Shown here piece after piece: positions 1-64,000 of a DNA stretch of 64,000 nt; the stretch's first letter is position 1; each line of letters starts with the position of its first letter. Source of the stretch: Jannaschia pohangensis (GTDB taxonomy: Bacteria > Pseudomonadota > Alphaproteobacteria > Rhodobacterales > Rhodobacteraceae); assembly GCF_900113875.1 (NCBI RefSeq), contig NZ_FORA01000001.1, forward strand, positions 1,116,001 to 1,180,000, in the 5' to 3' direction. The notes beneath the pieces are model-generated. The model was not told the DNA's origin and made no database searches. It saw only the letters and a program-made list of their open reading frames with translations. The translations under genes were made by a program, and so were the position numbers.

Positions 1-51
1 GGCCCCCGCCGACCACAGGTCCGGCTTGATCCGAGTGTTTCCGTCAGACAT
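1..51 (-). CDS. N-terminal fragment of an unidentified protein (cut by window edge)
   Basis: An ATG on the minus strand opens a frame of 17 codons that runs without a stop to the window edge. It reads MSDGNTRIKPDLWSAGA, which has the composition of a real protein start. No family can be assigned from so few residues. It would be transcribed divergently from the sulfotransferase-like gene on the right, with only about 50 bp between the starts. The upstream Shine-Dalgarno match is weak. Confidence 0.45.
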   Translation of the reverse strand, partial: MSDGNTRIKPDLWSAGA

Positions 52-102
52 ACACCCGCGCTAGAGGATTGGCGTTTGCCTGTCCAGCGGGGCATCGCTA
101 TC

Positions 103-999
103 GTGCGGCGAAACGCACCACATGGGCAGAAAACCTTGGATATTGCCATTCACCTCGGCGCGCATTGCACCGACGAGGATCTGATCCTGCGCACCCTTGC
201 CGACAACGCGCCCCTGATGGCGCGCAATGGCGTGGCCCTGCCTGCGCCAAACAAGGCCCGCCCGGCCCTGCGCAAGGCGTTGCAAGCGGGCGGCAATCTG
301 GTGCCGGGCATGGGCAATCCGCTGGTGGGCGAATTGCTCGACGGACATGACGGCTCACGGATGGTCCTGAGCTACGAGGGCTTTCTGGGCACCTATGCCA
401 CGGTCCTGTCGGGGCCATCGATGTATCCCGCGGCGGGCCAGCGCTGCACCATGTTGCGCGATCTGTTTCCCGGGCATGCGGTGTCGTTCTTCCTTGCGCT
501 GCGCAACCCCGCCACCCTGATCCCCGCCCTGTTCGAGGCCTCTTCGGTGACCGACTTCGGCGCCTTCGTGAATGGTCACGACCTGTCGGCGATCACATGG
601 TCCGAACCCATTGCCGCCATCCGGGCCGCCTGCCCCGAAGTGCCGCTGACGGTCTGGTGCAACGAAGACCTGCCGATGATCTGGACCGATGTGCTCGAAG
701 CGATTTCCGGGGTCGAGGGGCCGAAGATCGGCGATCTCGCCATTCTGGAACAGATCATGACGGACCCGGGCATCGCACGGCTCAAGACCTATCTGGCCGA
801 TAATCCACCGGCCAATTCCGCGACGCGGCGCAAGGTCATCACGGCCTTCTTGGGAAAATACGCCGACGACTCCAAGGTCGCCCCCGAGATCGCGCAACCT
901 GGCTGGACCGACGAGATGATCGCGGGTCTGTCGAACCTCTATGAGCAGGATGTGGCGCGGGTGAAGGCCATGGGCGACATCACCTTCATCGCCCCCTGA
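103..999 (+). CDS. Hypothetical protein, sulfotransferase-like N-terminus
   Basis: A protein of about 298 residues with codon usage typical of the window. Its N-terminus contains IAIHLGAHCTDEDLI followed by a leucine-rich helix, recalling the 5'-PSB strand-loop-helix of sulfotransferase-like proteins (LHLGAHRTGTT...). The glycine/threonine loop is not canonical, so PAPS binding is not demonstrated. No signal peptide or membrane segment is visible. The GTG at 103 was chosen as start; a TTG at 76 would add nine residues. It converges on gapR, with a GC-rich hairpin between the two stops. Function unknown. Confidence 0.6.
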   Translation: MRRNAPHGQKTLDIAIHLGAHCTDEDLILRTLADNAPLMARNGVALPAPNKARPALRKALQAGGNLVPGMGNPLVGELLDGHDGSRMVLSYEGFLGTYATVLSGPSMYPAAGQRCTMLRDLFPGHAVSFFLALRNPATLIPALFEASSVTDFGAFVNGHDLSAITWSEPIAAIRAACPEVPLTVWCNEDLPMIWTDVLEAISGVEGPKIGDLAILEQIMTDPGIARLKTYLADNPPANSATRRKVITAFLGKYADDSKVAPEIAQPGWTDEMIAGLSNLYEQDVARVKAMGDITFIAP

Positions 1000-1010
1000 G
1001 GTTTTGGGAC

Positions 1011-1026
1011 GGGGCCTTGCGGCCCC
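1011..1026. terminator. Possible bidirectional terminator hairpin
   Basis: GGGGCC-TTGC-GGCCCC forms a perfect 6-bp stem between the convergent stops at 999 and 1033. Outer CTGAGG/CCTCAG blocks could extend it. There is no strong T-run, so factor-independent termination is uncertain. Confidence 0.35.
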
Positions 1027-1032
1027 ACCCCC

Positions 1033-1308
1033 TCAGCTCATTCCGAGCGCTTCCTTGTACATTTCCAGCACGGCCTCTTCCTCGGCCACGTCGTCGGGCT
1101 CGCGCTTGCGCAGCGCGATGACCTTGCGCATCACCTTGGTGTCATAGCCCCGGCCCTTGGCCTCGGCGAAGACCTCCTTGACCTGTTCGGCCAGGTCCTT
1201 CTTCTCCTGCTCCAGCCGCTCGACCCGTTCGATGAACTGACGCAGCTCGTCGGCGGTAACGCGGTAGGTATCCGAGGGACCATCGTCCACCACATGTAGG
1301 TCGGCCAT
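1033..1308 (-). CDS. gapR: GapR family DNA-binding protein (DUF2312)
   Basis: This 91-residue protein matches the DUF2312/GapR family in length and layout. After a short N-terminal tail it has a long charged coiled-coil (ELRQFIERVERLEQEKKDL) and the conserved block KVMRKVIALRKREPDDVAEEE. In Caulobacter GapR is a nucleoid-associated protein that binds overtwisted AT-rich DNA and assists replication and segregation. The ATG at 1308 is preceded by AGGAGC and gives the usual family length; a longer frame upstream reads as non-protein sequence. It is single-copy here and convergent with the preceding gene. Confidence 0.9.
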   Translation of the reverse strand: MADLHVVDDGPSDTYRVTADELRQFIERVERLEQEKKDLAEQVKEVFAEAKGRGYDTKVMRKVIALRKREPDDVAEEEAVLEMYKEALGMS

Positions 1309-1387
1309 TTTCGCTGCTCCTCTTGTATCGATCAGATGCCTTCGGTAGCGCCGGGGCAGACATGATGCAACGGAAGGACGGCCCGAA

Positions 1388-1603
1388 ATGGAAGCTTTGA
1401 TCTGGATCGGCGCAGGGCTTGTCGTGATGGGCATCCTCGGGCTGCTCTATTGCATCGTCGTCGCCGCCCGCGCCAAGCGCGAAGGCCTCGAGGGTGACGC
1501 CATGGCCGCCCGCCTGAAACGCCTCGTCGCCCTCAACCTCGCCGCCCTCGCAATCTCGGCCCTGGGCCTGATGACCGTGGTGACGGGCATACTCCTCGGC
1601 TGA
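1388..1603 (+). CDS. Small two-helix membrane protein
   Basis: A 71-residue protein with two predicted membrane segments (about residues 4-27 and 48-69). A basic loop containing AARAKREGLEGDAMAARLKRL separates them. GGAAGGA lies about 10 nt before the ATG. The family is conserved in appearance but I cannot name it. It is divergent from gapR and convergent with the cation diffusion facilitator gene. Confidence 0.65.
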   Translation: MEALIWIGAGLVVMGILGLLYCIVVAARAKREGLEGDAMAARLKRLVALNLAALAISALGLMTVVTGILLG

Positions 1604-1679
1604 CCGCTCCGGCCATCGCTCCAACGCGGCGGGGGCTGGCTCCCGGCGGCAAATCCACCCCTTGGGGTCAGACCGCACC

Positions 1680-2567
1680 TCAATCAGGAACGATGACACC
1701 CGCGTGCTTCAGTTTGTGTTCCGGCTCCACGTGGATCGTCACCTTGGCATCGTCCAGAAGCTCTTTCAGGGCCGCCTCGATCCGGTCGCAGATCTCATGG
1801 GCCTGAAACACCGTCGTGTCGCCCGGGACCACCAGGTGAAAATCGATGAAGGTCGCCACCCCGGCATGGCGCGTCCGCAGGTCGTGCGCCTCCATCGCGC
1901 CGCCGGCCTCCGCCGCGATGGTCTTGCGGATGTCGGTCAACGTCTGCTCTGACACGGCCTCGTCCATCAGGCCGCCGACGGAGTCCTTGACGATCTTCCA
2001 GCCGGACCAGAGGATATTGACCGCCACAACGGCTGCCATGAGCGGATCAAGAACCCACCATCCCGTCACGACTGCAAGGACGATTCCCACGGCGACCCCG
2101 ACAGAGGTCAGCACATCGGACACAAGATGCTTTCCGTCCGCGACCAGCGCCGGAGATTTCCGTCTGCGCCCTCCGGTGATCAGCACCCAGGCCCAGACAC
2201 CGTTCAGGACGGTCGCCACCATGTTCACAGCCAGACCCTCGACCGGCGCATCGAGCGGCACCGGGTCCAGAAATCCTTGGAACGCCTCTCGAAAGATCAG
2301 AAGCGCCGCGACGATGATCATCACGCCTTCGATGACCGCGCTGAAGAACTCTGCCTTGTGATGCCCGAACGGATGATCCGCATCGGCGGGTTTCGCGGCA
2401 ATCCGGATGGCGATCAGCGCCGCAAACGCCGTCGCCACGTTGACCGTGCTTTCGAGGGCATCCGACAAAAGCGCGACCGATCCCGTGATCCAATAGGCCG
2501 CAGCCTTGAGACCCAGGACCGCGAAACCGACCAGAATGCTGCCGATTGCGAGTTTGAGAGTGGTCAT
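1680..2567 (-). CDS. Cation diffusion facilitator (CDF) transporter
   Basis: A 295-residue CDF protein with the normal architecture. Six membrane helices span about residues 1-200 and are followed by a cytoplasmic ferredoxin-like domain rich in His/Asp (EAHDLRTRHAG, HVEPEHKLKHAG). Putative metal ligands are in helix II (SDALES, D36) and helix V (HLVSD). FGHHKAEFF between helices II and III is a strong family signature. Such proteins export Zn2+, Fe2+, Mn2+ or Cd2+ by proton antiport. The helix II motif deviates from the classical DxxxD pair, so specificity is not predicted. The ATG at 2567 gives the normal N-terminus; upstream residues in the same frame look non-coding. Confidence 0.88.
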   Translation of the reverse strand: MTTLKLAIGSILVGFAVLGLKAAAYWITGSVALLSDALESTVNVATAFAALIAIRIAAKPADADHPFGHHKAEFFSAVIEGVMIIVAALLIFREAFQGFLDPVPLDAPVEGLAVNMVATVLNGVWAWVLITGGRRRKSPALVADGKHLVSDVLTSVGVAVGIVLAVVTGWWVLDPLMAAVVAVNILWSGWKIVKDSVGGLMDEAVSEQTLTDIRKTIAAEAGGAMEAHDLRTRHAGVATFIDFHLVVPGDTTVFQAHEICDRIEAALKELLDDAKVTIHVEPEHKLKHAGVIVPD

Positions 2568-2747
2568 GGGGCTGCCCTTCCGGTCGCTCGCAAACCACGT
2601 AGACGCGCAGGACTGGGAGCGCAAGAAACCGGCTTCGGTTCAGAAAATCACGGCCCGTTACGGTAGAAATGACTCGGACGGGCCCGCAATCCAAGGTCTT
2701 CGCGAGGTCGCTGCGGCGGCCGGTCCGGGGTCAGCCACGCTGGCCTG

Positions 2748-3971
2748 TCATCCCGGAAGGTGCCGGGCAAGCACGCGCGACAGCCGGTCGATCCCCTCGG
2801 CAATGTCCGGGGCAGAGGCCAGCGAATAGCTCAGCCGCATGCAATTCGCCGTCCCACGGTCGGGAAAGAACGCGGCACCCGGCACATAGGCCACGCCCGC
2901 CGCAATCGCCTCGGGCAGGGTCCTGGCCGCGTCCATCCCCTCGGGCAGGGTCAGCCACAGGAACATGCCCCCCTCGGGCCGGGTCCAACCGACACCGGCC
3001 GGCATCGCCGTCTCGAGTGCGGCCAGCATCGCGTCGCGCTTGGCGCGGTAGCTGTCGCGGACCCGTTCGATCTGTGGCCCGAGGCCGCCGCGCGCGATGT
3101 CCAGCACGGCCATCTGGTTCAACCGGGCACAGTTCAGGTCGCCCGCCTGTTTCATCAGGACCAGACGGTCGATGACCGACCGCGCGGCACAGACCCAACC
3201 GACCCGCAATCCGGGCGTCAGCACCTTGGAGAAAGACCCGAGCCGGATCACCCGCGAGGCATCGAGCGACCCGACCCGCCCCACATCTAGCGCCTGAAGC
3301 GCGGGCAAGGCCGTGCCTTCGAACCGCAGGGCGCCGTAGGGGTTGTCTTCGATCACCGGGAAATCAAGCGCGCGGGCCATTGCAAGCAATCCCTCGCGGT
3401 CGGCAAGGGTCATCGTCTCGCCCGTCGGATTGGCGAACTCGGGCACGACATAGGCCATGGCGACCCCGCCCGACCCCGCCGCATCGCGCAGGCCTTCGGC
3501 ATCGCGGTTCTGCCCGGACCGCAGCGGCAGATACCGGGGCCGGTTCGGCGCAAAGGCCTGCAACGCGCCCAGATACGTCGGCCATCCGGCCATGATATGC
3601 GCCCCCTCGTCCACCAGAAGCCGACCCAGATAATCGAGGCCCTGCTGCGCGCCATTTGTGATCAGGATGTTGTCGGGCCGACAGTCATACCCCTCGGCCC
3701 GGACCCCTTCGGCGATGAACGCGCGCAAGTCGGGGTCGCCCTCGCTCGTGGAATATTGCAACGCCATCGCCGCGCGGGCCGGATCCGACAGGATATCGGC
3801 ATAGACCGCCTCGATCCGGACCCGCGGGAAAAGTGCCGGGTCGGGAATGCCGCCCCCGAAGCTGATGACGCCGGGCTGGTCCGCGATCTTGAGCAATTCG
3901 CGGATTTCGGAGGCTTGAACACCGGCCATTCGGGCGGCGATGCGGGGGGCGTAGGGGGCGATCTGTTCCAT
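2748..3971 (-). CDS. PLP-dependent aminotransferase, class I/II (LysN-like)
   Basis: A 407-residue fold-type I aminotransferase. Visible features are ISFGGGIPDPALFP near residue 37, the cofactor-contacting NGAQQGLD (106-113), the NPTG motif (181-184), and the Schiff-base lysine in LGSFSKVLTPG (K249). The overall pattern resembles 2-aminoadipate/aromatic aminotransferases such as LysN and ARO8. The substrate cannot be fixed from sequence. No N-terminal HTH is present, so it is not a MocR-type regulator. An imperfectly flanked palindrome sits 8-22 nt upstream of the start codon. Confidence 0.85.
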   Translation of the reverse strand: MEQIAPYAPRIAARMAGVQASEIRELLKIADQPGVISFGGGIPDPALFPRVRIEAVYADILSDPARAAMALQYSTSEGDPDLRAFIAEGVRAEGYDCRPDNILITNGAQQGLDYLGRLLVDEGAHIMAGWPTYLGALQAFAPNRPRYLPLRSGQNRDAEGLRDAAGSGGVAMAYVVPEFANPTGETMTLADREGLLAMARALDFPVIEDNPYGALRFEGTALPALQALDVGRVGSLDASRVIRLGSFSKVLTPGLRVGWVCAARSVIDRLVLMKQAGDLNCARLNQMAVLDIARGGLGPQIERVRDSYRAKRDAMLAALETAMPAGVGWTRPEGGMFLWLTLPEGMDAARTLPEAIAAGVAYVPGAAFFPDRGTANCMRLSYSLASAPDIAEGIDRLSRVLARHLPG

Positions 3972-3978
3972 GATTTAC

Positions 3979-3993
3979 GTCAGCATGACTGAC
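3979..3993. promoter_or_regulatory. Inverted repeat beside the aminotransferase start
   Basis: GTCAG-CATGA-CTGAC is a perfect 5-bp inverted repeat ending only 8 bp from the aminotransferase ATG. It could be an operator or a 5'-UTR hairpin. No regulator gene lies next to it, so the binding factor is unknown. Confidence 0.3.
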
Positions 3994-4116
3994 ATAGTTA
4001 GGTCAACAAGCCTGATATTATATTTCAAACACGGGGTGAATTCGTGAATGTTCTTGCGCCCCGCTCGATCCGCGACCAATCACGGATCGTACGAAGCCTG
4101 ACTATCGGAGCCCCGA

Positions 4117-5112
4117 ATGCGCCCTGACGACACCGCTTTTCGTCGGTCTGCCCTGACCCTTCTGGCCGACCTCGCCCGGGGCGACACGACCGTCATCGCG
4201 CCCGATGCAACGGCGGATGCGGCGGCCCCTTTCGGTCAGCTGGATGCACGGGGTATCGCGATCCTTTTTGCCGATCTGCAGCGCGCCCTGCCCGATCTGG
4301 AGCGCCGCGACGACATCCTGCTGGCCGGTCGCAACCATGACGACGCGCGCTGGCAAAGGCCCCGCGCGCCCGTGATGGTCGCCACCACCGGCAGCTATGT
4401 CGGCACCTTCCGCGCGCCCTTCGCCGGTATTCCGCCGACCGGGGGCGTCGTCACCCTGACCTATGGCGAGGCGCATCACATAGTGGACGGCAAGCTGCGC
4501 CAGTCGTTCCTGCTGTGGGATATCGCCGGACTGATGATGCAAGCGGGGTGCTGGCCGATGGCGGCACCCCTTGGCCGCCCCGGTCTCTGGCCCGGACCCA
4601 AGGGTGGCGCGGGCCTGCGGCTGGAACCGGGCGACGACAGCGCCAGCCTTGCGCGCGTTCTGGCCATGCACGACGCGCTGCACGCCTTCGACGGCCACAG
4701 CATCGAATCGATGCCGATGGACGCCTGGGCCGAGGATTTCATGTATTACGCCGCGGGCAACATCGGGGCCTGTCGCGGACTGTCCGGGTTCCGGGCGCAC
4801 CACCAGATCCCGTTTCTGCGCGCCTTTCCCGACCGCAAGGGCGCGGGCCATTTCGTCCGACTGTCCGACGGGCCCTTTGCCGTGACCGGGGGCGATGTGG
4901 CGCTGACGCATACGGGGGCCGATTACATGGGTATTCCCGCGACGGGCCGTGCGCTGCGGATGCGGGTGATGGATTTCTACCGCTTCGACGACGAGGGCAA
5001 AATCGCCGAAAACTGGCTGCCCAATGACACCATCGGCCTGATGGCACAGATGGGCGTCGACGTGATGGCCCGGATGCACCACCTGACCGGGGATGCGCCG
5101 CTAACCCTCTGA
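4117..5112 (+). CDS. SnoaL-like (NTF2-fold) protein, two tandem domains
   Basis: A 331-residue protein resembling polyketide-cyclase/ester-cyclase NTF2-fold proteins. Two similar halves are visible. The first has [30 protein letters not shown] and a C-terminal [11 protein letters not shown]. The second has [35 protein letters not shown] followed by [13 protein letters not shown], the usual SnoaL ending. The tandem copies suggest a duplicated fold. GGAG precedes the ATG by about 8 nt. Its 3' end overlaps the convergent phosphotransferase gene by 12 bp. The specific substrate is unknown. Confidence 0.75.
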
Positions 5113-6114
5113 TCGCAAACGATGACCCAGCTCGATCAGCTCGGGCACGAGGCGGCCATAAGCTGCCCCCTGTTCGGGGTTGGCAGCATTCCCCGCCGCC
5201 GCCCGCGCGCCGACACCGGCCAGGATCGCCGCCAGACGGTAGGCGGCCAGCACCACGAAGGGCCGCCAGGCCGGGATCTCGGTCAGGCCCAGGGCAGCGC
5301 GATAGGCGGCGAGATATGCCGCGTCATCGGGCAGGCCCAAAGCCGCACGATCCACACCCGCCAGACCCCGCAGCGCGCCGCCATGGGCCAGCTGCCACTG
5401 CATCACCTGATAGGCGATGTCCGCCGTGGGATGGCCAAGGGTCGAAAGTTCCCAATCGAGAAGGCCGATGATGCGCGGCTCGGTCGGATGGAAGATCATG
5501 TTGTCCAATCGAAAATCCCCGTGGACCAGCGCGGGGGCCAAGTCCGCCACCTGCTCTGCGGCAAGCCAGTCGCCAAGCGCGACCATCCCGGGGTCGGGGT
5601 CGGGCACGCTGGCCGCGTATTGCCGGGACCAGAGGGCGACCTGTCGCGCAAAGAACCCTTCGGCGCGGCCAAAGTCGGCCAGACCGACCGCGCCCGGGTC
5701 GATCCGCGCCAGATCGGCCAGAAGGCGGCCCATGGCGGCATAGATCGCGGCGCGCTCGGGGGCGGTGCAGTCAGGCAAGGCCGGGTCCCAGAAGATGCGC
5801 CCGTCGAGATGCTCCATCACATAGAAATCGCGTCCGAGCGGATTGTCCTCCTCCACCAGCAGGATCATCCGGGGGACCGGCACGGCGGTGTCCGACAGGG
5901 CCTGCATCACGCGGAATTCGCGATCGATCATATGCGCCTTGGGCAGCAGGCGACCGGGCGGCTTGGCCCGAAGAACAAGGGGTCCGGCAGGGCTTTCGAT
6001 GGCCCAGGTCGGGTTGGATTGCCCCGTCCCGAAGCGGCGCGCGCCGGTCAGCCGGGGCTGGCCGGGAAGGCGCACGGAAAGCCAGGTCAGAAGTTCGGGG
6101 GTCACATCATCCAT
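5101..6114 (-). CDS. APH-family phosphotransferase (ACAD10/11 kinase-like, LvaA-like)
   Basis: A 337-residue aminoglycoside-phosphotransferase-fold kinase. Near the start is the nucleotide loop [14 protein letters not shown]. The Brenner motif HGDFRLDN and the metal-binding aspartate in [15 protein letters not shown] define a complete active site. This subgroup resembles the kinase domain of eukaryotic ACAD10/ACAD11 and bacterial LvaA, which phosphorylate 4-hydroxyacyl-CoAs. An acyl-CoA dehydrogenase starts 62 bp away on the opposite strand, supporting that reading. The ATG at 6114 was preferred over an upstream TTG at 6156. Antibiotic resistance is not implied. Confidence 0.8.
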
Positions 6115-6176
6115 GGCAAGCAGGGTTGCGCGTCGCGCGGCCTGTGACAAGATCAACCTCAGCCGGAGGAGGCGAT

Positions 6177-7418
6177 ATGGATCTTGGACTGACAGAGCAC
6201 GGGCGCGGGTTGCGGGACGCGGTGGCCGAGATGGTCAGGACGCGGATCGCGCCGCTGGATGCGGAATTCCACACCGAGACGGGCAGGACCGGAAACCGGT
6301 GGGAGCATACGCCGCGCCAGACGGAGATCCTGAAGACACTGAAGGACGGGGCGCGGGCGGCGGGGCTGTGGAACCTTTGGCAGACGCATCTGGCCGGGGG
6401 AGGGTCGGGCATCACCACCGTCGACTATGCCTGGATCGCCGAGGAGATGGGCAAAAGCTGGCTCGCCCCCGAGGTGTTCAACTGCAATGCGCCGGACACG
6501 GGCAACATGGAAGTCTTTCTGCGCTACGGAACGGACGCCATGAAAACCCAATGGCTGGAGCCGCTTATGGCCGGGGAGCTCCGGTCGGCATACCTGATGA
6601 CGGAACCGGATGTGGCGTCTTCGGATGCGTCCAACATCGCGATGCGGTGTGTGCGGGACGGGGACGAGTGGGTTCTGAACGGCGAGAAATGGTGGTCCAC
6701 GGGGGCGGGCGATCCGCGCTGTGCCGTCCACATTGTCATGTGCCTGACCGACCCAGACGCGCCCCGGCACCAGCGGCATTCCATGGTCGTCGTGCCGCGC
6801 GCCACGCCGGGGATCGAGGTGCTGCGCGGGATGCAGGTGTTCGGCGACGACGAGGCCCCGCACGGGCATATGCACATCCGCTACACCGATGTGCGGGTGC
6901 CGTCCGAGGCGATGCTTCTGGGCCCCGGGCGCGGGTTCGAGATCGCCCAGGGGCGACTTGGGCCGGGGCGTATCCACCACTGCATGCGCGCCGTCGGCAT
7001 GGCCGAGAAGTGTCTGACATTGCTGGCGGAACGCGGGGTTGCGCGGCAGGCCTTCGGCGGTGACCTGCTTTCGCTTGGCGGCAACATGGACAAGCTGGCC
7101 GAGGCGCGGATTGCGCTGGATGCGGCGCGGCTGATGTGCCTGCGGGCGGCCTGGGAGATGGACCGGGCGGAAGCAGAGACGGGAACGATGACACGGGCCG
7201 CGCCCTTCATCAGCCAGGCCAAGGTGATGGTGCCGCGCGTGGCCTTGCAGGTCTGCGACGAGGCCATCCAGATGCACGGCGGTGCGGGCGTGTCGCAGGA
7301 CACCGATCTTGCGCGCACCTGGGCGCATCTGCGCACGTTGCGCCTGGTCGACGGACCGGACTCGGTGCATCTGCGGACCGTTGCGCGGGCAGAGCTTCGG
7401 GCGCGCGCACTGCACTGA
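6177..7418 (+). CDS. Acyl-CoA dehydrogenase (ACAD11/LvaC-like)
   Basis: A 413-residue FAD-dependent acyl-CoA dehydrogenase. Recognisable blocks are [15 protein letters not shown] and [15 protein letters not shown] in the middle domain, and [35 protein letters not shown] at the C-terminus. Members with this C-terminal pattern are common beside APH-type kinases. The kinase gene lies head-to-head, so the pair may act on hydroxylated acyl-CoAs by phosphorylation and elimination, as described for ACAD11 and for LvaA/LvaC in levulinate catabolism. The ATG is preceded by GCCGGAGGAGG. Substrate chain length cannot be inferred. Confidence 0.87.
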
Positions 7419-8006
7419 TTTCAGGGCGGTTTTTGGGGGGCACCCCCGGTACACCCGGCGTACACCCCCTGTACATACAGCTGTACACCCCCTGCGCCCG
7501 CCGAGGACATTTCGCGCAACGGCGCGATGTTCGGGGCGACGCGCGCGCGGGACGGGCGGCGGGGGCCAGCCCCCGCACCCCCGGAGTATTTGGAAAGCAG
7601 AGAAAGGACGCCCACGTTCGGGTGGCACCGGGGGTCGCCGGTCGACGCGGCATCAACACTTGCCCGGACCGCGCGGTGATGGGCCCTGCTGTCTTGTCAT
7701 GGAAACGGGGCGCATCCAGGATGCGTCGGCGTCCGGTACGAGTACGTTCGACGCGCTCATGACGCGGATCTGGTAGGAGGCTTCGGATGCCCCCCCTGCC
7801 CCTCGCGACATCGGCGTGGGGGCCAGACGCCTGGCGCAGGTCGGCCTTCGAGGCGTGTTTTGTCCGGCGATGGGCTGACATCACGAACGCCGGACTCCGT
7901 GCCGGTTCCAAGCCGGATGGAACCTGCCGCAGTTTCCATGGCAAAGACGGGAACCTCGCGTCAGTGTGACGGGTTTGGCGTGTGTACAAGCACGGAGGAT
8001 AAGACG
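7419..8006. other. 588-bp intergenic region with repeat-like blocks
   Basis: No convincing gene was found here; open frames on both strands have non-protein composition. The left part contains clustered GTACACC/TGTACA words. It is followed by a C-rich stretch and a GAGTATTT element near 7581. A GGAGG-like sequence and ATG near 7787 open a 60-codon frame of doubtful quality. The right end carries the promoter region and RBS of the DUF2945 gene. Confidence 0.5.
7449..7491. repeat. Clustered GTACACC / TGTACA words
   Basis: Within about 45 bp the sequence GTACACC occurs three times. GTACACCCCCTG is present twice as a direct repeat. TGTACA-TACAGC-TGTACA also makes an inverted pair. The arrangement looks like an array of binding sites or a small dispersed element rather than coding sequence. 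No protein that binds it can be named. Confidence 0.5.
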
Positions 8007-8222
8007 ATGGCCAGCTATGATGTGGGCGACAAGGTGAAGTGGGATTGGGGTGACGGCACAGCCGAGGGCAAGGTCGAGAAGACCTATACCCGCAGCGTGA
8101 CCCGTAAGCTTCAGGGGTCGGAGGTGACGCGGAACGGGTCGGAGGATGACCCGGCACTTTATATCGAGCAGGAGGACGGCGACGGGGTGCTGAAGCTCGC
8201 GTCGGAGGTGCAGAAGGCCTGA
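8007..8222 (+). CDS. DUF2945 (TUDOR-like) small protein
   Basis: A 71-residue protein matching the DUF2945 / hypervirulence-associated TUDOR domain. It opens with YDVGDKVKWDWGDGTAEGKVEKTYTR and ends with a LYIEQEDGDGVLKLASEV strand, the typical two-part motif of this small beta-barrel. The biochemical role is not established. CACGGAGGAT lies about 8 nt before the ATG and fixes the start. Confidence 0.82.
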   Translation: MASYDVGDKVKWDWGDGTAEGKVEKTYTRSVTRKLQGSEVTRNGSEDDPALYIEQEDGDGVLKLASEVQKA

Positions 8223-8297
8223 GCGCCACATTGACGCCACGGCCTTGCGTCATACCCCGTGCCGTTCGCAGGATGGATGGCACGACAGGAGGGCCCG

Positions 8298-8870
8298 ATG
8301 GCGGCGCGGCAATTCGACGGGGAACGGCTCGATCTGTCGACCCTCGGGCATGTGACGGAGCTGAGCGTCAACACGATCCGCAAGGCCGACCTGAAGCGGC
8401 TTCGCGGGCTGGACGCTTTGCCGCTGGAAGCGCTGGCGCTTCGGTGGTTGTCGGCGTCTGACCTGACGGTGGTGCCGATGCCGCCCGGATTGCGGGCGTT
8501 GCGGCTGTGGCATTCGTCGAAGGTGAAGACGCTGGACGGGATCGAACAGGCGCCGGGCCTGATGGCGTTGGACCTGCGGGAGTTGGGGCAGCCGTTGGAC
8601 CTGTTGGCGGTGGCCGGTCTGAGGGATTTGCGACGTCTGAGCGTGCAGGGCGGATACGGCGCGGGGCAGCGGATCGTGAGCCTGGCGCCGCTGAGCGGGT
8701 TGCCGATCGAGGATCTGACCCTGATGGCGGTGGACGGTGCGGATCTGGACCTCGGGCCGGTCACGCGGATGCGGGCGCTGCGCAAGCTGACCCTGACCGG
8801 CACGAAGCTGGACCCGGCGGGGATGGCGGCGATCAAGGCGGCGCATGCGTGGTTTGAACTCGACGCCTGA
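8298..8870 (+). CDS. Leucine-rich-repeat-like protein
   Basis: A 190-residue protein built of irregular repeats about 21-24 residues long, with hydrophobic positions spaced like leucine-rich repeats (LRGLDALPLEALALRWL, LRALRLWHS, LMALDLRELG, LRRLSVQ, IEDLTLMAV, LRKLTLTGT). There is no signal peptide or membrane segment, so it is probably cytosolic. The function is unknown and may involve protein binding. ACAGGAGGGC precedes the ATG. It converges on the ClbS/DfsB gene 11 bp downstream. Confidence 0.65.
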   Translation: MAARQFDGERLDLSTLGHVTELSVNTIRKADLKRLRGLDALPLEALALRWLSASDLTVVPMPPGLRALRLWHSSKVKTLDGIEQAPGLMALDLRELGQPLDLLAVAGLRDLRRLSVQGGYGAGQRIVSLAPLSGLPIEDLTLMAVDGADLDLGPVTRMRALRKLTLTGTKLDPAGMAAIKAAHAWFELDA

Positions 8871-8881
8871 GGGCATTCGGG

Positions 8882-9373
8882 TCAGCGGGCCCTTAGGGTC
8901 TGGCGAATGTATTTCGCGGCGGAGCGGAAGTGGCTGGGGCCCGCCGCTTCGGCCCATCTGCCCGGGGTCCAGGCATTGTTCGCCCCTTTCATCGGGCCGC
9001 CGTAGAGATCGGGGTCGGAGTGGCTTTCGATGAAGGTCAGAAGGGTTTGGACGCGGTCGCGGAAGGTCGCGACGGCCTCGGGCCAGTCAAGATTGGCCTG
9101 ACGTTTCCGCAGCTCCGCATTGTAGCGTTTCAGGTCGTTCCATCTGTACCCCTCGGCCGGGAAATGCACCGTCTTTCCGGCGAGGCCGTCGGCATACCAT
9201 CCCAGAAACAGGTCGATCCAATGGGCCCTGTGGGCGATCACGTCCTTGATGGAGGTGTCCTCATCGCGCTTGGCCAGTGCCGTGGTCGCGTCGATCCCGT
9301 CGATCAGCCTGTCGAGCTTGGCATATTCCTTGCGGATCACGTCAAGCAGTTCGGTTTTGGTCGTGGCGGCCAT
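8882..9373 (-). CDS. ClbS/DfsB family four-helix bundle protein
   Basis: A 163-residue protein of the DUF1706/ClbS-DfsB family, related to DinB four-helix bundles. Typical landmarks are the opening TKTELLDVIRKEYAKLDRLID, DTSIKDVIAHRAHWIDLFLGWY, and the C-terminal WAEAAGPSHFRSAAKYIRQTLR. ClbS is a cyclopropane hydrolase giving colibactin self-protection, while DfsB affects iron-sulfur-related phenotypes. Most members, probably including this one, have no known substrate. GGAGG lies 4 nt before the ATG. Confidence 0.82.
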   Translation of the reverse strand: MAATTKTELLDVIRKEYAKLDRLIDGIDATTALAKRDEDTSIKDVIAHRAHWIDLFLGWYADGLAGKTVHFPAEGYRWNDLKRYNAELRKRQANLDWPEAVATFRDRVQTLLTFIESHSDPDLYGGPMKGANNAWTPGRWAEAAGPSHFRSAAKYIRQTLRAR

Positions 9374-9483
9374 GCATCCTCCGTCGGCTTTTGCAACGAC
9401 GATAGGGGAAGCGGGCAGGTGCCGCCTTGCGTTCGGTCAATTCAAGGGGCGGATGTCCCCGGCGCGATGCCGGGGACGGAAGG

Positions 9484-11775
<2,292 letters not shown>

Positions 11776-11890
11776 GTCGGTCTCCGGCGGGCATTTCCGC
11801 GATTGTTTAACATTAAACGAATTTCGACCGCCAGAGCGTGTTTGATCTTTGCCTGCGACCGTGCTGAGCTTTGATGACATGGGGCACAGC

Positions 11891-12940
11891 ATGACACCAA
11901 GCGCCGAAACCATCCTGCCCGCGCCCGATTTCGGGGCGGAGCTGGCCTTCTGGACGAAACGGGGCTTTCGGCTGGACGCGATCTGGCCCGCCGACGATCC
12001 GGAGGTCGCGCGGCTGAGCGGGATGGGCCTGCGGCTGCGGCTGGAGCGGGCGGCCGAGGGGCCGGTGACGCTGCGCCTTGAGGGCGACGGGACGAAGGAG
12101 GTCAGCCCGGCGGGCAATGCGGTGATCTTCGGGCCCGGCGTGCCGTCGGGGGCGATGCCGAAGGTGCAGCAGGGGTTCGGGTTACGGCGTTTGGCCGAGG
12201 GCGCGCCCTGGATCATCGGACGGGCGGGGATGCAGTACCGCGATCTTGTGCCCGATCGTCTGGGCGGCGCGATCATCGCCAGCCATATCCGCATTCCCGA
12301 CGGCGGGCCGGTGCCGGACATGGTGCATTTCCACACCATCGGGTTCCAGTTGATCCATTGCTACAAGGGGTGGGTCGATCTGGTCTACGAGGATCAGGGG
12401 CCGCCGTTTCGCCTGATCGCCGGGTCCTGCGTGATCCAGCCGCCCGAGATCCGGCACCGGGTTCTGTTCGCGTCCGACAATATCGAGGTGATCGAGATCG
12501 GGGTGCCTGCCGTCCATGTCACTACCATCGATCACGAGATGGAATTGCCGAACGACACCGTGAACCCCGAGCGCCGGTTTCAGGGCCAGACCTTCGTCCA
12601 CCACCGGCCCGAGGAGGCCACCTGGGGCCCGGCGGCGCAGGCGGGCTTTACCTGTCGGGACACGACGATTGCCGCCCATACCGGCGATGTGGCGGGGGTT
12701 CGCGTTCTGCGCCCGGACAGTAGGCCCACGGCCGCGTTCCGGCACGATGCGGAGATCCATTTCACCTTTGTGCTGTCGGGCGAGATGACCCTGACCGTCG
12801 GGGGCGCGACGCATGCGGTCGCGACGGCGGACGCCTTCGTCACGCCACCGGGCGAGGACGTGATCTATGAGGCGTGTTCGGACGATCTGGAGCTGCTGGA
12901 GGTCACCCTGCCCGGCTCCCCGACGCTGTCCGCGCCCTAG
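11891..12940 (+). CDS. Bicupin-domain protein of unknown substrate
   Basis: About 349 residues. The first cupin core is seen in VHFHTIGFQLIHCYKGWVDLVYE with GSCVIQPPEIRHRVL. The second is DAEIHFTFVLSGEMTLTVGG with a downstream FVTPPGEDVIYE. The metal-binding His/Glu pattern is only partly conserved. The N-terminal 45 residues (ILPAPDFGAELAFWTKRGFRL...) resemble the start of a glyoxalase/VOC-type domain. ATG 11891 is preceded by GGGG; ATG 11879 is a possible alternative. Its stop overlaps the convergent hypothetical gene by 4 bp. Confidence 0.7.
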   Translation: MTPSAETILPAPDFGAELAFWTKRGFRLDAIWPADDPEVARLSGMGLRLRLERAAEGPVTLRLEGDGTKEVSPAGNAVIFGPGVPSGAMPKVQQGFGLRRLAEGAPWIIGRAGMQYRDLVPDRLGGAIIASHIRIPDGGPVPDMVHFHTIGFQLIHCYKGWVDLVYEDQGPPFRLIAGSCVIQPPEIRHRVLFASDNIEVIEIGVPAVHVTTIDHEMELPNDTVNPERRFQGQTFVHHRPEEATWGPAAQAGFTCRDTTIAAHTGDVAGVRVLRPDSRPTAAFRHDAEIHFTFVLSGEMTLTVGGATHAVATADAFVTPPGEDVIYEACSDDLELLEVTLPGSPTLSAP

Positions 12941-13389
12941 GAGGCCTCGGCAGCCAGTTCGGCGGTGCGCAACTCGGGCGGGATCAATTCATGCAGCGGC
13001 GTGGTCAGGCGACGGCTTTCGGCGATGCAGAGCATGATCTGCGTGCGCGTCAGGGCCATGCCCTCGATCCGGCGGAAATCCTTGGGGTGGGTCACATAAT
13101 AGCCGACCGCGGCGATCACGTCCTGATCGGACAGGGTCAGCGCGTCTTGCAGATACCAGGCCGTGACCTCGGATTCGGCGACATCCAGAAGCGCCGCATG
13201 ATCGGCCGCCCAACCGTCGGGGCAGATCGAAGCGTCGAAACCTGCCTGGCTGACCGCTTCGCGCAGCGCGTCTTCGGTGGTGATCACCGGAGCCAGCGTT
13301 GCCTGAGCCACCATCACGCCAAGGGCGAGGGACATTCCACTAAGACCAAGGATCATACACACCGTCTCCAGTCTGCTCGCTCCGGACAT
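12937..13389 (-). CDS. Hypothetical exported protein
   Basis: A 150-residue protein with an N-terminal hydrophobic segment (MILGLSGMSLALGVMVAQA) that looks like a signal peptide or anchor, then a soluble helical region with two cysteines. No known domain is recognised. An internal ATG at 13356 has a better Shine-Dalgarno (GGAGAC, spacing 9) and could be the true start. Starting at 13389 keeps a basic residue ahead of the hydrophobic core. Confidence 0.6.
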   Translation of the reverse strand: MSGASRLETVCMILGLSGMSLALGVMVAQATLAPVITTEDALREAVSQAGFDASICPDGWAADHAALLDVAESEVTAWYLQDALTLSDQDVIAAVGYYVTHPKDFRRIEGMALTRTQIMLCIAESRRLTTPLHELIPPELRTAELAAEAS

Positions 13390-13636
13390 ATCCGCAGCGA
13401 ACCGGACCAGCGCACGACGCCAGAGAGACGTCCGGCGCGACGGTGTTGAAGGCTGCAGTATGGCGGAACTCCGGTAACATAGTGACGGGTTTAAAGCGGA
13501 TTATGGACATCAATATGGCCAGACTCCCGGCGGACGTCCACGATTCGACACCTGTTTTGGCCGGAAGAAACGGATCGTTTCGCGATCGGGGCGAATTGCA
13601 CTGGTTCTCGAGGATGCAGAGGTGCGAGATGCCGCC

Positions 13637-14530
13637 ATGTCGCTCTGGATATTCGCCACACTTTTCGCCGCCTCGGTTCAGGCCCTGCGCTTCCTGCTGC
13701 AAAAGCGTCTTGCCGTGGGCGGTCTGTCCCCCGTGGCGGCCACATTCGCGCGCTTCGTCTATGCCCCGCCCGCCATCGCGCTTGGTCTGGCGGTCTGGAT
13801 GGGGGTCAGCGGCACGGCCCTGCCCGCCATCGGCGCGGAGTTCTGGCCTTTCGCGGTGGCCGGCGGCGTCGCCCAGATCCTGGCGACGATTTGTGTCGTG
13901 GCGCTGTTCGCCTATCGCAACTTCGCCGTGGGCATCGCGTTTTCCAAGGTGACGGTCCTGCTCACGGTGGCCACGGGCTTCATCGTCCTGGGCGAGACGG
14001 TGACCCTGCTGGACCTTGTGGCCATGGGCGTGGGGTTGGTCGGCGTGCTGATCCTGTCGGTGCCGGCACAGGGCGGCTGGCAAGTTCTGAACCGCGGATC
14101 GGCCCTGGGCCTCGCTTCGGGGGTGTTCTTTTCGATCTCGGCCGTGGGGTATCGCGGCGCGTCCCTGACCGTCGACAGCGAGGCGGCGCTGGTGCGCGCG
14201 GCGGTGACGTTGTGCCTTGTGACGCTGTTCCAGACGGCGATCCTGGCGGCTTGGATGCTGTGGCGGGACCGCGCCGGACTGGTCGCGGTATTCCGGCGGT
14301 GGCGGGCGACATCGCTGGTCGGGGCCACGTCGATGGCGGGGTCGATGGGGTGGTTCACGGCCTACACGCTCCAGACGGCGGCCTATGTGAACGCCGTGGG
14401 TCAGGTGGAATTGGTCCTGTCGATCCTGATTTCGTGGTTCGTGTTGGGCGAACGACAATCGCGCCGCGAGATCGGTGGCATCTGTCTGGTCAGTGTCAGC
14501 GTGATCGCCCTGATCCTGCTGCGCGCCTAG
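13637..14530 (+). CDS. EamA-family (DMT superfamily) transporter
   Basis: A 297-residue integral membrane protein with about ten hydrophobic helices in two EamA halves. The first ends around ETVTLLDLVAMGVGLVGVLILS, the second with LGERQSRREIGGICLVSVSVIALILL. Such drug/metabolite transporters move amino acids, nucleosides or other small solutes; the substrate here is unknown. ATG 13637 starts the first helix directly; a GTG 15 nt upstream is a weaker option. The 3' end overlaps the Nudix gene by 4 bp. Confidence 0.82.
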   Translation: MSLWIFATLFAASVQALRFLLQKRLAVGGLSPVAATFARFVYAPPAIALGLAVWMGVSGTALPAIGAEFWPFAVAGGVAQILATICVVALFAYRNFAVGIAFSKVTVLLTVATGFIVLGETVTLLDLVAMGVGLVGVLILSVPAQGGWQVLNRGSALGLASGVFFSISAVGYRGASLTVDSEAALVRAAVTLCLVTLFQTAILAAWMLWRDRAGLVAVFRRWRATSLVGATSMAGSMGWFTAYTLQTAAYVNAVGQVELVLSILISWFVLGERQSRREIGGICLVSVSVIALILLRA

Positions 14531-15204
14531 AGGCGGTGAAAGACCGAGGTTTCGCCCGAATTGTCGAAGAACGGCACGCCGGGGGTTTCCTGACCTTCGG
14601 CGATCGCCTGCACTTCGGCCAGCACGACCTCGGTGATGAACGGCATGTCAAGGGCGCGGGCCTGGTGCAGGGGCACCCAGTGCAGGTGGCTCAGCTCATC
14701 CTCGGCGGCGCTGAAATCGTCGGGGTCACCCAAAAGCGCCTCGGCCGGGGCCAGCAGGAAGCGCGCGTCGAAGCGGCGGGGCCGCGCGGGCGGGGTGATG
14801 GCACGGAAGACGAAGCGCAAAGGCGTGGGATCGGGGCAAAGGCCGTCGAACCCGGGCCAGGGGCAGCCGGTGCCGGGGGCGGCGATGATCTGCCCCGTCT
14901 CTTCGGCCAGCTCCCGAAGGGCGGCGGCGGCGAGGGCTTCGGGCGGGCGGCTGGACCGGGCGCTCAGCCCCGCGTGGAGCGCGTCCGACAGGGGTGCGGC
15001 AAGGCGGACCATCGCGTCGCCCGCATCGACCGCGCCGCCCGGAAAGACGTATTTCGACGGCATGAAGGCGGCTTTGGCCCCGCGTTGTCCCATCAGGACG
15101 GACGGCCCCTCGGCCCCGTCGCGCCGCAGCACGACGACCGTGGCCGCGTCGCGCACCGACGGGGCGGCGTCAGTCAACCGCGGCGTCCCCATGGCCGAAG
15201 CCAT
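14527..15204 (-). CDS. Nudix hydrolase with extended Nudix box
   Basis: A 225-residue Nudix protein. The box begins with YVFPGGAVDAGD and ends with the catalytic helix AALRELAEETG. About 30 residues separate the two parts, an insertion typical of the NUDT19-like subfamily rather than MutT. Members hydrolyse CoA or other nucleoside diphosphate derivatives. The gene starts inside the 3' end of the DUF983 gene (35-bp overlap), implying translational coupling. A second ATG at 15192 is possible. Confidence 0.82.
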   Translation of the reverse strand: MASAMGTPRLTDAAPSVRDAATVVVLRRDGAEGPSVLMGQRGAKAAFMPSKYVFPGGAVDAGDAMVRLAAPLSDALHAGLSARSSRPPEALAAAALRELAEETGQIIAAPGTGCPWPGFDGLCPDPTPLRFVFRAITPPARPRRFDARFLLAPAEALLGDPDDFSAAEDELSHLHWVPLHQARALDMPFITEVVLAEVQAIAEGQETPGVPFFDNSGETSVFHRL

Positions 15205-15559
15205 GCATCCGCGCGGCCCATTGGACCCCCACGATCATCCCCTTGAAGCGCGGCAGGAACCACAGCGACAGGACGGTTGCCGCCCCCATGAAGATCACCA
15301 TGAAGGCAAGCGGCGACGGCTCGTAGGCGGTGTAATAGAACAGCATGGCCGGGCCGATGATGTGTCCGACCACCAGCAGCGTCAGATAGGGCGGCCCGTC
15401 GTCAGCGCGGTGATGGTGCAACGCCTCGCCACAGGTATCGCAGTGATCGCGCACCTTGAGATAGTTGCGCAGCATCGCGCCCTCGCCGCAGTTCGGACAT
15501 TTGCAGCGCAGGCCGCGCCAGATGGCGGTGCGCATTTCGCGGTCATCGGTCTGGGACAT
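15170..15559 (-). CDS. DUF983 zinc-ribbon membrane protein
   Basis: A 129-residue DUF983 protein. An N-terminal zinc ribbon has two CxxC pairs (RCKCPNCGEG and DHCDTCGE). Two membrane helices follow (YLTLLVVGHIIGPAMLFYYT and a second around AFMVIFMGAATVLSLWFL). The family is common in alphaproteobacteria, often near Nudix genes as here. Function is unknown. AGGAAC precedes the ATG at 15559. Confidence 0.85.
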   Translation of the reverse strand: MSQTDDREMRTAIWRGLRCKCPNCGEGAMLRNYLKVRDHCDTCGEALHHHRADDGPPYLTLLVVGHIIGPAMLFYYTAYEPSPLAFMVIFMGAATVLSLWFLPRFKGMIVGVQWAARMHGFGHGDAAVD

Positions 15560-15721
15560 GGCGGGTTCCTTCTTACCCCCTTCATCTAGGCTGAACGGGG
15601 TCGCGCGGAAAGGGGGGCGCGGCGGTTGCAAAAAAGTTGCGACGGAATGTCCGGCCCCATCCGTGGGAGAGGGGAGCGCATCGCAAAGGGCGATGGCGCA
15701 TCAGACCATAATGGAGTTCCC

Positions 15722-16222
15722 ATGAAGAAGATCGCAATCCTCGCGCTTGCCATTGCGGCCGGCGCCTCCCTGTCGACGATGGCCGAAGCCCGCGACGGTG
15801 GCCACGGGCGGGGCGAACATCCCGCCTTCGAAGAGATCGACGCCAATGGCGACGGTGCGGTGACCCGTGAGGAAATCACAGCGTTTCGCACCACCCGGGG
15901 CGCGGCGCGCTTTGAGGCGGCGGATACGGACGGCAACGGCAGCCTGAGCGCAGCCGAGCTGACCGCAGCCGCCCAGGGACGCACCGAAAGCCGTGTGACG
16001 CGGATGCTGGAGCGTCTGGATACGGACGGCGACGGTGCGCTGAGCCAGGCCGAGATGGAGGCCGCACGCGAAGGCCGCGGGCAGCGCGGCGACCGGCAGG
16101 GGCGCGGCGGCGGGTTCGAGCGCATGTTCGAGCGCGCCGACGCCGACGACAGCGGCAGCCTGAGCGCCGAGGAATGGGCGCAACTGGGCCAGCATCGGGG
16201 TGGCCCGCGCGGCCGCAACTGA
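15722..16222 (+). CDS. Exported EF-hand calcium-binding protein
   Basis: A 166-residue protein with a signal peptide ending near residue 23 (ALAIAAGASLSTMAEA). Four EF-hand loops follow at residues 40-51, 68-79, 100-111 and 140-151. All have Asp at position 1 and Glu at position 12, so all could bind Ca2+. The Gly/Arg-rich linker near 118-131 is probably disordered. It precedes the ECF sigma gene by 59 bp on the same strand, suggesting a shared unit with the metal-sensor-like protein. GGAG lies 6 nt before the ATG. Confidence 0.85.
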   Translation: MKKIAILALAIAAGASLSTMAEARDGGHGRGEHPAFEEIDANGDGAVTREEITAFRTTRGAARFEAADTDGNGSLSAAELTAAAQGRTESRVTRMLERLDTDGDGALSQAEMEAAREGRGQRGDRQGRGGGFERMFERADADDSGSLSAEEWAQLGQHRGGPRGRN

Positions 16223-16281
16223 GCATGATGACTTCGGGGGCGGCGCGGTCGCCCCCGACCACGACGCGCTGCGGAGACCTG

Positions 16282-16842
16282 ATGACCGACACCCGCCAGA
16301 CCGATGCAGCGCTTCTGACCCTTGCCGGTCAGGGGGACGCGGCCGCCGCGGCGGCGCTGCTGGATCGGCTGGGGCCCCGGCTTCTGGCGTTCTGTCGGCG
16401 GATGACGGGGGGCGACACGGCGCAGGCCGAGGATATTGTGCAGGAAGCGTTCCTGCGGCTTTGGCAGAAGGCCCCGGAATGGGACGCGGGCGGCGCTGCG
16501 CAGATGTCCACCTGGCTGGGGCGCGTGGCGGCCAACCTGGCCATCGACGCGCGACGGCGGTCGGCCCGGATGACGCCGCTCGATGACGACATGCCGCTGG
16601 CCGACGATGCGCCCTCGGCCGTGGCGCGGCTGATCCGGGCGGAGGGGCTGACGGCGTTGGACGCCGCATTGGCCCAGTTGCCCGAGCGGCAGCGGCAGGC
16701 CTTGGTGCTGCGCCATATCGAGGGCTACTCGAACCCGGACATTGCGGCCATGATGGGCTGTGGTGTCGAAGCCGTCGAAAGCCTGACGGCGCGGGGAAAA
16801 CGACATCTGGCGGCGTTGCTGGCGCCGCTGAAACCGGAGTGA
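16282..16842 (+). CDS. ECF-type RNA polymerase sigma factor
   Basis: A 186-residue sigma-70 family protein of the extracytoplasmic function class. Region 2 is visible as AEDIVQEAFLRLWQKAPEW. Region 4 follows as LPERQRQALVLRHIEGYSNPDIAAMMGCGVEAVESLTARGKRHL. The two downstream membrane-anchored genes overlap or abut and are plausible anti-sigma partners. This order (sigma, small membrane protein, heavy-metal-sensor-like protein) recurs in Rhodobacteraceae. GCGGAG lies 7 nt before the ATG, and the length is normal for an ECF factor. Confidence 0.88.
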   Translation: MTDTRQTDAALLTLAGQGDAAAAAALLDRLGPRLLAFCRRMTGGDTAQAEDIVQEAFLRLWQKAPEWDAGGAAQMSTWLGRVAANLAIDARRRSARMTPLDDDMPLADDAPSAVARLIRAEGLTALDAALAQLPERQRQALVLRHIEGYSNPDIAAMMGCGVEAVESLTARGKRHLAALLAPLKPE

Positions 16843-16847
16843 GATCG

Positions 16848-17195
16848 ATGCAAGACCCGACCGACACCGACGATCTGGACGCCCTGCTGACGGCGGCGCG
16901 CGGCGATGACGCGCCCCTGCCCCAAGGGTTGCGAGCCCGTGTTCTGGCCGATCATGCGCGGGTGACCGCGCCCGTCCGGCCCGTCGGTGGCTTCGGTTTG
17001 CGCGGCTGGCTTGCGGGGATCGTCGGTGTGCCCGGCGCTGCGGTTCTGGGGCTGTGGCTGGGTCTGGCGCAGCCCGATCTGTTCTATGGCATCCTGCCGG
17101 ACGGCGGGGTGGTGGATGGCGGGCTGGCCGAGGAGGAGACGGTCCTTCTCGAAGACCTGTTCGGCACGGACTGGACGCAAGGAGACACCCTATGA
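16848..17195 (+). CDS. Putative membrane-anchored regulator of the ECF sigma
   Basis: A 115-residue protein with an acidic N-terminus (DPTDTDDLDALLTAARGDD), one membrane helix (LAGIVGVPGAAVLGLWLGLA) and a short acidic C-terminal part. The layout of a cytosolic segment, single helix and small outer segment fits an anti-sigma factor, though no ZAS motif is present. The start is preceded by GGAG overlapping the sigma stop codon region. Its stop overlaps the next start (ATGA), so the genes are coupled. Confidence 0.65.
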   Translation: MQDPTDTDDLDALLTAARGDDAPLPQGLRARVLADHARVTAPVRPVGGFGLRGWLAGIVGVPGAAVLGLWLGLAQPDLFYGILPDGGVVDGGLAEEETVLLEDLFGTDWTQGDTL

Positions 17196-17686
17196 CGCCG
17201 CCCCCCACCCCCAAGGACCGGCCCCGGCGCAACTGGACCCGGTGGGCGCTGATCGCGTCACTGCTGGTCAATGTCCTGATCGCCGGTCTGGTCGTCGGCG
17301 CGCTCAGCCAGGGTCGGCCCGAGACGCGCGGCGGCAACGGCAGTGATTTTCGCGGCCCGCCCGAAATCGCGGCCCTGATCCGGGGTCTGGACCGACCGCA
17401 GCGCCGCGCCCTTCTGGAGGCGATGCGCGATGTTCCGGGTCTGCGCGAAGGCCGGGGGCGAATGGGGCGGGTGCAGGCCGAGGTTCTGGACGCGCTGGAG
17501 GCCGAGCCGTTCGACAGCGCGGCCCTGGAGGCGGCCCTGTCGGACCGGCGGCAGGTTCAGGACGATCTGGCGCGGGCGGGCATCACGGCCTTTGTCGGTT
17601 TCGTGGCCGAGATGTCCCCCGAAGATCGCGCGCGGCTGGCGACGCAAGCCCGCGAGCGGGCAGAACGGCGTTCGCGCCGGGATTGA
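17192..17686 (+). CDS. Periplasmic heavy-metal-sensor-like protein (CnrX/ZraP family)
   Basis: A 164-residue protein with a short basic cytosolic tail, one membrane anchor (ALIASLLVNVLIAGLVVGAL) and a helical periplasmic domain (RPQRRALLEAMRDVPGL ... FVAEMSPEDRARLA). This pattern matches the Metal_resist/CnrX-ZraP-type family. Clear metal-ligand histidines are lacking, so metal sensing is inferred from the family only. It is translationally coupled to the preceding membrane protein and ends 2 bp from the pleD stop on the other strand. Confidence 0.72.
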   Translation: MTPPPTPKDRPRRNWTRWALIASLLVNVLIAGLVVGALSQGRPETRGGNGSDFRGPPEIAALIRGLDRPQRRALLEAMRDVPGLREGRGRMGRVQAEVLDALEAEPFDSAALEAALSDRRQVQDDLARAGITAFVGFVAEMSPEDRARLATQARERAERRSRRD

Positions 17687-17688
17687 GT

Positions 17689-19116
17689 TCAGGCAGAGGG
17701 GCCCGCGGCGGAATCGGCGAAACGCACCCGGTTGCGGCCCCCGTCCTTGGCCGCATAAAGCGCGCGGTCGACGCGTTCGAGCAGGTCGCCCGGCGCGCCC
17801 GCATCGGGGGTCAGCATGCCGACGCCAAGCGACAACGTCACCGAGAGGGTGGCCCCGTCGCGCGCCGGAATGGGCAATGTCTCGACCGTTTCGCGCAGGC
17901 GTTCGGCGACCATGCGGACGTGGTCGAGGTCGGTGTCGGGCAGGACGGCCAGGAATTCCTCGCCGCCGATGCGCGCGACCAGATCCTCGGTCCGCAAGCT
18001 GTCCTTCAGGCGCTGCGCAACGCGGGCCAGCACCTGATCCCCAACGGGGTGGCCGTGGGTGTCGTTGACCTTCTTGAAGTGGTCGATGTCCATCAGGACG
18101 ACCCCGGCGCGGATGCCCTGGGCCTGGCAACGGGTGGCGACCTGGCTGAGGTGATGCAGCGCATAGCGGCGGTTGTGCAGGCCGGTCAGCGGGTCGATGA
18201 CCGCAAGCTTGAGCCCCGTGTCGAGCGTCGTGCGCATCTGGTCGGCGCGCTTCTTGCGGGCCAGCTGCGTGCGCACGCGCATCGCCAGTTCCTCGGACGC
18301 CAGCGGGTGATAGCTGACGTCGGCGGCCCCGAGGTCGAGCGCCGTCGCCGCCCGTTCGCTGTCGCCCTTGGGCAGCAGGATGATGAAGGCCGCATGGCGC
18401 GTGGCGGGCCGCGACCGCAGTTCGGACATCAGGCGCAGACCCTCGTTGCGTTGCGCCAGATCCGCCTCGATCAGGAACAGGTCGGGGGCGTCGCGTTCGG
18501 TCACGGCAAGGGCGGTATCGCGGCCAAAGACGCGGACCTGTTCGCGAAAGAGCGGGCGCAGGCGGTCGCGCTGCACCGGCACCCAACGCGCGTCGGGGCC
18601 GCCCACCAGGGCGATGTTGCCTTCGGTGGCGCGCGCCGAAGCCTGAAAGGGGGCCTGGCCACCGGCCTCGGCGAAGCCGTCCAGACCGCTGCTCTGCGCC
18701 ATTTCGAGAACGGCACCGCCGCGTTCCCTGAAGTCGCGTTCTTCGGACTGGCTGCGCAGGAGCGAGCGCACCCGGGCCAGCAGGGCCACCTCGTCCACGG
18801 GTTTGGACAGGAAGTCGTCGGCCCCGGCCGAAAGCCCCTCCATCCGCGATTGCTTGTCTTCGGAGGCGGTGACCAGGATGACCGGAATCGTCGACGTCGC
18901 CGGATCGGCGCGCAACCTGCGGCAGGCTTCGGCGCCGGTCATCGCGGGCATCATCATGTCCATGATGATCAGGTCGATCCCGCCGCTTTTGGCCAGATCG
19001 ATCGCCTCCTGCCCGCTCGACGCCGGAATGACGTCGTAGCGCGCAGCAGCCAGTTTGACCTTCATCACGATCCGGTTGGTCGCAACGTCGTCAACGATCA
19101 GGATTCGGCCAGTCAT
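17689..19116 (-). CDS. pleD: PleD-type response regulator, diguanylate cyclase
   Basis: A 475-residue protein with the PleD order. The receiver at 1-120 has phospho-acceptor D53 and SKPVDEV. A second, degenerate receiver (about 150-290) follows, then a GGDEF domain ending the chain. The catalytic motif is GGEEF at 384-388, and the I-site RTED lies five residues before it, so product inhibition is likely. In Caulobacter PleD makes c-di-GMP at the pole during the swarmer-to-stalked transition. The facing DUF3572 gene is a frequent alphaproteobacterial neighbour. Confidence 0.92.
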   Translation of the reverse strand: MTGRILIVDDVATNRIVMKVKLAAARYDVIPASSGQEAIDLAKSGGIDLIIMDMMMPAMTGAEACRRLRADPATSTIPVILVTASEDKQSRMEGLSAGADDFLSKPVDEVALLARVRSLLRSQSEERDFRERGGAVLEMAQSSGLDGFAEAGGQAPFQASARATEGNIALVGGPDARWVPVQRDRLRPLFREQVRVFGRDTALAVTERDAPDLFLIEADLAQRNEGLRLMSELRSRPATRHAAFIILLPKGDSERAATALDLGAADVSYHPLASEELAMRVRTQLARKKRADQMRTTLDTGLKLAVIDPLTGLHNRRYALHHLSQVATRCQAQGIRAGVVLMDIDHFKKVNDTHGHPVGDQVLARVAQRLKDSLRTEDLVARIGGEEFLAVLPDTDLDHVRMVAERLRETVETLPIPARDGATLSVTLSLGVGMLTPDAGAPGDLLERVDRALYAAKDGGRNRVRFADSAAGPSA

Positions 19117-19211
19117 GGCACAGGTGCTCGCAATGTTTTACCCATCGGTGAGACAAGTTATGCAAATATTAAGTTAACAAAAGGTTTCGAAGACATGCCC
19201 CAAGGCCCGCT

Positions 19212-19487
19212 ATGACGCAAGATCACGCTGAAGTTATCGCCCTGGGCGCCCTTGGATGGCTGGCCGAGGCAGACCTCCTCGACACCTTCATGTCCGCGAC
19301 CGGGGCCGAACGTGATGCCATCCGGGCGGCGGCGGAAAGCCCTGAATTTCTTGGAGCAGTGCTCGATTTCGCGTTGATGGACGACACTTGGGTGCGCGGT
19401 ATCTGCGACGCGCAGAACCTGTCCTACGATTCGCTGCTGCGGGCCCGGGCGGCCCTGCCCGGCGGAGACCTGCCGCATTGGACCTGA
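19212..19487 (+). CDS. DUF3572 family protein
   Basis: A 91-residue protein with the DUF3572 pattern: AEVIALGALGWLAEADLLDTFMSATG near the N-terminus and FLGAVLDFALMDDTWVRGICD in the middle. It is predicted soluble and helical. The family has no established function but usually sits next to pleD, as here, where the two are divergent. The Shine-Dalgarno is weak. Confidence 0.82.
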   Translation: MTQDHAEVIALGALGWLAEADLLDTFMSATGAERDAIRAAAESPEFLGAVLDFALMDDTWVRGICDAQNLSYDSLLRARAALPGGDLPHWT

Positions 19488-19530
19488 GCCGCCGGGCACA
19501 AACTGCCATGTCAAATGACGTAGGCCTCGA

Positions 19531-21363
19531 TCACTCCGCGAACCACCAGACGTCGGGCTGAAATCCGATCCAGTCGCCATAGATGGGCAGATTGTCCGCC
19601 GGATAGAGCAGGCGCGCGTCGTGGGCGATCCAGCTGACCGGATTGTGCCAGGTCGGGATGACATAGCGCCCGGCGGTCAGGACACGGTCCAGCGCGCGGA
19701 CAGCGGCGACATAGTCGTCCTGCGTCTCCGAGTTCAGCATGGCGTCGATCATGGCGGAGATCGCCGGATCGTCCGCGCCCATCAGATTGCGGCTGCCGGG
19801 GTTGTCGACACCGTCGGGCCCCCAATAGGCGAACTGCTCGTTTCCGGGGCTGAGCGACAGGCCCCAGGAATACCACGTCATGTCGAAGTCATAGGCGTTG
19901 GTGCGTTCGGTATACTGCGCGCTGTCGACGGCGACGGCGCGCGCCTCGATGCCCAGACGCTTGAGCGCCTCCACATAGATGTCGACGATGGACTGCACCT
20001 CGGACGATCCGGTCTGGACCAGGATCTCGAAGGTCACGGGGCCGTCGGGGCCGGTCAGAGCGCCGCCCTCGATCGTGTAACCCGCTTCGGCCAGAAGGTC
20101 GGTCGCGACGCGGATGCCGCCCCGGTTCGCCTCCCGCCCGTTCGTGACCGGCAGAGCGTAGCCGTCGATCGTCCCCGGGAGAAGGTCGTCCGCCATGGGT
20201 GCCAGAAGGTCGGCCACGCGCCCTTCGGCCGCGCCGGGGCGCATGCCCAGGACGGAGTTGTCGTAGTAGGACAGGATGCGCGGTTGTGCGCCCGCGTTGA
20301 TGACGCCGTTGACGTATTCGAAGTTGAAGGCCTGGATCATCGCCTCGCGGACGCGCCAGTCATCGAAGAATGCGCGCCGGGTGTTCATCACAAGCCCGGT
20401 CATCCCGGTGGGCCGCTGGTGGGGGATTTCCGACAGCACCACCTCGCCCGAGGCGACGGCGGGAAAGGCGTAGTTGCGCGCCCAGTTGGCGGCGTTGGTT
20501 TCGCGCATGGTGCTGATCTCGCCCGCCTTGAAGGCCTCGAAATGCGCCGCGGCGTCGCCGAAGAATTCCATCCGGATGACGTCGATATTGTTGGTGCCCC
20601 GGCGGAACGGCAGGTCGGCACCCCAATAGTCGGCGTCGCGCGTCAGCTCGACGTAGCGGCCGGCGTCGACATCGGTCACCACATAGGGCGCGGTGCTGAT
20701 GGGCAGGTTGTCGATGCCCGACTTGAAGAAGGCGCTTTCGTCGTCAGCGTATTGCGCGGCCTTCATGATCGGCCGGTAGCCGGTGGTCATCAGCAATTCG
20801 CGGTCCGGGGTGTCGATGGTGAAGCGGACCTGGCCTTCGCCCAGATCCTCGACGCTTGTGACCTTGGCGAAGGCGGTGCGATAGCGACCGCTGGCCCCCT
20901 CCTGCCCCAGGATGTTCCATGACCAGATGACATCGGCCACGGTGACGGGCGTCCCGTCCGAGAACTGCGCATCGGGGTTGAGGGTATAGGTGATGGCGGT
21001 GTTGTCGTCGTTTACCTCGACCTTTTCCGCCAGCAGTCCGTAGAGCGTGAAGGGTTCGTCCCAGCTTCGCCCCAGCAGGCTTTCGTAGGCGAGGAAGCGG
21101 AGCTGCCACGGGGTGCTGCCCTGAAGGATGTGCGGGTTGAGGCTGTCGAAGCTGCCGACCTGCCCGTCGACGAAGCGACCGCCGGTCGGCGCGTCGGGGT
21201 TCACATAAGGCAGGTGGATGTAATCGGCGGGCTGCGCTGGCGCACCGTAAAGGGCAATGCCATGGCCATCTGCGGACACGCTAGGGGCGAGTGCAGATGT
21301 GGCGACAGCTGCGCAAAAGAGTGTTCTGAGAAAGCCGATTCGCGCGAAACGATTGAGTTGCAT
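19531..21363 (-). CDS. ABC transporter solute-binding protein, family 5 (YejA-like)
   Basis: A 610-residue exported binding protein. A signal peptide ends near residue 32 (PSVSA). The mature protein opens with a YejA-like stretch (YGAPAQPADYIHLPYVNPDAPTGG) and contains family-5 signatures such as LLAEKVEVNDDNTAITYTL and FSDGTPVTVADVIWSW. YejA-type proteins deliver oligopeptides (microcin C, murein peptides) to YejBEF permeases. No permease or ATPase genes are adjacent, so it must pair with components elsewhere. ATG 21363 is preceded by GAGAAG. Confidence 0.87.
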   Translation of the reverse strand: MQLNRFARIGFLRTLFCAAVATSALAPSVSADGHGIALYGAPAQPADYIHLPYVNPDAPTGGRFVDGQVGSFDSLNPHILQGSTPWQLRFLAYESLLGRSWDEPFTLYGLLAEKVEVNDDNTAITYTLNPDAQFSDGTPVTVADVIWSWNILGQEGASGRYRTAFAKVTSVEDLGEGQVRFTIDTPDRELLMTTGYRPIMKAAQYADDESAFFKSGIDNLPISTAPYVVTDVDAGRYVELTRDADYWGADLPFRRGTNNIDVIRMEFFGDAAAHFEAFKAGEISTMRETNAANWARNYAFPAVASGEVVLSEIPHQRPTGMTGLVMNTRRAFFDDWRVREAMIQAFNFEYVNGVINAGAQPRILSYYDNSVLGMRPGAAEGRVADLLAPMADDLLPGTIDGYALPVTNGREANRGGIRVATDLLAEAGYTIEGGALTGPDGPVTFEILVQTGSSEVQSIVDIYVEALKRLGIEARAVAVDSAQYTERTNAYDFDMTWYSWGLSLSPGNEQFAYWGPDGVDNPGSRNLMGADDPAISAMIDAMLNSETQDDYVAAVRALDRVLTAGRYVIPTWHNPVSWIAHDARLLYPADNLPIYGDWIGFQPDVWWFAE

Positions 21364-21440
21364 TGTCTTCTCTGCCCCTAAAGCCCTGTTCACTTTGACC
21401 TTTATCTTAACCACTCCCGGGATGCCTGCGAAAGATTTGC

Positions 21441-21469
21441 TTGGACTCCCTGACGTGAGCGTCTATAAC
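21441..21469 (+). promoter_or_regulatory. Strong sigma-70-like promoter
   Basis: TTGGAC (21441-21446) and TATAAC (21464-21469) are separated by exactly 17 nt. Both are close to consensus. No coding sequence begins within the next 300 bp. A hairpin and a terminator follow, pointing to a small RNA transcript. Confidence 0.6.
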
Positions 21470-21475
21470 AGGGGC

Positions 21476-21551
21476 ACTGCTCGATAGGTTTCTTGCCTGT
21501 ATGAAACCTGCCTCAATGACTTAGCGCCGGCCTTGTGTCGGCGTTTTTTTT
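21476..21551 (+). ncRNA. Candidate small RNA (about 75-80 nt)
   Basis: Downstream of the promoter lies a perfect 7-bp hairpin, AGGTTTC (21486-21492) with GAAACCT (21503-21509) and a 10-nt loop. It is followed by a CGCCG/CGGCG stem and eight T residues. The promoter-hairpin-terminator order and the lack of an open frame suggest a trans-acting sRNA. I do not recognise a named family. It lies between the YejA-type gene (divergent) and 3-hydroxybutyrate dehydrogenase. Confidence 0.55.
21525..21551 (+). terminator. Rho-independent terminator
   Basis: CGCCG (21525-21529) pairs with CGGCG (21539-21543) across a 9-nt loop and is followed by eight T residues (21544-21551). Confidence 0.65.
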
Positions 21552-21786
21552 GGCTTTACCCTAAGGAAACCGGGGTTTTGCCTCATTTTGGCCATAGTCC
21601 GGGCACGATCCCGCTGATGCACGAATCTCTGCGCAGGCTTTCGCCGACAGGCCCCGGATTTTGGATGAAAGGCGTCGGCTTGCCCGACCCCGGCGCGGAC
21701 GCGACGGCAGCGGAGTCGCCCTGGCCCCTTCCCTTCGCACTCGCGGCATCTATGGTCATCCTCAATCGAACATCGAGGAGGCCGAC

Positions 21787-22560
21787 ATGGCTCTGACAGG
21801 AAAAACCGCAGTCATCACCGGATCGAACTCGGGCATCGGGCTGGGTATCGCGCGCAGCTTCGCCGCCGCCGGGCTCAACGTCGTGCTCAATTCCTATACC
21901 GACCGCAAGGAAGACCATGCGCTGGCCGAGGAACTGGCCAAGGCGCACGGGGTCGATGTGCGCTACATCAAGGCCGACCTGGCCAAGGGCGACGAAGCCC
22001 GCAACCTGATCGAGGAGGCCGGGGCCTGCGATATCCTGGTCAACAACGCGGGCATCCAGCATGTGGCGGGCATCGACGAATTCCCAACCGCCAAATGGGA
22101 TGCGATCATCGCGATCAACCTGTCGTCGGCCTTTCACACCACCGCCGCCGCCCTGCCGATGATGCGCAAGGCCGGATGGGGCCGTGTCATCAACATCGCG
22201 TCGGCCCACGGATTGCGCGCCTCGCCCTACAAGTCGGCCTATGTCGCGGCCAAGCACGGCATCGTCGGCATGACCAAGGTCGTGGCGCTGGAAACCGCTC
22301 AGGAGCCGATCACGGCCAATGCCATCTGCCCGGGCTATGTCCTGACCCCGCTGGTCGAGGAACAGATCCCCGACACGATGAAGAAATACGACATGGACCG
22401 GGAAACGGCCATCAAGGAAGTCCTGCTCGACCGTCAGCCGTCCAAGGAATTCGCCACCACCGACCAGTTGGGGGGCACCGCGCTGTTCTTGTGTTCGGAC
22501 CATGCGGCCCAGATCACCGGCACCACGATCAGCGTCGACGGCGGCTGGACCGCGATGTGA
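21787..22560 (+). CDS. bdhA: 3-hydroxybutyrate dehydrogenase
   Basis: A 257-residue classical short-chain dehydrogenase. It has the NAD-binding TGSNSGIG (11-18), NNAG near 86, and the catalytic S139, Y152 and K156 in ASPYKSAYVAAKHG. The C-terminal NAICPGYVLTPLVEEQI and the Q-rich region around RQPSKEF are characteristic of D-3-hydroxybutyrate dehydrogenases, which interconvert 3-hydroxybutyrate and acetoacetate in PHB turnover. GAGGAGG precedes the ATG. The next two genes follow closely on the same strand, with the pentapeptide gene overlapping the stop codon. Confidence 0.9.
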   Translation: MALTGKTAVITGSNSGIGLGIARSFAAAGLNVVLNSYTDRKEDHALAEELAKAHGVDVRYIKADLAKGDEARNLIEEAGACDILVNNAGIQHVAGIDEFPTAKWDAIIAINLSSAFHTTAAALPMMRKAGWGRVINIASAHGLRASPYKSAYVAAKHGIVGMTKVVALETAQEPITANAICPGYVLTPLVEEQIPDTMKKYDMDRETAIKEVLLDRQPSKEFATTDQLGGTALFLCSDHAAQITGTTISVDGGWTAM

Positions 22561-22901
22561 GCGGTCCCGAGGCGGGGCGCGACAAGCTCGAGATCGAGGA
22601 CAGTTTTCTGGACGGCTCCACCTTTCAGCGGGTCAGCCTGAAGGGCGCGGTCATCTGCGACAGCCACCTGATGGAGGCCGAGGTGCGGGACGTGAACGCC
22701 ACCGGCACGACGTTCGACGATGTGAACCTGTCGGACGTGCGCTTCCATGACGTGAACCTCAGCGGCGCGTCCATCGACTTCGCCAACCTCAGCGGTCTCG
22801 TGCTGACCCGCGTGAATATAACGGGTGCGACGCTGGACGGCATCCTGCTCAGCGACATGGTTGCCGCCTGGGATGCCGCGCAGCAGAAAGACACCCCCTA
22901 A
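22557..22901 (+). CDS. Pentapeptide-repeat-like small protein
   Basis: A 114-residue protein starting with GTG inside the bdhA stop (GTGA). From about residue 15 it is made of five-residue steps with hydrophobic or aromatic centres (FQRVSLKGAVI, FDDVNLSDVRF, DVNLSGASIDFANLSGLVL), as in a pentapeptide right-handed beta-helix. No enzymatic residues are evident. Coupling to bdhA and the patatin gene suggests a shared role in PHB or lipid metabolism, but that is inference. Confidence 0.7.
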   Translation: MSGPEAGRDKLEIEDSFLDGSTFQRVSLKGAVICDSHLMEAEVRDVNATGTTFDDVNLSDVRFHDVNLSGASIDFANLSGLVLTRVNITGATLDGILLSDMVAAWDAAQQKDTP

Positions 22902-22903
22902 GA

Positions 22904-23917
22904 ATGACCCACAAACCCCTCAATCTCGCGCTGCAAGGCGGCGGTGCCCATGGCGCGTTTACCTGGGGTGCGCTCGACGCGATTCTGGCGGACGAGCGGA
23001 TCGTAATCGCGGGAATTTCCGGCACCTCTGCTGGCGCGCTCAACGGGGCGGCGGTGAAATGCGGGCTGGCCCGGGGATCGCGCAGCCTCGCCATCGAGAC
23101 GCTGGAGGAGGTCTGGACCCGGATCGGCGCGCTGACCGATGAGCGGATCGCCCCCTGGCTCAACAGCTTTTCGCCCCTCGCCGTCAGTCAGGCGGTCGAG
23201 ATGTCGCCGCTCTATCAGATGGGCGACATGTTCACGCGCAGCGTCTCGCCCTATCTGACCGGTGGCATGAACGAGAATGCCCTGCGGCGCATCGTCGAGG
23301 GGATGAACTTCAAATCCATCTGTTCGGACGACGGTCCAGAATTCCACATCGGTGCCACCAACGTGCGCACCGGCAAGATCAAGCTGTTCACCCGGGGCGC
23401 CATCACGGTCGACGCCATCCTCGCGTCCGCCTGCCTGCCGACGATCTTTCCGGCGGTCGAGATCGAGGGGGAGTTCTACTGGGACGGCGGCTATACCGGC
23501 AACCCGGCGCTTTTCCCGCTGTTCGATCCCAAATTGCCGCGCGACATCCTGATCGTGAACATCAACCCGCTGGAGCGGCCCGAGGTGCCCGTGACCGCCC
23601 GCGACATCCAGAACCGCATCAACGAGATCAGTTTCAACACCTCGCTGCTGCGCGAATTGCGCGCCATCGAATTCGCGCAGCGCCTGATCCGGTCCGGCAA
23701 GCTGGAACAGGGGGCGATGAAGGACGTGCTGGTCCACATGATTTCGGACGATGCGCTGATGCGGCAATTGTCGGTCGCCACCAAGTCGGTGCCCAATCCG
23801 GTGGTGATCCACCAGCTGCGTGCGGCGGGCCATGCGGCGGCGACGGCCTTCCTCGACCGCGATTTCGACGCCATCGGCGAGACGAGCAGCGTCAACCTGA
23901 CCGAGATGTTCGCCTGA
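22904..23917 (+). CDS. Patatin-like phospholipase
   Basis: A 337-residue patatin-family hydrolase. The oxyanion loop GGGAHG (12-17), nucleophile S42 in GTSAG and the catalytic D194 in DGGYTGNP are all intact, so the enzyme should be active as a lipase or acyl hydrolase. No signal peptide is seen. It starts 2 bp after the pentapeptide gene and shares the bdhA operon. This neighbourhood is frequent in Rhodobacteraceae and may link it to PHB granules. Confidence 0.88.
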   Translation: MTHKPLNLALQGGGAHGAFTWGALDAILADERIVIAGISGTSAGALNGAAVKCGLARGSRSLAIETLEEVWTRIGALTDERIAPWLNSFSPLAVSQAVEMSPLYQMGDMFTRSVSPYLTGGMNENALRRIVEGMNFKSICSDDGPEFHIGATNVRTGKIKLFTRGAITVDAILASACLPTIFPAVEIEGEFYWDGGYTGNPALFPLFDPKLPRDILIVNINPLERPEVPVTARDIQNRINEISFNTSLLRELRAIEFAQRLIRSGKLEQGAMKDVLVHMISDDALMRQLSVATKSVPNPVVIHQLRAAGHAAATAFLDRDFDAIGETSSVNLTEMFA

Positions 23918-23991
23918 CGGGCGGCGCGGGGCGGAACCCGCGACACCGGGCCCGCGTTTATCGCCAGATACATTGACGCAGGAGAGCCATC

Positions 23992-24339
23992 ATGAGCCGC
24001 CACCAATTCGCCGAAGACTGGGTTCCGTTCCGCGATCCACTTCTGTCGACCTACCCCGAACTGACCGACGGCGATCTGGCCGAAGCCGACGGGTCCACGG
24101 CGGCGCTGGCCCGGACGATCGCTCGCAAGCAAGGCGTCGGCCCCGACGATGCGCAGCGCGACCTGCATGCGTTTCTCGACGGCCCGATGCCCGCCGACGC
24201 CTATGCCGACCCGAGCCATGACGATGCCGCCGTTGCCGAAAGCGGGGCCTATATTCCCGAGGGCGAAGATGCTCTGGCCGACGACGCGCGCTTCGGCGAT
24301 GATGGCAAGGCCGAGAACCCAGTGGGACGCAAGACATGA
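23992..24339 (+). CDS. Hypothetical acidic protein
   Basis: A 115-residue acidic, probably soluble protein (FAEDWVPFRDPLLSTYPELTDGDLAEADG...). It has no cysteines or membrane segments, and its C-terminal third is rich in Asp, Ala and Gly. No domain is recognised. AGGAGA lies before the ATG. The stop overlaps the start of the next gene (ATGA). Confidence 0.65.
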   Translation: MSRHQFAEDWVPFRDPLLSTYPELTDGDLAEADGSTAALARTIARKQGVGPDDAQRDLHAFLDGPMPADAYADPSHDDAAVAESGAYIPEGEDALADDARFGDDGKAENPVGRKT

Positions 24340-24707
24340 GAGCATTGATCACGGCGCTGGCGGTGTTGATGGCCCTGCCCGCCGCCGCGCACGACTATCG
24401 CTATGATCCGGCGGTCCTTTGGTTTGACGCGCCGAAGACGACCGACGCCGGGGACGCGCGCATCCGCATCGTGTTTCACGGTCAGGAAGGCGCCGCGGCC
24501 CTGACTCCGAACCAGTATTGGTTTTATGCCAACGCCTATCGCAACCGGATGATCGAGCTGTCGCGTCACGGCGTTTCGGTCGCGCGGGCAACGCTGCGGG
24601 CGCGGCACGATGCGTTTCACGCGACGGCAGCTGCCTATCCCGGAATGCGGGTCGACGGATTCAAGCTGACCGATCTCGACGATCCGCGGCTTACGCCAAG
24701 CTGGTGA
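24336..24707 (+). CDS. Hypothetical exported protein
   Basis: A 123-residue protein with a clear signal peptide (MRALITALAVLMALPAAA, cleavage before HDY). The mature part contains YRYDPAVLWFDAP and a run of Tyr/Asn/Arg residues. No domain is recognised. It is coupled to the preceding acidic protein by a 4-bp overlap and runs 17 bp into the convergent HTH gene. Confidence 0.65.
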   Translation: MRALITALAVLMALPAAAHDYRYDPAVLWFDAPKTTDAGDARIRIVFHGQEGAAALTPNQYWFYANAYRNRMIELSRHGVSVARATLRARHDAFHATAAAYPGMRVDGFKLTDLDDPRLTPSW

Positions 24708-25314
24708 CCCAGAGGATCGTCGCATCCTCGGGCGAGGTGCTGACGACGTTGTGACCCATCGTGGCGTCGTAATAGGCGCTGTCGCCGCGCGCCATGTCGA
24801 CGGGTTCGTAAAATTCGGTGAACAGACGGATCGTGCCCGTCAAAACCAGCAGGAATTCTTCACCGTCGTGGCGCACCCAGCCGTCGAATTCGTCGAACCG
24901 GCGCGCCCGGATCCGTGCGCGGTAGGGCAGCATCGCCTTTTTGGTCAACTGCCCGGCCAGCAGCTCATGTTCATACGTCGTCGTCGCATGGGCCGCGCCC
25001 TCGCCCAACCGGGTGATGTCGCGGCGACCCATGATCGCGTCCTTCGAGGGCGGGGTGAAAAGCTGCGGCACTCCGATTTCGAGGCCGGTGGCCAGCTTTT
25101 TCAGCGCGTCGAAGGTGGGCGACATCTGCCCATTCTCGATCTTGGACAGCGTCGAGCGCGCCAGACCCGCCTGCTGCGCGGCCTGTTCCAGCGTCCAGCC
25201 GCGCGATTTGCGCAATTCGCGCACCCGGGAACCGAGGTCCAACGGCTCGGGCTTGACCTGAGAACCGCTTTCGCGGGCCAGGCGGATCAGACTTGGTTCA
25301 TCGGCTTTGACCAT
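24691..25314 (-). CDS. XRE-family regulator with C-terminal cupin
   Basis: A 207-residue regulator. The HTH lies around residues 27-82 (LRKSRGWTLEQAAQQAGLARSTLSKIENGQMSPT). A cupin domain makes up the C-terminal half, ending TMGHNVVSTSPEDATILWV. This HTH-cupin class often controls amine, amino-acid or pyrimidine-related catabolism, with the cupin sensing a small ligand. Its position next to the pyrimidine genes is suggestive only. It ends inside the exported-protein gene on the other strand. Confidence 0.82.
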   Translation of the reverse strand: MVKADEPSLIRLARESGSQVKPEPLDLGSRVRELRKSRGWTLEQAAQQAGLARSTLSKIENGQMSPTFDALKKLATGLEIGVPQLFTPPSKDAIMGRRDITRLGEGAAHATTTYEHELLAGQLTKKAMLPYRARIRARRFDEFDGWVRHDGEEFLLVLTGTIRLFTEFYEPVDMARGDSAYYDATMGHNVVSTSPEDATILWVTSLA

Positions 25315-25376
25315 GCTCGCCTTCTAGGGGCGGCCCGTCCCCCCCGGCAAGCGCGATTATTCCGCCCTGGGGCGGC

Positions 25377-25664
25377 CTAGACGCCTTCCAGAAGCATGAT
25401 CTGCGCGTCCCCGGCCCCGATGCGAAATTTCCGCGCCGCCTGGTATTCGGGCGAATCGTAGCAGGCCTGCGCGGCCTCCAGGCTCTCGAATTCGATGACG
25501 ACGTTGCGTGGGCGGCTTTCGCCTTCGAGACCCACAACCGCCCCACCCCGCGCCAGCACCTTGGCCCCATATTTTTCAAACACTTCGGTCGCGCCCTGGG
25601 CATAGAGCCCATAAGAGTCCGGCTCTGACACCGTGACATGGGCGATCCAATAGGCCTTGGGCAT
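25377..25664 (-). CDS. DUF1330 domain protein
   Basis: A 95-residue dimeric ferredoxin-like-fold protein of the DUF1330 family. Landmarks are AYWIAHVTVSEPDSYGLYAQGA, the central GGAVVGLEGESRPRNVVIEF and the end DAQIMLLEGV. The role is unknown. AGGAGA precedes the ATG. It is divergent from preT, and a TetR-type palindrome lies between the two start codons, so it may share the pyrimidine regulon. Confidence 0.82.
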   Translation of the reverse strand: MPKAYWIAHVTVSEPDSYGLYAQGATEVFEKYGAKVLARGGAVVGLEGESRPRNVVIEFESLEAAQACYDSPEYQAARKFRIGAGDAQIMLLEGV

Positions 25665-25684
25665 CGTTCATCTCCTGCCAATTT

Positions 25685-25700
25685 TTTACCAGTTGATAAA
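25685..25700. promoter_or_regulatory. RutR-like operator, degenerate copy
   Basis: TTTACCAGTTGATAAA lies between the divergent DUF1330 and preT genes. It agrees with 11 of 14 fixed positions of the Escherichia coli RutR box TTGACCA-NN-TGGTCAA. The regulator gene and a better copy of the box lie about 7 kb downstream. Inferred site, untested. Confidence 0.4.
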
Positions 25701-25751
25701 ATTTCAGGTCGTGGCACTCTGGTCCAGAGAAATCTTCACCCGGAGTATGAC

Positions 25752-27074
25752 ATGACGGAAGCGATGCGCCTGGATGGAATCCGGGCCGGACGGCTGGGAG
25801 CCGATGATCTGGCCCGCAATTTCAGCGACTTGCACGAGCCGTTCGACGCCCACGAAGCGATGGTGGCCGCCGACCGCTGCTATTTCTGCCATGACGCGCC
25901 CTGCATCACCGCCTGTCCGACCGACATCGATATCCCGATGTTCATTCGTCAGATCCAGACCGGGATGCCGGAAACTGCCGCCAAGACGATCTTCGATCAG
26001 AACATCCTGGGCGGCATGTGCGCCCGCGTCTGCCCGACCGAGACGCTGTGCGAAGAGGTCTGCGTGCGCGAGGTGGCCGAGGGTAAGCCGGTCGAGATCG
26101 GTCGTCTGCAACGCTTTGCCACCGATGCGATGATGGCGGCGGGCGAGCACCCCTTCACCCGCGCGCCCGAGACCGGCAAATCGGTCGCCGTCGTGGGGGC
26201 TGGCCCTGCCGGGTTGGCCTGCGCGCATCGCCTCGCCCTGCATGGGCACAGCGTCACGCTGTTCGATGCGCGTCCCAAGGCCGGCGGGCTGAATGAATAC
26301 GGCATCGCCGCCTACAAGACGCCCGGCGGCTATGCCCAGGCCGAGGTCGACTGGCTGCTCAAGATCGGCGGCATCACGGTCGAGACGGGGCGCGCCCTGC
26401 GCGACAGCTTGGCGCTCGATCAGCTGCGTGCCGACCATGACGCTGTTTTCCTGGGCATCGGCCTCGGCGGTGTCGGGGCGCTCGGCCTTGCGGGCGAGGA
26501 TCTGGCCGGGACGGCCAATGCCGTCGATTTCATCGCCACCCTGCGCCAGCAGGACGATCTGACCCAACTGCCCATCGGTCGGCACGTCGTCGTCATCGGG
26601 GGCGGCATGACCGCCGTGGACGCCGCCGTGCAGTCGAAGCTTCTGGGGGCCGAGACGGTGACCATCGCCTATCGCCGTGGCCGCGACCGGATGCCCGCCA
26701 GCCGCTACGAGCAGGACCTGGCCGCCAGCCACGGCGTGCGCCTGATGTTCGGCGTCATCCCCCATGCGATCCACGGCGACGACCGCTTGCGCGAGGTGGA
26801 GCTGGCCTATGTCGGCGACGACATGGCCCCCACGGGCGAGACGCTGCGCCTGCCCGCTGACCAACTGTTCCGCGCCATCGGCCAGAAGCTGATCGCGGTC
26901 GAGGGGCTGGCGACCGAACGGGGCAAGATCGCCGTGACAGGGGCGGGCCGCACGTCGCTGCCTGGCGTCTGGGCCGGGGGTGATTGTGCTGCGGGCGGCG
27001 AGGATCTGACCGTGACGGCGGTTGCCGAGGGGCGCGACGCCGCCGAAGACATCCACGCAGCACTGTCGGCGTGA
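25752..27074 (+). CDS. preT: Dihydropyrimidine dehydrogenase subunit PreT
   Basis: A 440-residue flavoprotein subunit. Two N-terminal 4Fe-4S clusters are indicated by C43/C46/C51/C55 and C90/C94/C100/C104. The FAD loop is VAVVGAGPAGLACAHRLA (about 145-162), and the NAD(P)-binding loop is VVVIGGGMTAVDAA. PreT passes electrons from NAD(P)H to PreA, which reduces uracil and thymine to the dihydro forms. preA lies 1 kb downstream with two small genes between. CCCGGAG precedes the ATG at 25752. A 4-bp overlap couples it to the next gene. Confidence 0.92.
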   Translation: MTEAMRLDGIRAGRLGADDLARNFSDLHEPFDAHEAMVAADRCYFCHDAPCITACPTDIDIPMFIRQIQTGMPETAAKTIFDQNILGGMCARVCPTETLCEEVCVREVAEGKPVEIGRLQRFATDAMMAAGEHPFTRAPETGKSVAVVGAGPAGLACAHRLALHGHSVTLFDARPKAGGLNEYGIAAYKTPGGYAQAEVDWLLKIGGITVETGRALRDSLALDQLRADHDAVFLGIGLGGVGALGLAGEDLAGTANAVDFIATLRQQDDLTQLPIGRHVVVIGGGMTAVDAAVQSKLLGAETVTIAYRRGRDRMPASRYEQDLAASHGVRLMFGVIPHAIHGDDRLREVELAYVGDDMAPTGETLRLPADQLFRAIGQKLIAVEGLATERGKIAVTGAGRTSLPGVWAGGDCAAGGEDLTVTAVAEGRDAAEDIHAALSA

Positions 27075-27451
27075 GGCGGGCGGGTCTTCTGGCGGGTGCG
27101 GCCCTGGCCCTTGGGCCCGGATTGGCCCAGGCGCAGAGCGCCTTCGACGGGGTGTGGTGTGACGCCGCAGCCGGCGAGGCCATGTACCTGCGGGACGGCA
27201 CGCTCGGCTTCAATGAACACACGGTCTGCGAGACCGATCCGGCCCTGAATATCGGGCAGGCCACCCCCTGGCGCGGGATCGTCGATTGCCGGAACGTCTA
27301 TGTCATCGAGTTCCGCGACGACGGCACCTTCGACACAGTCGAGATGCCGACCCCCTCGGTGAGCCTGCGGATCGCGGCGCGGGGGATCGACCGGCTGGCC
27401 GTATCCGTTGACGAAGGCCCGCCAAACCTCTTTGTGCGGTGCGATGAATGA
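27071..27451 (+). CDS. Hypothetical exported protein coupled to preT
   Basis: A 126-residue protein starting at a GTG inside the preT stop (GTGA). The N-terminus is a signal peptide (RRAGLLAGAALALGPGLAQA, then QSAFDGVWCD). The mature domain has four or five cysteines (VWCDAA, TVCETD, VDCRNV, FVRCDE), probably disulfide-bonded in the periplasm. No family recognised. It sits between preT and the DedA gene, and any role in pyrimidine use is unproven. Confidence 0.7.
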   Translation: MRRAGLLAGAALALGPGLAQAQSAFDGVWCDAAAGEAMYLRDGTLGFNEHTVCETDPALNIGQATPWRGIVDCRNVYVIEFRDDGTFDTVEMPTPSVSLRIAARGIDRLAVSVDEGPPNLFVRCDE

Positions 27452-27490
27452 CCGAGTATCCGCCGATCCCGCCCCGCCCCGGAGCCCCCG

Positions 27491-28012
27491 ATGCAAGCCT
27501 TTGCCGACGCCGTCCTGTCCTTCCTGTCGGCCAACCCGAACTGGCTGATCCTGATCGCCTTCGCCATGGGATTTGCCGAGACGATGGTCGTCATCGCGAT
27601 CTTCGTGCCCGCGACGGTGGTCCTTGTCGGGATGGGCGCGCTGGTGTCCACGGGCGAGATCCCGTTCTGGCCGCTGTTCGTCGGCGCGACCTTCGGGGCG
27701 ATCGGCGGCTCGACCACGGCCTGGTGGCTGGGCTGGCGGTTTCACGAACCGGTGCTGGCCTCCAGACCGTTCCGCAATCGCCAGAAGGAACTGGACCGCG
27801 CCCGGCGTGCCCTGCGCAAATGGGGTCTCTGGGCCGTCTTCGTGGGACACTTCCTGGCGCCCTTGCGTGGCCCGGTGTTCCTTCTGGTCGGGGCGGCGGC
27901 AATGCCGATCCGACGCTTTCTGCCGGTCACCGCCGCCGGGTCCGTCATCTGGGCCTATGTGACGCCCAAGCTGGGCGAGCTGGGCGGGCGACTGGCGGCC
28001 TGGCTTTTCTGA
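27491..28012 (+). CDS. DedA/SNARE-associated family membrane protein
   Basis: A 173-residue DedA-family protein with about five hydrophobic segments. It contains the hallmark ATFGAIGGSTTAWWLGWRF and the re-entrant VGHFLAPLRGPVFLLVGAAAMPIRRFL, with the conserved arginine in the G-R motif region. DedA proteins act in membrane lipid (undecaprenyl phosphate) translocation and envelope homeostasis. CCCGGAG lies 7 nt before the ATG. It lies between preT and preA. Confidence 0.85.
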   Translation: MQAFADAVLSFLSANPNWLILIAFAMGFAETMVVIAIFVPATVVLVGMGALVSTGEIPFWPLFVGATFGAIGGSTTAWWLGWRFHEPVLASRPFRNRQKELDRARRALRKWGLWAVFVGHFLAPLRGPVFLLVGAAAMPIRRFLPVTAAGSVIWAYVTPKLGELGGRLAAWLF

Positions 28013-28060
28013 CGCGGGCAAAGCCTGCACCGTTCCCCTTCTTCACCTTCGGAGGACCTC

Positions 28061-29365
28061 ATGGCTGACCTGACTTCCACGTTCGTAGGCATCAAATCGC
28101 CCAATCCCTTTTGGCTCGCCTCGGCGCCGCCGACCGACAAGGAATACAACGTCCGCCGTGCCTTCAAGGCCGGGTGGGGCGGCGTGGTCTGGAAGACGCT
28201 CGGGGCCGAAGGGCCGCCCGTCGTCAACGTGAACGGGCCCCGATATGGCGCGATCTATGGGGCGGACCGCCGCCTTCTGGGCCTCAACAACATCGAGCTG
28301 ATCACCGACCGGCCGCTCCAGACCAATCTGGACGAGATCAAGTCCGTCAAGCGCGACTTCCCCGACCGCGCCATGGTGGTGTCGATCATGGTCCCCTGCG
28401 AGGAAGACGCCTGGCGCGCGATCCTGCCCCGGGTCGAGGAGACCGGTGCCGACGGGATCGAGCTGAACTTCGGCTGCCCACACGGCATGTCCGAGCGCGG
28501 TATGGGTGCCGCCGTGGGCCAGGTGCCCGAATACATCGAGATGGTCACCCGCTGGTGCAAGCAATACACCCGCATGCCCGTCATCGTGAAGCTGACCCCC
28601 AACATCACCGACGTGCGCAAGCCTGCGGCGGCGGCGAAACGTGGGGGCGCGGATGCCGTCAGCCTGATCAACACGATCAACTCGATCACATCGGTCAACC
28701 TCGACACGATGTCGCCCGAACCCTCCATTGACGGCAAGGGCAGCCACGGCGGCTATTGCGGCCCGGCGGTCAAGCCCATTGCCCTGTCGATGGTGAGCGA
28801 AATCGCCCGCGACCCGGAAACCCACGGGATGCCCATCAGCGGGATCGGCGGGGTCACCACCTGGCGCGATGCGGCCGAATTCATGTCGCTCGGCGCGGGC
28901 AACGTGCAGGTCTGCACCGCCGTGATGACCTATGGCTTCAAGATCGTGGACGAGATGACGGCGGGCCTGAGCCGCTGGATGGACGAGAAGGGCTATCGCA
29001 GCGTCGACGAGGTCGTGGGCCGCGCCGTGCCCAATGTGACCGACTGGCAGTATCTGAACCTCAACTATGTCGCCAAGGCACGGATCAGCCAGGATGACTG
29101 CATCAAATGCGGGCGCTGCTATGCCGCCTGCGAGGACACGTCGCATCAGGCGATCAGCATGTCCGCCGACCGCACCTTCGAGGTAATCGACGCGGAATGC
29201 GTCGCCTGCAACCTCTGCGTCGATGTCTGCCCGGTCGAGAACTGCATCACGATGGAGCGCCTGGCCCCCGGCACGGTCGACGCGCGCACCGGCAAGGTGG
29301 TCGAGGCGGAGCCCGCCGACTGGACGACGCACCCCAACAACCCGGGCGCAGTCGCGGCGGAGTGA
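28061..29365 (+). CDS. preA: Dihydropyrimidine dehydrogenase subunit PreA
   Basis: A 434-residue FMN/4Fe-4S subunit. The dihydroorotate-dehydrogenase-like barrel begins LTSTFVGIKSPNPFWLASAP. The general-acid cysteine lies in ELNFGCPHGMSERGMGAA. A C-terminal ferredoxin domain contains DDCIKCGRCYAACED and ECVACNLCVDVCPVENC, giving two 4Fe-4S clusters. It reduces uracil and thymine at the FMN. The upstream TTCGGAGGACC is a strong RBS. With HydA and the carbamoyl amidase encoded downstream, the whole reductive route to beta-alanine or beta-aminoisobutyrate is present. Confidence 0.94.
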   Translation: MADLTSTFVGIKSPNPFWLASAPPTDKEYNVRRAFKAGWGGVVWKTLGAEGPPVVNVNGPRYGAIYGADRRLLGLNNIELITDRPLQTNLDEIKSVKRDFPDRAMVVSIMVPCEEDAWRAILPRVEETGADGIELNFGCPHGMSERGMGAAVGQVPEYIEMVTRWCKQYTRMPVIVKLTPNITDVRKPAAAAKRGGADAVSLINTINSITSVNLDTMSPEPSIDGKGSHGGYCGPAVKPIALSMVSEIARDPETHGMPISGIGGVTTWRDAAEFMSLGAGNVQVCTAVMTYGFKIVDEMTAGLSRWMDEKGYRSVDEVVGRAVPNVTDWQYLNLNYVAKARISQDDCIKCGRCYAACEDTSHQAISMSADRTFEVIDAECVACNLCVDVCPVENCITMERLAPGTVDARTGKVVEAEPADWTTHPNNPGAVAAE

Positions 29366-29409
29366 TCCGTCGGGACCTGGATGCCCCGGAAAGACGCAGG
29401 AGAGACCGC

Positions 29410-29856
29410 ATGACACGTCTGACCCACGCCCTTGCCGTCGCGCTCGGTCTTCTTTTCGGCGCCGGCGCCGAAGCGCGGGCGGCGGGCTTTACCAGCCCGA
29501 GCGGGAACATCCTGTGCTATCTCGACGTGCTGTCCGATCTGCCGTTCGATGAAATGCCTCTCGTCTGTCTGGTGTTCGAGGCGGAGTGGGACCTGCCCCC
29601 GGACTATGGCGACGATGACCCGACCTGCGACTTCGACCGCACGCGCACCATCTTGCTACGCCCCGGTCAACCCGCCACGGCACGGTGGACCTGTCACGGC
29701 GACGTCTTCTGGCCCGCACCCCTGGGGGCAATCAGCTATGGCTCGGAATGGTCGTTGGCCGACTACACCTGCGCCATGGCGACCGACGGCGTCCGGTGCG
29801 GCAACAGCGCGGGGAACGGGTTCCAGGTTCGCCGTTCGTCCGTGACGTTGAACTAG
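29410..29856 (+). CDS. Exported DUF6636-like protein
   Basis: A 148-residue protein with a signal peptide (LTHALAVALGLLFGAGAEARA). A small Cys-containing domain opens with GFTSPSGNILCYLD and ends YTCAMATDGVRCGNSAGNGFQVRRSSVTL. The SPSGNI.C and GF.V.R motifs match DUF6636-type exported proteins. Six or seven cysteines suggest disulfides. It follows preA by 44 bp with its own RBS (CAGGAGAG) and converges on kup. Confidence 0.72.
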   Translation: MTRLTHALAVALGLLFGAGAEARAAGFTSPSGNILCYLDVLSDLPFDEMPLVCLVFEAEWDLPPDYGDDDPTCDFDRTRTILLRPGQPATARWTCHGDVFWPAPLGAISYGSEWSLADYTCAMATDGVRCGNSAGNGFQVRRSSVTLN

Positions 29857-29896
29857 ACCGCGGACCCTCGGACGGGTCGCGGCATGGCAGGGCGCC

Positions 29897-31765
29897 CTAG
29901 AGGATGTTCTGCTGACCGACCTCGACCACCCGGTCAGCGGGCAGGTGGAAGTATTCGAACGCGCTGGAGGAAGCCGCCGTCAGCGTCCGATACAGCCGCT
30001 TTTGCAACAGGGGCCAGCCGTCCCGCCCACCCACGCGAAAACTGCGACGGCTCAGAAAGAACGAGGTCGCCATGATGTCGAAGGGCACCACGGCCCGGAT
30101 CGCCCGCGGCACGTTCGGATCGTCCATGTAGCCGAAAGTCAGGCGGATCCGGGTGAAGTTTTCGTCCAGCGGCGTGACCACCGCCCGCTCCGCTTCGTCC
30201 ACCGTCGGACGGTTCGCGATCCGCACCGACACGACGAGGTTCTGGGCGTGGAGCGTCTGGTTGTGCTTGAGGTTGTGGGCCAGCGCCGAGGGGGTGGCGA
30301 CCGGGTCCTGGCTCAGGAAGACTGCGGTTCCGGGCGCACGGGCGAGGCGGTCTGATCCGGCGAGGGATCGCGCCAGCACCTCCAGAGGGACAGCCCTTTC
30401 GCGGGCACGGGTCTCTACCGCCGCCGTGCCGCGCACCCATGTCCACATCACGATCGCCAGCACGGCGGCCACCGTGATCGGCAGGTATCCTCCGTTTGCG
30501 AATTTGGTCAGGTTCGCGCTGAACAGCGCCCCCTCGATCAGCAGAAGCGGGATCACCACCAGCGCGATCAACCCGGGCGACCAGCCCCAGACCTTGCGGA
30601 ACACGAAAGCGGCCAGAAAGGTCGTCACGATCATCTCGCCTGTGACAGCGATGCCATAGGCGGTGGCCAGATTGGCAGAAGACCGGAACGTCATCACCAG
30701 CATTACGACCGTCACCAGAAGGATGCCGTTGATCTGCGGCAGGTAGACCTGACCTTCCTGCGTCGTCGAGGTGTGCAGAACCGTCAGGCGCGGCAGCAGG
30801 CCCAGTTGCACGGCCTGCCGCGCCACCGAGAACGCGCCGGTGATGACCGCCTGACTGGCGATGACCGTAGCCAGCGTGGCCATGGCGACAAGCAGCGGCA
30901 GGAACGTCTCGGACGCCATCAGAAAGAACGGGTCACGCGCCGTTTCGGGATGCGCGATGACCAGCGCGCCCTGCCCCAGATAGGCGAGTGCCAGGCAGGG
31001 GAACACCAGTCCGAACCAGGCCATCCGGATCGGTTCGCGCCCGAAATGGCCCATGTCGGCATAGAGCGCCTCGGCCCCCGTGATCGCCAGGAAAACCGCC
31101 GCCAGCACCGGCAGCGCGGTGGTGCCGTGCAACACCAGATAACCGATGCCATGGATCGGGTTGAAGGCCGCCAGAATGCGCGGCGCGTCCATGATGTGCC
31201 ACAGGCCCATGCCGCCCATGGTCAGGAACCAGACCAGCATGACCGGCCCGAAGAACCGCGATATGCGGCCCGTGCCCCGGCTTTGAACCCAGAACAGGGC
31301 GAAGAGGATCGCGATGGTCGCCGGGACGACATAGGGTTCGACGGCCGGCGCGATCAGCACCGCGCCCTCGACCGCCGAGAGGACCGAAATCGCGGGCGTT
31401 ATCATCGCGTCCCCGAAGAACAGCGCGGTCCCCACGATCCCGAGGCCCAGAACCGCCATCTTGCGCCCGCCGAAGGCCCGTTGGCAGAGCGCCAGAAGCG
31501 ACAGGGTGCCGCCCTCGCCCCGGTTGTCGGCGCGCAGGATCAGCAGCACGTATTTCAATGTCGCAATCAGGATCAGCATCCAGAGCAGCAAGGACACGAT
31601 GCCCGTCACCGCCTCCGGGTCGGGCGCCGCGCCCTCGGCGGCAGCGGCCAGACCTTCGCGCAGCGCATAGAGCGGGGAGGTTCCGATATCCCCGTAGACC
31701 ACACCGACAGAGCCGAGAGCGAGACCCGCCTTCGCGGCCGGAGCATGGGAATCAGGCGCAGACAT
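29897..31765 (-). CDS. kup: KUP-family potassium uptake protein
   Basis: A 622-residue K+/H+ symporter. The signature ALGSVGVVYGDIGTSPLYALRE is near residue 14. About twelve membrane helices follow to residue 440, then a soluble C-terminal domain. Length and motif order match Kup/TrkD. It imports K+ at low external concentration or low pH. ATG 31765 precedes the family N-terminus. It separates preA from the regulator on the map but is on the opposite strand, so it is probably unrelated to pyrimidine use. Confidence 0.93.
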   Translation of the reverse strand: MSAPDSHAPAAKAGLALGSVGVVYGDIGTSPLYALREGLAAAAEGAAPDPEAVTGIVSLLLWMLILIATLKYVLLILRADNRGEGGTLSLLALCQRAFGGRKMAVLGLGIVGTALFFGDAMITPAISVLSAVEGAVLIAPAVEPYVVPATIAILFALFWVQSRGTGRISRFFGPVMLVWFLTMGGMGLWHIMDAPRILAAFNPIHGIGYLVLHGTTALPVLAAVFLAITGAEALYADMGHFGREPIRMAWFGLVFPCLALAYLGQGALVIAHPETARDPFFLMASETFLPLLVAMATLATVIASQAVITGAFSVARQAVQLGLLPRLTVLHTSTTQEGQVYLPQINGILLVTVVMLVMTFRSSANLATAYGIAVTGEMIVTTFLAAFVFRKVWGWSPGLIALVVIPLLLIEGALFSANLTKFANGGYLPITVAAVLAIVMWTWVRGTAAVETRARERAVPLEVLARSLAGSDRLARAPGTAVFLSQDPVATPSALAHNLKHNQTLHAQNLVVSVRIANRPTVDEAERAVVTPLDENFTRIRLTFGYMDDPNVPRAIRAVVPFDIMATSFFLSRRSFRVGGRDGWPLLQKRLYRTLTAASSSAFEYFHLPADRVVEVGQQNIL

Positions 31766-31853
31766 GGCAGACGGCCCAGTGGATGACGGCGCAGCAGGTA
31801 TACCTATTCGCCGCATCCGCAAGCGGTATCGTGCGAACCTGTCGCGACGGGCG

Positions 31854-32477
31854 TCAGATGGCCACCAAGGGGGTCAGGAGTCGGGTGAAATGCGTAACAA
31901 GGTGGCGCTCCGCCTCGGCCCAGGGGTCGCGGACGTCGCCAAGGACGGCGCGGACCTGCACCTCGAAGTCGGCGTAATGCTGCGTCAGCGCCCAGATGGA
32001 GAAGATGAGGTGATGGGGATCCGACGGCGCGAGGCGGCCCGTCGCCATCCATCCCGCGATGACCCCGGCCCGGGCATCCACCAGACGGCGCAGGTCGCCC
32101 GACAGGTCCGCCCCCATCAAGGGCGCGCCGCGCAGGATCTCGCCCGCGAACAAGCGGCTTTCACGGGGGAAATCCCGCGCGAGATGGAGTTTGCGGCGCA
32201 CATAGGCGAGAAGTTCCGCCATAGGCTCCCCCTCGGGATCGAGGGCGCGCAGCGGGTCGAGCCAGGCTTTCAGCAGGCGCGCCAGAAGGTCGGTATAAAT
32301 CGCTTCCTTGGTGGCGAAATAATAGAGGAGGTTGGGCTTCGACAGCCCCGCCGCCTGCGCGATCTCGTCCACGGTGGCACCACGAAATCCCTTGGCCGAG
32401 AACACCTCCAGCCCCGCCTCGCGGATGCGCCGACGGCGGTCGCGCTGGATCCGGGTGGGGGCCTCGTCTTTCGCCAT
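31854..32477 (-). CDS. rutR: TetR-family regulator, RutR-like
   Basis: A 207-residue TetR protein. The HTH is VDEIAQAAGLSKPNLLYYFATKEAIYTDLL (about 36-65). The C-terminal region (FAGEILRGAPLMG, LIFSIWALTQHYADFEVQVRAVL) matches the RutR/YcdC ligand-binding domain. RutR senses uracil and controls pyrimidine genes. A near-consensus RutR box lies 114 bp upstream, in the gap shared with the divergent amidase gene. That supports autoregulation and control of the catabolic unit. The ATG at 32477 gives the normal length. Confidence 0.85.
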   Translation of the reverse strand: MAKDEAPTRIQRDRRRRIREAGLEVFSAKGFRGATVDEIAQAAGLSKPNLLYYFATKEAIYTDLLARLLKAWLDPLRALDPEGEPMAELLAYVRRKLHLARDFPRESRLFAGEILRGAPLMGADLSGDLRRLVDARAGVIAGWMATGRLAPSDPHHLIFSIWALTQHYADFEVQVRAVLGDVRDPWAEAERHLVTHFTRLLTPLVAI

Positions 32478-32590
32478 GCTCAGTCCTCGGGCGGCGGCGC
32501 GACAGGCTGCCGGTTCTATGGGCACATCGCACCCGCCCCCTGCGGCGCGGTCGCAACGGTTGACTGCCGTTGCCCCCGTGTTAGCCTGTC

Positions 32591-32608
32591 TTTGACCAAG
32601 CGGTCAAA
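32591..32608. promoter_or_regulatory. RutR-box operator palindrome
   Basis: TTTGACC-AAGC-GGTCAAA is a perfect 7-bp inverted repeat. Its core TTGACC-N4-GGTCAA coincides with the E. coli RutR consensus except at one spacer-flank position. It lies 27 bp before the amidase ATG and upstream of rutR, well placed to repress both. Confidence 0.72.
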
Positions 32609-32634
32609 TCTGCAAGACCACACCCGGGGGGACC

Positions 32635-33885
32635 ATGGCAGCCGCAGGACAGAACTTGTCGATTGATCCCGACCGGCTGTGGGACAGCCTGATGGAGATG
32701 GCGAAAATCGGACCCGGTGTGGCGGGTGGCAACAACCGCCAGACCCTGACCGACGCCGACAGCGAGGGCCGCCACCTGTTCCAGAAATGGTGCGAGGCGG
32801 CGGGCATGACCATGGGTGTCGATGCCATCGGCAACATGTTCGCCACCCGCCCCGGCACCGACCCCGACGCCCTGCCCGTCTATGTGGGCAGCCACCTCGA
32901 CACCCAGCCGACGGGCGGCAAATACGACGGCGTTCTGGGCGTCTTGGGCGGGCTGGAACTGATCCGCACGCTCAACGACCTGAACATCAAGACGAAGCAC
33001 CCGATCTGCGTGACCAACTGGACGAATGAGGAGGGGACGCGCTTTGCCCCCGCCATGCTCGCCTCGGGCGTCTTTGCCGGGGTTCACACCCAGGACTGGG
33101 CCGAGGACAAGCGCGACGCCGAGGGCAAGCGGTTCGGTGACGAGCTGGACCGCATCGGCTGGCGCGGCACGGAGGAGGTGGGCGCGCGCAAGATGCACGC
33201 CATGTTCGAGCTGCACATCGAACAGGGCCCTATTCTGGAAGCCGAAGGCAAGGATATCGGCGTGGTAACCCACGGTCAGGGCCTGTCCTGGACGCAGGTG
33301 ACGATCCACGGCAAGGACAGTCACACAGGCTCTACCCCGATGCCGATGCGCAAGAACGCGGGGCTGGCCATGGCGCGCATCCTGGAGAAGGTCGAGGAGA
33401 TCGCCCTGTCGCACGCGCCCCACGCCGTGGGCGCGGCGGGCCACATCGACGTCTATCCCAATTCCCGCAACGTGATCCCGGGCAAGGTGGTGTTCACGGT
33501 CGACTTCCGGTCGCCCACCCTGTCGGTGATCGAGGACATGGAAACACGTCTGCGCAGCGAGGGGCAGGCCATCGCCGATGCCATGGACATGCAGATCGAA
33601 TTCGAAAAGGTCGGCGGCTTCGATCCCGTCACCTTCGACGAGGGCTGCGTCACGGCGGTGCGATCGGCGGCGGAGCGTCTGGGATATTCCCACATGGACA
33701 TCATCTCGGGTGCCGGTCACGACGCCTGCTGGATCAACCGCGTGGCGCCAACGGCCATGATCATGTGCCCCTGCGTCGACGGCCTGTCGCACAACGAGGC
33801 CGAGGAAATCACCAAGGACTGGGCCAAGGCGGGGGCCGATGTCCTGCTTCATGCGGTTATCGAAACCGCCGGGGTCGTGGCGTGA
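32635..33885 (+). CDS. Zn-dependent N-carbamoyl-beta-alanine amidase (M20 family)
   Basis: A 416-residue amidase/carbamoylase of the M20/allantoate-amidohydrolase type. Metal-site segments are GSHLDTQPTGGKYDGVLG, NWTNEEGTRFAP, ELHIEQGP and SGAGHDACW. The dimerisation lid includes GKDSHTGSTPMPMRKNAG. The family covers beta-ureidopropionase, allantoate and carbamoyl-amino-acid hydrolases. The preT/preA/hydA context points to N-carbamoyl-beta-alanine, giving beta-alanine, CO2 and NH3. It begins the rightward unit after the RutR box. Confidence 0.88.
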   Translation: MAAAGQNLSIDPDRLWDSLMEMAKIGPGVAGGNNRQTLTDADSEGRHLFQKWCEAAGMTMGVDAIGNMFATRPGTDPDALPVYVGSHLDTQPTGGKYDGVLGVLGGLELIRTLNDLNIKTKHPICVTNWTNEEGTRFAPAMLASGVFAGVHTQDWAEDKRDAEGKRFGDELDRIGWRGTEEVGARKMHAMFELHIEQGPILEAEGKDIGVVTHGQGLSWTQVTIHGKDSHTGSTPMPMRKNAGLAMARILEKVEEIALSHAPHAVGAAGHIDVYPNSRNVIPGKVVFTVDFRSPTLSVIEDMETRLRSEGQAIADAMDMQIEFEKVGGFDPVTFDEGCVTAVRSAAERLGYSHMDIISGAGHDACWINRVAPTAMIMCPCVDGLSHNEAEEITKDWAKAGADVLLHAVIETAGVVA

Positions 33886-34014
33886 CCGACCCGGTCAGCG
33901 CCGCTTCCGACTTGCGCCCGCCCCCCGTCCTGCGGAATGCTGCCGCGAGCGCAGGGGCGGGGCATCATCCGGTCGCCCCGCCCCCTGCGGCAACACAACA
34001 CGCGAGGTGACCCG

Positions 34015-34299
34015 ATGTTCAGACTGATCCTTCCCCTGTCCATGGTTCTAGCGGGGTGCAATGCCTCGGTCGGACCCGTGGGCGTGTCCATCGGCGGGCC
34101 CGAAGCCTCTCCGGCGGTCGCCAACCCGGCCGACTACAAGGAGCTGGACCACAACGTCCCGCGCGGGGTCGAAGCCGCCTTGCCCCCCGGTGTCTCCAAG
34201 CTGGACGTGCGCGAAAACGACCTCTGCTACGCCTATGTGCAGGACGGCCTGATCCTTCCGGTCAAACGCCCGGACGGCAGCCAGTATTGCCTGAAATGA
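34015..34299 (+). CDS. Small lipoprotein, first of three related genes
   Basis: A 94-residue lipoprotein. The signal ends in a lipobox, VLAGC, with C15 as the lipidated residue. The mature part holds GVSKLDVRENDLCYAYVQDGLILPVKRPDGSQYCL. The second gene has the same end layout, C-Y-x-Y ... I/L-x-P-V ... QYCL, and the third a looser version. Two cysteines may pair. No known family. The stop overlaps the next start (ATGA). Confidence 0.7.
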   Translation: MFRLILPLSMVLAGCNASVGPVGVSIGGPEASPAVANPADYKELDHNVPRGVEAALPPGVSKLDVRENDLCYAYVQDGLILPVKRPDGSQYCLK

Positions 34300-34544
34300 C
34301 GCGCGCCCTCCTCCTCGCCCTGCCGCTCGCCCTTGCCGCCTGCCTGCCCACGGCGGACGGCCCGGTCAGTGACCCGCAGACCTATGTCGTCACCGACGCG
34401 CCCATCCCCTTCGCGGTCACGCGCCTTCTGCCGCGCGGGATCACCGCCCAGGATGTCCGCGTCGCCGACAACTGCTATGGCTATCAATATCAGGGGCAGA
34501 TCTATCCGGTGCTGATCCCCCGGGGGACGCAATATTGCCTGTGA
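34296..34544 (+). CDS. Small lipoprotein, second of three related genes
   Basis: An 82-residue lipoprotein with lipobox LALAAC (C16). The mature domain is RLLPRGITAQDVRVADNCYGYQYQGQIYPVLIPRGTQYCL, collinear with the end of the preceding protein (G-[IV]-x3-DVR...C-Y-x-Y...P-V...QYCL). It is a tandem duplicate of that gene, translationally coupled to it. Function unknown. Confidence 0.7.
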   Translation: MTRALLLALPLALAACLPTADGPVSDPQTYVVTDAPIPFAVTRLLPRGITAQDVRVADNCYGYQYQGQIYPVLIPRGTQYCL

Positions 34545-34610
34545 CGGCCCGCAACGAACCCTTCGGCCGGGTGCGCCATGCCCCCGGTCCGTGGGGATAG
34601 CGAGGGCCGC

Positions 34611-34904
34611 GTGATCCGAACAGGCGGCACATTCACGGCGGCGGTTCTCTGGGCCAGCTGCGTTCCGGCACAGGAGGCGGGCTTTGGCCCGGCCCCCGCC
34701 GACCTGCCCCAGGCCGTCGACATGATGCGGCCCACCAGCATCCCCCGCAAGGACATGCTCGTCCGCGACGGCTGCTTCTATTACCGCGACCGTCACGGCG
34801 ACATCCGCCCCTTCGATTTCGCAAGCAGCGAGAGGGGCGTGCCTTTCTGCGAAGGCGACCCCGAATCCGTCATCGAAGCCATCCCCCTGCCAAGGAGCCA
34901 ATGA
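34611..34904 (+). CDS. Small exported protein, third related gene
   Basis: A 97-residue protein from GTG 34611. The signal is TGGTFTAAVLWASCVPAQ. The mature end KDMLVRDGCFYYRDRHGDIRPF ... GVPFCEGD retains the C-[YF]-x-Y...I-x-P-[VF]...C pattern of the two upstream lipoproteins, at lower similarity. GAGGG is just upstream. An ATG at 34578 would place basic residues before the signal. The stop is directly followed by the hydA start (TGAATG). Confidence 0.6.
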   Translation: MIRTGGTFTAAVLWASCVPAQEAGFGPAPADLPQAVDMMRPTSIPRKDMLVRDGCFYYRDRHGDIRPFDFASSERGVPFCEGDPESVIEAIPLPRSQ

Positions 34905-36368
34905 ATGTCCAAGGTCATCAAGAACGGCACCATCGTCACCGCCGACCTCCAGTGGAAGGCCGATGTCCTGATCGAGGGGGAGCATATCGCCCAGATCGGC
35001 GAAAACCTTTCGGGCGACGAGGTCATCGACGCCACCGACGCCTATGTCATCCCCGGCGGCATCGACCCGCATACCCATCTGGAAATGCCCTTCATGGGCA
35101 CCACCGCCCACGAGACCTTCGAGTCCGGCACCTTCGCGGCGGCGGCGGGCGGGACCACGATGCTGGTGGATTTCGTCCTTCCGGGCGAGGATGGGTCGCT
35201 ACTCAATGCGATCGATGACTGGGACCGCAAGAGCCGGGACCAGATCTGCACCGACATTTCCTATCACATGGCGATCACCGGCTGGAACGAGAAGATATTT
35301 GCCGAGATGGAGGAGGTCGTGCACAAGCGCGGCATCAACACCTTCAAGCATTTCATGGCCTACAAGGGCGCGCTGATGGTCGAGGACGACGAGATGTTCG
35401 CCTCCTTCCGCCGCTGCGCCGAACTGGGCGCGCTGCCGCTGGTCCATGCCGAGAACGGCGACATCGTGCAGGAGTTGCAGCAGAAATACCTGGCCGAGGG
35501 CGTCACCGGCCCCGAGGGTCACGCCTATTCCCGCCCGCCCGAGGTGGAGGGCGAGGCCGCCAACCGCGCCATCATGATCGCCGATGCCGCAGGCTGCCCG
35601 CTCTACATCGTCCACGTCTCGTGTGAACAGGCGCACGAAGCCATCCGCCGCGCCCGCCAGAAGGGGATGCGTGTCTATGGCGAGCCGCTGATCCAGCACC
35701 TGACACTCGACGAGACCGAGTATTTCAACAAGGATTGGCAATACGCCGCCCGCCGCGTCATGTCCCCGCCCTTCCGCAACAAGATGCATCAGGACAGCCT
35801 CTGGGCCGGCCTCGCCGCCGGGTCGCTGCACGTCGTCGCCACCGACCACGCAGCCTTTTCCGACGAACAGAAGCGCATGGGTGTCGGCGACTTCACCCGC
35901 ATCCCCAACGGCACCGGCGGGCTGGAGGAACGTATGGCGATGCTCTGGACCAAGGGCGTCGAGACGGGCCGCCTGACGCCCGAGGAGTTCGTCGCCGTCA
36001 CCTCGACCAACATCGCCAAGATCCTGAACATGTACCCCCTCAAGGGCGGCATCATGCGGGGCGGCCACGCCGATCTGGTGGTCTGGGACCCAGGCATCCA
36101 CCGCACCGTCTCGGTCGCCACCCAGAAGTCGATCATCGATTACAATGTTTTCGAGGGCATGGAGCTGAAAGCCGCCCCCCGCTACACCCTGTCGCGCGGC
36201 GAGGTCATCTGGGCCCATGGCCAGAACTCCCAACCGCGACCGGGCCGGGGCCGCTTCGTCAGCCGCCCACCCTTCGCCAGCGCCTCGCAGGCCCTGTCGA
36301 AGTGGAAAGCGCTCAACACCCCGCGCAAGATCGAGCGCGACCCGATGAACATTCCAGCGGGGGTTTGA
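34905..36368 (+). CDS. hydA: Dihydropyrimidinase
   Basis: A 487-residue cyclic amidohydrolase. It has the metal ligands GGIDPHTHLE (H56, H58), the carbamylated lysine region FKHFMAYKG (about 147-155), HAENGD with H181, HVSCEQAHEA, and the catalytic aspartate in VATDHAAFSDEQK. It hydrolyses dihydrouracil and dihydrothymine to N-carbamoyl-beta-amino acids, the step between PreTA and the amidase. Length is normal for D-hydantoinases. CAAGGAG is its RBS. A low-GC HEPN gene begins within its stop codon. Confidence 0.94.
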   Translation: MSKVIKNGTIVTADLQWKADVLIEGEHIAQIGENLSGDEVIDATDAYVIPGGIDPHTHLEMPFMGTTAHETFESGTFAAAAGGTTMLVDFVLPGEDGSLLNAIDDWDRKSRDQICTDISYHMAITGWNEKIFAEMEEVVHKRGINTFKHFMAYKGALMVEDDEMFASFRRCAELGALPLVHAENGDIVQELQQKYLAEGVTGPEGHAYSRPPEVEGEAANRAIMIADAAGCPLYIVHVSCEQAHEAIRRARQKGMRVYGEPLIQHLTLDETEYFNKDWQYAARRVMSPPFRNKMHQDSLWAGLAAGSLHVVATDHAAFSDEQKRMGVGDFTRIPNGTGGLEERMAMLWTKGVETGRLTPEEFVAVTSTNIAKILNMYPLKGGIMRGGHADLVVWDPGIHRTVSVATQKSIIDYNVFEGMELKAAPRYTLSRGEVIWAHGQNSQPRPGRGRFVSRPPFASASQALSKWKALNTPRKIERDPMNIPAGV

Positions 36369-36844
36369 TGAACAGTGATCTTAGAAATGCCGCAGGACTT
36401 GCAGTCGTAGAAAACTTTATAATTTCCGAGATATATGGGACAGAAGAATGGAAAGCTGCCGTTAGTAAAGTGGAAAAGAATGCAGGTTACGTGCCGGGAA
36501 CTCTTTCAGATGGATACTTCACGCAGGTTCGTGTCCTATCTGTGCTTTATTTCATTTTAGTTTTCCCAAAAGATCGGTGGTTAAATGATGCTATTTCTTC
36601 GATCAAATTCCTTAAGGTATGGAAAATTTGGTCTGAAAAATATGATATCAATGATGATCCAAAGCGATTTTTGAGGCATATGCGTAATTCAATAGCCCAC
36701 GGCGATGTCGAGTTCAAATTTCGTAAATTCGTATTTCGTGATCGCAATAATCCAGAACTAGCTCTAGATGCAGATTGTCTAGCAGATTTAATTGACACTG
36801 TTGGCCGGTTCTTTGCAGTATATCCTTTTTCATCGGAACGGTGA
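36368..36844 (+). CDS. HEPN-domain protein in a low-GC insertion
   Basis: A 158-residue all-helical protein. The RNase-type HEPN motif is intact: R106-N-S-I-A-H111 in RHMRNSIAHGDVEF. Such proteins (for example the pEK499_p136-type group) are often toxin or antiphage ribonucleases. The gene is much richer in A+T than its neighbours and uses codons rare here (ATA, AGA, TTA), indicating transfer. Its ATG overlaps the hydA stop (TGATG), so it is translated from the catabolic operon. No nucleotidyltransferase or other antitoxin partner is adjacent. The foreign composition continues about 90 bp past the stop. Confidence 0.75.
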   Translation: MNSDLRNAAGLAVVENFIISEIYGTEEWKAAVSKVEKNAGYVPGTLSDGYFTQVRVLSVLYFILVFPKDRWLNDAISSIKFLKVWKIWSEKYDINDDPKRFLRHMRNSIAHGDVEFKFRKFVFRDRNNPELALDADCLADLIDTVGRFFAVYPFSSER

Positions 36845-36937
36845 ATGCGGGTGTTCTCAATCCGATCATATGACAATGGACTTTTTGCCTCCACTGGTGC
36901 GAATTTACGTTAGTTTCAAGAAAATGAAGTCGATAAA

Positions 36938-37711
36938 ATGACCACCATCTCCGCCCAATCCCTCGACCTCACCTTCCCGTCCCCAGACGGCCCCGTCCAC
37001 GCGCTCTCCGACATCTCGCTGGACATAAACGAAGGCGAATTCGTCTCCTTCATCGGCCCCTCGGGCTGCGGCAAGACCACCTTCCTGCGCTGCGTCGCAG
37101 CACTCGAAACCCCCACCGGCGGCACCCTCACCGTCAACGGCATGGCCCCCGATGACGCTCGGAAAGCGCGCGCTTACGGTTACGTGTTCCAAGCCGCCGG
37201 CCTCTACCCCTGGCGCACCATCGGGCGGAACGTCACCCTGCCGCTGGAAATCATGGGCTACTCCAAGGCCGACCGGACCAAGCGGATGGAAGACGTTCTC
37301 GAACTGGTCGAACTGGGCAACTTCACCAACAAATACCCCTGGCAACTCTCGGGCGGGATGCAGCAACGCGCCTCCATCGCCCGCGCGCTGGCCTTCGACG
37401 CCCCGATCCTGCTGATGGACGAACCCTTCGGCGCACTGGACGAGATCGTCCGCGACCGCCTGAACGAGGAACTGCTCTCCCTCTGGAAGCGCACCAACAA
37501 GACCACGCTTTTCGTCACCCACTCCATCCCCGAAGCGGTCTACCTGTCGACCAAGATCGTCGTCATGTCCCCCCGCCCGGGCCGCATCACCGACATCATC
37601 GACTCGCCCCTGCCAAAGGACCGCCCCCTCGACATCCGCGACACGCCGGAATTCCTGGCCGTCGCCCACCGCGTCCGCGAAGGCCTGCGGACCGGGATGG
37701 AAGCCGCATGA
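36938..37711 (+). CDS. ABC transporter ATP-binding protein (SsuB/ThiZ-like)
   Basis: A 257-residue ATPase of the nitrate/taurine/pyrimidine importer group. Walker A GPSGCGKTT (40-48), signature LSGGMQQR (137-144) and Walker B ILLMDEP (157-163) are intact. With two permeases and an NMT1/THI5-type binding protein it forms an importer located after hydA. Its leader is low-GC and lacks a good Shine-Dalgarno, apparently because the HEPN insertion replaced the original upstream bases. Confidence 0.9.
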   Translation: MTTISAQSLDLTFPSPDGPVHALSDISLDINEGEFVSFIGPSGCGKTTFLRCVAALETPTGGTLTVNGMAPDDARKARAYGYVFQAAGLYPWRTIGRNVTLPLEIMGYSKADRTKRMEDVLELVELGNFTNKYPWQLSGGMQQRASIARALAFDAPILLMDEPFGALDEIVRDRLNEELLSLWKRTNKTTLFVTHSIPEAVYLSTKIVVMSPRPGRITDIIDSPLPKDRPLDIRDTPEFLAVAHRVREGLRTGMEAA

Positions 37712-37985
37712 TCGCCGCGCGGGGCATGGAGACGAGGGGCACAAGGCCCCTCGCATCACTGGTCACGGTCATCGGCTCTCCAGCCTGTACCGCGCCCCAA
37801 TCCCTGCACGACCGAAGTGAAGAAATCGTTAAGCGAGGCCCCCGGTCCTTCGGTTGCGACATGAGTATTTCAGGACCAATGATGATGAACGCGCCGTTAA
37901 GAATAATGCGCGCGACCACCTCCATCACGGGTCCGAAAATACTCGAATTCCATCCTCTCGGCCGCGCCGTCCATCGGGTCATGGC
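37712..37985. other. Intergenic stretch with long hairpin element
   Basis: An ATG overlaps the ATPase stop and opens a 93-codon frame, but its composition (MMMNAPLRIM and similar) and lack of domains argue against a gene. The stretch mainly contains the GAGTATTT inverted repeat described separately. Confidence 0.5.
37863..37944. repeat. Inverted repeat with GAGTATTT arms
   Basis: The left arm GAGTATTTCAGGACC (37863-37877) pairs with the right arm GGTCCGAAAATACTC (37930-37944) with two mismatches over 15 bp. The arms enclose about 52 bp including GCGCCGTTAAG. The same GAGTATTT core followed by GGA occurs near 7581. It resembles a dispersed intergenic element of Rhodobacteraceae. Confidence 0.6.
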
Positions 37986-38165
37986 ATGAACCGCGACACC
38001 GCCCAGACCATCGCCGACATCCTCGTGATCGTCATCGCGATCTGGTTCCTCACGTCCGCCGCCTTCGCCGACATGGCCGGACGCCCTGCGTTCAGCGCCA
38101 TCGCCCTCTTCGTCATCGCGAGCTCCCTGTGGCGGATCTGGCGACGCTACCGGGGCAAACCATGA
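37986..38165 (+). CDS. Small membrane protein
   Basis: A 59-residue protein with two hydrophobic helices (IADILVIVIAIWFLTSAAFA and FSAIALFVIASSLWRIW) and a basic C-terminus (RRYRGKP). Its stop overlaps the start of the GNAT gene (ATGA), which supports translation. No family recognised. It lies inside the importer operon. Confidence 0.6.
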   Translation: MNRDTAQTIADILVIVIAIWFLTSAAFADMAGRPAFSAIALFVIASSLWRIWRRYRGKP

Positions 38166-38590
38166 TCCTGCGTCGCGCCACCTCCGACGATGCCCCCGCC
38201 TGTGCCGCCATCGTGGCCGATTGGCTTCGCGCGACCGACTGGATGCCCGATGCGCCGACACGCGACCAGTTGGAGGCCATCATGCGCGACGGCTTCCCCC
38301 GGCGCGAGGTCTGGGTCGCCGCGACCGAAGACGACGCCATTCTGGGCTATCTGTCTTTCGCCTTCGACGAAAACCATATCTATGGCCTCTATGTCGCCAC
38401 CCCGGGCCAAGGTGTCGGGCGCGCCCTGCTGGACCGGGTCAAGGCGGACCGCGACCGCATCACCCTGCGCAGTCACGCGCCCAACACCGCCGCCCATCGG
38501 TTCTATGAACGGGAAGGTTTCCGCGTTGTGGAACGGGGCCTGACAGGGGCCGACGGCGTCCCCGAAATCCTGATGGAGTGGCGGCGATGA
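38162..38590 (+). CDS. GNAT-family N-acetyltransferase
   Basis: A 142-residue GNAT protein. It begins MILRRATSDDAPACAAIV. The acetyl-CoA motif is LYVATPGQGVGRALLDRVK, and the C-terminal part HAPNTAAHRFYEREGFRVVERG is typical. Acceptor unknown. It overlaps both neighbours by 4 bp (ATGA), so it is co-translated with the small membrane protein and the first permease. Acetylation of a pyrimidine-derived amine is possible but unsupported. Confidence 0.85.
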   Translation: MILRRATSDDAPACAAIVADWLRATDWMPDAPTRDQLEAIMRDGFPRREVWVAATEDDAILGYLSFAFDENHIYGLYVATPGQGVGRALLDRVKADRDRITLRSHAPNTAAHRFYEREGFRVVERGLTGADGVPEILMEWRR

Positions 38591-39567
38591 CCGATGCGAC
38601 CTTCGCCGCAACACCTCCGGGCGCGACGTCGCGCCGCCTGCGTGAATTCGCCCGCAACTTCGGCCCGGTCGTGACCGTGATCGCGGCGCTGATCGGGCTG
38701 TGGTACCTCGCCTGCATCCCGATGAACGCGCAGAACAGCCTGCTGCTGGCCGAACGCGAGGGCATCGCCGTCAGCCCCGCCACGGCGGCCGAGCGGCGCG
38801 ATGTCGGCGGCATCGCCCTTGCCTTCGCCACCCCCGATCAGGCCCTGGCCCGCGCCTTCGATCAGGACCGCCCGCGCCTGCCGACCCCGCATCAGGTGGT
38901 GACCGAACTCTGGGACACGATCGTCGGACAGAAGATCACCTCCAAGCGCAGCCTTGTCTGGCATGCGGGAATCACCCTTGCGCCCACGCTTCTGGGGTTC
39001 CTGATCGGGTCGATCGCAGGCATCGCGCTGGCCGTGGGCATCGTCCACAGCCGCGTGATGGACCTGAGCGTCATGCCATGGGCCATCGCCTCCCAAACCA
39101 TTCCGATCCTCGCCATCGCGCCGATGATCATCGTAGTGCTGAATTCAATCGGCATCCAAGGCGTGCTGCCCAAGGCCATCATCTCGGCCTATCTGTCGTT
39201 CTTTCCGGTGACCGTGGGCATGGTGAAGGGCCTGCGCGCCGCCTCGCCCTCCGATCTCGACCTGATGCGGACATGGAATGCCAGCGGCCTGCGGACGCTG
39301 CTGTCCCTGCGCCTGCCGATGTCGCTGCCCTATCTTTTCGCCTCGCTCAAGATCGCCGTGGCCGCGGCCCTCGTGGGCGCCATCGTGGGCGAGCTTCCGA
39401 CCGGCGCCGTCTCGGGTCTCGGCGCGCGCCTGCTCGCGGGCAGCTACTACGGCCAGACGGTGCAGATCTGGTCCGCGCTTTTCGGGGCGGCCATCGTGGC
39501 GGCCCTGCTGGTGGCGGTCATCGCCGCAGTCGAACGGTTCACCCTCAGACGGATGGGTTTGGCATGA
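38587..39567 (+). CDS. ABC transporter permease 1
   Basis: A 326-residue permease of the SsuC/TauC/ThiX type with about six or seven helices. The first helix is near residue 25 (VVTVIAALIGLWYLACI), and a soluble insert of about 75 residues comes before the second. The EAA-type coupling loop is LRTLLSLRLPMSLPYLFASLK. It is coupled by ATGA overlaps to the acetyltransferase and the second permease. Confidence 0.88.
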   Translation: MTDATFAATPPGATSRRLREFARNFGPVVTVIAALIGLWYLACIPMNAQNSLLLAEREGIAVSPATAAERRDVGGIALAFATPDQALARAFDQDRPRLPTPHQVVTELWDTIVGQKITSKRSLVWHAGITLAPTLLGFLIGSIAGIALAVGIVHSRVMDLSVMPWAIASQTIPILAIAPMIIVVLNSIGIQGVLPKAIISAYLSFFPVTVGMVKGLRAASPSDLDLMRTWNASGLRTLLSLRLPMSLPYLFASLKIAVAAALVGAIVGELPTGAVSGLGARLLAGSYYGQTVQIWSALFGAAIVAALLVAVIAAVERFTLRRMGLA

Positions 39568-40511
39568 GTTCATCCGCAGATCGGACCCGTCGCATCAACG
39601 ATTGGATCCTGGGGCTGGAGGCTCTGCGTTGGCTCCTCGGCGCGGTGGCGGTCATCTCGCTTGGGGCCCTCCTGTTCTGGCAGGTTTCGCTTCTTCTGGC
39701 GATCTGGCTGGGGCTCTGGGCCGCAAACATCGGGCTCGCCAGAACGCCGATGGCCAGAATTGCCTCTCCGATCCTCTTCGGCCTCACCCTGCTGATCCTG
39801 TGGGAAATGGCCTGCCGCCTGTTCGCCATCCCGACCGTCATCCTGCCCGCTCCGACCCAGATCGCCGCGGCCTTTGCCACCAACCTCCCCACCCTCTGGG
39901 CCGACTTCGTGCAGACCGTCCTCAAGGGCGCGCTCGGCGGGTGGATCATCGGTTGCACCGCCGCCATCGCGACCGCCCTCCTGGTGGCGCGGTCCGATTT
40001 CCTGCGCCGCGGCCTCCTCCCGGTGGGCAGCTTCATGGCCGCCCTTCCCATCGTCGGCACCGCGCCCATCCTGGTGATGTGGTTCGGCTTCGGGTGGGAG
40101 AGCAAGGCGGCGGTCGTCGTCGTCATGGTCTTCTTCCCCGTCCTCGTGAACACCGTCGCGGGCCTGTCGGACACAACCGCGATGCAGCGCGACCTGATGC
40201 GCACCTACGGCGCCAGCGCGGGCCAGGAACTCCGCTTCCTGCGGCTCCAGGCCGCCCTGCCCTTCATCTTCAACGGCCTCAAGATCGCCACAACCCTCGC
40301 CCTCATCGGGGCCATCGTCGCCGAATTCTTCGGCAGCCCGACCCTCGGCATGGGCTTTCGCATCTCGACCGAGGTGGGCCGCTTGAACCTTCCGATGGTC
40401 TGGGCCTCTATCGTGGTCGCGGCGCTGGCCGGATCGCTGTCCTACGGGGCCATCGCCCTGCTCGAGAAACGCCTGACCTTCTGGCATCCTTCACAACGCG
40501 GACGGGCCTGA
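39564..40511 (+). CDS. ABC transporter permease 2
   Basis: A 315-residue permease homologous to the preceding one. An extra pair of N-terminal helices precedes the core; conserved parts are IPTVILPAPTQIAAAFATN and the coupling loop QELRFLRLQAALPFIFNGLK. Two different permeases suggest a heterodimeric channel, as in pyrimidine-type importers of this class. Confidence 0.88.
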   Translation: MSSSADRTRRINDWILGLEALRWLLGAVAVISLGALLFWQVSLLLAIWLGLWAANIGLARTPMARIASPILFGLTLLILWEMACRLFAIPTVILPAPTQIAAAFATNLPTLWADFVQTVLKGALGGWIIGCTAAIATALLVARSDFLRRGLLPVGSFMAALPIVGTAPILVMWFGFGWESKAAVVVVMVFFPVLVNTVAGLSDTTAMQRDLMRTYGASAGQELRFLRLQAALPFIFNGLKIATTLALIGAIVAEFFGSPTLGMGFRISTEVGRLNLPMVWASIVVAALAGSLSYGAIALLEKRLTFWHPSQRGRA

Positions 40512-40558
40512 ACCCGTCCCGGAACCCGGGCCAAAGCGCCCCCAACACGGAGAGAACC

Positions 40559-41545
40559 ATGAAACACCTGATCGCCGCCGCCACCCTGGCGCTCGCCACG
40601 CCCGCCTTCGCGGACGGCCATGCCAATACCGTCACCCTGCAACTGCAATGGGTCACCCAGGCCCAGTTCGCGGGCTACTACGTCGCCCTCGACAAGGGCT
40701 TCTACGAGGCCGAGGGCCTCGACGTCACCATCCTGCCCGGCGGCCCCGACATCGCTCCGCCCCAGGTCCTCGCGGGGGGCGGCGCCGACGCCATGCTCAA
40801 CTGGATGCCCTCCGCCCTCGCCGCGCGCGAAAAGGGCCTGCCCGTGGTCAACATCGCGCAGCCCTTCAAGACGTCGGGCCTCATGCTCACCTGCTGGAAG
40901 GACACCGGCATCACCGGCCCGCAGGACTTCCGCGGCAAGACCATCGGCGTCTGGTTCTTCGGCAACGAATACCCCTTCCTGTCTTGGATGAGCCAGGAGG
41001 GCATCCCGACCGAGGGCGGCGAAGACGGCGTGACCGTCCTGAAACAGGGCTTCAACGTCGATCCCCTGCTGCAACGCCAGGCCGACTGCATCTCCACCAT
41101 GACCTACAACGAATACGGTCAGGTGCTGGACGCCGGCGTCTCGCCCGATGAACTCGTCACCTTCAAGTACGAGGACATGGGCGTCGCCACCCTGGAAGAC
41201 GGCATCTGGGTTCTGGAAGAGAACCTGGAGGACGAGGTCTTCGTCGACAAGATGACCCGCTTCGTGCGCGCCTCGATGCAGGGCTGGAAATACGCCGAGG
41301 AAAACCCGGCCGAGGCCGCCGCCATCATCATCGAGAACGACGAGACCGGCGCCCAGTCCGAGGCCGCGCAACTGCGCATGATGGAAGAGATCGCCAAACT
41401 CACCGCCGGCTCCAACGGCGCATTGGACGAGGCCGACTACCAGCGCACCGTCGACACCCTGCTGGCCGGTGGGTCGGACCCCGTGATCTCGGCAGCGCCC
41501 GAAGGCGCGTGGACCAGCGTGATCACGGATGCCGCGCTGAACTGA
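40559..41545 (+). CDS. NMT1/THI5-like ABC substrate-binding protein
   Basis: A 328-residue exported binding protein. A signal peptide ends at about residue 19 (LALATPAFA). Family signatures are VTLQLQWVTQAQFAGYYVALDKGFYEAEGLDV, ending in IAPPQVLAGGGADAMLNW, as in ThiY/THI5 pyrimidine-precursor binders. Location after hydA suggests uptake of uracil, thymine or a hydropyrimidine rather than a thiamine precursor, but this is inferred. ACGGAGAG precedes the ATG, and a strong terminator follows. Confidence 0.88.
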   Translation: MKHLIAAATLALATPAFADGHANTVTLQLQWVTQAQFAGYYVALDKGFYEAEGLDVTILPGGPDIAPPQVLAGGGADAMLNWMPSALAAREKGLPVVNIAQPFKTSGLMLTCWKDTGITGPQDFRGKTIGVWFFGNEYPFLSWMSQEGIPTEGGEDGVTVLKQGFNVDPLLQRQADCISTMTYNEYGQVLDAGVSPDELVTFKYEDMGVATLEDGIWVLEENLEDEVFVDKMTRFVRASMQGWKYAEENPAEAAAIIIENDETGAQSEAAQLRMMEEIAKLTAGSNGALDEADYQRTVDTLLAGGSDPVISAAPEGAWTSVITDAALN

Positions 41546-41566
41546 GCGCCGCGCTTTGCAACGACG

Positions 41567-41593
41567 AAGGGCACCCCCCAGGGTGCCCTTTTT
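41567..41593 (+). terminator. Rho-independent terminator of the importer operon
   Basis: A perfect 10-bp stem, AAGGGCACCC (41567-41576) with GGGTGCCCTT (41581-41590), has a 4-nt loop and five T residues at the end. It lies 21 bp after the binding-protein stop and closes the pyrimidine unit. Confidence 0.85.
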
Positions 41594-41662
41594 CGTTTCT
41601 CACCGCCCTCCGTCATCCTCGCGCTCGACCCGCTCCCCCGCGCCTCACACCAATCCCCGTAG

Positions 41663-41680
41663 GGCGGGGTTCACCCCGCC
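41663..41680. repeat. GC-rich hairpin GGCGGGG-TTCA-CCCCGCC
   Basis: A perfect 7-bp stem with a TTCA loop, flanked by GTAGG on the left and CCTAC shortly after on the right. It resembles a short palindromic intergenic element seen repeatedly in many GC-rich proteobacteria. It lies between the operon terminator and the AlbA_2 gene. Confidence 0.5.
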
Positions 41681-41802
41681 ACACCCCTACGCTTCGCGCG
41701 CCACAAGCCGGACGGGACCGATTGTGGCGTTGCGCCAGACCCCGAATTCCAGGACACTAGGCTTTAGCGTTTTCCATAATCAAGCCAAGGGCGCACCACG
41801 TT

Positions 41803-43206
41803 ATGACTGATTACACGCCTTTCAAGAACACCAAGCTTAGCAACTTAACCGCCTTAGATTTAAACGATCTTTCGCAGGTAAGAGAGGGCTGGTATGTAGA
41901 ATATAAGGAGAAGATCCCAAACTCGAAGTCTATTGCGAAATCTGTTTCTTCTTTTGCAAACACCTATGGCGGATGGATATTTTACGGGATAAAAGAGAGG
42001 TCTGGGGCAGATAATTCTGCTGAATGCTGCCCCGGCATCAATCATGAACAGTTAGACGAATCGATTCAAACCATTCGGCAGAGTATATCTGCCCACCTCA
42101 ACCCACTTCCGCACTTCGAAATTAAAATCCTTACTGGGCCGAATTCCGAGATGGGGCTTTCCGAGATATGTTCTGTAATTTGTATTCATGTCCCGATGAG
42201 CTTCTCGACTCCTCACATTCATTCTAATGGCTGTATATTTCGGCGAGTAGCCGATAGCTCTGAGCCAAAATCAGAAACCGATCGTCACCAATTAGATAAC
42301 CTCTGGGAAAGAGGTGAAAAGGTAAATCAAAAATATGAAGATTGGGTAAAACGTCATCCCGAACTTACAGAAGGTGATGTTGAAATTCCTTACCTCCGCA
42401 TACTACTGGACGCTGACCTTCGTAGCGTGGAAGGTGCGTCTTGGCGTTTCTCCAGCAAGGAGATTTCAACCATCCTCAACGAACCAGATAGTGGCCCATA
42501 CGCGCCCGTTGATTCTTGTTATCGCTCCAATCGAGGATTAATAGCAAGGCAAACATCAAGTTTGTCAAAACATTCTCAATTTGGCCTCACGTGGATTATC
42601 GGACCTGGCTTAAAAAGTGAAATATGGATACCATTAAACCTTTATTACACCCATGGCGACCTCCCATACATCGTTGGATTCGAAAAATACGAGAATACTA
42701 CCGAATTTTACGAATTACTCCGGTCTTCACGAGTTACCGATGGGAAGATCCTAGATTTGAATCAGATATGGCAAACCTTGATATCTATAATGAACAGGTA
42801 CATCCAACTTTTGGAAAAGAACAACACGCCAAAGAATAAAATCTTCGCCAAGACCGTAATATCAGGCGTTCGCCAATGTATACCTTTTTTAGACTCAAGT
42901 ACGATACTTTGCAATATTAAAACACAAGGTTTGCCTTTTTGCATCTATGATGAAGTGATAACGCCCTTCGGCTATCACCCTGATACCTTCCACGAAATAA
43001 TAAATATTTTTGACGATGAAGGTTTCGAGAAATATTTATTTCCGACCCTAATGGTAATGGAACTTGTATGCGCCGGTCTGGGCGTTCCGGGTTTCTTTGA
43101 AGAGCCAGGCAGTCAGGACTTGGCGACGCTATTGCGGGAGCTTTCGGAGGCCGGTGAAAGAGCAGTTGGTAGAAAAGCGGCCCAGAATAAAGAACTCGGC
43201 AGTTGA
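41803..43206 (+). CDS. AlbA_2 (Schlafen-like) domain protein, low-GC
   Basis: A 467-residue protein. Residues about 17-65 contain LNDLSQVREGWYVEYKEKIP and the AlbA_2 hallmark SFANTYGGWIFYGIKER, seen in Schlafen-type nucleic-acid-binding proteins and some defence proteins. The remaining 400 residues are not recognised; FRRVADSSEP near 145-155 fits the end of the AlbA_2 region. The gene is markedly A+T-rich and rich in codons rare elsewhere in the window, as expected for recent transfer. No helicase, protease or methylase partner adjoins. Confidence 0.75.
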   Translation: MTDYTPFKNTKLSNLTALDLNDLSQVREGWYVEYKEKIPNSKSIAKSVSSFANTYGGWIFYGIKERSGADNSAECCPGINHEQLDESIQTIRQSISAHLNPLPHFEIKILTGPNSEMGLSEICSVICIHVPMSFSTPHIHSNGCIFRRVADSSEPKSETDRHQLDNLWERGEKVNQKYEDWVKRHPELTEGDVEIPYLRILLDADLRSVEGASWRFSSKEISTILNEPDSGPYAPVDSCYRSNRGLIARQTSSLSKHSQFGLTWIIGPGLKSEIWIPLNLYYTHGDLPYIVGFEKYENTTEFYELLRSSRVTDGKILDLNQIWQTLISIMNRYIQLLEKNNTPKNKIFAKTVISGVRQCIPFLDSSTILCNIKTQGLPFCIYDEVITPFGYHPDTFHEIINIFDDEGFEKYLFPTLMVMELVCAGLGVPGFFEEPGSQDLATLLRELSEAGERAVGRKAAQNKELGS

Positions 43207-43209
43207 TTG

Positions 43210-43413
43210 TTGCCCCACACTTCTTCCCCGCTCCAACACCGCTATGATCTCCACCACCGAGGGCTTGGGCCGTCCCATCCACGCCCCCCGCGCTTCCTCG
43301 ACCAGATCGTCCCCCTCCAGCAACCCCGCCAGCCGGGCGCGGGCAAACGCCCCGAGCACGAGGGTCATGCGCGGTCCCATGCCCGCGCCCATCGACTTGA
43401 ACAGCCCCTCATC
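43210..43413 (-). pseudogene. Decayed tandem copy of the BrnA-like gene's 3' part
   Basis: Translation in one frame gives KDEGLFKSMGAGMGPRM...VLGAFARARLAGLLEGDDLVEEARGAWMG, collinear with the last 60 residues of the intact upstream gene. It lacks the N-terminal half and its own start. It begins exactly at the intact gene's stop and ends 4 bp from the AlbA_2 stop. Divergence from the intact copy is large, so the duplication is old. Confidence 0.7.
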
Positions 43414-43795
43414 CTTGCTCCCTTCCCCTCCCCCGCTCCAACAACGCAAAGCACTCCGCTGCCGTCGGTTTCGCCTTGCCCATCCAGTTTTCCCGCGCCT
43501 GTTCCACAAGATCCTCGCCTTCCAGCAGCCCTGCCAGCCGGGCGCGGACGAAGGCGCTCAGGACCGTGTTCATGCGCGGGCCCATGCCCGACCCCATGGA
43601 GCGGAAGAGTTTGTAGACGTCCTCGTCCACGTACAGGCTCACCTTGCGTTTCTTCTGGCTGCGGTTCTGCCAGATCTGTCGCCAGTCCTCCGGCACGCGG
43701 TCGCGGCGGGTTGCGGCATGGGCCATGTCCCATTCGAACCGCATCATCATCGCCAGCATTTCGGAGGTCTGGTTGCGCTGTGCCTTGGTCGTCAT
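43409..43795 (-). CDS. BrnA antitoxin-like protein
   Basis: A 128-residue protein. The C-terminal half KKRKVSLYVDEDVYKLFRSMGSGMGPRMNTVLSAFVRARLAGL resembles the BrnA-type ribbon-helix-helix antitoxin domain (LRLDxDVLxxFRxxGxGYQxRIN). The N-terminal part (MMMRFEWDMAHAATRRDRVPEDWRQIW) is a distinct extension often seen in Rhodobacteraceae. No BrnT toxin is adjacent, so it may be a stand-alone DNA-binding protein. A CtrA-like site lies upstream. Confidence 0.72.
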   Translation of the reverse strand: MTTKAQRNQTSEMLAMMMRFEWDMAHAATRRDRVPEDWRQIWQNRSQKKRKVSLYVDEDVYKLFRSMGSGMGPRMNTVLSAFVRARLAGLLEGEDLVEQARENWMGKAKPTAAECFALLERGRGREQG

Positions 43796-43842
43796 CGTCG
43801 TCCCCTTTCGGTGTCATCGAAGGGGAGCCTCGGGCGGAGCGG

Positions 43843-43858
43843 TTAGCGAAAGGTTAAC
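43843..43858 (-). promoter_or_regulatory. CtrA-like binding site
   Basis: TTAG-CGAAAGG-TTAAC matches the CtrA consensus TTAA-N7-TTAAC with one mismatch. It lies 48-63 bp before the BrnA-like gene start. Single sites of this length can arise by chance. Confidence 0.3.
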
Positions 43859-43912
43859 GCGGACAACGTCCGACGCGGATCACCCGTTGGTCACCCGCGT
43901 CTCCGCTGTGGA

Positions 43913-44788
43913 TTATTCCGCCAGTTTCTTCAGCCGCGCCATCAGGCTCGACGTGTCCCAGCGGCCGCCGCCCATGGCCTGGACGTCCTTGTAATACTGG
44001 TCGATCAGCGCCGTTCCGGGCAGCGGCGCGCCGATGTTCTCCGCCTCGGCGAGGCAGATGCCCAGGTCCTTGCGCATCCAGTCGACGGCGAACCCGTGGT
44101 TGTACTCCCCGGCCAGCATCGTCTTGTGTCTATTGACCATTTGCCAGCTTCCGGCCGCCCCGCCCTGGATCACGTCGACCACCGCCGCGCCGTCCAGACC
44201 CGCCTTCTGGGCAAAGACCATCGCCTCCGACAGACCCTGCAACAGCCCCGCGATGCAGATCTGGTTGACCATCTTCGTCAGCTGCCCCGCGCCCACGTCG
44301 CCCATGTGCTTGCTGAGCTTCGCAAAGGCCGCCATGACCGGCTCCGCGCGCTGGTAATCCTCGGGTTTTCCCCCGCACATGATCACCATCTGCCCATTCT
44401 CCGCCCCCGCCTGGCCGCCCGAAACAGGCGCGTCCACGTAGTTGATTTTCAACGCTTTTGCGGCTGCGGCCAACTCCCGCGTGACCTCCGCCGAGACTGT
44501 GGTGTGGTCCACGAAAAGCGCGCCCTCCGCCATGCCCGCAAAGGCCCCGTCGTTACCCAGGCACACGCCCCGCAGGTCATCGTCGTTGCCCACGCAGGCC
44601 ATCACGATATCCGCCCCGTCAGCCGCCTCGCGCGGGGTCGCCGCCATCTCTCCGCCGTGCACATTGGCCCAGCTTTCGGCCTTGGCCGCCGTCCGGTTGT
44701 AGACGCAGACCTCGTGCCCCGCCTTGACCAGATGTCCGGCCATCGGAGCGCCCATCACGCCCATCCCCAAAAACGCCACTTTCGCCAT
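43913..44788 (-). CDS. Beta-hydroxyacid dehydrogenase (3-hydroxyisobutyrate dehydrogenase family)
   Basis: A 291-residue NAD(P)-dependent enzyme. The dinucleotide loop is VAFLGMGVMGAPMAGHLVKAG. The substrate motif DAPVSGGQAGAENGQMVIM and the catalytic lysine in GAGQLTKMVNQ are intact. The family includes 3-hydroxyisobutyrate dehydrogenase and tartronate semialdehyde reductase. It could process methylmalonate-type products of thymine breakdown, but there is no operon link. GGGAGG lies before the ATG at 44788. Confidence 0.88.
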   Translation of the reverse strand: MAKVAFLGMGVMGAPMAGHLVKAGHEVCVYNRTAAKAESWANVHGGEMAATPREAADGADIVMACVGNDDDLRGVCLGNDGAFAGMAEGALFVDHTTVSAEVTRELAAAAKALKINYVDAPVSGGQAGAENGQMVIMCGGKPEDYQRAEPVMAAFAKLSKHMGDVGAGQLTKMVNQICIAGLLQGLSEAMVFAQKAGLDGAAVVDVIQGGAAGSWQMVNRHKTMLAGEYNHGFAVDWMRKDLGICLAEAENIGAPLPGTALIDQYYKDVQAMGGGRWDTSSLMARLKKLAE

Positions 44789-44861
44789 GCCGACCTCCCT
44801 TTGCATCCATGCCTTTCCGCGGTTAGACCCGCCCAACCGACAGGGGTCAACCGGGGGCATC

Positions 44862-47318
44862 ATGGAACGTCTGTTCCGCTGGACATTTCGCATCGTGACG
44901 GGGTCGCTGATCCTGTTCGGCCTGTCACTGGCCTTGGTGTTCTGGCTCGCCTCGCGGTCGTTGCCCGACTATGACGCGACCGAGACCGTGGCCGGGCTGA
45001 CCGCCCCGGTCGAGATCGTGCGCAACACCCACAATGTGCCCCACATCTTCGGCGAGACGGACGCGGATGTGTTCTTCGGCCTGGGCTATGCCCATGCGCA
45101 GGACCGGCTGTGGCAGATGACGCTGATGCGGCGGACGGCCCAGGGCCGGTTGTCGGAACTCTTCGGAAGTCGCACCGCCCGCACGGACGAATTGCTGCGG
45201 CGCCTTGGGCTCTACAAGGCGGCGACGGCGTCGGTCGAGGCGCAGGACCCAGAGACGATGGCCATGCTGCGCGCCTATTCGGCGGGGGTGAACGCCCGCA
45301 TCGCCGTGGTCAACCGGGAGGCGTCGGGCCGGGGTGCGCCGGAGTTCTTCCTCTTCTCGCCGCAGATCGCGCCCTGGCAACCCGCCGACAGCATCGCGGT
45401 GGTCAAGCTGATGGCCCTGCAACTCTCTGGCCATGTGACCGAAGAGGTGCGCCGGGCCCGCGCCTCGCTGGTCCTGCCGGCCGAGCGGTTGCGCGACCTG
45501 CACCCTGACCTGCCCGGCGCGGGCACGGTCGAGCTGGCGGGCGACCTGTTCCCGGGGCTCGAGCCCAGGCAATACGCCGCCGCCGAAACACCGTTCCTCT
45601 GGCCCGTGCCGGACGGCGACCTGGCCGGCGCTTCGAACGCCTTCGCCGTGGCGCCGGACCGCGCGGCGGCGCGGTCGGCCCTGCTGGCCAACGATCCGCA
45701 TCTCGGGCTTCAGGCCCCGGCGCTCTGGTATCTGGCCCGGATGGAGCTTGCCTCGGGCGGGGTGATCGGTGCGACGGTGCCCGGTTTGCCCACGATCCTC
45801 GTCGGTCGAAGCGAGCGGCTGGCCTGGGGTCTGACGTCCAGTTACCTCGACGATCAGGACGTGCTGATCGAGCAGCTGAACCCCGAAAACCCCACGCAAT
45901 ACCGCACGCCCGACGGTTGGGCAGACTTCGAGACGGAGCGCAGCATCCTGACGATCAAGGATGCAGAACCCGTGACCCTGACCCTGCGGCGCAGCGTCAA
46001 TGGCCCCGTCCTGACCGGCAGTCAGTTCGATCTGGGGGCGGTGACGCCCGACGGTCATGTGGCCGCCCTGTCCTGGACGGGCCTGTCGACCGAGGACACC
46101 TCGCTGCGCGCCGGGCTGGACTTGATGCGGGCCCAAACGCTGGATGATGGGCTGGCTGCGACGGAACATTTCATCGCCCCGGCCCAGAACCTGATGCTGA
46201 CCGACGGGACGCGGATCGCCATGGCCCTGATGGGGCGGCAACCCGACCGCGACCCGGGCCACCAGTCCGAAGGCCGCATTCCCGCCCCCGGCTGGATCCC
46301 CGAGAACCGTTGGCGCGGCCTGAAACCCGCCAGCGCCAACCCCGTCTGGGCCGACCCGGACAGCGGCATTCTGGGCAACACCAACAACAAGACCGTCAAC
46401 ACGCCCTTCCCCGATCACCTGAGCCACTATTGGGGCGACAGCCAGCGGGTGCAGCGGATGGAGCGGTTGATGCAGGACCGACAGGTTCACACCCGGCAAA
46501 GCCTTGTCGATGCGCAACTCGACATCATTTCCACCGCCGCGCGGTCGCTGCTGCCGTTGATCGGGCGCGATCTGTGGTTCACCGGCGAAGCGGCCCCGGC
46601 GGGCACGCCCGAACGGCGCCGCGAAGTTGCGCTGGAACTGCTGGCCGCCTGGAACGGCGAGATGTCAGAGCACCTGCCCGAGCCGCTGATCTATGCCGCC
46701 TGGATGCGCGCGTTGCAGCAACGCCTGATCCGCGATGACCTCGGACCGCTCGCCGCCGAATACCCCCGGATGGAGCCGCTGTTCATCGAACGGGTCTATC
46801 GCAACATCGATGGCGCGCAGGCCTGGTGCGACATCATCCAGTCGAGCGCCGTCGAAAGCTGCACCGACGTGGCGCGCCTGGCGCTCGACGATGCGCTGCA
46901 ATTCCTCGAAGATCGCTATGGCGGACGGGTCGAAGCCTGGAGATGGGGCGACGCGCACGAGGCGATGCAGGATCATCCTGTCCTGGGCGAACAGCCCGGC
47001 CTGTCGTTCATCGTCAACATCCGGCAAAGCACCTCGGGCGGCGATCACACGCTGAACCGGGGGCGCACGGGGGGCGAGATGCCCAACCCCTTCGCCAACG
47101 TCCATGCCGGCAGCTATCGCGGCGTCTACGACTTCTCGGACCCCGAGAGCAGCCTGTTCATCATCTCGACCGGGCAATCGGGGCACCCGCTGTCGCGGCA
47201 CTACGACGATCTGGGCGAACTGTGGCGACGGGGCGAATACATCCCGATGACGCTGGACCCGCAATTGGCGCGGGCCGGTGCCGTGGGTGTCACGCGGTTG
47301 CTGCCCGAAGCCGACTAG
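44862..47318 (+). CDS. Penicillin acylase family N-terminal nucleophile hydrolase
   Basis: An 818-residue Ntn-hydrolase precursor. An N-terminal membrane anchor (TGSLILFGLSLALVFWLAS) replaces a cleavable signal. The alpha-chain motif RNTHNVPHIFGETDADVFFGLGYAHAQDRLWQM is typical. Autoproteolysis is expected before S258 in LAGASNAFAVAPDR, creating the catalytic N-terminal serine. The beta chain has LLANDPHLGLQAPALWY. Homologues act on penicillins or on acyl-homoserine lactones, so quorum quenching is equally possible. The 3' end overlaps the PIN gene by 4 bp. Confidence 0.9.
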   Translation: MERLFRWTFRIVTGSLILFGLSLALVFWLASRSLPDYDATETVAGLTAPVEIVRNTHNVPHIFGETDADVFFGLGYAHAQDRLWQMTLMRRTAQGRLSELFGSRTARTDELLRRLGLYKAATASVEAQDPETMAMLRAYSAGVNARIAVVNREASGRGAPEFFLFSPQIAPWQPADSIAVVKLMALQLSGHVTEEVRRARASLVLPAERLRDLHPDLPGAGTVELAGDLFPGLEPRQYAAAETPFLWPVPDGDLAGASNAFAVAPDRAAARSALLANDPHLGLQAPALWYLARMELASGGVIGATVPGLPTILVGRSERLAWGLTSSYLDDQDVLIEQLNPENPTQYRTPDGWADFETERSILTIKDAEPVTLTLRRSVNGPVLTGSQFDLGAVTPDGHVAALSWTGLSTEDTSLRAGLDLMRAQTLDDGLAATEHFIAPAQNLMLTDGTRIAMALMGRQPDRDPGHQSEGRIPAPGWIPENRWRGLKPASANPVWADPDSGILGNTNNKTVNTPFPDHLSHYWGDSQRVQRMERLMQDRQVHTRQSLVDAQLDIISTAARSLLPLIGRDLWFTGEAAPAGTPERRREVALELLAAWNGEMSEHLPEPLIYAAWMRALQQRLIRDDLGPLAAEYPRMEPLFIERVYRNIDGAQAWCDIIQSSAVESCTDVARLALDDALQFLEDRYGGRVEAWRWGDAHEAMQDHPVLGEQPGLSFIVNIRQSTSGGDHTLNRGRTGGEMPNPFANVHAGSYRGVYDFSDPESSLFIISTGQSGHPLSRHYDDLGELWRRGEYIPMTLDPQLARAGAVGVTRLLPEAD

Positions 47319-47851
47319 TCCAGCGCCTTGCCCAACCGGGGCAGCCGCGCACGTTTCATCATGGCGCGGCGGTCAAGGTCTTCGCCCGACAGGCGGCAGG
47401 CGGTCGCATGGACCCCCGCCACGACCCCGGCCACCGCGTCCGAATGTGCCAGCCACAGGTCCATCAGGAAGGCGTCCGGGTTCGACAGGGAGATCCCCTC
47501 GGCCGCCACGTCGCCACGCGGGAAGTCACGGATGTTCAACGTCACGAGGATATCCGCGCCCGCATCGGACGCGGCGGCCAGGACATGCACATCGTTCGGG
47601 TCGGGCAGATACATCCGCGCCTCCGTCGCCTCTCCGGGCCGGACTTCGGCCTTGGGAAAGCGGGCGCGAAGAGCGGCGATCTCGCCCCGGGCAAAGACCT
47701 CCCCATCGGGGATCTTGCGGGTCGCGCGGGCCCATTCCTCCAGGACGCGCGGGCTCCAGAGGGGGCGATAGAGGTCGGCGGCGGCGCAGCCGACCAGAAT
47801 TTCGCGCAACACCGTCGGGTAAAGAACGCAGGCGTCGAGGAAGGCTTTCAC
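47315..47851 (-). CDS. PIN-domain protein
   Basis: A 178-residue PIN-type protein from a GTG that overlaps the upstream stop (GTGA). Acidic residues expected for the metal site are present: D6 in FLDACVLYP, E38/E39 in RVLEEW, D84/D87 in LPDPNDVHVLAAA, and D100 with N106 in TLNIRDFP. These support an endoribonuclease fold like VapC. No antitoxin gene is adjacent; the upstream partner is the rRNA methyltransferase. Confidence 0.78.
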   Translation of the reverse strand: MKAFLDACVLYPTVLREILVGCAAADLYRPLWSPRVLEEWARATRKIPDGEVFARGEIAALRARFPKAEVRPGEATEARMYLPDPNDVHVLAAASDAGADILVTLNIRDFPRGDVAAEGISLSNPDAFLMDLWLAHSDAVAGVVAGVHATACRLSGEDLDRRAMMKRARLPRLGKALD

Positions 47852-49053
47852 GGCATCAGCCGGAAGGTCAGCGCCTTGAGGTATCCGCTTTCGGTCAGCT
47901 GAGGATGCACCGGATGATCGGCCCCGGCATAGCCGGTGTGGACCAGCTGCCCCGACCGCCCCGCGCGCCCGATTCCCCGGATGCAGGCCATGCGAAACTT
48001 GGACAGGTCGGCGGCATGCGAACACGAACAGAGCGTCAGATAGCCGCCCGGCGCCACCAGCGGCGCGGCATTGCGGGCGACCTTTTCATAGGCGCGCAGA
48101 CCTTGGGTCAGCGCCTGTTTGGAGGGTGCGAAGGCCGGAGGGTCGGCCACGACGATGTCGAAGGTCGCACCTTCTGTCGCGAGGTCGGCCATCACGGCGA
48201 AGGCGTCGCCCCGGCGGATCGCGAAGTCATCGGCGCGACCCATGGCAGCCGCCCCCCGCTCGGCCAGGGCTAGGGCAGGCGCAGAGCCGTCGACGGCCAG
48301 GGCCGACGTCGCCCCCGCCGCCAAAGCCGCCAGACCGAAGCCGCCCACATGGCTGAAGACGTCCAGAACGCGGGCATCCCGCGCCAGGCCGGCAACGAAG
48401 GCGTGATTTGGCCGCTGGTCATAGAACAGACCCGTCTTCTGCCCGCCGATGAGGTCGGCCATGTAGGTCGCCCCGTTCATCGGCACGGCGACGGCATCGT
48501 CCAGCCCGCCGCGCAGCCAGCGGGCGGTGTCGTCAAGCCCCTCGGCATCGCGCGACCGACCCGAGGCATTGAGCAGCACATGGCTCAGGCCAAGGGCGAT
48601 CAGCGCGTCCGCAAACAGATCGGCCCGCGCATCTGCCCAGGCGCTGTTGGGTTGCAGGACGGCGGCATCGCCGAAACGGTCGATGACGACACCCGGCAGA
48701 CCGTCCGCCTCGGCATGGACCAGACGGTAGAAGGGCGCGTCGAAGGCCCGGGCGCGGTGCGCCAGCGCCATCTCGAGCCGGGCGGCGATCCAGGTGCCGT
48801 CGATCTCGGCCAGCGGGTCACGGTCGAGCATGCGGGCGGCGATCCGGCTTTCGATGGTGACCGCGACAGTGCCGAGGGGCTGGCGTTCGGCGTCTTCCAG
48901 AACGGCGATGGTTCCCGGCGCAATCGCCTGGGTGCGCCGGTCGGTCACCAGCTCGTCGCGGTGGACCCAAGGGTAGCCATGTCGGATGCGGCGCGCGTCG
49001 GCCTTGGGCTTCAGGCGCAGTACCGGGCGGGAGGAGGTGTCATGTTCGGTCAT
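47848..49053 (-). CDS. rlmI: Class I rRNA methyltransferase, RlmI type
   Basis: A 401-residue RNA methyltransferase. The N-terminal PUA domain begins VLRLKPKADARRIRHGYPWVHRDEL. The SAM site is RVLDVFSHVGGFGLAALAAGA. Motif IV is VVADPPAFAPSK, and the catalytic-type cysteine lies in YLTLCSCSH. These match RlmI, which forms m5C1962 in 23S rRNA. A GAGGGAG precedes the ATG at 49053, and the stop overlaps the PIN gene start. Confidence 0.9.
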   Translation of the reverse strand: MTEHDTSSRPVLRLKPKADARRIRHGYPWVHRDELVTDRRTQAIAPGTIAVLEDAERQPLGTVAVTIESRIAARMLDRDPLAEIDGTWIAARLEMALAHRARAFDAPFYRLVHAEADGLPGVVIDRFGDAAVLQPNSAWADARADLFADALIALGLSHVLLNASGRSRDAEGLDDTARWLRGGLDDAVAVPMNGATYMADLIGGQKTGLFYDQRPNHAFVAGLARDARVLDVFSHVGGFGLAALAAGATSALAVDGSAPALALAERGAAAMGRADDFAIRRGDAFAVMADLATEGATFDIVVADPPAFAPSKQALTQGLRAYEKVARNAAPLVAPGGYLTLCSCSHAADLSKFRMACIRGIGRAGRSGQLVHTGYAGADHPVHPQLTESGYLKALTFRLMP

Positions 49054-49084
49054 GGCTCCCTCTAGTCCGACTGCCGGACATGCG

Positions 49085-49107
49085 AAAGGCCCCACGAGGG
49101 GGCCTTT
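49085..49107. terminator. Hairpin terminator
   Basis: AAAGGCCCC (49085-49093) pairs perfectly with GGGGCCTTT (49099-49107) around a 5-nt loop. It lies just past the stop of the very small minus-strand gene, and before rlmI on the same strand. Short T/A runs flank it on both sides. Confidence 0.6.
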
Positions 49108-49139
49108 GTCATCGGCACGGGGCCGATATCGCGGCAGCT

Positions 49140-49277
49140 TCACGCGTGGGCGGAACCGGTCCGGGCAGTGCCGCGCAGGCGGGCAAACAGACTCGCGAAC
49201 ATCTCGCGGACATAGGCGGCGCGCAGGGCGCGGGCACGGGCTTCGATGGCCATGGTATCAAGATCAACAGTCGTCAT
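49140..49277 (-). CDS. Very small protein, RSP_7527/DUF1127-like
   Basis: A 45-residue protein, MTTVDLDTMAIEARARALRA then a basic helix AYVREMFASLFARLRG. It resembles small arginine-rich regulatory proteins of Rhodobacteraceae (RSP_7527-type, related to DUF1127). Some DUF1127 members affect RNA turnover and stress. CCGGAGAT is a good RBS, and a hairpin terminator follows the stop, so this is probably a real one-gene unit. Confidence 0.65.
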   Translation of the reverse strand: MTTVDLDTMAIEARARALRAAYVREMFASLFARLRGTARTGSAHA

Positions 49278-49408
49278 ATCGGTATCTCCGGCGGGTTGGG
49301 TGGGTGCGTGCGGCGCCCCTGTTCCTGTTGATCCCAACTTATGCCGCGATGCCGCAAACTACCAATGCGGTTGCAGCAATTCCCCCATGCACCTGACGCA
49401 AAATGCCG

Positions 49409-50185
49409 CTAGGTCAACGCCTTGATACCCTGCGCTGTTGCCCGAGCTCCCTGCAACATCCAGCCATGTTCCGAGGAGACGAAGAACATCGTGAACCCGT
49501 TCGGCCGCCAGGCTTGGGCGGTCGCGACGTCGGGGACCCAGGTCACATAGGTCTTCCCCGCCGCTGCGCAGACCTTCCCGACCGAGGCCATGGCCGCCCG
49601 CAGGTCCGGATTGTCGAGGGTTTCGTGGCCGTAGGACACCGTCAGGTCGGCGGGCCCGGTGAAGAGGCCGTCGATCCCTTCGACGGCAGCGATGTCGGCG
49701 GCGGCCTCTACCCCCTCCGGCTCCTCGATCTGGGCGATGACGATGGTTTCGGCCTGCGAGCGGGCCAGCAGGGCGGGCATTGTGGAGGTGGTGTATTCCG
49801 CCCATCGGGTCGATCCGGCATAGCCGCGCCCGCCGTGGCCGAAGCGGGCCGCGCGGGCGATGTCGTGCGCTTTCTCCACGCTGTCGACATGGGGGACGAC
49901 GATGCCGGTGGCGCCCATGTCCATCACGTCGAGGATGCGTGCCGGGCTACCGTCGCCGATGCGGACAAGGACAGGAAAGTCGCGCGCCCGGGCAACGGCC
50001 ATGCAAGCATCCATGGCACCGCGATCGAAGGGGGCATGTTCAGCGTCGATGCAGACAAAATCGAGACCCGACAGGATCAGGATTTCCATCACCACATGGT
50101 TCGGCGTCTTCATGAATGTGCCCGCCAGCGGCGCGCCCGACTTCATCAGGGCCCGAAGCCCCGTTGGTGTGTGCGTATCATCCAT
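49409..50185 (-). CDS. HpcH/HpaI family aldolase
   Basis: A 258-residue class II pyruvate aldolase. Motifs are FVCIDAEHAPFDRGAMDA, the metal-binding region VIAQIEEPEGVEAAADIAAV and GIDGLFTGPADLTVSYG. It probably splits a 2-keto-4-hydroxy dicarboxylate to pyruvate and an aldehyde; the natural substrate is not fixed by sequence. No catabolic partners adjoin. ATG 50185 is the family start. Confidence 0.88.
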   Translation of the reverse strand: MDDTHTPTGLRALMKSGAPLAGTFMKTPNHVVMEILILSGLDFVCIDAEHAPFDRGAMDACMAVARARDFPVLVRIGDGSPARILDVMDMGATGIVVPHVDSVEKAHDIARAARFGHGGRGYAGSTRWAEYTTSTMPALLARSQAETIVIAQIEEPEGVEAAADIAAVEGIDGLFTGPADLTVSYGHETLDNPDLRAAMASVGKVCAAAGKTYVTWVPDVATAQAWRPNGFTMFFVSSEHGWMLQGARATAQGIKALT

Positions 50186-50269
50186 TGCCGCGCCCCTTCC
50201 GTATCTGCGTCGCTGCAATTGCTTGCAGCTTGGGTCGCCGCGCACAAGTCGCGTCGCGATGGCGATGGA

Positions 50270-51508
50270 TCAGGGAAGCTCCGGGAGATCGGGGAGATCG
50301 GGGAGGTCCGGCAAATCCGGCAGATCGGGCAATTCGGCTTCGCCCGGATCGAACGAGAGATCCAGATCCGGCATTTCGGACATCAGCTGATCGGTGGCGG
50401 CAGTGGCCATGGCCCCGGACTTTGCCGCATTCGGCACCGACAGGGCCGACCCCGCCGAGCCGTCACCGCCGAACGAAGGGCCTGCGACGGCGGTGCCATG
50501 CGCGCCGCTCGACGGCTGTGCTGCGGGGTCCGCCGCCTCGCCGGGCAGGGCCGCGATCTTGACGGCGCGCTGGCCATTGAGTTGGCCCAGACGCGCGACC
50601 AACGTGGCGTTGCGCGGCAGGGTTTTGCGCCCGGGGGATGTCACGCCCGAGGAGCCCCCGACCAGGGTGACCCTGGACAGCGCTGATGCGCTCAGCGGGA
50701 TCAGGTCGCCTGCCTTCATCCCGATCAGGCGCGACAAGGGTATGGTGACCGTCGGCAGCATCGCCTCGATCCGGACAGGCGCGGCCATCGCCGTTTCCTG
50801 CAGGGTTCGGTGCCAGTCGGCACCGGGGTCAGGCGCGCTGCCATCTTCGGGCAGGGACGCCGCGTCGACGGGCAACAGGACGCTGATCCGCCCGGTCCGT
50901 GCGCCGTGGCCGAACCCGAGCGCGATGTCGATGCGCAGGAACTGCGGCGCGGTCAGAACCAACGCCAGCGAATCCGGGCCCGCAATGAAACTGCCCGCGC
51001 GCAGGGGGCCGGGCATCGGCCCGTCGTGACGAGGCGGCAGAATGCCGTGCACCTGCTCCAGCAGGGCGCGCGCAAAGGGTTGGGCCAGGGCGGCATCGAT
51101 CCGCGTGGGGCGACGTGGCGGGCGGCCCGCGCCATCGACGCGCCCGATGGTCTGCACCTCGATCAGGGCATCGGTGGTGGCCGGGTCGAAGACGATGAGC
51201 CCGGTCTGCGCCGCCAAAGCCTCGGGCGCCGGACGGGCCGGGCCGGTCAGATCGACGCCCGGAGGGTCGAGCAGAAGGCAGAGCGCCTGCGCATCGATGT
51301 CGTCGAACGCCTCGGCCCCGGGAACACGGCGGGCCATCCGGCCGGATGTCGACAGCCCCAGACCGGCCATCCCGTCGCCCAGACGCAGCAATCCGGTGCT
51401 GAGCGCACGGGCCAGCTCGGGCGCCTCCGGACGCACGACGGGGGCCGCGCCCGGCGGGGCGGCACCGGCCATACGGCGTAGCGTCGGAGAGGGAGAATCG
51501 GGCGGCAT
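50270..51508 (-). CDS. SpoA-domain (FliM/FliN-like) protein with DLP-repeat tail
   Basis: A 412-residue protein. Its C-terminal third contains a SpoA/FliN-type domain (VRIEAMLPTVTIPLSRLIGMKAGDLIPL ... RNATLVARLGQLNGQRAVKI). The N-terminal 250 residues are weakly FliM-like. The last 21 residues are DLP/ELP triplets, encoded by tandem 9-bp repeats at 50273-50335. No other flagellar genes are nearby. It follows the symporter-kinase gene on the same strand with a gap of about 100 bp, so it may be an adaptor rather than a motor switch. Confidence 0.72.
   Translation of the reverse strand: MPPDSPSPTLRRMAGAAPPGAAPVVRPEAPELARALSTGLLRLGDGMAGLGLSTSGRMARRVPGAEAFDDIDAQALCLLLDPPGVDLTGPARPAPEALAAQTGLIVFDPATTDALIEVQTIGRVDGAGRPPRRPTRIDAALAQPFARALLEQVHGILPPRHDGPMPGPLRAGSFIAGPDSLALVLTAPQFLRIDIALGFGHGARTGRISVLLPVDAASLPEDGSAPDPGADWHRTLQETAMAAPVRIEAMLPTVTIPLSRLIGMKAGDLIPLSASALSRVTLVGGSSGVTSPGRKTLPRNATLVARLGQLNGQRAVKIAALPGEAADPAAQPSSGAHGTAVAGPSFGGDGSAGSALSVPNAAKSGAMATAATDQLMSEMPDLDLSFDPGEAELPDLPDLPDLPDLPDLPELP
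50273..50335. repeat. Tandem 9-bp repeats coding for DLP units
   Basis: Seven units of the form TCSGGSARR lie in direct tandem, all in frame in the SpoA-protein gene, and encode Asp/Glu-Leu-Pro triplets. Copy number is likely to vary between strains. Confidence 0.75.
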
Positions 51509-51609
51509 GACATCCGTCAGTGGGGAATCTGTGACGTCTGTCTGGGCCAAACGGGTTAACAAAGGCTTTGCGGCCCCTGCATTTGCAGCGAACTTTCGCC
51601 GGATGCGGC

Positions 51610-54267
51610 CTATTCGGCGGCGCGCGCGGCATCCACGGGACGGGGCAGACGGACACGGAACGCCGCCCCGCCCTGACCGGGCAGATAGTCGATGGTCCCG
51701 TCGAGCCGCATCATCACCTCGCGACAGATCGCCAACCCCAGGCCCGCGCTTCCCGCCGACGCCTGATCGCTGAGCCGGGCGAATTTTTCGAAGATGAGGC
51801 CACGGTCCCGTGGGGCGATCCCGGCGCCGTTGTCGATGAAGTCGATCATCACCGACTCGCCCTGAAGACCGACCCGGATGCGAAGCGAGGGCGCAGCGGC
51901 CTCGCAATACTTGGCGGCGTTCGTGATGAGGTTGATGAAGACCTGCGCCAGACGGTCGGTGTCGGTCTCGACCTCCACATCCTCTTGGTCCGGGTTGCGG
52001 ATCACGTCCAGCCCGGTCTGGCCCGAGGCCGTCACCGCGCGGTCCAGAATATCCGCAAGGCTGGCGCGGGTGCGGTTCAACGTGCCTTGCCCGGATTCGA
52101 GGACGCTGAGGTCCAGAAGATCGTCCAGCAGGCGGGTCAGGCGCTGGCTTTCGTCCTGGATGATCCCGGCATAGCGCGCGCGCTCCTCCTCCTCGAGGCC
52201 GTCCATCCGCAGGATTTCCGAAAAGGCGCGGATGGAGGTCATCGGCGTGCGCAGCTCGTGGCTGACCTGGCTCAGGAAGGCGTCCTTCTGGCGGCCGAGC
52301 GCGGTCAGCTTGGCATTCGCCTCGCGCAGCTGTTCGGCGGTATGGGTCAACTCGTCGGACTGGGACTGGAGCATCGCGGAATATTCCATGATCTGCGCCG
52401 TCTCGTCGGCCACGGCCAGCAGATCCTCGACCGAGACAATGGAGTCGCCGGTGATCCCTGTGACCATGGCATGGGCCGTGGCGGCCCCGACCGACCCCGA
52501 AAGGCGACGTTCGAGGGTTTCGAGCAGGGCGGGTGTGACGTGGGGCATCTCGCCGATCCGGCCTTCGCCCCGGGCCGCGGCCCCGAACAGGGCCTGCGCC
52601 TCGGCGGCACCCAGAATGCGCTGCGCCATGACCAGCAGTTCCTCTGCCCCCGCACTGCCCGACCGGTGACCGCGCGGACGGGCGGCGCGGTCGAAGACCT
52701 GAACGAAACGCGGAGCCTGCAGGCGCTCCATCTGCGTGGGCTCCGTCAGAAGGGACACCGCACAGAAGACCAGGACGTTGAGCCCGATTGACAGCAGAAG
52801 CGAGGTCAGGAACGGATCGCCGCCCAGGCCGAACATCGCCTCGGGGCGCAGGGCCCCGATGCCGAAGGGACCTTCCGGCAGCCATCCCGGCCCCATCAGA
52901 ACCGGCAGAAGCATCGTCCAGGCCCAGATCGCAAAGCCCGTCACGATGCCCGAGGCGGCGCCGATCCGCGTCGCCCCCGTCCAGAACAGGCCGAACATCA
53001 GCGCGGGCAGGACCTGCGCCATCCCCACAAAGGAAATCAGCCCGATGGCCGCCAGGGCCGAAGTGCCCCCGCTGACAGCGTAATAGGCATAGCCCATAGC
53101 GAGAACCACGAGGATGGAGGCCCGCCGCGCGCCCAGCACAACCCGCCGTACATCCCCCGAGATGGAAGCCCGCCCCTGCCCCTGCCACGCCAGCCACAGG
53201 GGCATGACGATATGGTTCGACAACATGGTGGCCAGGGCGACCGAAGCGACGATCACCATCGACGTGGCCGACGAAAAGCCGCCCAGAAACGCCAGCATCG
53301 CCAGCCCGTCCCGCCCTTCGGCCAGCGGCAGGGTCAGGACATAGAGGTCGGGGTTGGCCCCCGCGGGCATCCGCGCGAGGCCTGTGGCGGCAATCGGCAC
53401 CACGAAAAGGCACATCGCCAGCAGGTAGAGCGGAAACGCCCAGGAGGCGGTCGCCAGATGCCGCTCATCGGTGTTCTCGACCACCAGCACCTGGAACATG
53501 CGCGGCAGGCAGATGATCGCCGCCGCAGATACGAAGATCAGCCCCGCCCATCGGCCCGGCGTCGCCGTCCAGTCGGCCAGCGGCGAGGCGGCGATGGTCG
53601 CAGCCGCCCCCGACAGACCGTCGTTCAGGCCCCAGACCACGAAGATACCGACCGAGAGGAGCGCCACCAGCTTGACGATGGATTCGACGGCGATGGCGGT
53701 GACGATCCCGTCGTGACGCTCGTTCGCGTCGAGGTTCCGGGTGCCGAAGAGGATCGTGAAGACGGCAAGGCCCGTCGCGACCCAGAAGGCGAGCGATGTC
53801 TGGCCCGCCGCATCGCCCGAGGTGGCGAACACTCCGAAGGACAGGGTCACCGACTGTAACTGGAGCGAGATGTAGGGCGTCGTCCCTATCACCGCGAGGA
53901 TGGTCACGATCACGGCGAGCAGATTGGACTTGCCGTAGCGACTGGACAGAATGTCGGCGATGGAAGTGATCCGCTCGGCCCGTCCAATCCGCACCAGCTT
54001 GCGCAGGACCCACCACCAGCCGACGAAGACCAGCGTCGGGCCGAGATAGATCGTCATGAACTCCAGCCCGGACCGCGCCGCGTAGCCGACCGCGCCATAA
54101 AACGTCCAGGCGGTGCAATAGATCGAAAGCGACAGGGTATAGATGCCCGGCCCCCGCAGAAGGCCGCCGCCCCGCGCCGCCTGCCGCTCCCCGGCGAAGG
54201 CCATCACGAACAGGAACGCGACATAGGCCAGGCAGACCGCGACCAGCAGGTTGAACGTGAGGTTCAT
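51610..54267 (-). CDS. Sensor histidine kinase with SSS transporter domain (CrbS/CbrA-like)
   Basis: An 885-residue fusion. Residues 1 to about 510 form a sodium/solute-symporter-like membrane domain (SLSIYCTAWTFYGAVGYAARSG, 12-13 helices). A linker and dimerisation helix follow with phospho-acceptor H670 in SHELRTPMTS. The kinase has N-, G1- and G2-boxes (NLITNAAKYCEAA, DNGAGI, GLGLAICREV). CrbS and CbrA kinases of this type activate acetate or carbon-use genes, including acs. It is coupled by a 4-bp overlap to a small membrane protein and then a lone receiver. Confidence 0.92.
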   Translation of the reverse strand: MNLTFNLLVAVCLAYVAFLFVMAFAGERQAARGGGLLRGPGIYTLSLSIYCTAWTFYGAVGYAARSGLEFMTIYLGPTLVFVGWWWVLRKLVRIGRAERITSIADILSSRYGKSNLLAVIVTILAVIGTTPYISLQLQSVTLSFGVFATSGDAAGQTSLAFWVATGLAVFTILFGTRNLDANERHDGIVTAIAVESIVKLVALLSVGIFVVWGLNDGLSGAAATIAASPLADWTATPGRWAGLIFVSAAAIICLPRMFQVLVVENTDERHLATASWAFPLYLLAMCLFVVPIAATGLARMPAGANPDLYVLTLPLAEGRDGLAMLAFLGGFSSATSMVIVASVALATMLSNHIVMPLWLAWQGQGRASISGDVRRVVLGARRASILVVLAMGYAYYAVSGGTSALAAIGLISFVGMAQVLPALMFGLFWTGATRIGAASGIVTGFAIWAWTMLLPVLMGPGWLPEGPFGIGALRPEAMFGLGGDPFLTSLLLSIGLNVLVFCAVSLLTEPTQMERLQAPRFVQVFDRAARPRGHRSGSAGAEELLVMAQRILGAAEAQALFGAAARGEGRIGEMPHVTPALLETLERRLSGSVGAATAHAMVTGITGDSIVSVEDLLAVADETAQIMEYSAMLQSQSDELTHTAEQLREANAKLTALGRQKDAFLSQVSHELRTPMTSIRAFSEILRMDGLEEEERARYAGIIQDESQRLTRLLDDLLDLSVLESGQGTLNRTRASLADILDRAVTASGQTGLDVIRNPDQEDVEVETDTDRLAQVFINLITNAAKYCEAAAPSLRIRVGLQGESVMIDFIDNGAGIAPRDRGLIFEKFARLSDQASAGSAGLGLAICREVMMRLDGTIDYLPGQGGAAFRVRLPRPVDAARAAE

Positions 54268-54551
54268 AGGGCGGAGTCAGGCGCTGGTGCCGCCCCGTCG
54301 TCGTCCCGGGCCCGCGCATGCAGCCGGGCGATCCAGAAGGCGCAGCCGATCAGGGCGGCCCAGGCGACAAAGAGATAGGCAAGCCACGGCGCGGTCGCCC
54401 CTTCGGTCGCGGAGCCTGACAGCACGAGGTCCGGGACAAGGAAGAGAACCCCGCCGAGGAACGGCAGCAGGCGGGCCGCATCGGCGATCCGCGAGCGCAT
54501 CCGGGCGCGCCGCTGCGCCGCATTCGCGGCGGGATCGAGCAGGTCGCTCAC
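54264..54551 (-). CDS. Small membrane protein between receiver and SSS-kinase
   Basis: A 95-residue protein with two helices (LLPFLGGVLFLVPDLVLSG and APWLAYLFVAWAALIGCAFWIA) and a basic N-terminus. In position and size it resembles the small companion proteins (YjcH/DUF485) of SSS acetate permeases, though the sequence is not clearly that family. It overlaps the genes on both sides by 4 bp, so all three are co-translated. Confidence 0.7.
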   Translation of the reverse strand: MSDLLDPAANAAQRRARMRSRIADAARLLPFLGGVLFLVPDLVLSGSATEGATAPWLAYLFVAWAALIGCAFWIARLHARARDDDGAAPAPDSAL

Positions 54552-54958
54552 CCCGTACCGTCCGGTGCACCCGCCAGTTCGCGCACGGCATCCAGCAAAT
54601 CGCGGTTGGAAAACGGCTTCGTCATGAACCGGCTGACCCCCAGGGCCTCGGCGCGTTCCCGGTCCTTGGTCTGCCCCTTGGCCGTCAGCATCAGCACCGG
54701 AAGGGCCGAACGCTCCCCGTCCCGGATCGCGCCCAGGATGTCGAAGCCCGACTTTCCCGGAAGCATGACATCCAGCACCACCACATCCGGCGCGTGCCGA
54801 TCGACCGCCTCGAGCGCCGTCGTCCCGTCGGAATGCGTCGACACGCGCCAGCCGTCGCGTTGCAGGATGAACGCGATGGCCGTGGCAATGTTGGGCTCAT
54901 CCTCGATCAGAAGGACGCGTCCCGGACTTGTCTGCGGTGCCGATTGGTCTGCGGTCAT
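54548..54958 (-). CDS. Single-domain response regulator
   Basis: A 136-residue receiver without an output domain. Acidic residues E19/D20 (LLIEDEPNIA), phospho-acceptor D63 in VVVLDVMLPG and the conserved lysine in MTKPFS are all intact. It is first in the operon with the SSS-kinase. Unlike CrbR, it has no LuxR DNA-binding domain, so its signal must pass to another protein. Confidence 0.88.
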   Translation of the reverse strand: MTADQSAPQTSPGRVLLIEDEPNIATAIAFILQRDGWRVSTHSDGTTALEAVDRHAPDVVVLDVMLPGKSGFDILGAIRDGERSALPVLMLTAKGQTKDRERAEALGVSRFMTKPFSNRDLLDAVRELAGAPDGTG

Positions 54959-55049
54959 GGCCGGCCTCCCCTCCGGTCACGTCTGGCCCTGCGACTGTGT
55001 TCGCTTCTGTCCGATCTGTCCAGAGGGCGGGGCGCGCCGCGCCAGTCGG

Positions 55050-56342
55050 TCAAGGTCTCGCCGGGAGCAGGGCCGCGGCCCCCGGGGCGACCGGTTCGGA
55101 CAGGACGGACGGCTCCCTGCGCGCGGCGCAATCGGCGCGCGGACAGGTTCGGCACCCTGGCCCCACGGGCTCGGCCCGGCCCGGCGTGTCGGCGCGGGTC
55201 AGGAGCATCGTGGATTGCAGGACAGGCTCCGTCCCGAATTTGGGCGGCGTGACCGAGGCCGCGACCGCATGAACCTGCCAGCCCGCGCCGTCGGGCGTCT
55301 CGATCCGCGCGGCAAGCGCCCGACCGGGTTGCCGAAACGCCGCATAGACGGGCCAGAGCGGACAGCCGGCCCCCACCACCGGCAGGGGAAACCCGGCCAC
55401 GGGCTTGCGCCGGATCATCGCGCCGGCCGCGTCGCAGATCACCAGACCCCGCCCCGGGACCGCCAGACCCATGCGCCGCAGGACAAGCGCCATATCGCCC
55501 TGGGCCGCGTCGATCAGATCGTCGGGTGTCCGCGCCATCTCGACCAGCGGTCGCGGCAGGCGCGCGGCATCGGCGGCGTCGCGGGTCAGGACTTCGGCGG
55601 CGAGCGTGCGTGTGGCGGGGTCGGCGATCCCGGCGACGAGATCCGGGACGGCTGCTCCGCCGGACGGCCCTTCCAGCGCCCCGGCCAGATCGTCCTGCGC
55701 CTCGAGGAACCGGGCCACGCCTTCGGAGGGCAACAGGTTCCCGTCCCCCGCCGTCGCCTTGCGGTCGAAGAGCCCGACAACCGCCTCGGCCCCCTCGGCC
55801 AAGCGGCGGCTGTCTTCATCGAGGTTGGCGTGAAATCGGGCCAACCAGTTCGGATCGATCTCGGGGGTCTGTGCCAGGATCGACGCCGTCGACCGGACAA
55901 CCGAGACGGTCGAAAGAAGTTCATGCATCGCCTCGGCCAGTGACGGGTCATGGGCCAGGCGGTCCGACATCGCCTCGATGGTGCGAGCCTGCGCGGCAAG
56001 CGCCTGGGCCTGGGCCTGAATCACCCGGGCCCAATCGGGGAGCCGCCGGGCCAGGTCCGCGGCCTGCGCCAGGCTGTCGGGCCCGAGGCCGCGCGCAGCA
56101 CCCGCCGCCTGCACCGCGCTCACGAGGCCGCTGTCACCATCTTCGGACAGGGCGGCGCGGTCGACCCCGAGCGCCTCGGCCAGCCGGATCAAAAGGCTGC
56201 CACCGATGGGGCGGCGGTTGTGCTCGATCAGATTCAGATAAGAGGGCGAGATCCCGACTTTTGCCGCCAAAGCGCCTTGTTTGATGGCAAGCTCAAGCCT
56301 GCGGTCGCGAATCCGACTTCCGGTTGGCATGGAGCGGGGCAT
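55050..56342 (-). CDS. ScfR-family short-chain fatty acyl-CoA regulator (XRE)
   Basis: A 430-residue regulator. The HTH lies at about 10-65 (KQGALAAKVGISPSYLNLIEHNRRPIGGSLLIRLAEALG). The C-terminal part has the IrrE/RamB-like layout with a Cys cluster, GPGCRTCPRADCAARREPS. The family includes PccR of Rhodobacter, which controls propionyl-CoA assimilation, and RamB, which acts on acetate genes. It is divergent from the binding protein-ABC-acs cluster. Candidate operator words lie 23-38 bp upstream of its start. CAGGAGG precedes the ATG. Confidence 0.85.
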   Translation of the reverse strand: MPRSMPTGSRIRDRRLELAIKQGALAAKVGISPSYLNLIEHNRRPIGGSLLIRLAEALGVDRAALSEDGDSGLVSAVQAAGAARGLGPDSLAQAADLARRLPDWARVIQAQAQALAAQARTIEAMSDRLAHDPSLAEAMHELLSTVSVVRSTASILAQTPEIDPNWLARFHANLDEDSRRLAEGAEAVVGLFDRKATAGDGNLLPSEGVARFLEAQDDLAGALEGPSGGAAVPDLVAGIADPATRTLAAEVLTRDAADAARLPRPLVEMARTPDDLIDAAQGDMALVLRRMGLAVPGRGLVICDAAGAMIRRKPVAGFPLPVVGAGCPLWPVYAAFRQPGRALAARIETPDGAGWQVHAVAASVTPPKFGTEPVLQSTMLLTRADTPGRAEPVGPGCRTCPRADCAARREPSVLSEPVAPGAAALLPARP

Positions 56343-56364
56343 GCAACCTCCTGATCCGGCGGAC

Positions 56365-56380
56365 TTGCTGCAATTGCAAA
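56365..56380. promoter_or_regulatory. Candidate ScfR operator
   Basis: TTGCTGCAATTGCAAA holds an inverted pair TTGC-T-GCAA and a TTGCAAA word. This resembles the TTTGCAAA blocks recalled for PccR and RamB sites. It lies between the divergent regulator and binding-protein genes. Confidence 0.4.
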
Positions 56381-56476
56381 AGCGGGCCTTCTGCGATCGC
56401 GAGAGAACGAATTTACAAAACCCAAAGCGTTTATGTCATTTTCTTTACAGAAAAACCATGGCAATTCGGAGTCTTA

Positions 56477-56506
56477 TTGAAGTCTTCACCTCATTGCCGC
56501 GATAGT
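56477..56506 (+). promoter_or_regulatory. Possible promoter of the ABC/acs unit
   Basis: TTGAAG and GATAGT are separated by 18 nt, about 85 bp before the binding-protein ATG. Only a moderate match to the consensus. Confidence 0.3.
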
Positions 56507-56590
56507 GTGCACGACTCGTCAATTGGCGGGTCCGACCCGTGCGGCCTTGAGGGAGGATGCCACGGGACACACCAATTAGGGAGGGTCTTC

Positions 56591-57967
56591 ATGACCAAGA
56601 CGAATTTCACCCGCCGTGGCGTGATGAAAACCGGCGCCGCCACTGGTGCCGGTCTCGCCGTTCCGACGCTGTTCACCGGGGCCGCCTGGTCCGATGGCCA
56701 CACCGGCTTCACCAACGCGCCGGGCGAAGGCTCCGTGACCCTGGGCTTCAACGTCCCCCAGACCGGCCCCTACGCAGACGAAGGCGCGGACGAGCTGCGC
56801 GCATTCGAGCTGGCGGTCGAGCATCTGAACGGCGAAGGTGACGGCGGCATGCTGTCGACCTTCTCGTCCAAGACGCTGGACGGCACGGGCATCCTGGGCC
56901 GTCGCGTCGAGTACGTGACCGGCGACACACAGACCAAGCCCGACGCCGCCCGCGCCGCTGCCAAGTCCATGATCGAAAAAGACGGTGCCGTGATGATTTC
57001 CGGCGGCTCGTCCTCGGGCGTGGCCGTTGCCGTACAGGCCCTCTGCCAGGAAGCCGGCATCATCTTCATGGCCGGCCTGACGCACTCCAACGACACCACC
57101 GGCAAGGACAAGAAGGCCAATGGTTTCCGCCATTTCTTTAACTCCTACATGTCCGGTGCGGCGCTGGCGCCGATCTTGGCCGCGCAGTACGGCGCGGACC
57201 GCAAGGCCTATCACCTGACCGCCGACTACAACTGGGGCTACACGACCGAGGAAGCGATCCGCACCTCGACCGAAGCCCTGGGTTGGGAAACCGTCGCCGC
57301 CGTGAAGACGCCGCTGACGCAGACCGACTTCTCGTCCTACATCGCGCCGGTCCTGTCTTCGGGTGCGGATGTTCTGGTTCTGAACCACTACGGCGGAAAC
57401 ATGGTCAACTCGCTGACCAACGCCGTGCAGTTCGGCCTTCGCGCACAGCAGGCCAACGGCAAGCAGTTCGAGATCGTCGTCCCGCTCTACTCGGAGCTGA
57501 TGGCACGCGGTGCAGGCGCCAACATCGGCGGCATCCTCGGCTCGCAGAACTGGGACTGGAAGCTGGAGAACCAGTTGGGCGCGCGTTATTCGGGCACCAA
57601 TGCCTTCGTGCAGTCGTTCGGCACCAAGTTCGGCTTCCCGCCCTCGCAGGCGGCCCACACCTGCTATGTCCAGACGCTGCTCTATGCGGATGCCGTGGCG
57701 CGGGCCGGGTCGTTCAACCCCTGCGCCGTGGTCGAAGCCCTCGAAGGCTTCGAGTTCGACGGCATGGGCAACGGCCCGACGCTCTATCGTGCCGATGACC
57801 ACCAGTGCTTCAAGGACGTCCTCGTGGTGCGCGGCAAGGAGAACCCCGAGAACGAGTTCGACCTGGTCGAAATCGTCGAGGTCACCCCGGTCGAGCAGGT
57901 CACCTATGCCCCCGATCACCCGCAGTTCGCGGGCGGTGCCCTGGGCACCTGCAACCCGGGCGCCTGA
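56591..57967 (+). CDS. ABC substrate-binding protein, branched-chain type, Tat signal
   Basis: A 458-residue type-1 periplasmic binding protein. The N-terminus is a Tat-like signal (FTRRGVMKTGAATGAGLAVP). The mature domain starts near residue 45 (VTLGFNVPQTGPYADEGADEL) and contains MISGGSSSGVAVAVQALCQEAG. Four or more cysteines are present. Binding proteins of this subgroup take amides, urea or short organic acids rather than only amino acids. The last gene of the cluster, acs, suggests a carboxylate ligand. GGGAGGG is its RBS. Confidence 0.85.
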   Translation: MTKTNFTRRGVMKTGAATGAGLAVPTLFTGAAWSDGHTGFTNAPGEGSVTLGFNVPQTGPYADEGADELRAFELAVEHLNGEGDGGMLSTFSSKTLDGTGILGRRVEYVTGDTQTKPDAARAAAKSMIEKDGAVMISGGSSSGVAVAVQALCQEAGIIFMAGLTHSNDTTGKDKKANGFRHFFNSYMSGAALAPILAAQYGADRKAYHLTADYNWGYTTEEAIRTSTEALGWETVAAVKTPLTQTDFSSYIAPVLSSGADVLVLNHYGGNMVNSLTNAVQFGLRAQQANGKQFEIVVPLYSELMARGAGANIGGILGSQNWDWKLENQLGARYSGTNAFVQSFGTKFGFPPSQAAHTCYVQTLLYADAVARAGSFNPCAVVEALEGFEFDGMGNGPTLYRADDHQCFKDVLVVRGKENPENEFDLVEIVEVTPVEQVTYAPDHPQFAGGALGTCNPGA

Positions 57968-58097
57968 CGCCTGCATCCGTGGCGGGGACATCCCCCGCCA
58001 CGGTTCGCGGCCGGTCAGCCTGCCGCCCCCGCTTCCCCGATTGCCCGCCTGATGCGGGCCTCAACGCACACGCATTCCAACCGCAAGGGGTGGGATA

Positions 58098-59129
58098 ATG
58101 GACGCAATCATCCTCCAGACGCTCAACGGGCTCGACAAGGGCTCGGCATACGCGCTCATCGCGCTCGGTCTGACACTCATCTTCGGCACGCTCGGCGTGG
58201 TGAACTTCGCCCATGGGGCCCTGTTCATGATCGGGGCCTTCTGCGCCGTGACGCTTCAGAAGATCCTGACGCTCAGCCATACGGTGATCGACGAGACACG
58301 CACGGACTTCCTGGGCAATCCGATGAAGGTGGATGTGCCCTACATCTATGAATGGTTCGGAGAATCGACGGGCAACGCGATCATCGACTGGTCCGTGCCA
58401 CTGGCGATCATCCTGGCCATTCCGGTCATGATCGTCCTGGGCGTGGTAATGGAACGCGGCCTCATCAAGCATTTCTACAAGCGCCCGCACGCGGACCAGA
58501 TCCTGGTGACGTTCGGCCTGGCCATCGTGCTGCAGGAGATCGTCAAGTATTTCTATGGTGCGAACCCGATCCCGGCCCCCGCGCCCGATGCGCTGGACGG
58601 TGTGTTCGACTTCGGCGCCATGCTCGGGTTCGATGCGAACACGATCACCTATCCGCTCTGGCGTCTGGTCTATTTCCTGTTCTCGGCGGTCATCATCTGC
58701 GCCGTCTTCGCCTTCCTTCAGTTCACCACCTTCGGGATGGTTGTCCGGGCCGGCATGGCGGACCGTGAAACCGTGGGCCTTCTGGGCATCAACATCGACA
58801 AGCGGTTCACCATCATGTTCGGCATCGCCGCTGCCGTGGCGGGCCTTGCGGGTGTGATGTACGCCCCGATCAACTCGCCCAATTACCACATGGGAATGGA
58901 CTTCCTCGTGATCTCCTTCGTGGTGGTCGTGGTGGGTGGCATGGGGTCGCTTCCGGGGGCCGTGCTTGCGGGCTTCGTGCTCGGCATCCTCGAGGCATTT
59001 GCCTCGATGACCGTCGTCACCGACTTCTTCCCCGGCATCAACAACATCGTGATCTACCTGGTCGCCGTGCTCATTTTGCTTACCCGTCCGCGTGGCCTGC
59101 TTGGCCGCAAGGGCGTGATGGAGGATTGA
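58098..59129 (+). CDS. Branched-chain-type ABC permease (LivH-like)
   Basis: A 343-residue permease with about eight helices. The opening LNGLDKGSAYALIALGLTLIFGTLGVVNFAHGA and the conserved VVVVGGMGSLPGAVLAGFVLGILEA are LivH hallmarks. A loop of about 40 residues is inserted after helix 2 (SHTVIDETRTDFLGNPMKV). It is followed 3 bp later by the partner permease. Confidence 0.9.
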   Translation: MDAIILQTLNGLDKGSAYALIALGLTLIFGTLGVVNFAHGALFMIGAFCAVTLQKILTLSHTVIDETRTDFLGNPMKVDVPYIYEWFGESTGNAIIDWSVPLAIILAIPVMIVLGVVMERGLIKHFYKRPHADQILVTFGLAIVLQEIVKYFYGANPIPAPAPDALDGVFDFGAMLGFDANTITYPLWRLVYFLFSAVIICAVFAFLQFTTFGMVVRAGMADRETVGLLGINIDKRFTIMFGIAAAVAGLAGVMYAPINSPNYHMGMDFLVISFVVVVVGGMGSLPGAVLAGFVLGILEAFASMTVVTDFFPGINNIVIYLVAVLILLTRPRGLLGRKGVMED

Positions 59130-59132
59130 TCC

Positions 59133-60332
59133 ATGCTTGGTCTGAACGCAAAGGACTTTCGACTTCTGCTGCTCGTCACCATCCTGGTGGTCTTCGCGCC
59201 GGTATTCCTGAACCCCTTCCCCGTCGACAGCGCCATGGCGCAGTTCAACGCGGGTTATCCCGACCTGATGCAGCGCTTCGTGATCTTCGGGATCTTCGCC
59301 ATCGGCTTCAACATCCTGTTTGGCCTGACCGGCTATCTGTCTTTCGGTCACGCCGCCTTCCTGGGCACCGGGTCGTATGCCGCGGTCTGGATGCTCAAGC
59401 TGCTGACGATCAACGTGCTGCCGGCGATCCTTGTCTCGACGATCGTGGCGGGTCTCTTTGCCCTGCTCATCGGCTTCGTGTCGCTGCGCCGGTCGGGCAT
59501 CTACTTCTCGATCCTGACGCTGGCCTTCGCGCAGATGGCCTTTGCCCTCGCCGCTTCGGTCCTCACGTCGCTCACCGGGGGCGAGACCGGGCTTCAGACG
59601 GCGCTGTCCGATCCGCGCATCCTCGACGGGGCGGCGGCGGTTGCGGGCAACATCCCGGCGCCATCGCTCTTCGGCTACGAAATGCGGGCCACGACCACGA
59701 TGCGGTTCGGGGATTGGGCTTTCACGCTGAACCTCGGCTACTACCTTGCGGGCGCCTTCATGCTGGCCGCCTTCTACCTGTCGATCCGTATCACGCGGTC
59801 GCCCTTCGGGATGATGCTGCGCGCGATCAAGTCGAACCAGCAGCGCCTGAACTATACCGGCCTTAACACCAAGCCCTACATGCTGGCCTGTTTCGTGATC
59901 TCGGGCATGTATGCCGGTCTGGCCGGTGGCTTGATGGCGGCGATGGACCCGCTGGCGGGGGCGGAGCGGATGTTCTGGACGGCCTCGGGCGAAGTGGTCG
60001 TGATGACCATCCTGGGCGGCGTCGGCACGCTGATCGGGCCGGTGCTTGGCGCGGGTCTCATCAAGTACATGGAAAACATCGTCTCCAAGATCAACGAGGC
60101 AACGCTCCACAGCTGGTTTGCCTTCCTGCCCGACGGGATGGAGGACGCGGTCGTCGCCCTCATCTATCCCTTCATCGGCAAGGGCTGGAACCTGACGCTC
60201 GGCATCGTCTTCATGCTGGTCGTGATCTTCCTGCCCGGTGGTCTGGTGCAGGGCGGACAGAAAATTGCGGGGCTGTTCCGTCGCAAGAAGTCCGCTGAGG
60301 CATCCACCAAAGCGCAAACCCCGGCCGAGTGA
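59133..60332 (+). CDS. Branched-chain-type ABC permease (LivM-like)
   Basis: A 399-residue permease. Typical blocks are [26 protein letters not shown] and, in the second half, [24 protein letters not shown]. About nine or ten helices are predicted, with a soluble stretch near residues 165-190. GGAGG precedes the ATG. It pairs with the preceding LivH-type permease. Confidence 0.9.
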
Positions 60333-60344
60333 GGAGGAACCATC

Positions 60345-61106
60345 ATGGGCATTCTCGAAATCAAGAACGTCGGCAAGCGGTTCGGAGGTCTTCAGGCCCT
60401 GTCCGACGTCAATCTCTCGGTCGCCGAAGGGTCGGTCCATGCGATCATCGGGCCGAACGGCGCCGGCAAGTCGACCCTGCTCAACTGCCTTGTGGGCAAG
60501 CTGATCCCCGACACCGGATCCGTCACCTTCGAGGGTCAGTCGGTCCTGGGGCGCAAACCCTACGAGATCAACCAGATGGGCATCTCGCGCGTGTTCCAGA
60601 CACCCGAGATCTTCGGCGACCTGTCAGTGATGGAGAACATGATGATCCCCTGCTTCGCCAAGCGCGACGGGGCCTTCGAGCTGAACGCGTACGGGTCGAT
60701 GATGAAGGACAAGGAGATCATCGAGCGGGCCGAGCACATGCTCGACGACATGAACATGGCCGACAAGCGCGACATGCACGCGGCGTCCATGTCCCGCGGT
60801 GACAAGCGGCGGCTCGAAATCGGCATGTGCCTGGCACAGGAACCGCGGCTTCTGCTGCTGGACGAACCGACGGCCGGCATGGCGCGGGCCGACACCAACA
60901 ACACCATCGACCTGCTCAAGCACATCAGCGCGACTCGCCCGATCACCATCGCCATCATCGAACACGACATGCACGTCGTCTTCAGCCTGGCCGAGCGCAT
61001 CACGGTCCTGGCCCAGGGCACCCCCCTGGTCGAGGACACACCGGACAACATCAAGGGCCATCCCAAGGTGCGCGAAGCGTATCTGGGTGAGTCCTCGGGC
61101 CACTGA
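60345..61106 (+). CDS. Branched-chain-type ABC ATPase (LivG-like)
   Basis: A 253-residue ATPase. Walker A GPNGAGKST and Walker B LLLLDEPTAGM are clear. The LSGG signature position reads MSRGDKRRLEIGMCLA, an unusual variant that keeps the glycine but not the LSGG core. The switch histidine is in AIIEHDMHVV. The variant signature is shared by some LivG homologues. GAGGAGG precedes the start. Confidence 0.88.
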   Translation: MGILEIKNVGKRFGGLQALSDVNLSVAEGSVHAIIGPNGAGKSTLLNCLVGKLIPDTGSVTFEGQSVLGRKPYEINQMGISRVFQTPEIFGDLSVMENMMIPCFAKRDGAFELNAYGSMMKDKEIIERAEHMLDDMNMADKRDMHAASMSRGDKRRLEIGMCLAQEPRLLLLDEPTAGMARADTNNTIDLLKHISATRPITIAIIEHDMHVVFSLAERITVLAQGTPLVEDTPDNIKGHPKVREAYLGESSGH

Positions 61107-61118
61107 GGGAGCCACGCC

Positions 61119-61874
61119 ATGAACGTCAAACCCGACTTCACCCGCGAGGCCAACCAGGCCGCCACCGCGCCCGCCTTTTTCAGCGTGCATGACATCCATG
61201 CCTATTACGGCGAAAGCTACATCGTGCAGGGCGTCAGCTTCAACGTCCACGAGGGCGAGATCCTGGCCCTTCTGGGACGCAACGGGGCGGGCAAGACATC
61301 GACCCTGCGGACCTGCGCCCGGCTCGACAATCCGGAGCTCAAGAAGGGCGAGATCTGGCTGGATCACAAGCCGCTGCACCTGATGAAGGCCTTCGAGGCA
61401 AGCCAGGCAGGCCTCGGCCTCGTGCCCGAAGATCGTCGGATCATCCCCGGCCTCACGGTCGAGGAGAACCTGAAGCTGGCACAGATCGCCCCGCCCATCG
61501 GCTGGTCCATCGAGCGGGTCTATGAGCTGTTCCCACGACTGGGCGAGCGGCGCACGCAGGAAGGCACGACACTCTCGGGCGGCGAGCAGCAGATGCTGTC
61601 CATCGCCCGCGCCCTTTGCCGGGATCTCAAGCTGCTGCTCCTCGATGAACCCTACGAGGGTCTGGCACCCGTCATCGTGGACGAGATCGAGAAGACGCTG
61701 ATCGAGATCAAGAAACTCGGCATCACCACGATCCTCGTGGAACAGAACGCCGTCCGGGCTCTGGAGCTGGCCGACCGGGCCGTCATCCTCGACACCGGCG
61801 GGGTCGTCTTTGACGGATCGGCCGCCGAGGTTCTGGGCGACGAAGCCCTGCGCGCCGAATACCTGGCGATCTGA
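61119..61874 (+). CDS. Branched-chain-type ABC ATPase (LivF-like)
   Basis: A 251-residue ATPase. Walker A is GRNGAGKTS, the signature is LSGGEQQML, and Walker B is [15 protein letters not shown], the usual LivF form. It probably forms a heterodimer with the LivG-like subunit. An extra N-terminal stretch of about 24 residues precedes the domain. GAGGGAG lies upstream. Confidence 0.9.
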
Positions 61875-61945
61875 CGCGACGACACCGGGGGCGTGGCCCG
61901 CCCCGCGCCCCGAATGACTTCCCTGCGGTGCAGAAGGAACACGAC

Positions 61946-63901
61946 ATGCTTGACGACAACGAGAAACTCTATCCGCCTTCGGACGCCTTCGCGGCCAAGG
62001 CCCATGCCGACCGCGCGACCTATGACGCGATGTATCAGGCATCGATCGAGGACCCGGAGGCGTTCTGGGCCGAACACGGCAAGCGCATCGACTGGATCAA
62101 GCCCTATACAAGGGTCAAGGACACCTCGTTCGCGCCCGGCAACGTCAGCATCAAGTGGTACGAGGATGGCACGCTGAACGTTGCGGCCAATTGCATCGAC
62201 CGCCACCTGGAGACGCGCGGCGACCAGACCGCCATCATCTGGGAACCCGACAGCCCCGATGACGATGCCTTGCACATCACCTACCGCGAGCTGCACCGCA
62301 ACGTCTGCAAATTCGCCAACGTCCTCAAGTCCATGGGCGTGGGCAAGGGCGACCGCGTCGTCCTCTACATGCCGATGATCCCCGAGGCGGCCTATGCCAT
62401 GCTCGCCTCCGCCCGGATCGGCGCGATCCATTCGATCGTCTTCGCCGGCTTTTCGGCCGACGCGCTGGCCGCCCGGATCAACGGGTGCGACGCCAAGGTG
62501 GTCATCACCGCCGACGGCGCGCCGCGCGGCGGCCGGATCACCAACCTGAAGGACAACGTCAACAAGGCCCTGCTTCACGATACCGACGACGTGAAGTGCC
62601 TGATCGTGCGGCGCACCGGTCAGCAGATCGCCTTCCGTTCCGCAAACGACTTTTGGCTGCACGAGGAAGAGGAAAAGGTTTCGGCCGATTGCCCCCCCGA
62701 AGAGATGGCCGCCGAGGATCCGCTCTTCATCCTCTATACATCCGGATCGACCGGTCAGCCCAAGGGCGTCGTCCACACCACGGGCGGCTATCTTGTCTTT
62801 GCGTCGATGACGCAGAAATATACCTTTGACTATCACGACGGGGACATCTTCTGGTGCACGGCGGATGTCGGCTGGGTCACGGGGCACAGCTATATCGTCT
62901 ATGGCCCGCTCGCCAACGGCGCGACCACCCTGATGTTCGAAGGGGTGCCGACCTACCCCGATGCGGGCCGGTTCTGGGCGGTCTGCGACAAGCACAAGGT
63001 CAACCAGTTCTACACCGCCCCCACGGCGATCCGGGCGCTGATGGGTCAGGGCAACCAGTTTGTCGAACCCTATGACCTGGGCAGCCTGAAGGTTCTGGGA
63101 ACAGTGGGCGAGCCGATCAATCCCGAGGCCTGGAACTGGTACAACGACATCGTCGGCAAGGGCCGGTGCCCCATCGTCGACACCTGGTGGCAAACGGAAA
63201 CAGGCGGTCATCTTCTGACCCCCCTGCCCGGCGCGACCGCGACCAAGCCCGGGTCGGCCACTCTGCCGTTCTTCGGCGTGCAGCCCGTCATTCTGGAGCC
63301 GACGACGGGCGCGGAAATCCACGAGACGGTGGCCGAAGGCGTGCTCTGCATCAAGGACAGCTGGCCCGCCCAGATGCGGACCGTCTGGGGCGATCATGAG
63401 CGGTTCGAGAAGACCTATTTCTCGGACTACAAGAACTACTACTTCACCGGCGACGGATGCCGCCGCGACGCGGACGGCTATTACTGGATCACGGGCCGGG
63501 TCGATGATGTCATCAACGTCTCGGGCCACCGAATGGGCACGGCGGAGGTCGAAAGCGCGCTGGTCGCGCATCCCAAAGTCTCCGAATCGGCTGTCGTCGG
63601 CTATCCGCACGCGGTGAAGGGTCAGGGCATCTATGCCTATGTCACCCTGATGGGCGGCGAAGAGCCTTCGGAAGAGCTGCGCAAGGAGCTGGAAGTCTGG
63701 GTCCGTGGCGAGATCGGCCCGATTGCCAAGCCGGACCTGATCCAATGGGCTCCGGGCCTGCCCAAGACGCGATCGGGCAAGATCATGCGCCGGATCCTGC
63801 GGAAAATTGCGGAAAACGACTATGGGGCTCTGGGTGACACCTCGACCCTGGCGGACCCGAGCGTGGTGGACGACCTGATCGAAAACAGGATGAACAGATA
63901 A
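61946..63901 (+). CDS. acs: Acetyl-CoA synthetase
   Basis: A 651-residue AMP-forming synthetase of normal Acs length. Motifs are the P-loop [27 protein letters not shown], the hinge [23 protein letters not shown] and the acetylatable lysine K612 in [10 protein letters not shown]. The tryptophan-containing acetate pocket supports acetate as substrate. It converts acetate, ATP and CoA to acetyl-CoA. It lies 71 bp after the ABC genes, on the same strand, and near an ScfR regulator and a CrbS-like kinase. AAGGA precedes ATG 61946; a GTG 18 nt earlier is less likely. Confidence 0.94.
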
Positions 63902-64000
63902 CATCTTACTGAAATTGTTCAGACTTCGTTAACTCATCTTGCGGAATTGAGTCCGGAAAGGGGTCTTGATGCGGTAGACTGGAGCTCCGGGGGTTCCTTC

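Follow-up and report, generated by a model that had tools for sequence, protein, structure and literature searches.

A HEPN-like gene, probably acquired horizontally, occupies a variable joint within the pyrimidine-catabolic operon of Jannaschia

Introduction

The window analysed here, a stretch of 64,000 nucleotides from Jannaschia pohangensis (contig NZ_FORA01000001.1, positions 1,116,001 to 1,180,000), contains a run of pyrimidine-catabolic and transport genes into which a single A+T-rich ORF bearing a HEPN ribonuclease motif is fitted. This arrangement raises the question of how a gene for a putative RNA-cutting protein came to lie between catabolic and transport genes, and what it might do there. 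The explanation that we favour, with moderate confidence, is that it encodes a solo HEPN RNase effector, probably anti-phage, which was acquired horizontally and sits in a gene-swap slot internal to the operon and without a recognised integrase.

Results

The gene run is ordered hyuC, small genes, hydA, the slot, an ABC transporter ATPase, small genes, two permeases and a substrate-binding protein, and would constitute one operon. It begins with a hyuC-type amidase (32635..33885, + strand; NF006769, 697 bits), and the slot is bordered upstream by the dihydropyrimidinase gene hydA (34905..36368, +; TIGR02033, 574.5 bits) and downstream by the ABC ATPase gene (36938..37711, +). The two permeases (38578..39567 and 39564..40511, both +) and the substrate-binding protein (40583..41545, +), which is the final gene of the run and has no NCBIfam match, were named by reading. 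Upstream of the run, on the opposite strand, is a gene for a RutR-like TetR regulator (31854..32525, -; TIGR03613, 221.9 bits, under the cut-off of 368), and preA (28061-29365) lies near the operon. Low-GC genes were found 3' of the last operon gene in four genomes (the present one, designated G000, and G003, G004 and G010), so the operon end forms a second entry point. The G000 example (41803-43206; GC3 0.436), a second low-GC foreign gene directly after the final operon gene, encodes a Schlafen AlbA_2 domain (PF04326, 1.6e-13), whilst that following the substrate-binding protein gene of G010 (stretch L112) encodes a PIN_8 domain (2.6e-63).

The initial annotation had described a real A+T-rich ORF that starts within the hydA stop codon and carries an intact R-N-x3-H motif, and the sequence bears this out. 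The ORF (36368..36844, +) spans 158 codons, has a GC content of 0.39 and ends in TGA at 36842-36844. Its ATG (36368-36370) shares one base with the hydA stop (TGA, 36366-36368), forming TGATG at 36366..36370 (+); the frame is also open further 5', through hydA, to 35735, and the start was assigned to 36368 from the TGATG, the shift in composition and homologue length. The hydA-ABC gap has a GC content of 0.39 against approximately 0.65 in its surroundings, and the GC3 of the ORF is 0.314 compared with 0.79-0.91 for native genes such as hydA, hyuC and that of the ABC ATPase, composition that marks the ORF as likely foreign and horizontally acquired. Only 1 of 5000 base shuffles of the gap equalled an open run of 158 codons. 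The motif reads RNSIAH (R106 to H111, 36683..36700, +; R106 codon 36683-36685, H111 codon 36698-36700) and forms the predicted RNase site. An A+T-rich spacer (36845..36937, +) separates the ORF from the ABC ATPase start, and the proposal that the ORF displaced the ribosome-binding site of that gene is retained as plausible: the ABC frame opens in a T[AG]ATG overlapping the hydA stop in 4/30 relatives with short gaps (G102, G121, G174 and G253).

The suggested comparison with Pfam profile PF18736 (pEK499_p136) produced a match of 26.1 bits (E 8e-6) that fell 0.5 bits short of the gathering cut-off of 26.6, and we therefore term the ORF pEK499_p136-like and not a member of that family. Across 198 family genomes the same profile matched G000 alone, below the cut-off, and it matched 0/14 control genomes. 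RNSIAH conforms to the pattern of HEPN RNases (Rx4-6H with a polar residue after R), and its R, N and H were invariant in 5/5 aligned homologues. A PDB sequence search with the protein gave no credible match, and a HEPN helical fold is weakly suggested. Judged from its sequence, the product is likely a HEPN-like protein with predicted RNA-cutting activity.

Homologues were sought with profile A1, built from the HEPNs of G000 and two further Jannaschia genomes (G015 and G016), and with a profile A2. Among 20 Jannaschia genomes, A1 returned one match each in G000, G015 and G016, always within the hydA-ABC slot, and across 394 family genomes it identified only G000, G197 (2.2e-19) and G342 (8.8e-5). 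In G197, which belongs to another genus, the HEPN gene fills the hyuC-hydA gap and its GTG overlaps the hyuC stop. The G342 homologue (stretch L103, 1246-1887; IRNALSHG) is distant and lies between tuf and rpsJ in a translation operon, the neighbours being recognised by eye. Profile A2 found G000 alone at E<=1e-4 across 385 class genomes and one further match, G831 (1.6e-10), across 398 phylum genomes; this distant HEPN (stretch L286, 3768-4804) is encoded in A+T-rich surroundings, directly after an ORF that by eye reads as a HigA-like antitoxin. The plasmids and phages searched held no HEPN homologues, and pattern searches of viral contigs and genome contigs returned none. The slot protein of G011 (214 aa, RNELVH) was considered as a fourth HEPN but found no support, with a pLDDT of 31 for its single-sequence model and no Pfam match; a search with it of 198 genomes, a set to which G011 does not belong and which thus offered no positive control, was empty.

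The HEPN genes of G000, G015 and G016 show full-length homology at 27-32 % identity. They are roughly equidistant from one another, though G000 and G016 fall in one clade (support 0.91), and on the four-gene tree G015 groups with G008 and the HEPN carriers are scattered, which fits separate arrivals. Of the 19 Jannaschia genomes with hydA, 16 do not carry such a HEPN. Conversely, 4/6 of the HEPN homologues known here, comprising all those in the family at E<1e-10, lie inside the pyrimidine operon, at two joints and in two genera. This linkage could reflect function, or a common gene pool carrying operon flanks. Were it functional, the HEPN would be part of the operon's own workings, cutting or tuning operon mRNA or being triggered by a pyrimidine intermediate, and the RutR-like regulator and preA close by would suit such a role. 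We regard this as rather improbable, given the many hydA-bearing Jannaschia without the gene, the HNH, NYN, VOC and membrane proteins that the same slot accepts, and the weaker homologues located elsewhere, between tuf and rpsJ and near the HigA-like ORF.

No antitoxin partner had been seen beside the gene, and the ORF listing agrees, with hydA upstream and no more than 93 bp left ahead of the ABC gene. Among the remaining ORFs the longest (115 aa, 36547-36894) is antisense over the HEPN gene, and no adjacent MNT gene, as expected of HEPN-MNT pairs, is listed at the locus. The HEPN is the sole occupant of the hydA-ABC gap in G016 and of the hyuC-hydA gap in G197, and the listings for G000, G015, G016 and G197 show no obvious partner ORF alongside it. 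These four loci argue against a toxin of a toxin-antitoxin pair that is kept by addiction, its antitoxin being encoded elsewhere or being an operon protein. The motif is shared with the HEPN toxins of HEPN-MNT pairs, as excerpts from PMC4621449 describe them, and the position of the G831 homologue after a HigA-like ORF is of the expected kind, yet we consider such a toxin very unlikely. If it indeed lacks an antitoxin, the HEPN product would be expected either to do no harm before being triggered or to have weak activity only.

We then compared the hydA-ABC junction in related genomes. Of 219 family genomes, 198 had a match to hydA, and downstream DNA was compared for 53 of the 197 genomes other than G000, namely those of highest identity together with G171; G209 and G132, in which hydA is close to a contig end, were left out. 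Dropping nine of 72 junctions that had no ABC gene in the stretch left 63, which do not include G197 and in two of which (G171 and G193) the position taken as the end of hydA does not coincide with a stop codon. Seventeen of the 20 Jannaschia genomes have hydA and the ABC gene adjacent, those left out being G006 (neither gene found at the cut-offs), G018 (different contigs) and G005 (more than 19 kb apart). A mobile element was considered for the separation in G005 but found no support, the ORFs there reading as ordinary chromosomal genes.

The site proved variable and held other genes in most Jannaschia. The gap measured 417-2336 bp in 17/17 Jannaschia genomes, with content mostly unrelated across species, and reached at least 150 bp in all 17 as against 16/46 junctions from other genera (63 junctions; P 1e-6). 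Short gaps of 12-141 bp, present in 30 relatives, are probably the ancestral state. When folded, 7/25 short gaps had a hairpin with z <= -2 relative to base shuffles. Strong hairpins (z -2.8 to -3.8) lie just 3' of the hydA stop in the short-gap relatives G032, G075, G080, G096 and G135. Low-GC stretches, defined as 100-bp windows below 0.55 totalling at least 300 bp by a threshold set after the data were seen, occurred at hydA-ABC in 14/17 Jannaschia genomes compared with 0/18 at hyuC-hydA, 0/17 at ABC-permease and 0/17 at permease-substrate-binding protein; length variation was nonetheless seen at hyuC-hydA and ABC-permease too. When 400-kb stretches of four genomes were compared, each with that of G000, hydA-ABC was low in GC on both sides in 3/3 comparisons, and the G000 insert (36369..36937, +) was unmatched in those of three congeners. 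A second candidate swap slot, the only other co-directional joint to be low in GC in 3/3 comparisons and situated some 80.6 kb to the left of where the window begins, was rejected because its content is conserved (376 bp at 80 % identity in G012, 241 bp at 75 % in G002 and 50 bp in G004, where it is bounded by another gene). This joint comprises 740 bp of GC 0.53, of which about 370 bp are conserved, and is perhaps a structured RNA.

Besides the three HEPN genes, the Jannaschia slots contained an HNH domain in G004 (7e-7, Pfam), a NYN domain in G019 (3e-11, Pfam) and, in G014, a DUF4760-like domain (0.0019, below cut-off) fused to a VOC domain, such that a predicted nuclease is present in 5/17. 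Homology to G014 identified VOC genes in G007 and G017. Orphan proteins were present in G002, G010, G011 and G013, a signal-like protein with a membrane gene in G003, and GC-rich genes in G009. The likely insert gene of G012, another orphan (stretch L017, 2968-3501, minus strand, 177 aa), is probably antisense, an exception to the shared direction. Other genera carried DUF6630 (G210), DUF4760 (3.5e-12; stretch L128 of a Roseicyclus genome) and small membrane proteins named by reading (G034, G207, G212, G236 and G256). Comparison of gaps with one another revealed three related sets: the HEPNs, the VOCs including G228, and a membrane gene common to G003 and G009 that matches G014 more weakly. 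As regards an attC-like recombination site of the kind that integron cassettes share, otherwise unrelated inserts have a single blastn match in common, of 30 bp, between G034 and G231. The sister genomes G011 and G017 (support 1.0 on the four-gene tree) are approximately 92 % identical in hydA and the ABC gene up to the joint, yet the former has a low-GC gene of 214 aa and the latter a VOC gene.

High turnover of this kind, together with the gaps of G001 and G008, in which no convincing ORF was found, might mark a passing orphan gene, inserted neutrally at a tolerant joint and soon lost, with no selected function. Against this stand the intact motif and full-length homology of the HEPNs at 27-32 % identity, as well as the other length-variable internal joints of Jannaschia, which lack low-GC stretches of that size. 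We consider a passing orphan unlikely.

Similarity of hydA in Jannaschia extends to its stop codon and that of the ABC gene mostly resumes at the start codon, G001 and G009 being among the few where it resumes some codons inside the gene. A low-GC gene lies right 3' of hydA in G014 and G003, ahead of the VOC or membrane gene, which points to the 3' side of hydA as the probable target. An ORF start overlaps the hydA stop in 7/33 filled junctions, one of which (G012) is doubtful; among the 25 in which hydA ends in TGA or TAA, seven overlaps exceed an expectation of 1 in 16 (P 0.0007; 0.004 with six, omitting G012) in tests devised after the data were seen. Pfam scans of 25 junction ORFs revealed no integrase or transposase, G007, G009 and G017 being among the unscanned. 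Flank identity profiles, compared for five pairs, displayed local dips near the joint in some, a pattern that would fit swapping by homologous recombination as well as its absence.

Discussion

The interpretation offered in the initial annotation is partly supported. According to the favoured explanation of a solo effector in a swap slot, the HEPN product would be a metal-independent RNase effector, probably of the abortive-infection type and directed against phage. RNase activity would be expected of a HEPN-superfamily protein, as set out in excerpts from its survey (PMC3710099). New genes would probably be carried on DNA homologous at either end to hydA and the ABC gene, and double recombination would swap them into the slot, which shows no integrase of its own; homologous recombination is the route that excerpts from PMC5635113 propose for hotspots without mobile elements. 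Such swaps may be tolerated because the catabolic and transport halves of the operon are loosely joined at the slot. The cargo would be read from the operon promoter, with the HEPN translated via stop/start coupling to hydA, held inactive and released by infection. RutR of E. coli senses uracil. A more elaborate version, which we think highly improbable, has uracil, set free as a phage degrades host nucleic acid, being sensed by the RutR-like regulator, the operon switched on and a coupled nuclease (HEPN, NYN or HNH) made on demand. The slot would then serve as an exchangeable immune module under the control of a metabolic alarm.

Integrase-free hotspots and the entry of orphan genes into operons are already known, whilst an operon-internal slot whose content differs among most species of one genus was not found in the open-access papers searched. 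Here a conserved catabolic operon has repeatedly taken in foreign genes, mostly one at a time, that fit from stop to start codon with no recognised integrase. Searches based on defence islands would overlook such slots if these are located outside the islands, and a scan of loose operon joints could uncover new effectors. The site also offers a natural series, the same position with different genes, in which to test how foreign genes are wired into operons.

Among known systems, excerpts from the HEPN superfamily survey (Anantharaman et al. 2013, PMC3710099) place some pEK499_p136-like HEPNs in operons with R-M, ART/macro, NamA-like and Pgl genes. The present protein resembles that family as described there in its Rx4H with a polar residue after R, its small size and its conflict-type superfamily, but differs in standing solo inside a catabolic operon and in scoring 0.5 bits below the Pfam cut-off. 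It likewise resembles the HEPN-MNT toxin SO_3166 (excerpts from PMC4621449; PDB 5yep) in an RNxxxH at a helix end (putatively so here), comparable size (133 aa in SO_3166) and a start overlapping the upstream stop. HEPN domains occur in 4/31 additional newly validated defence systems, according to excerpts from PMC13092281. With the hotspots lacking mobile elements, as presented in excerpts from Oliveira et al. 2017 (PMC5635113), the slot shares high turnover between two conserved genes and no recognised integrase, different genes between the same neighbours being seen in 17/17 Jannaschia gaps of at least 417 bp; here, however, the insert is usually one gene, lies inside an operon from stop codon to start codon, and was compared among species and not strains. 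A gene-order study of a marine alphaproteobacterium similarly describes genes gained and lost within conserved gene order, although rearrangements there were fewer within operons, whereas here one joint is refilled repeatedly. Price et al. reportedly described in 2006 the insertion of orphan genes into operons. The slot resembles such cases in that foreign single genes join conserved operons, but differs in that the content of one and the same joint varies among most species of a genus and includes a predicted nuclease in 5/17.
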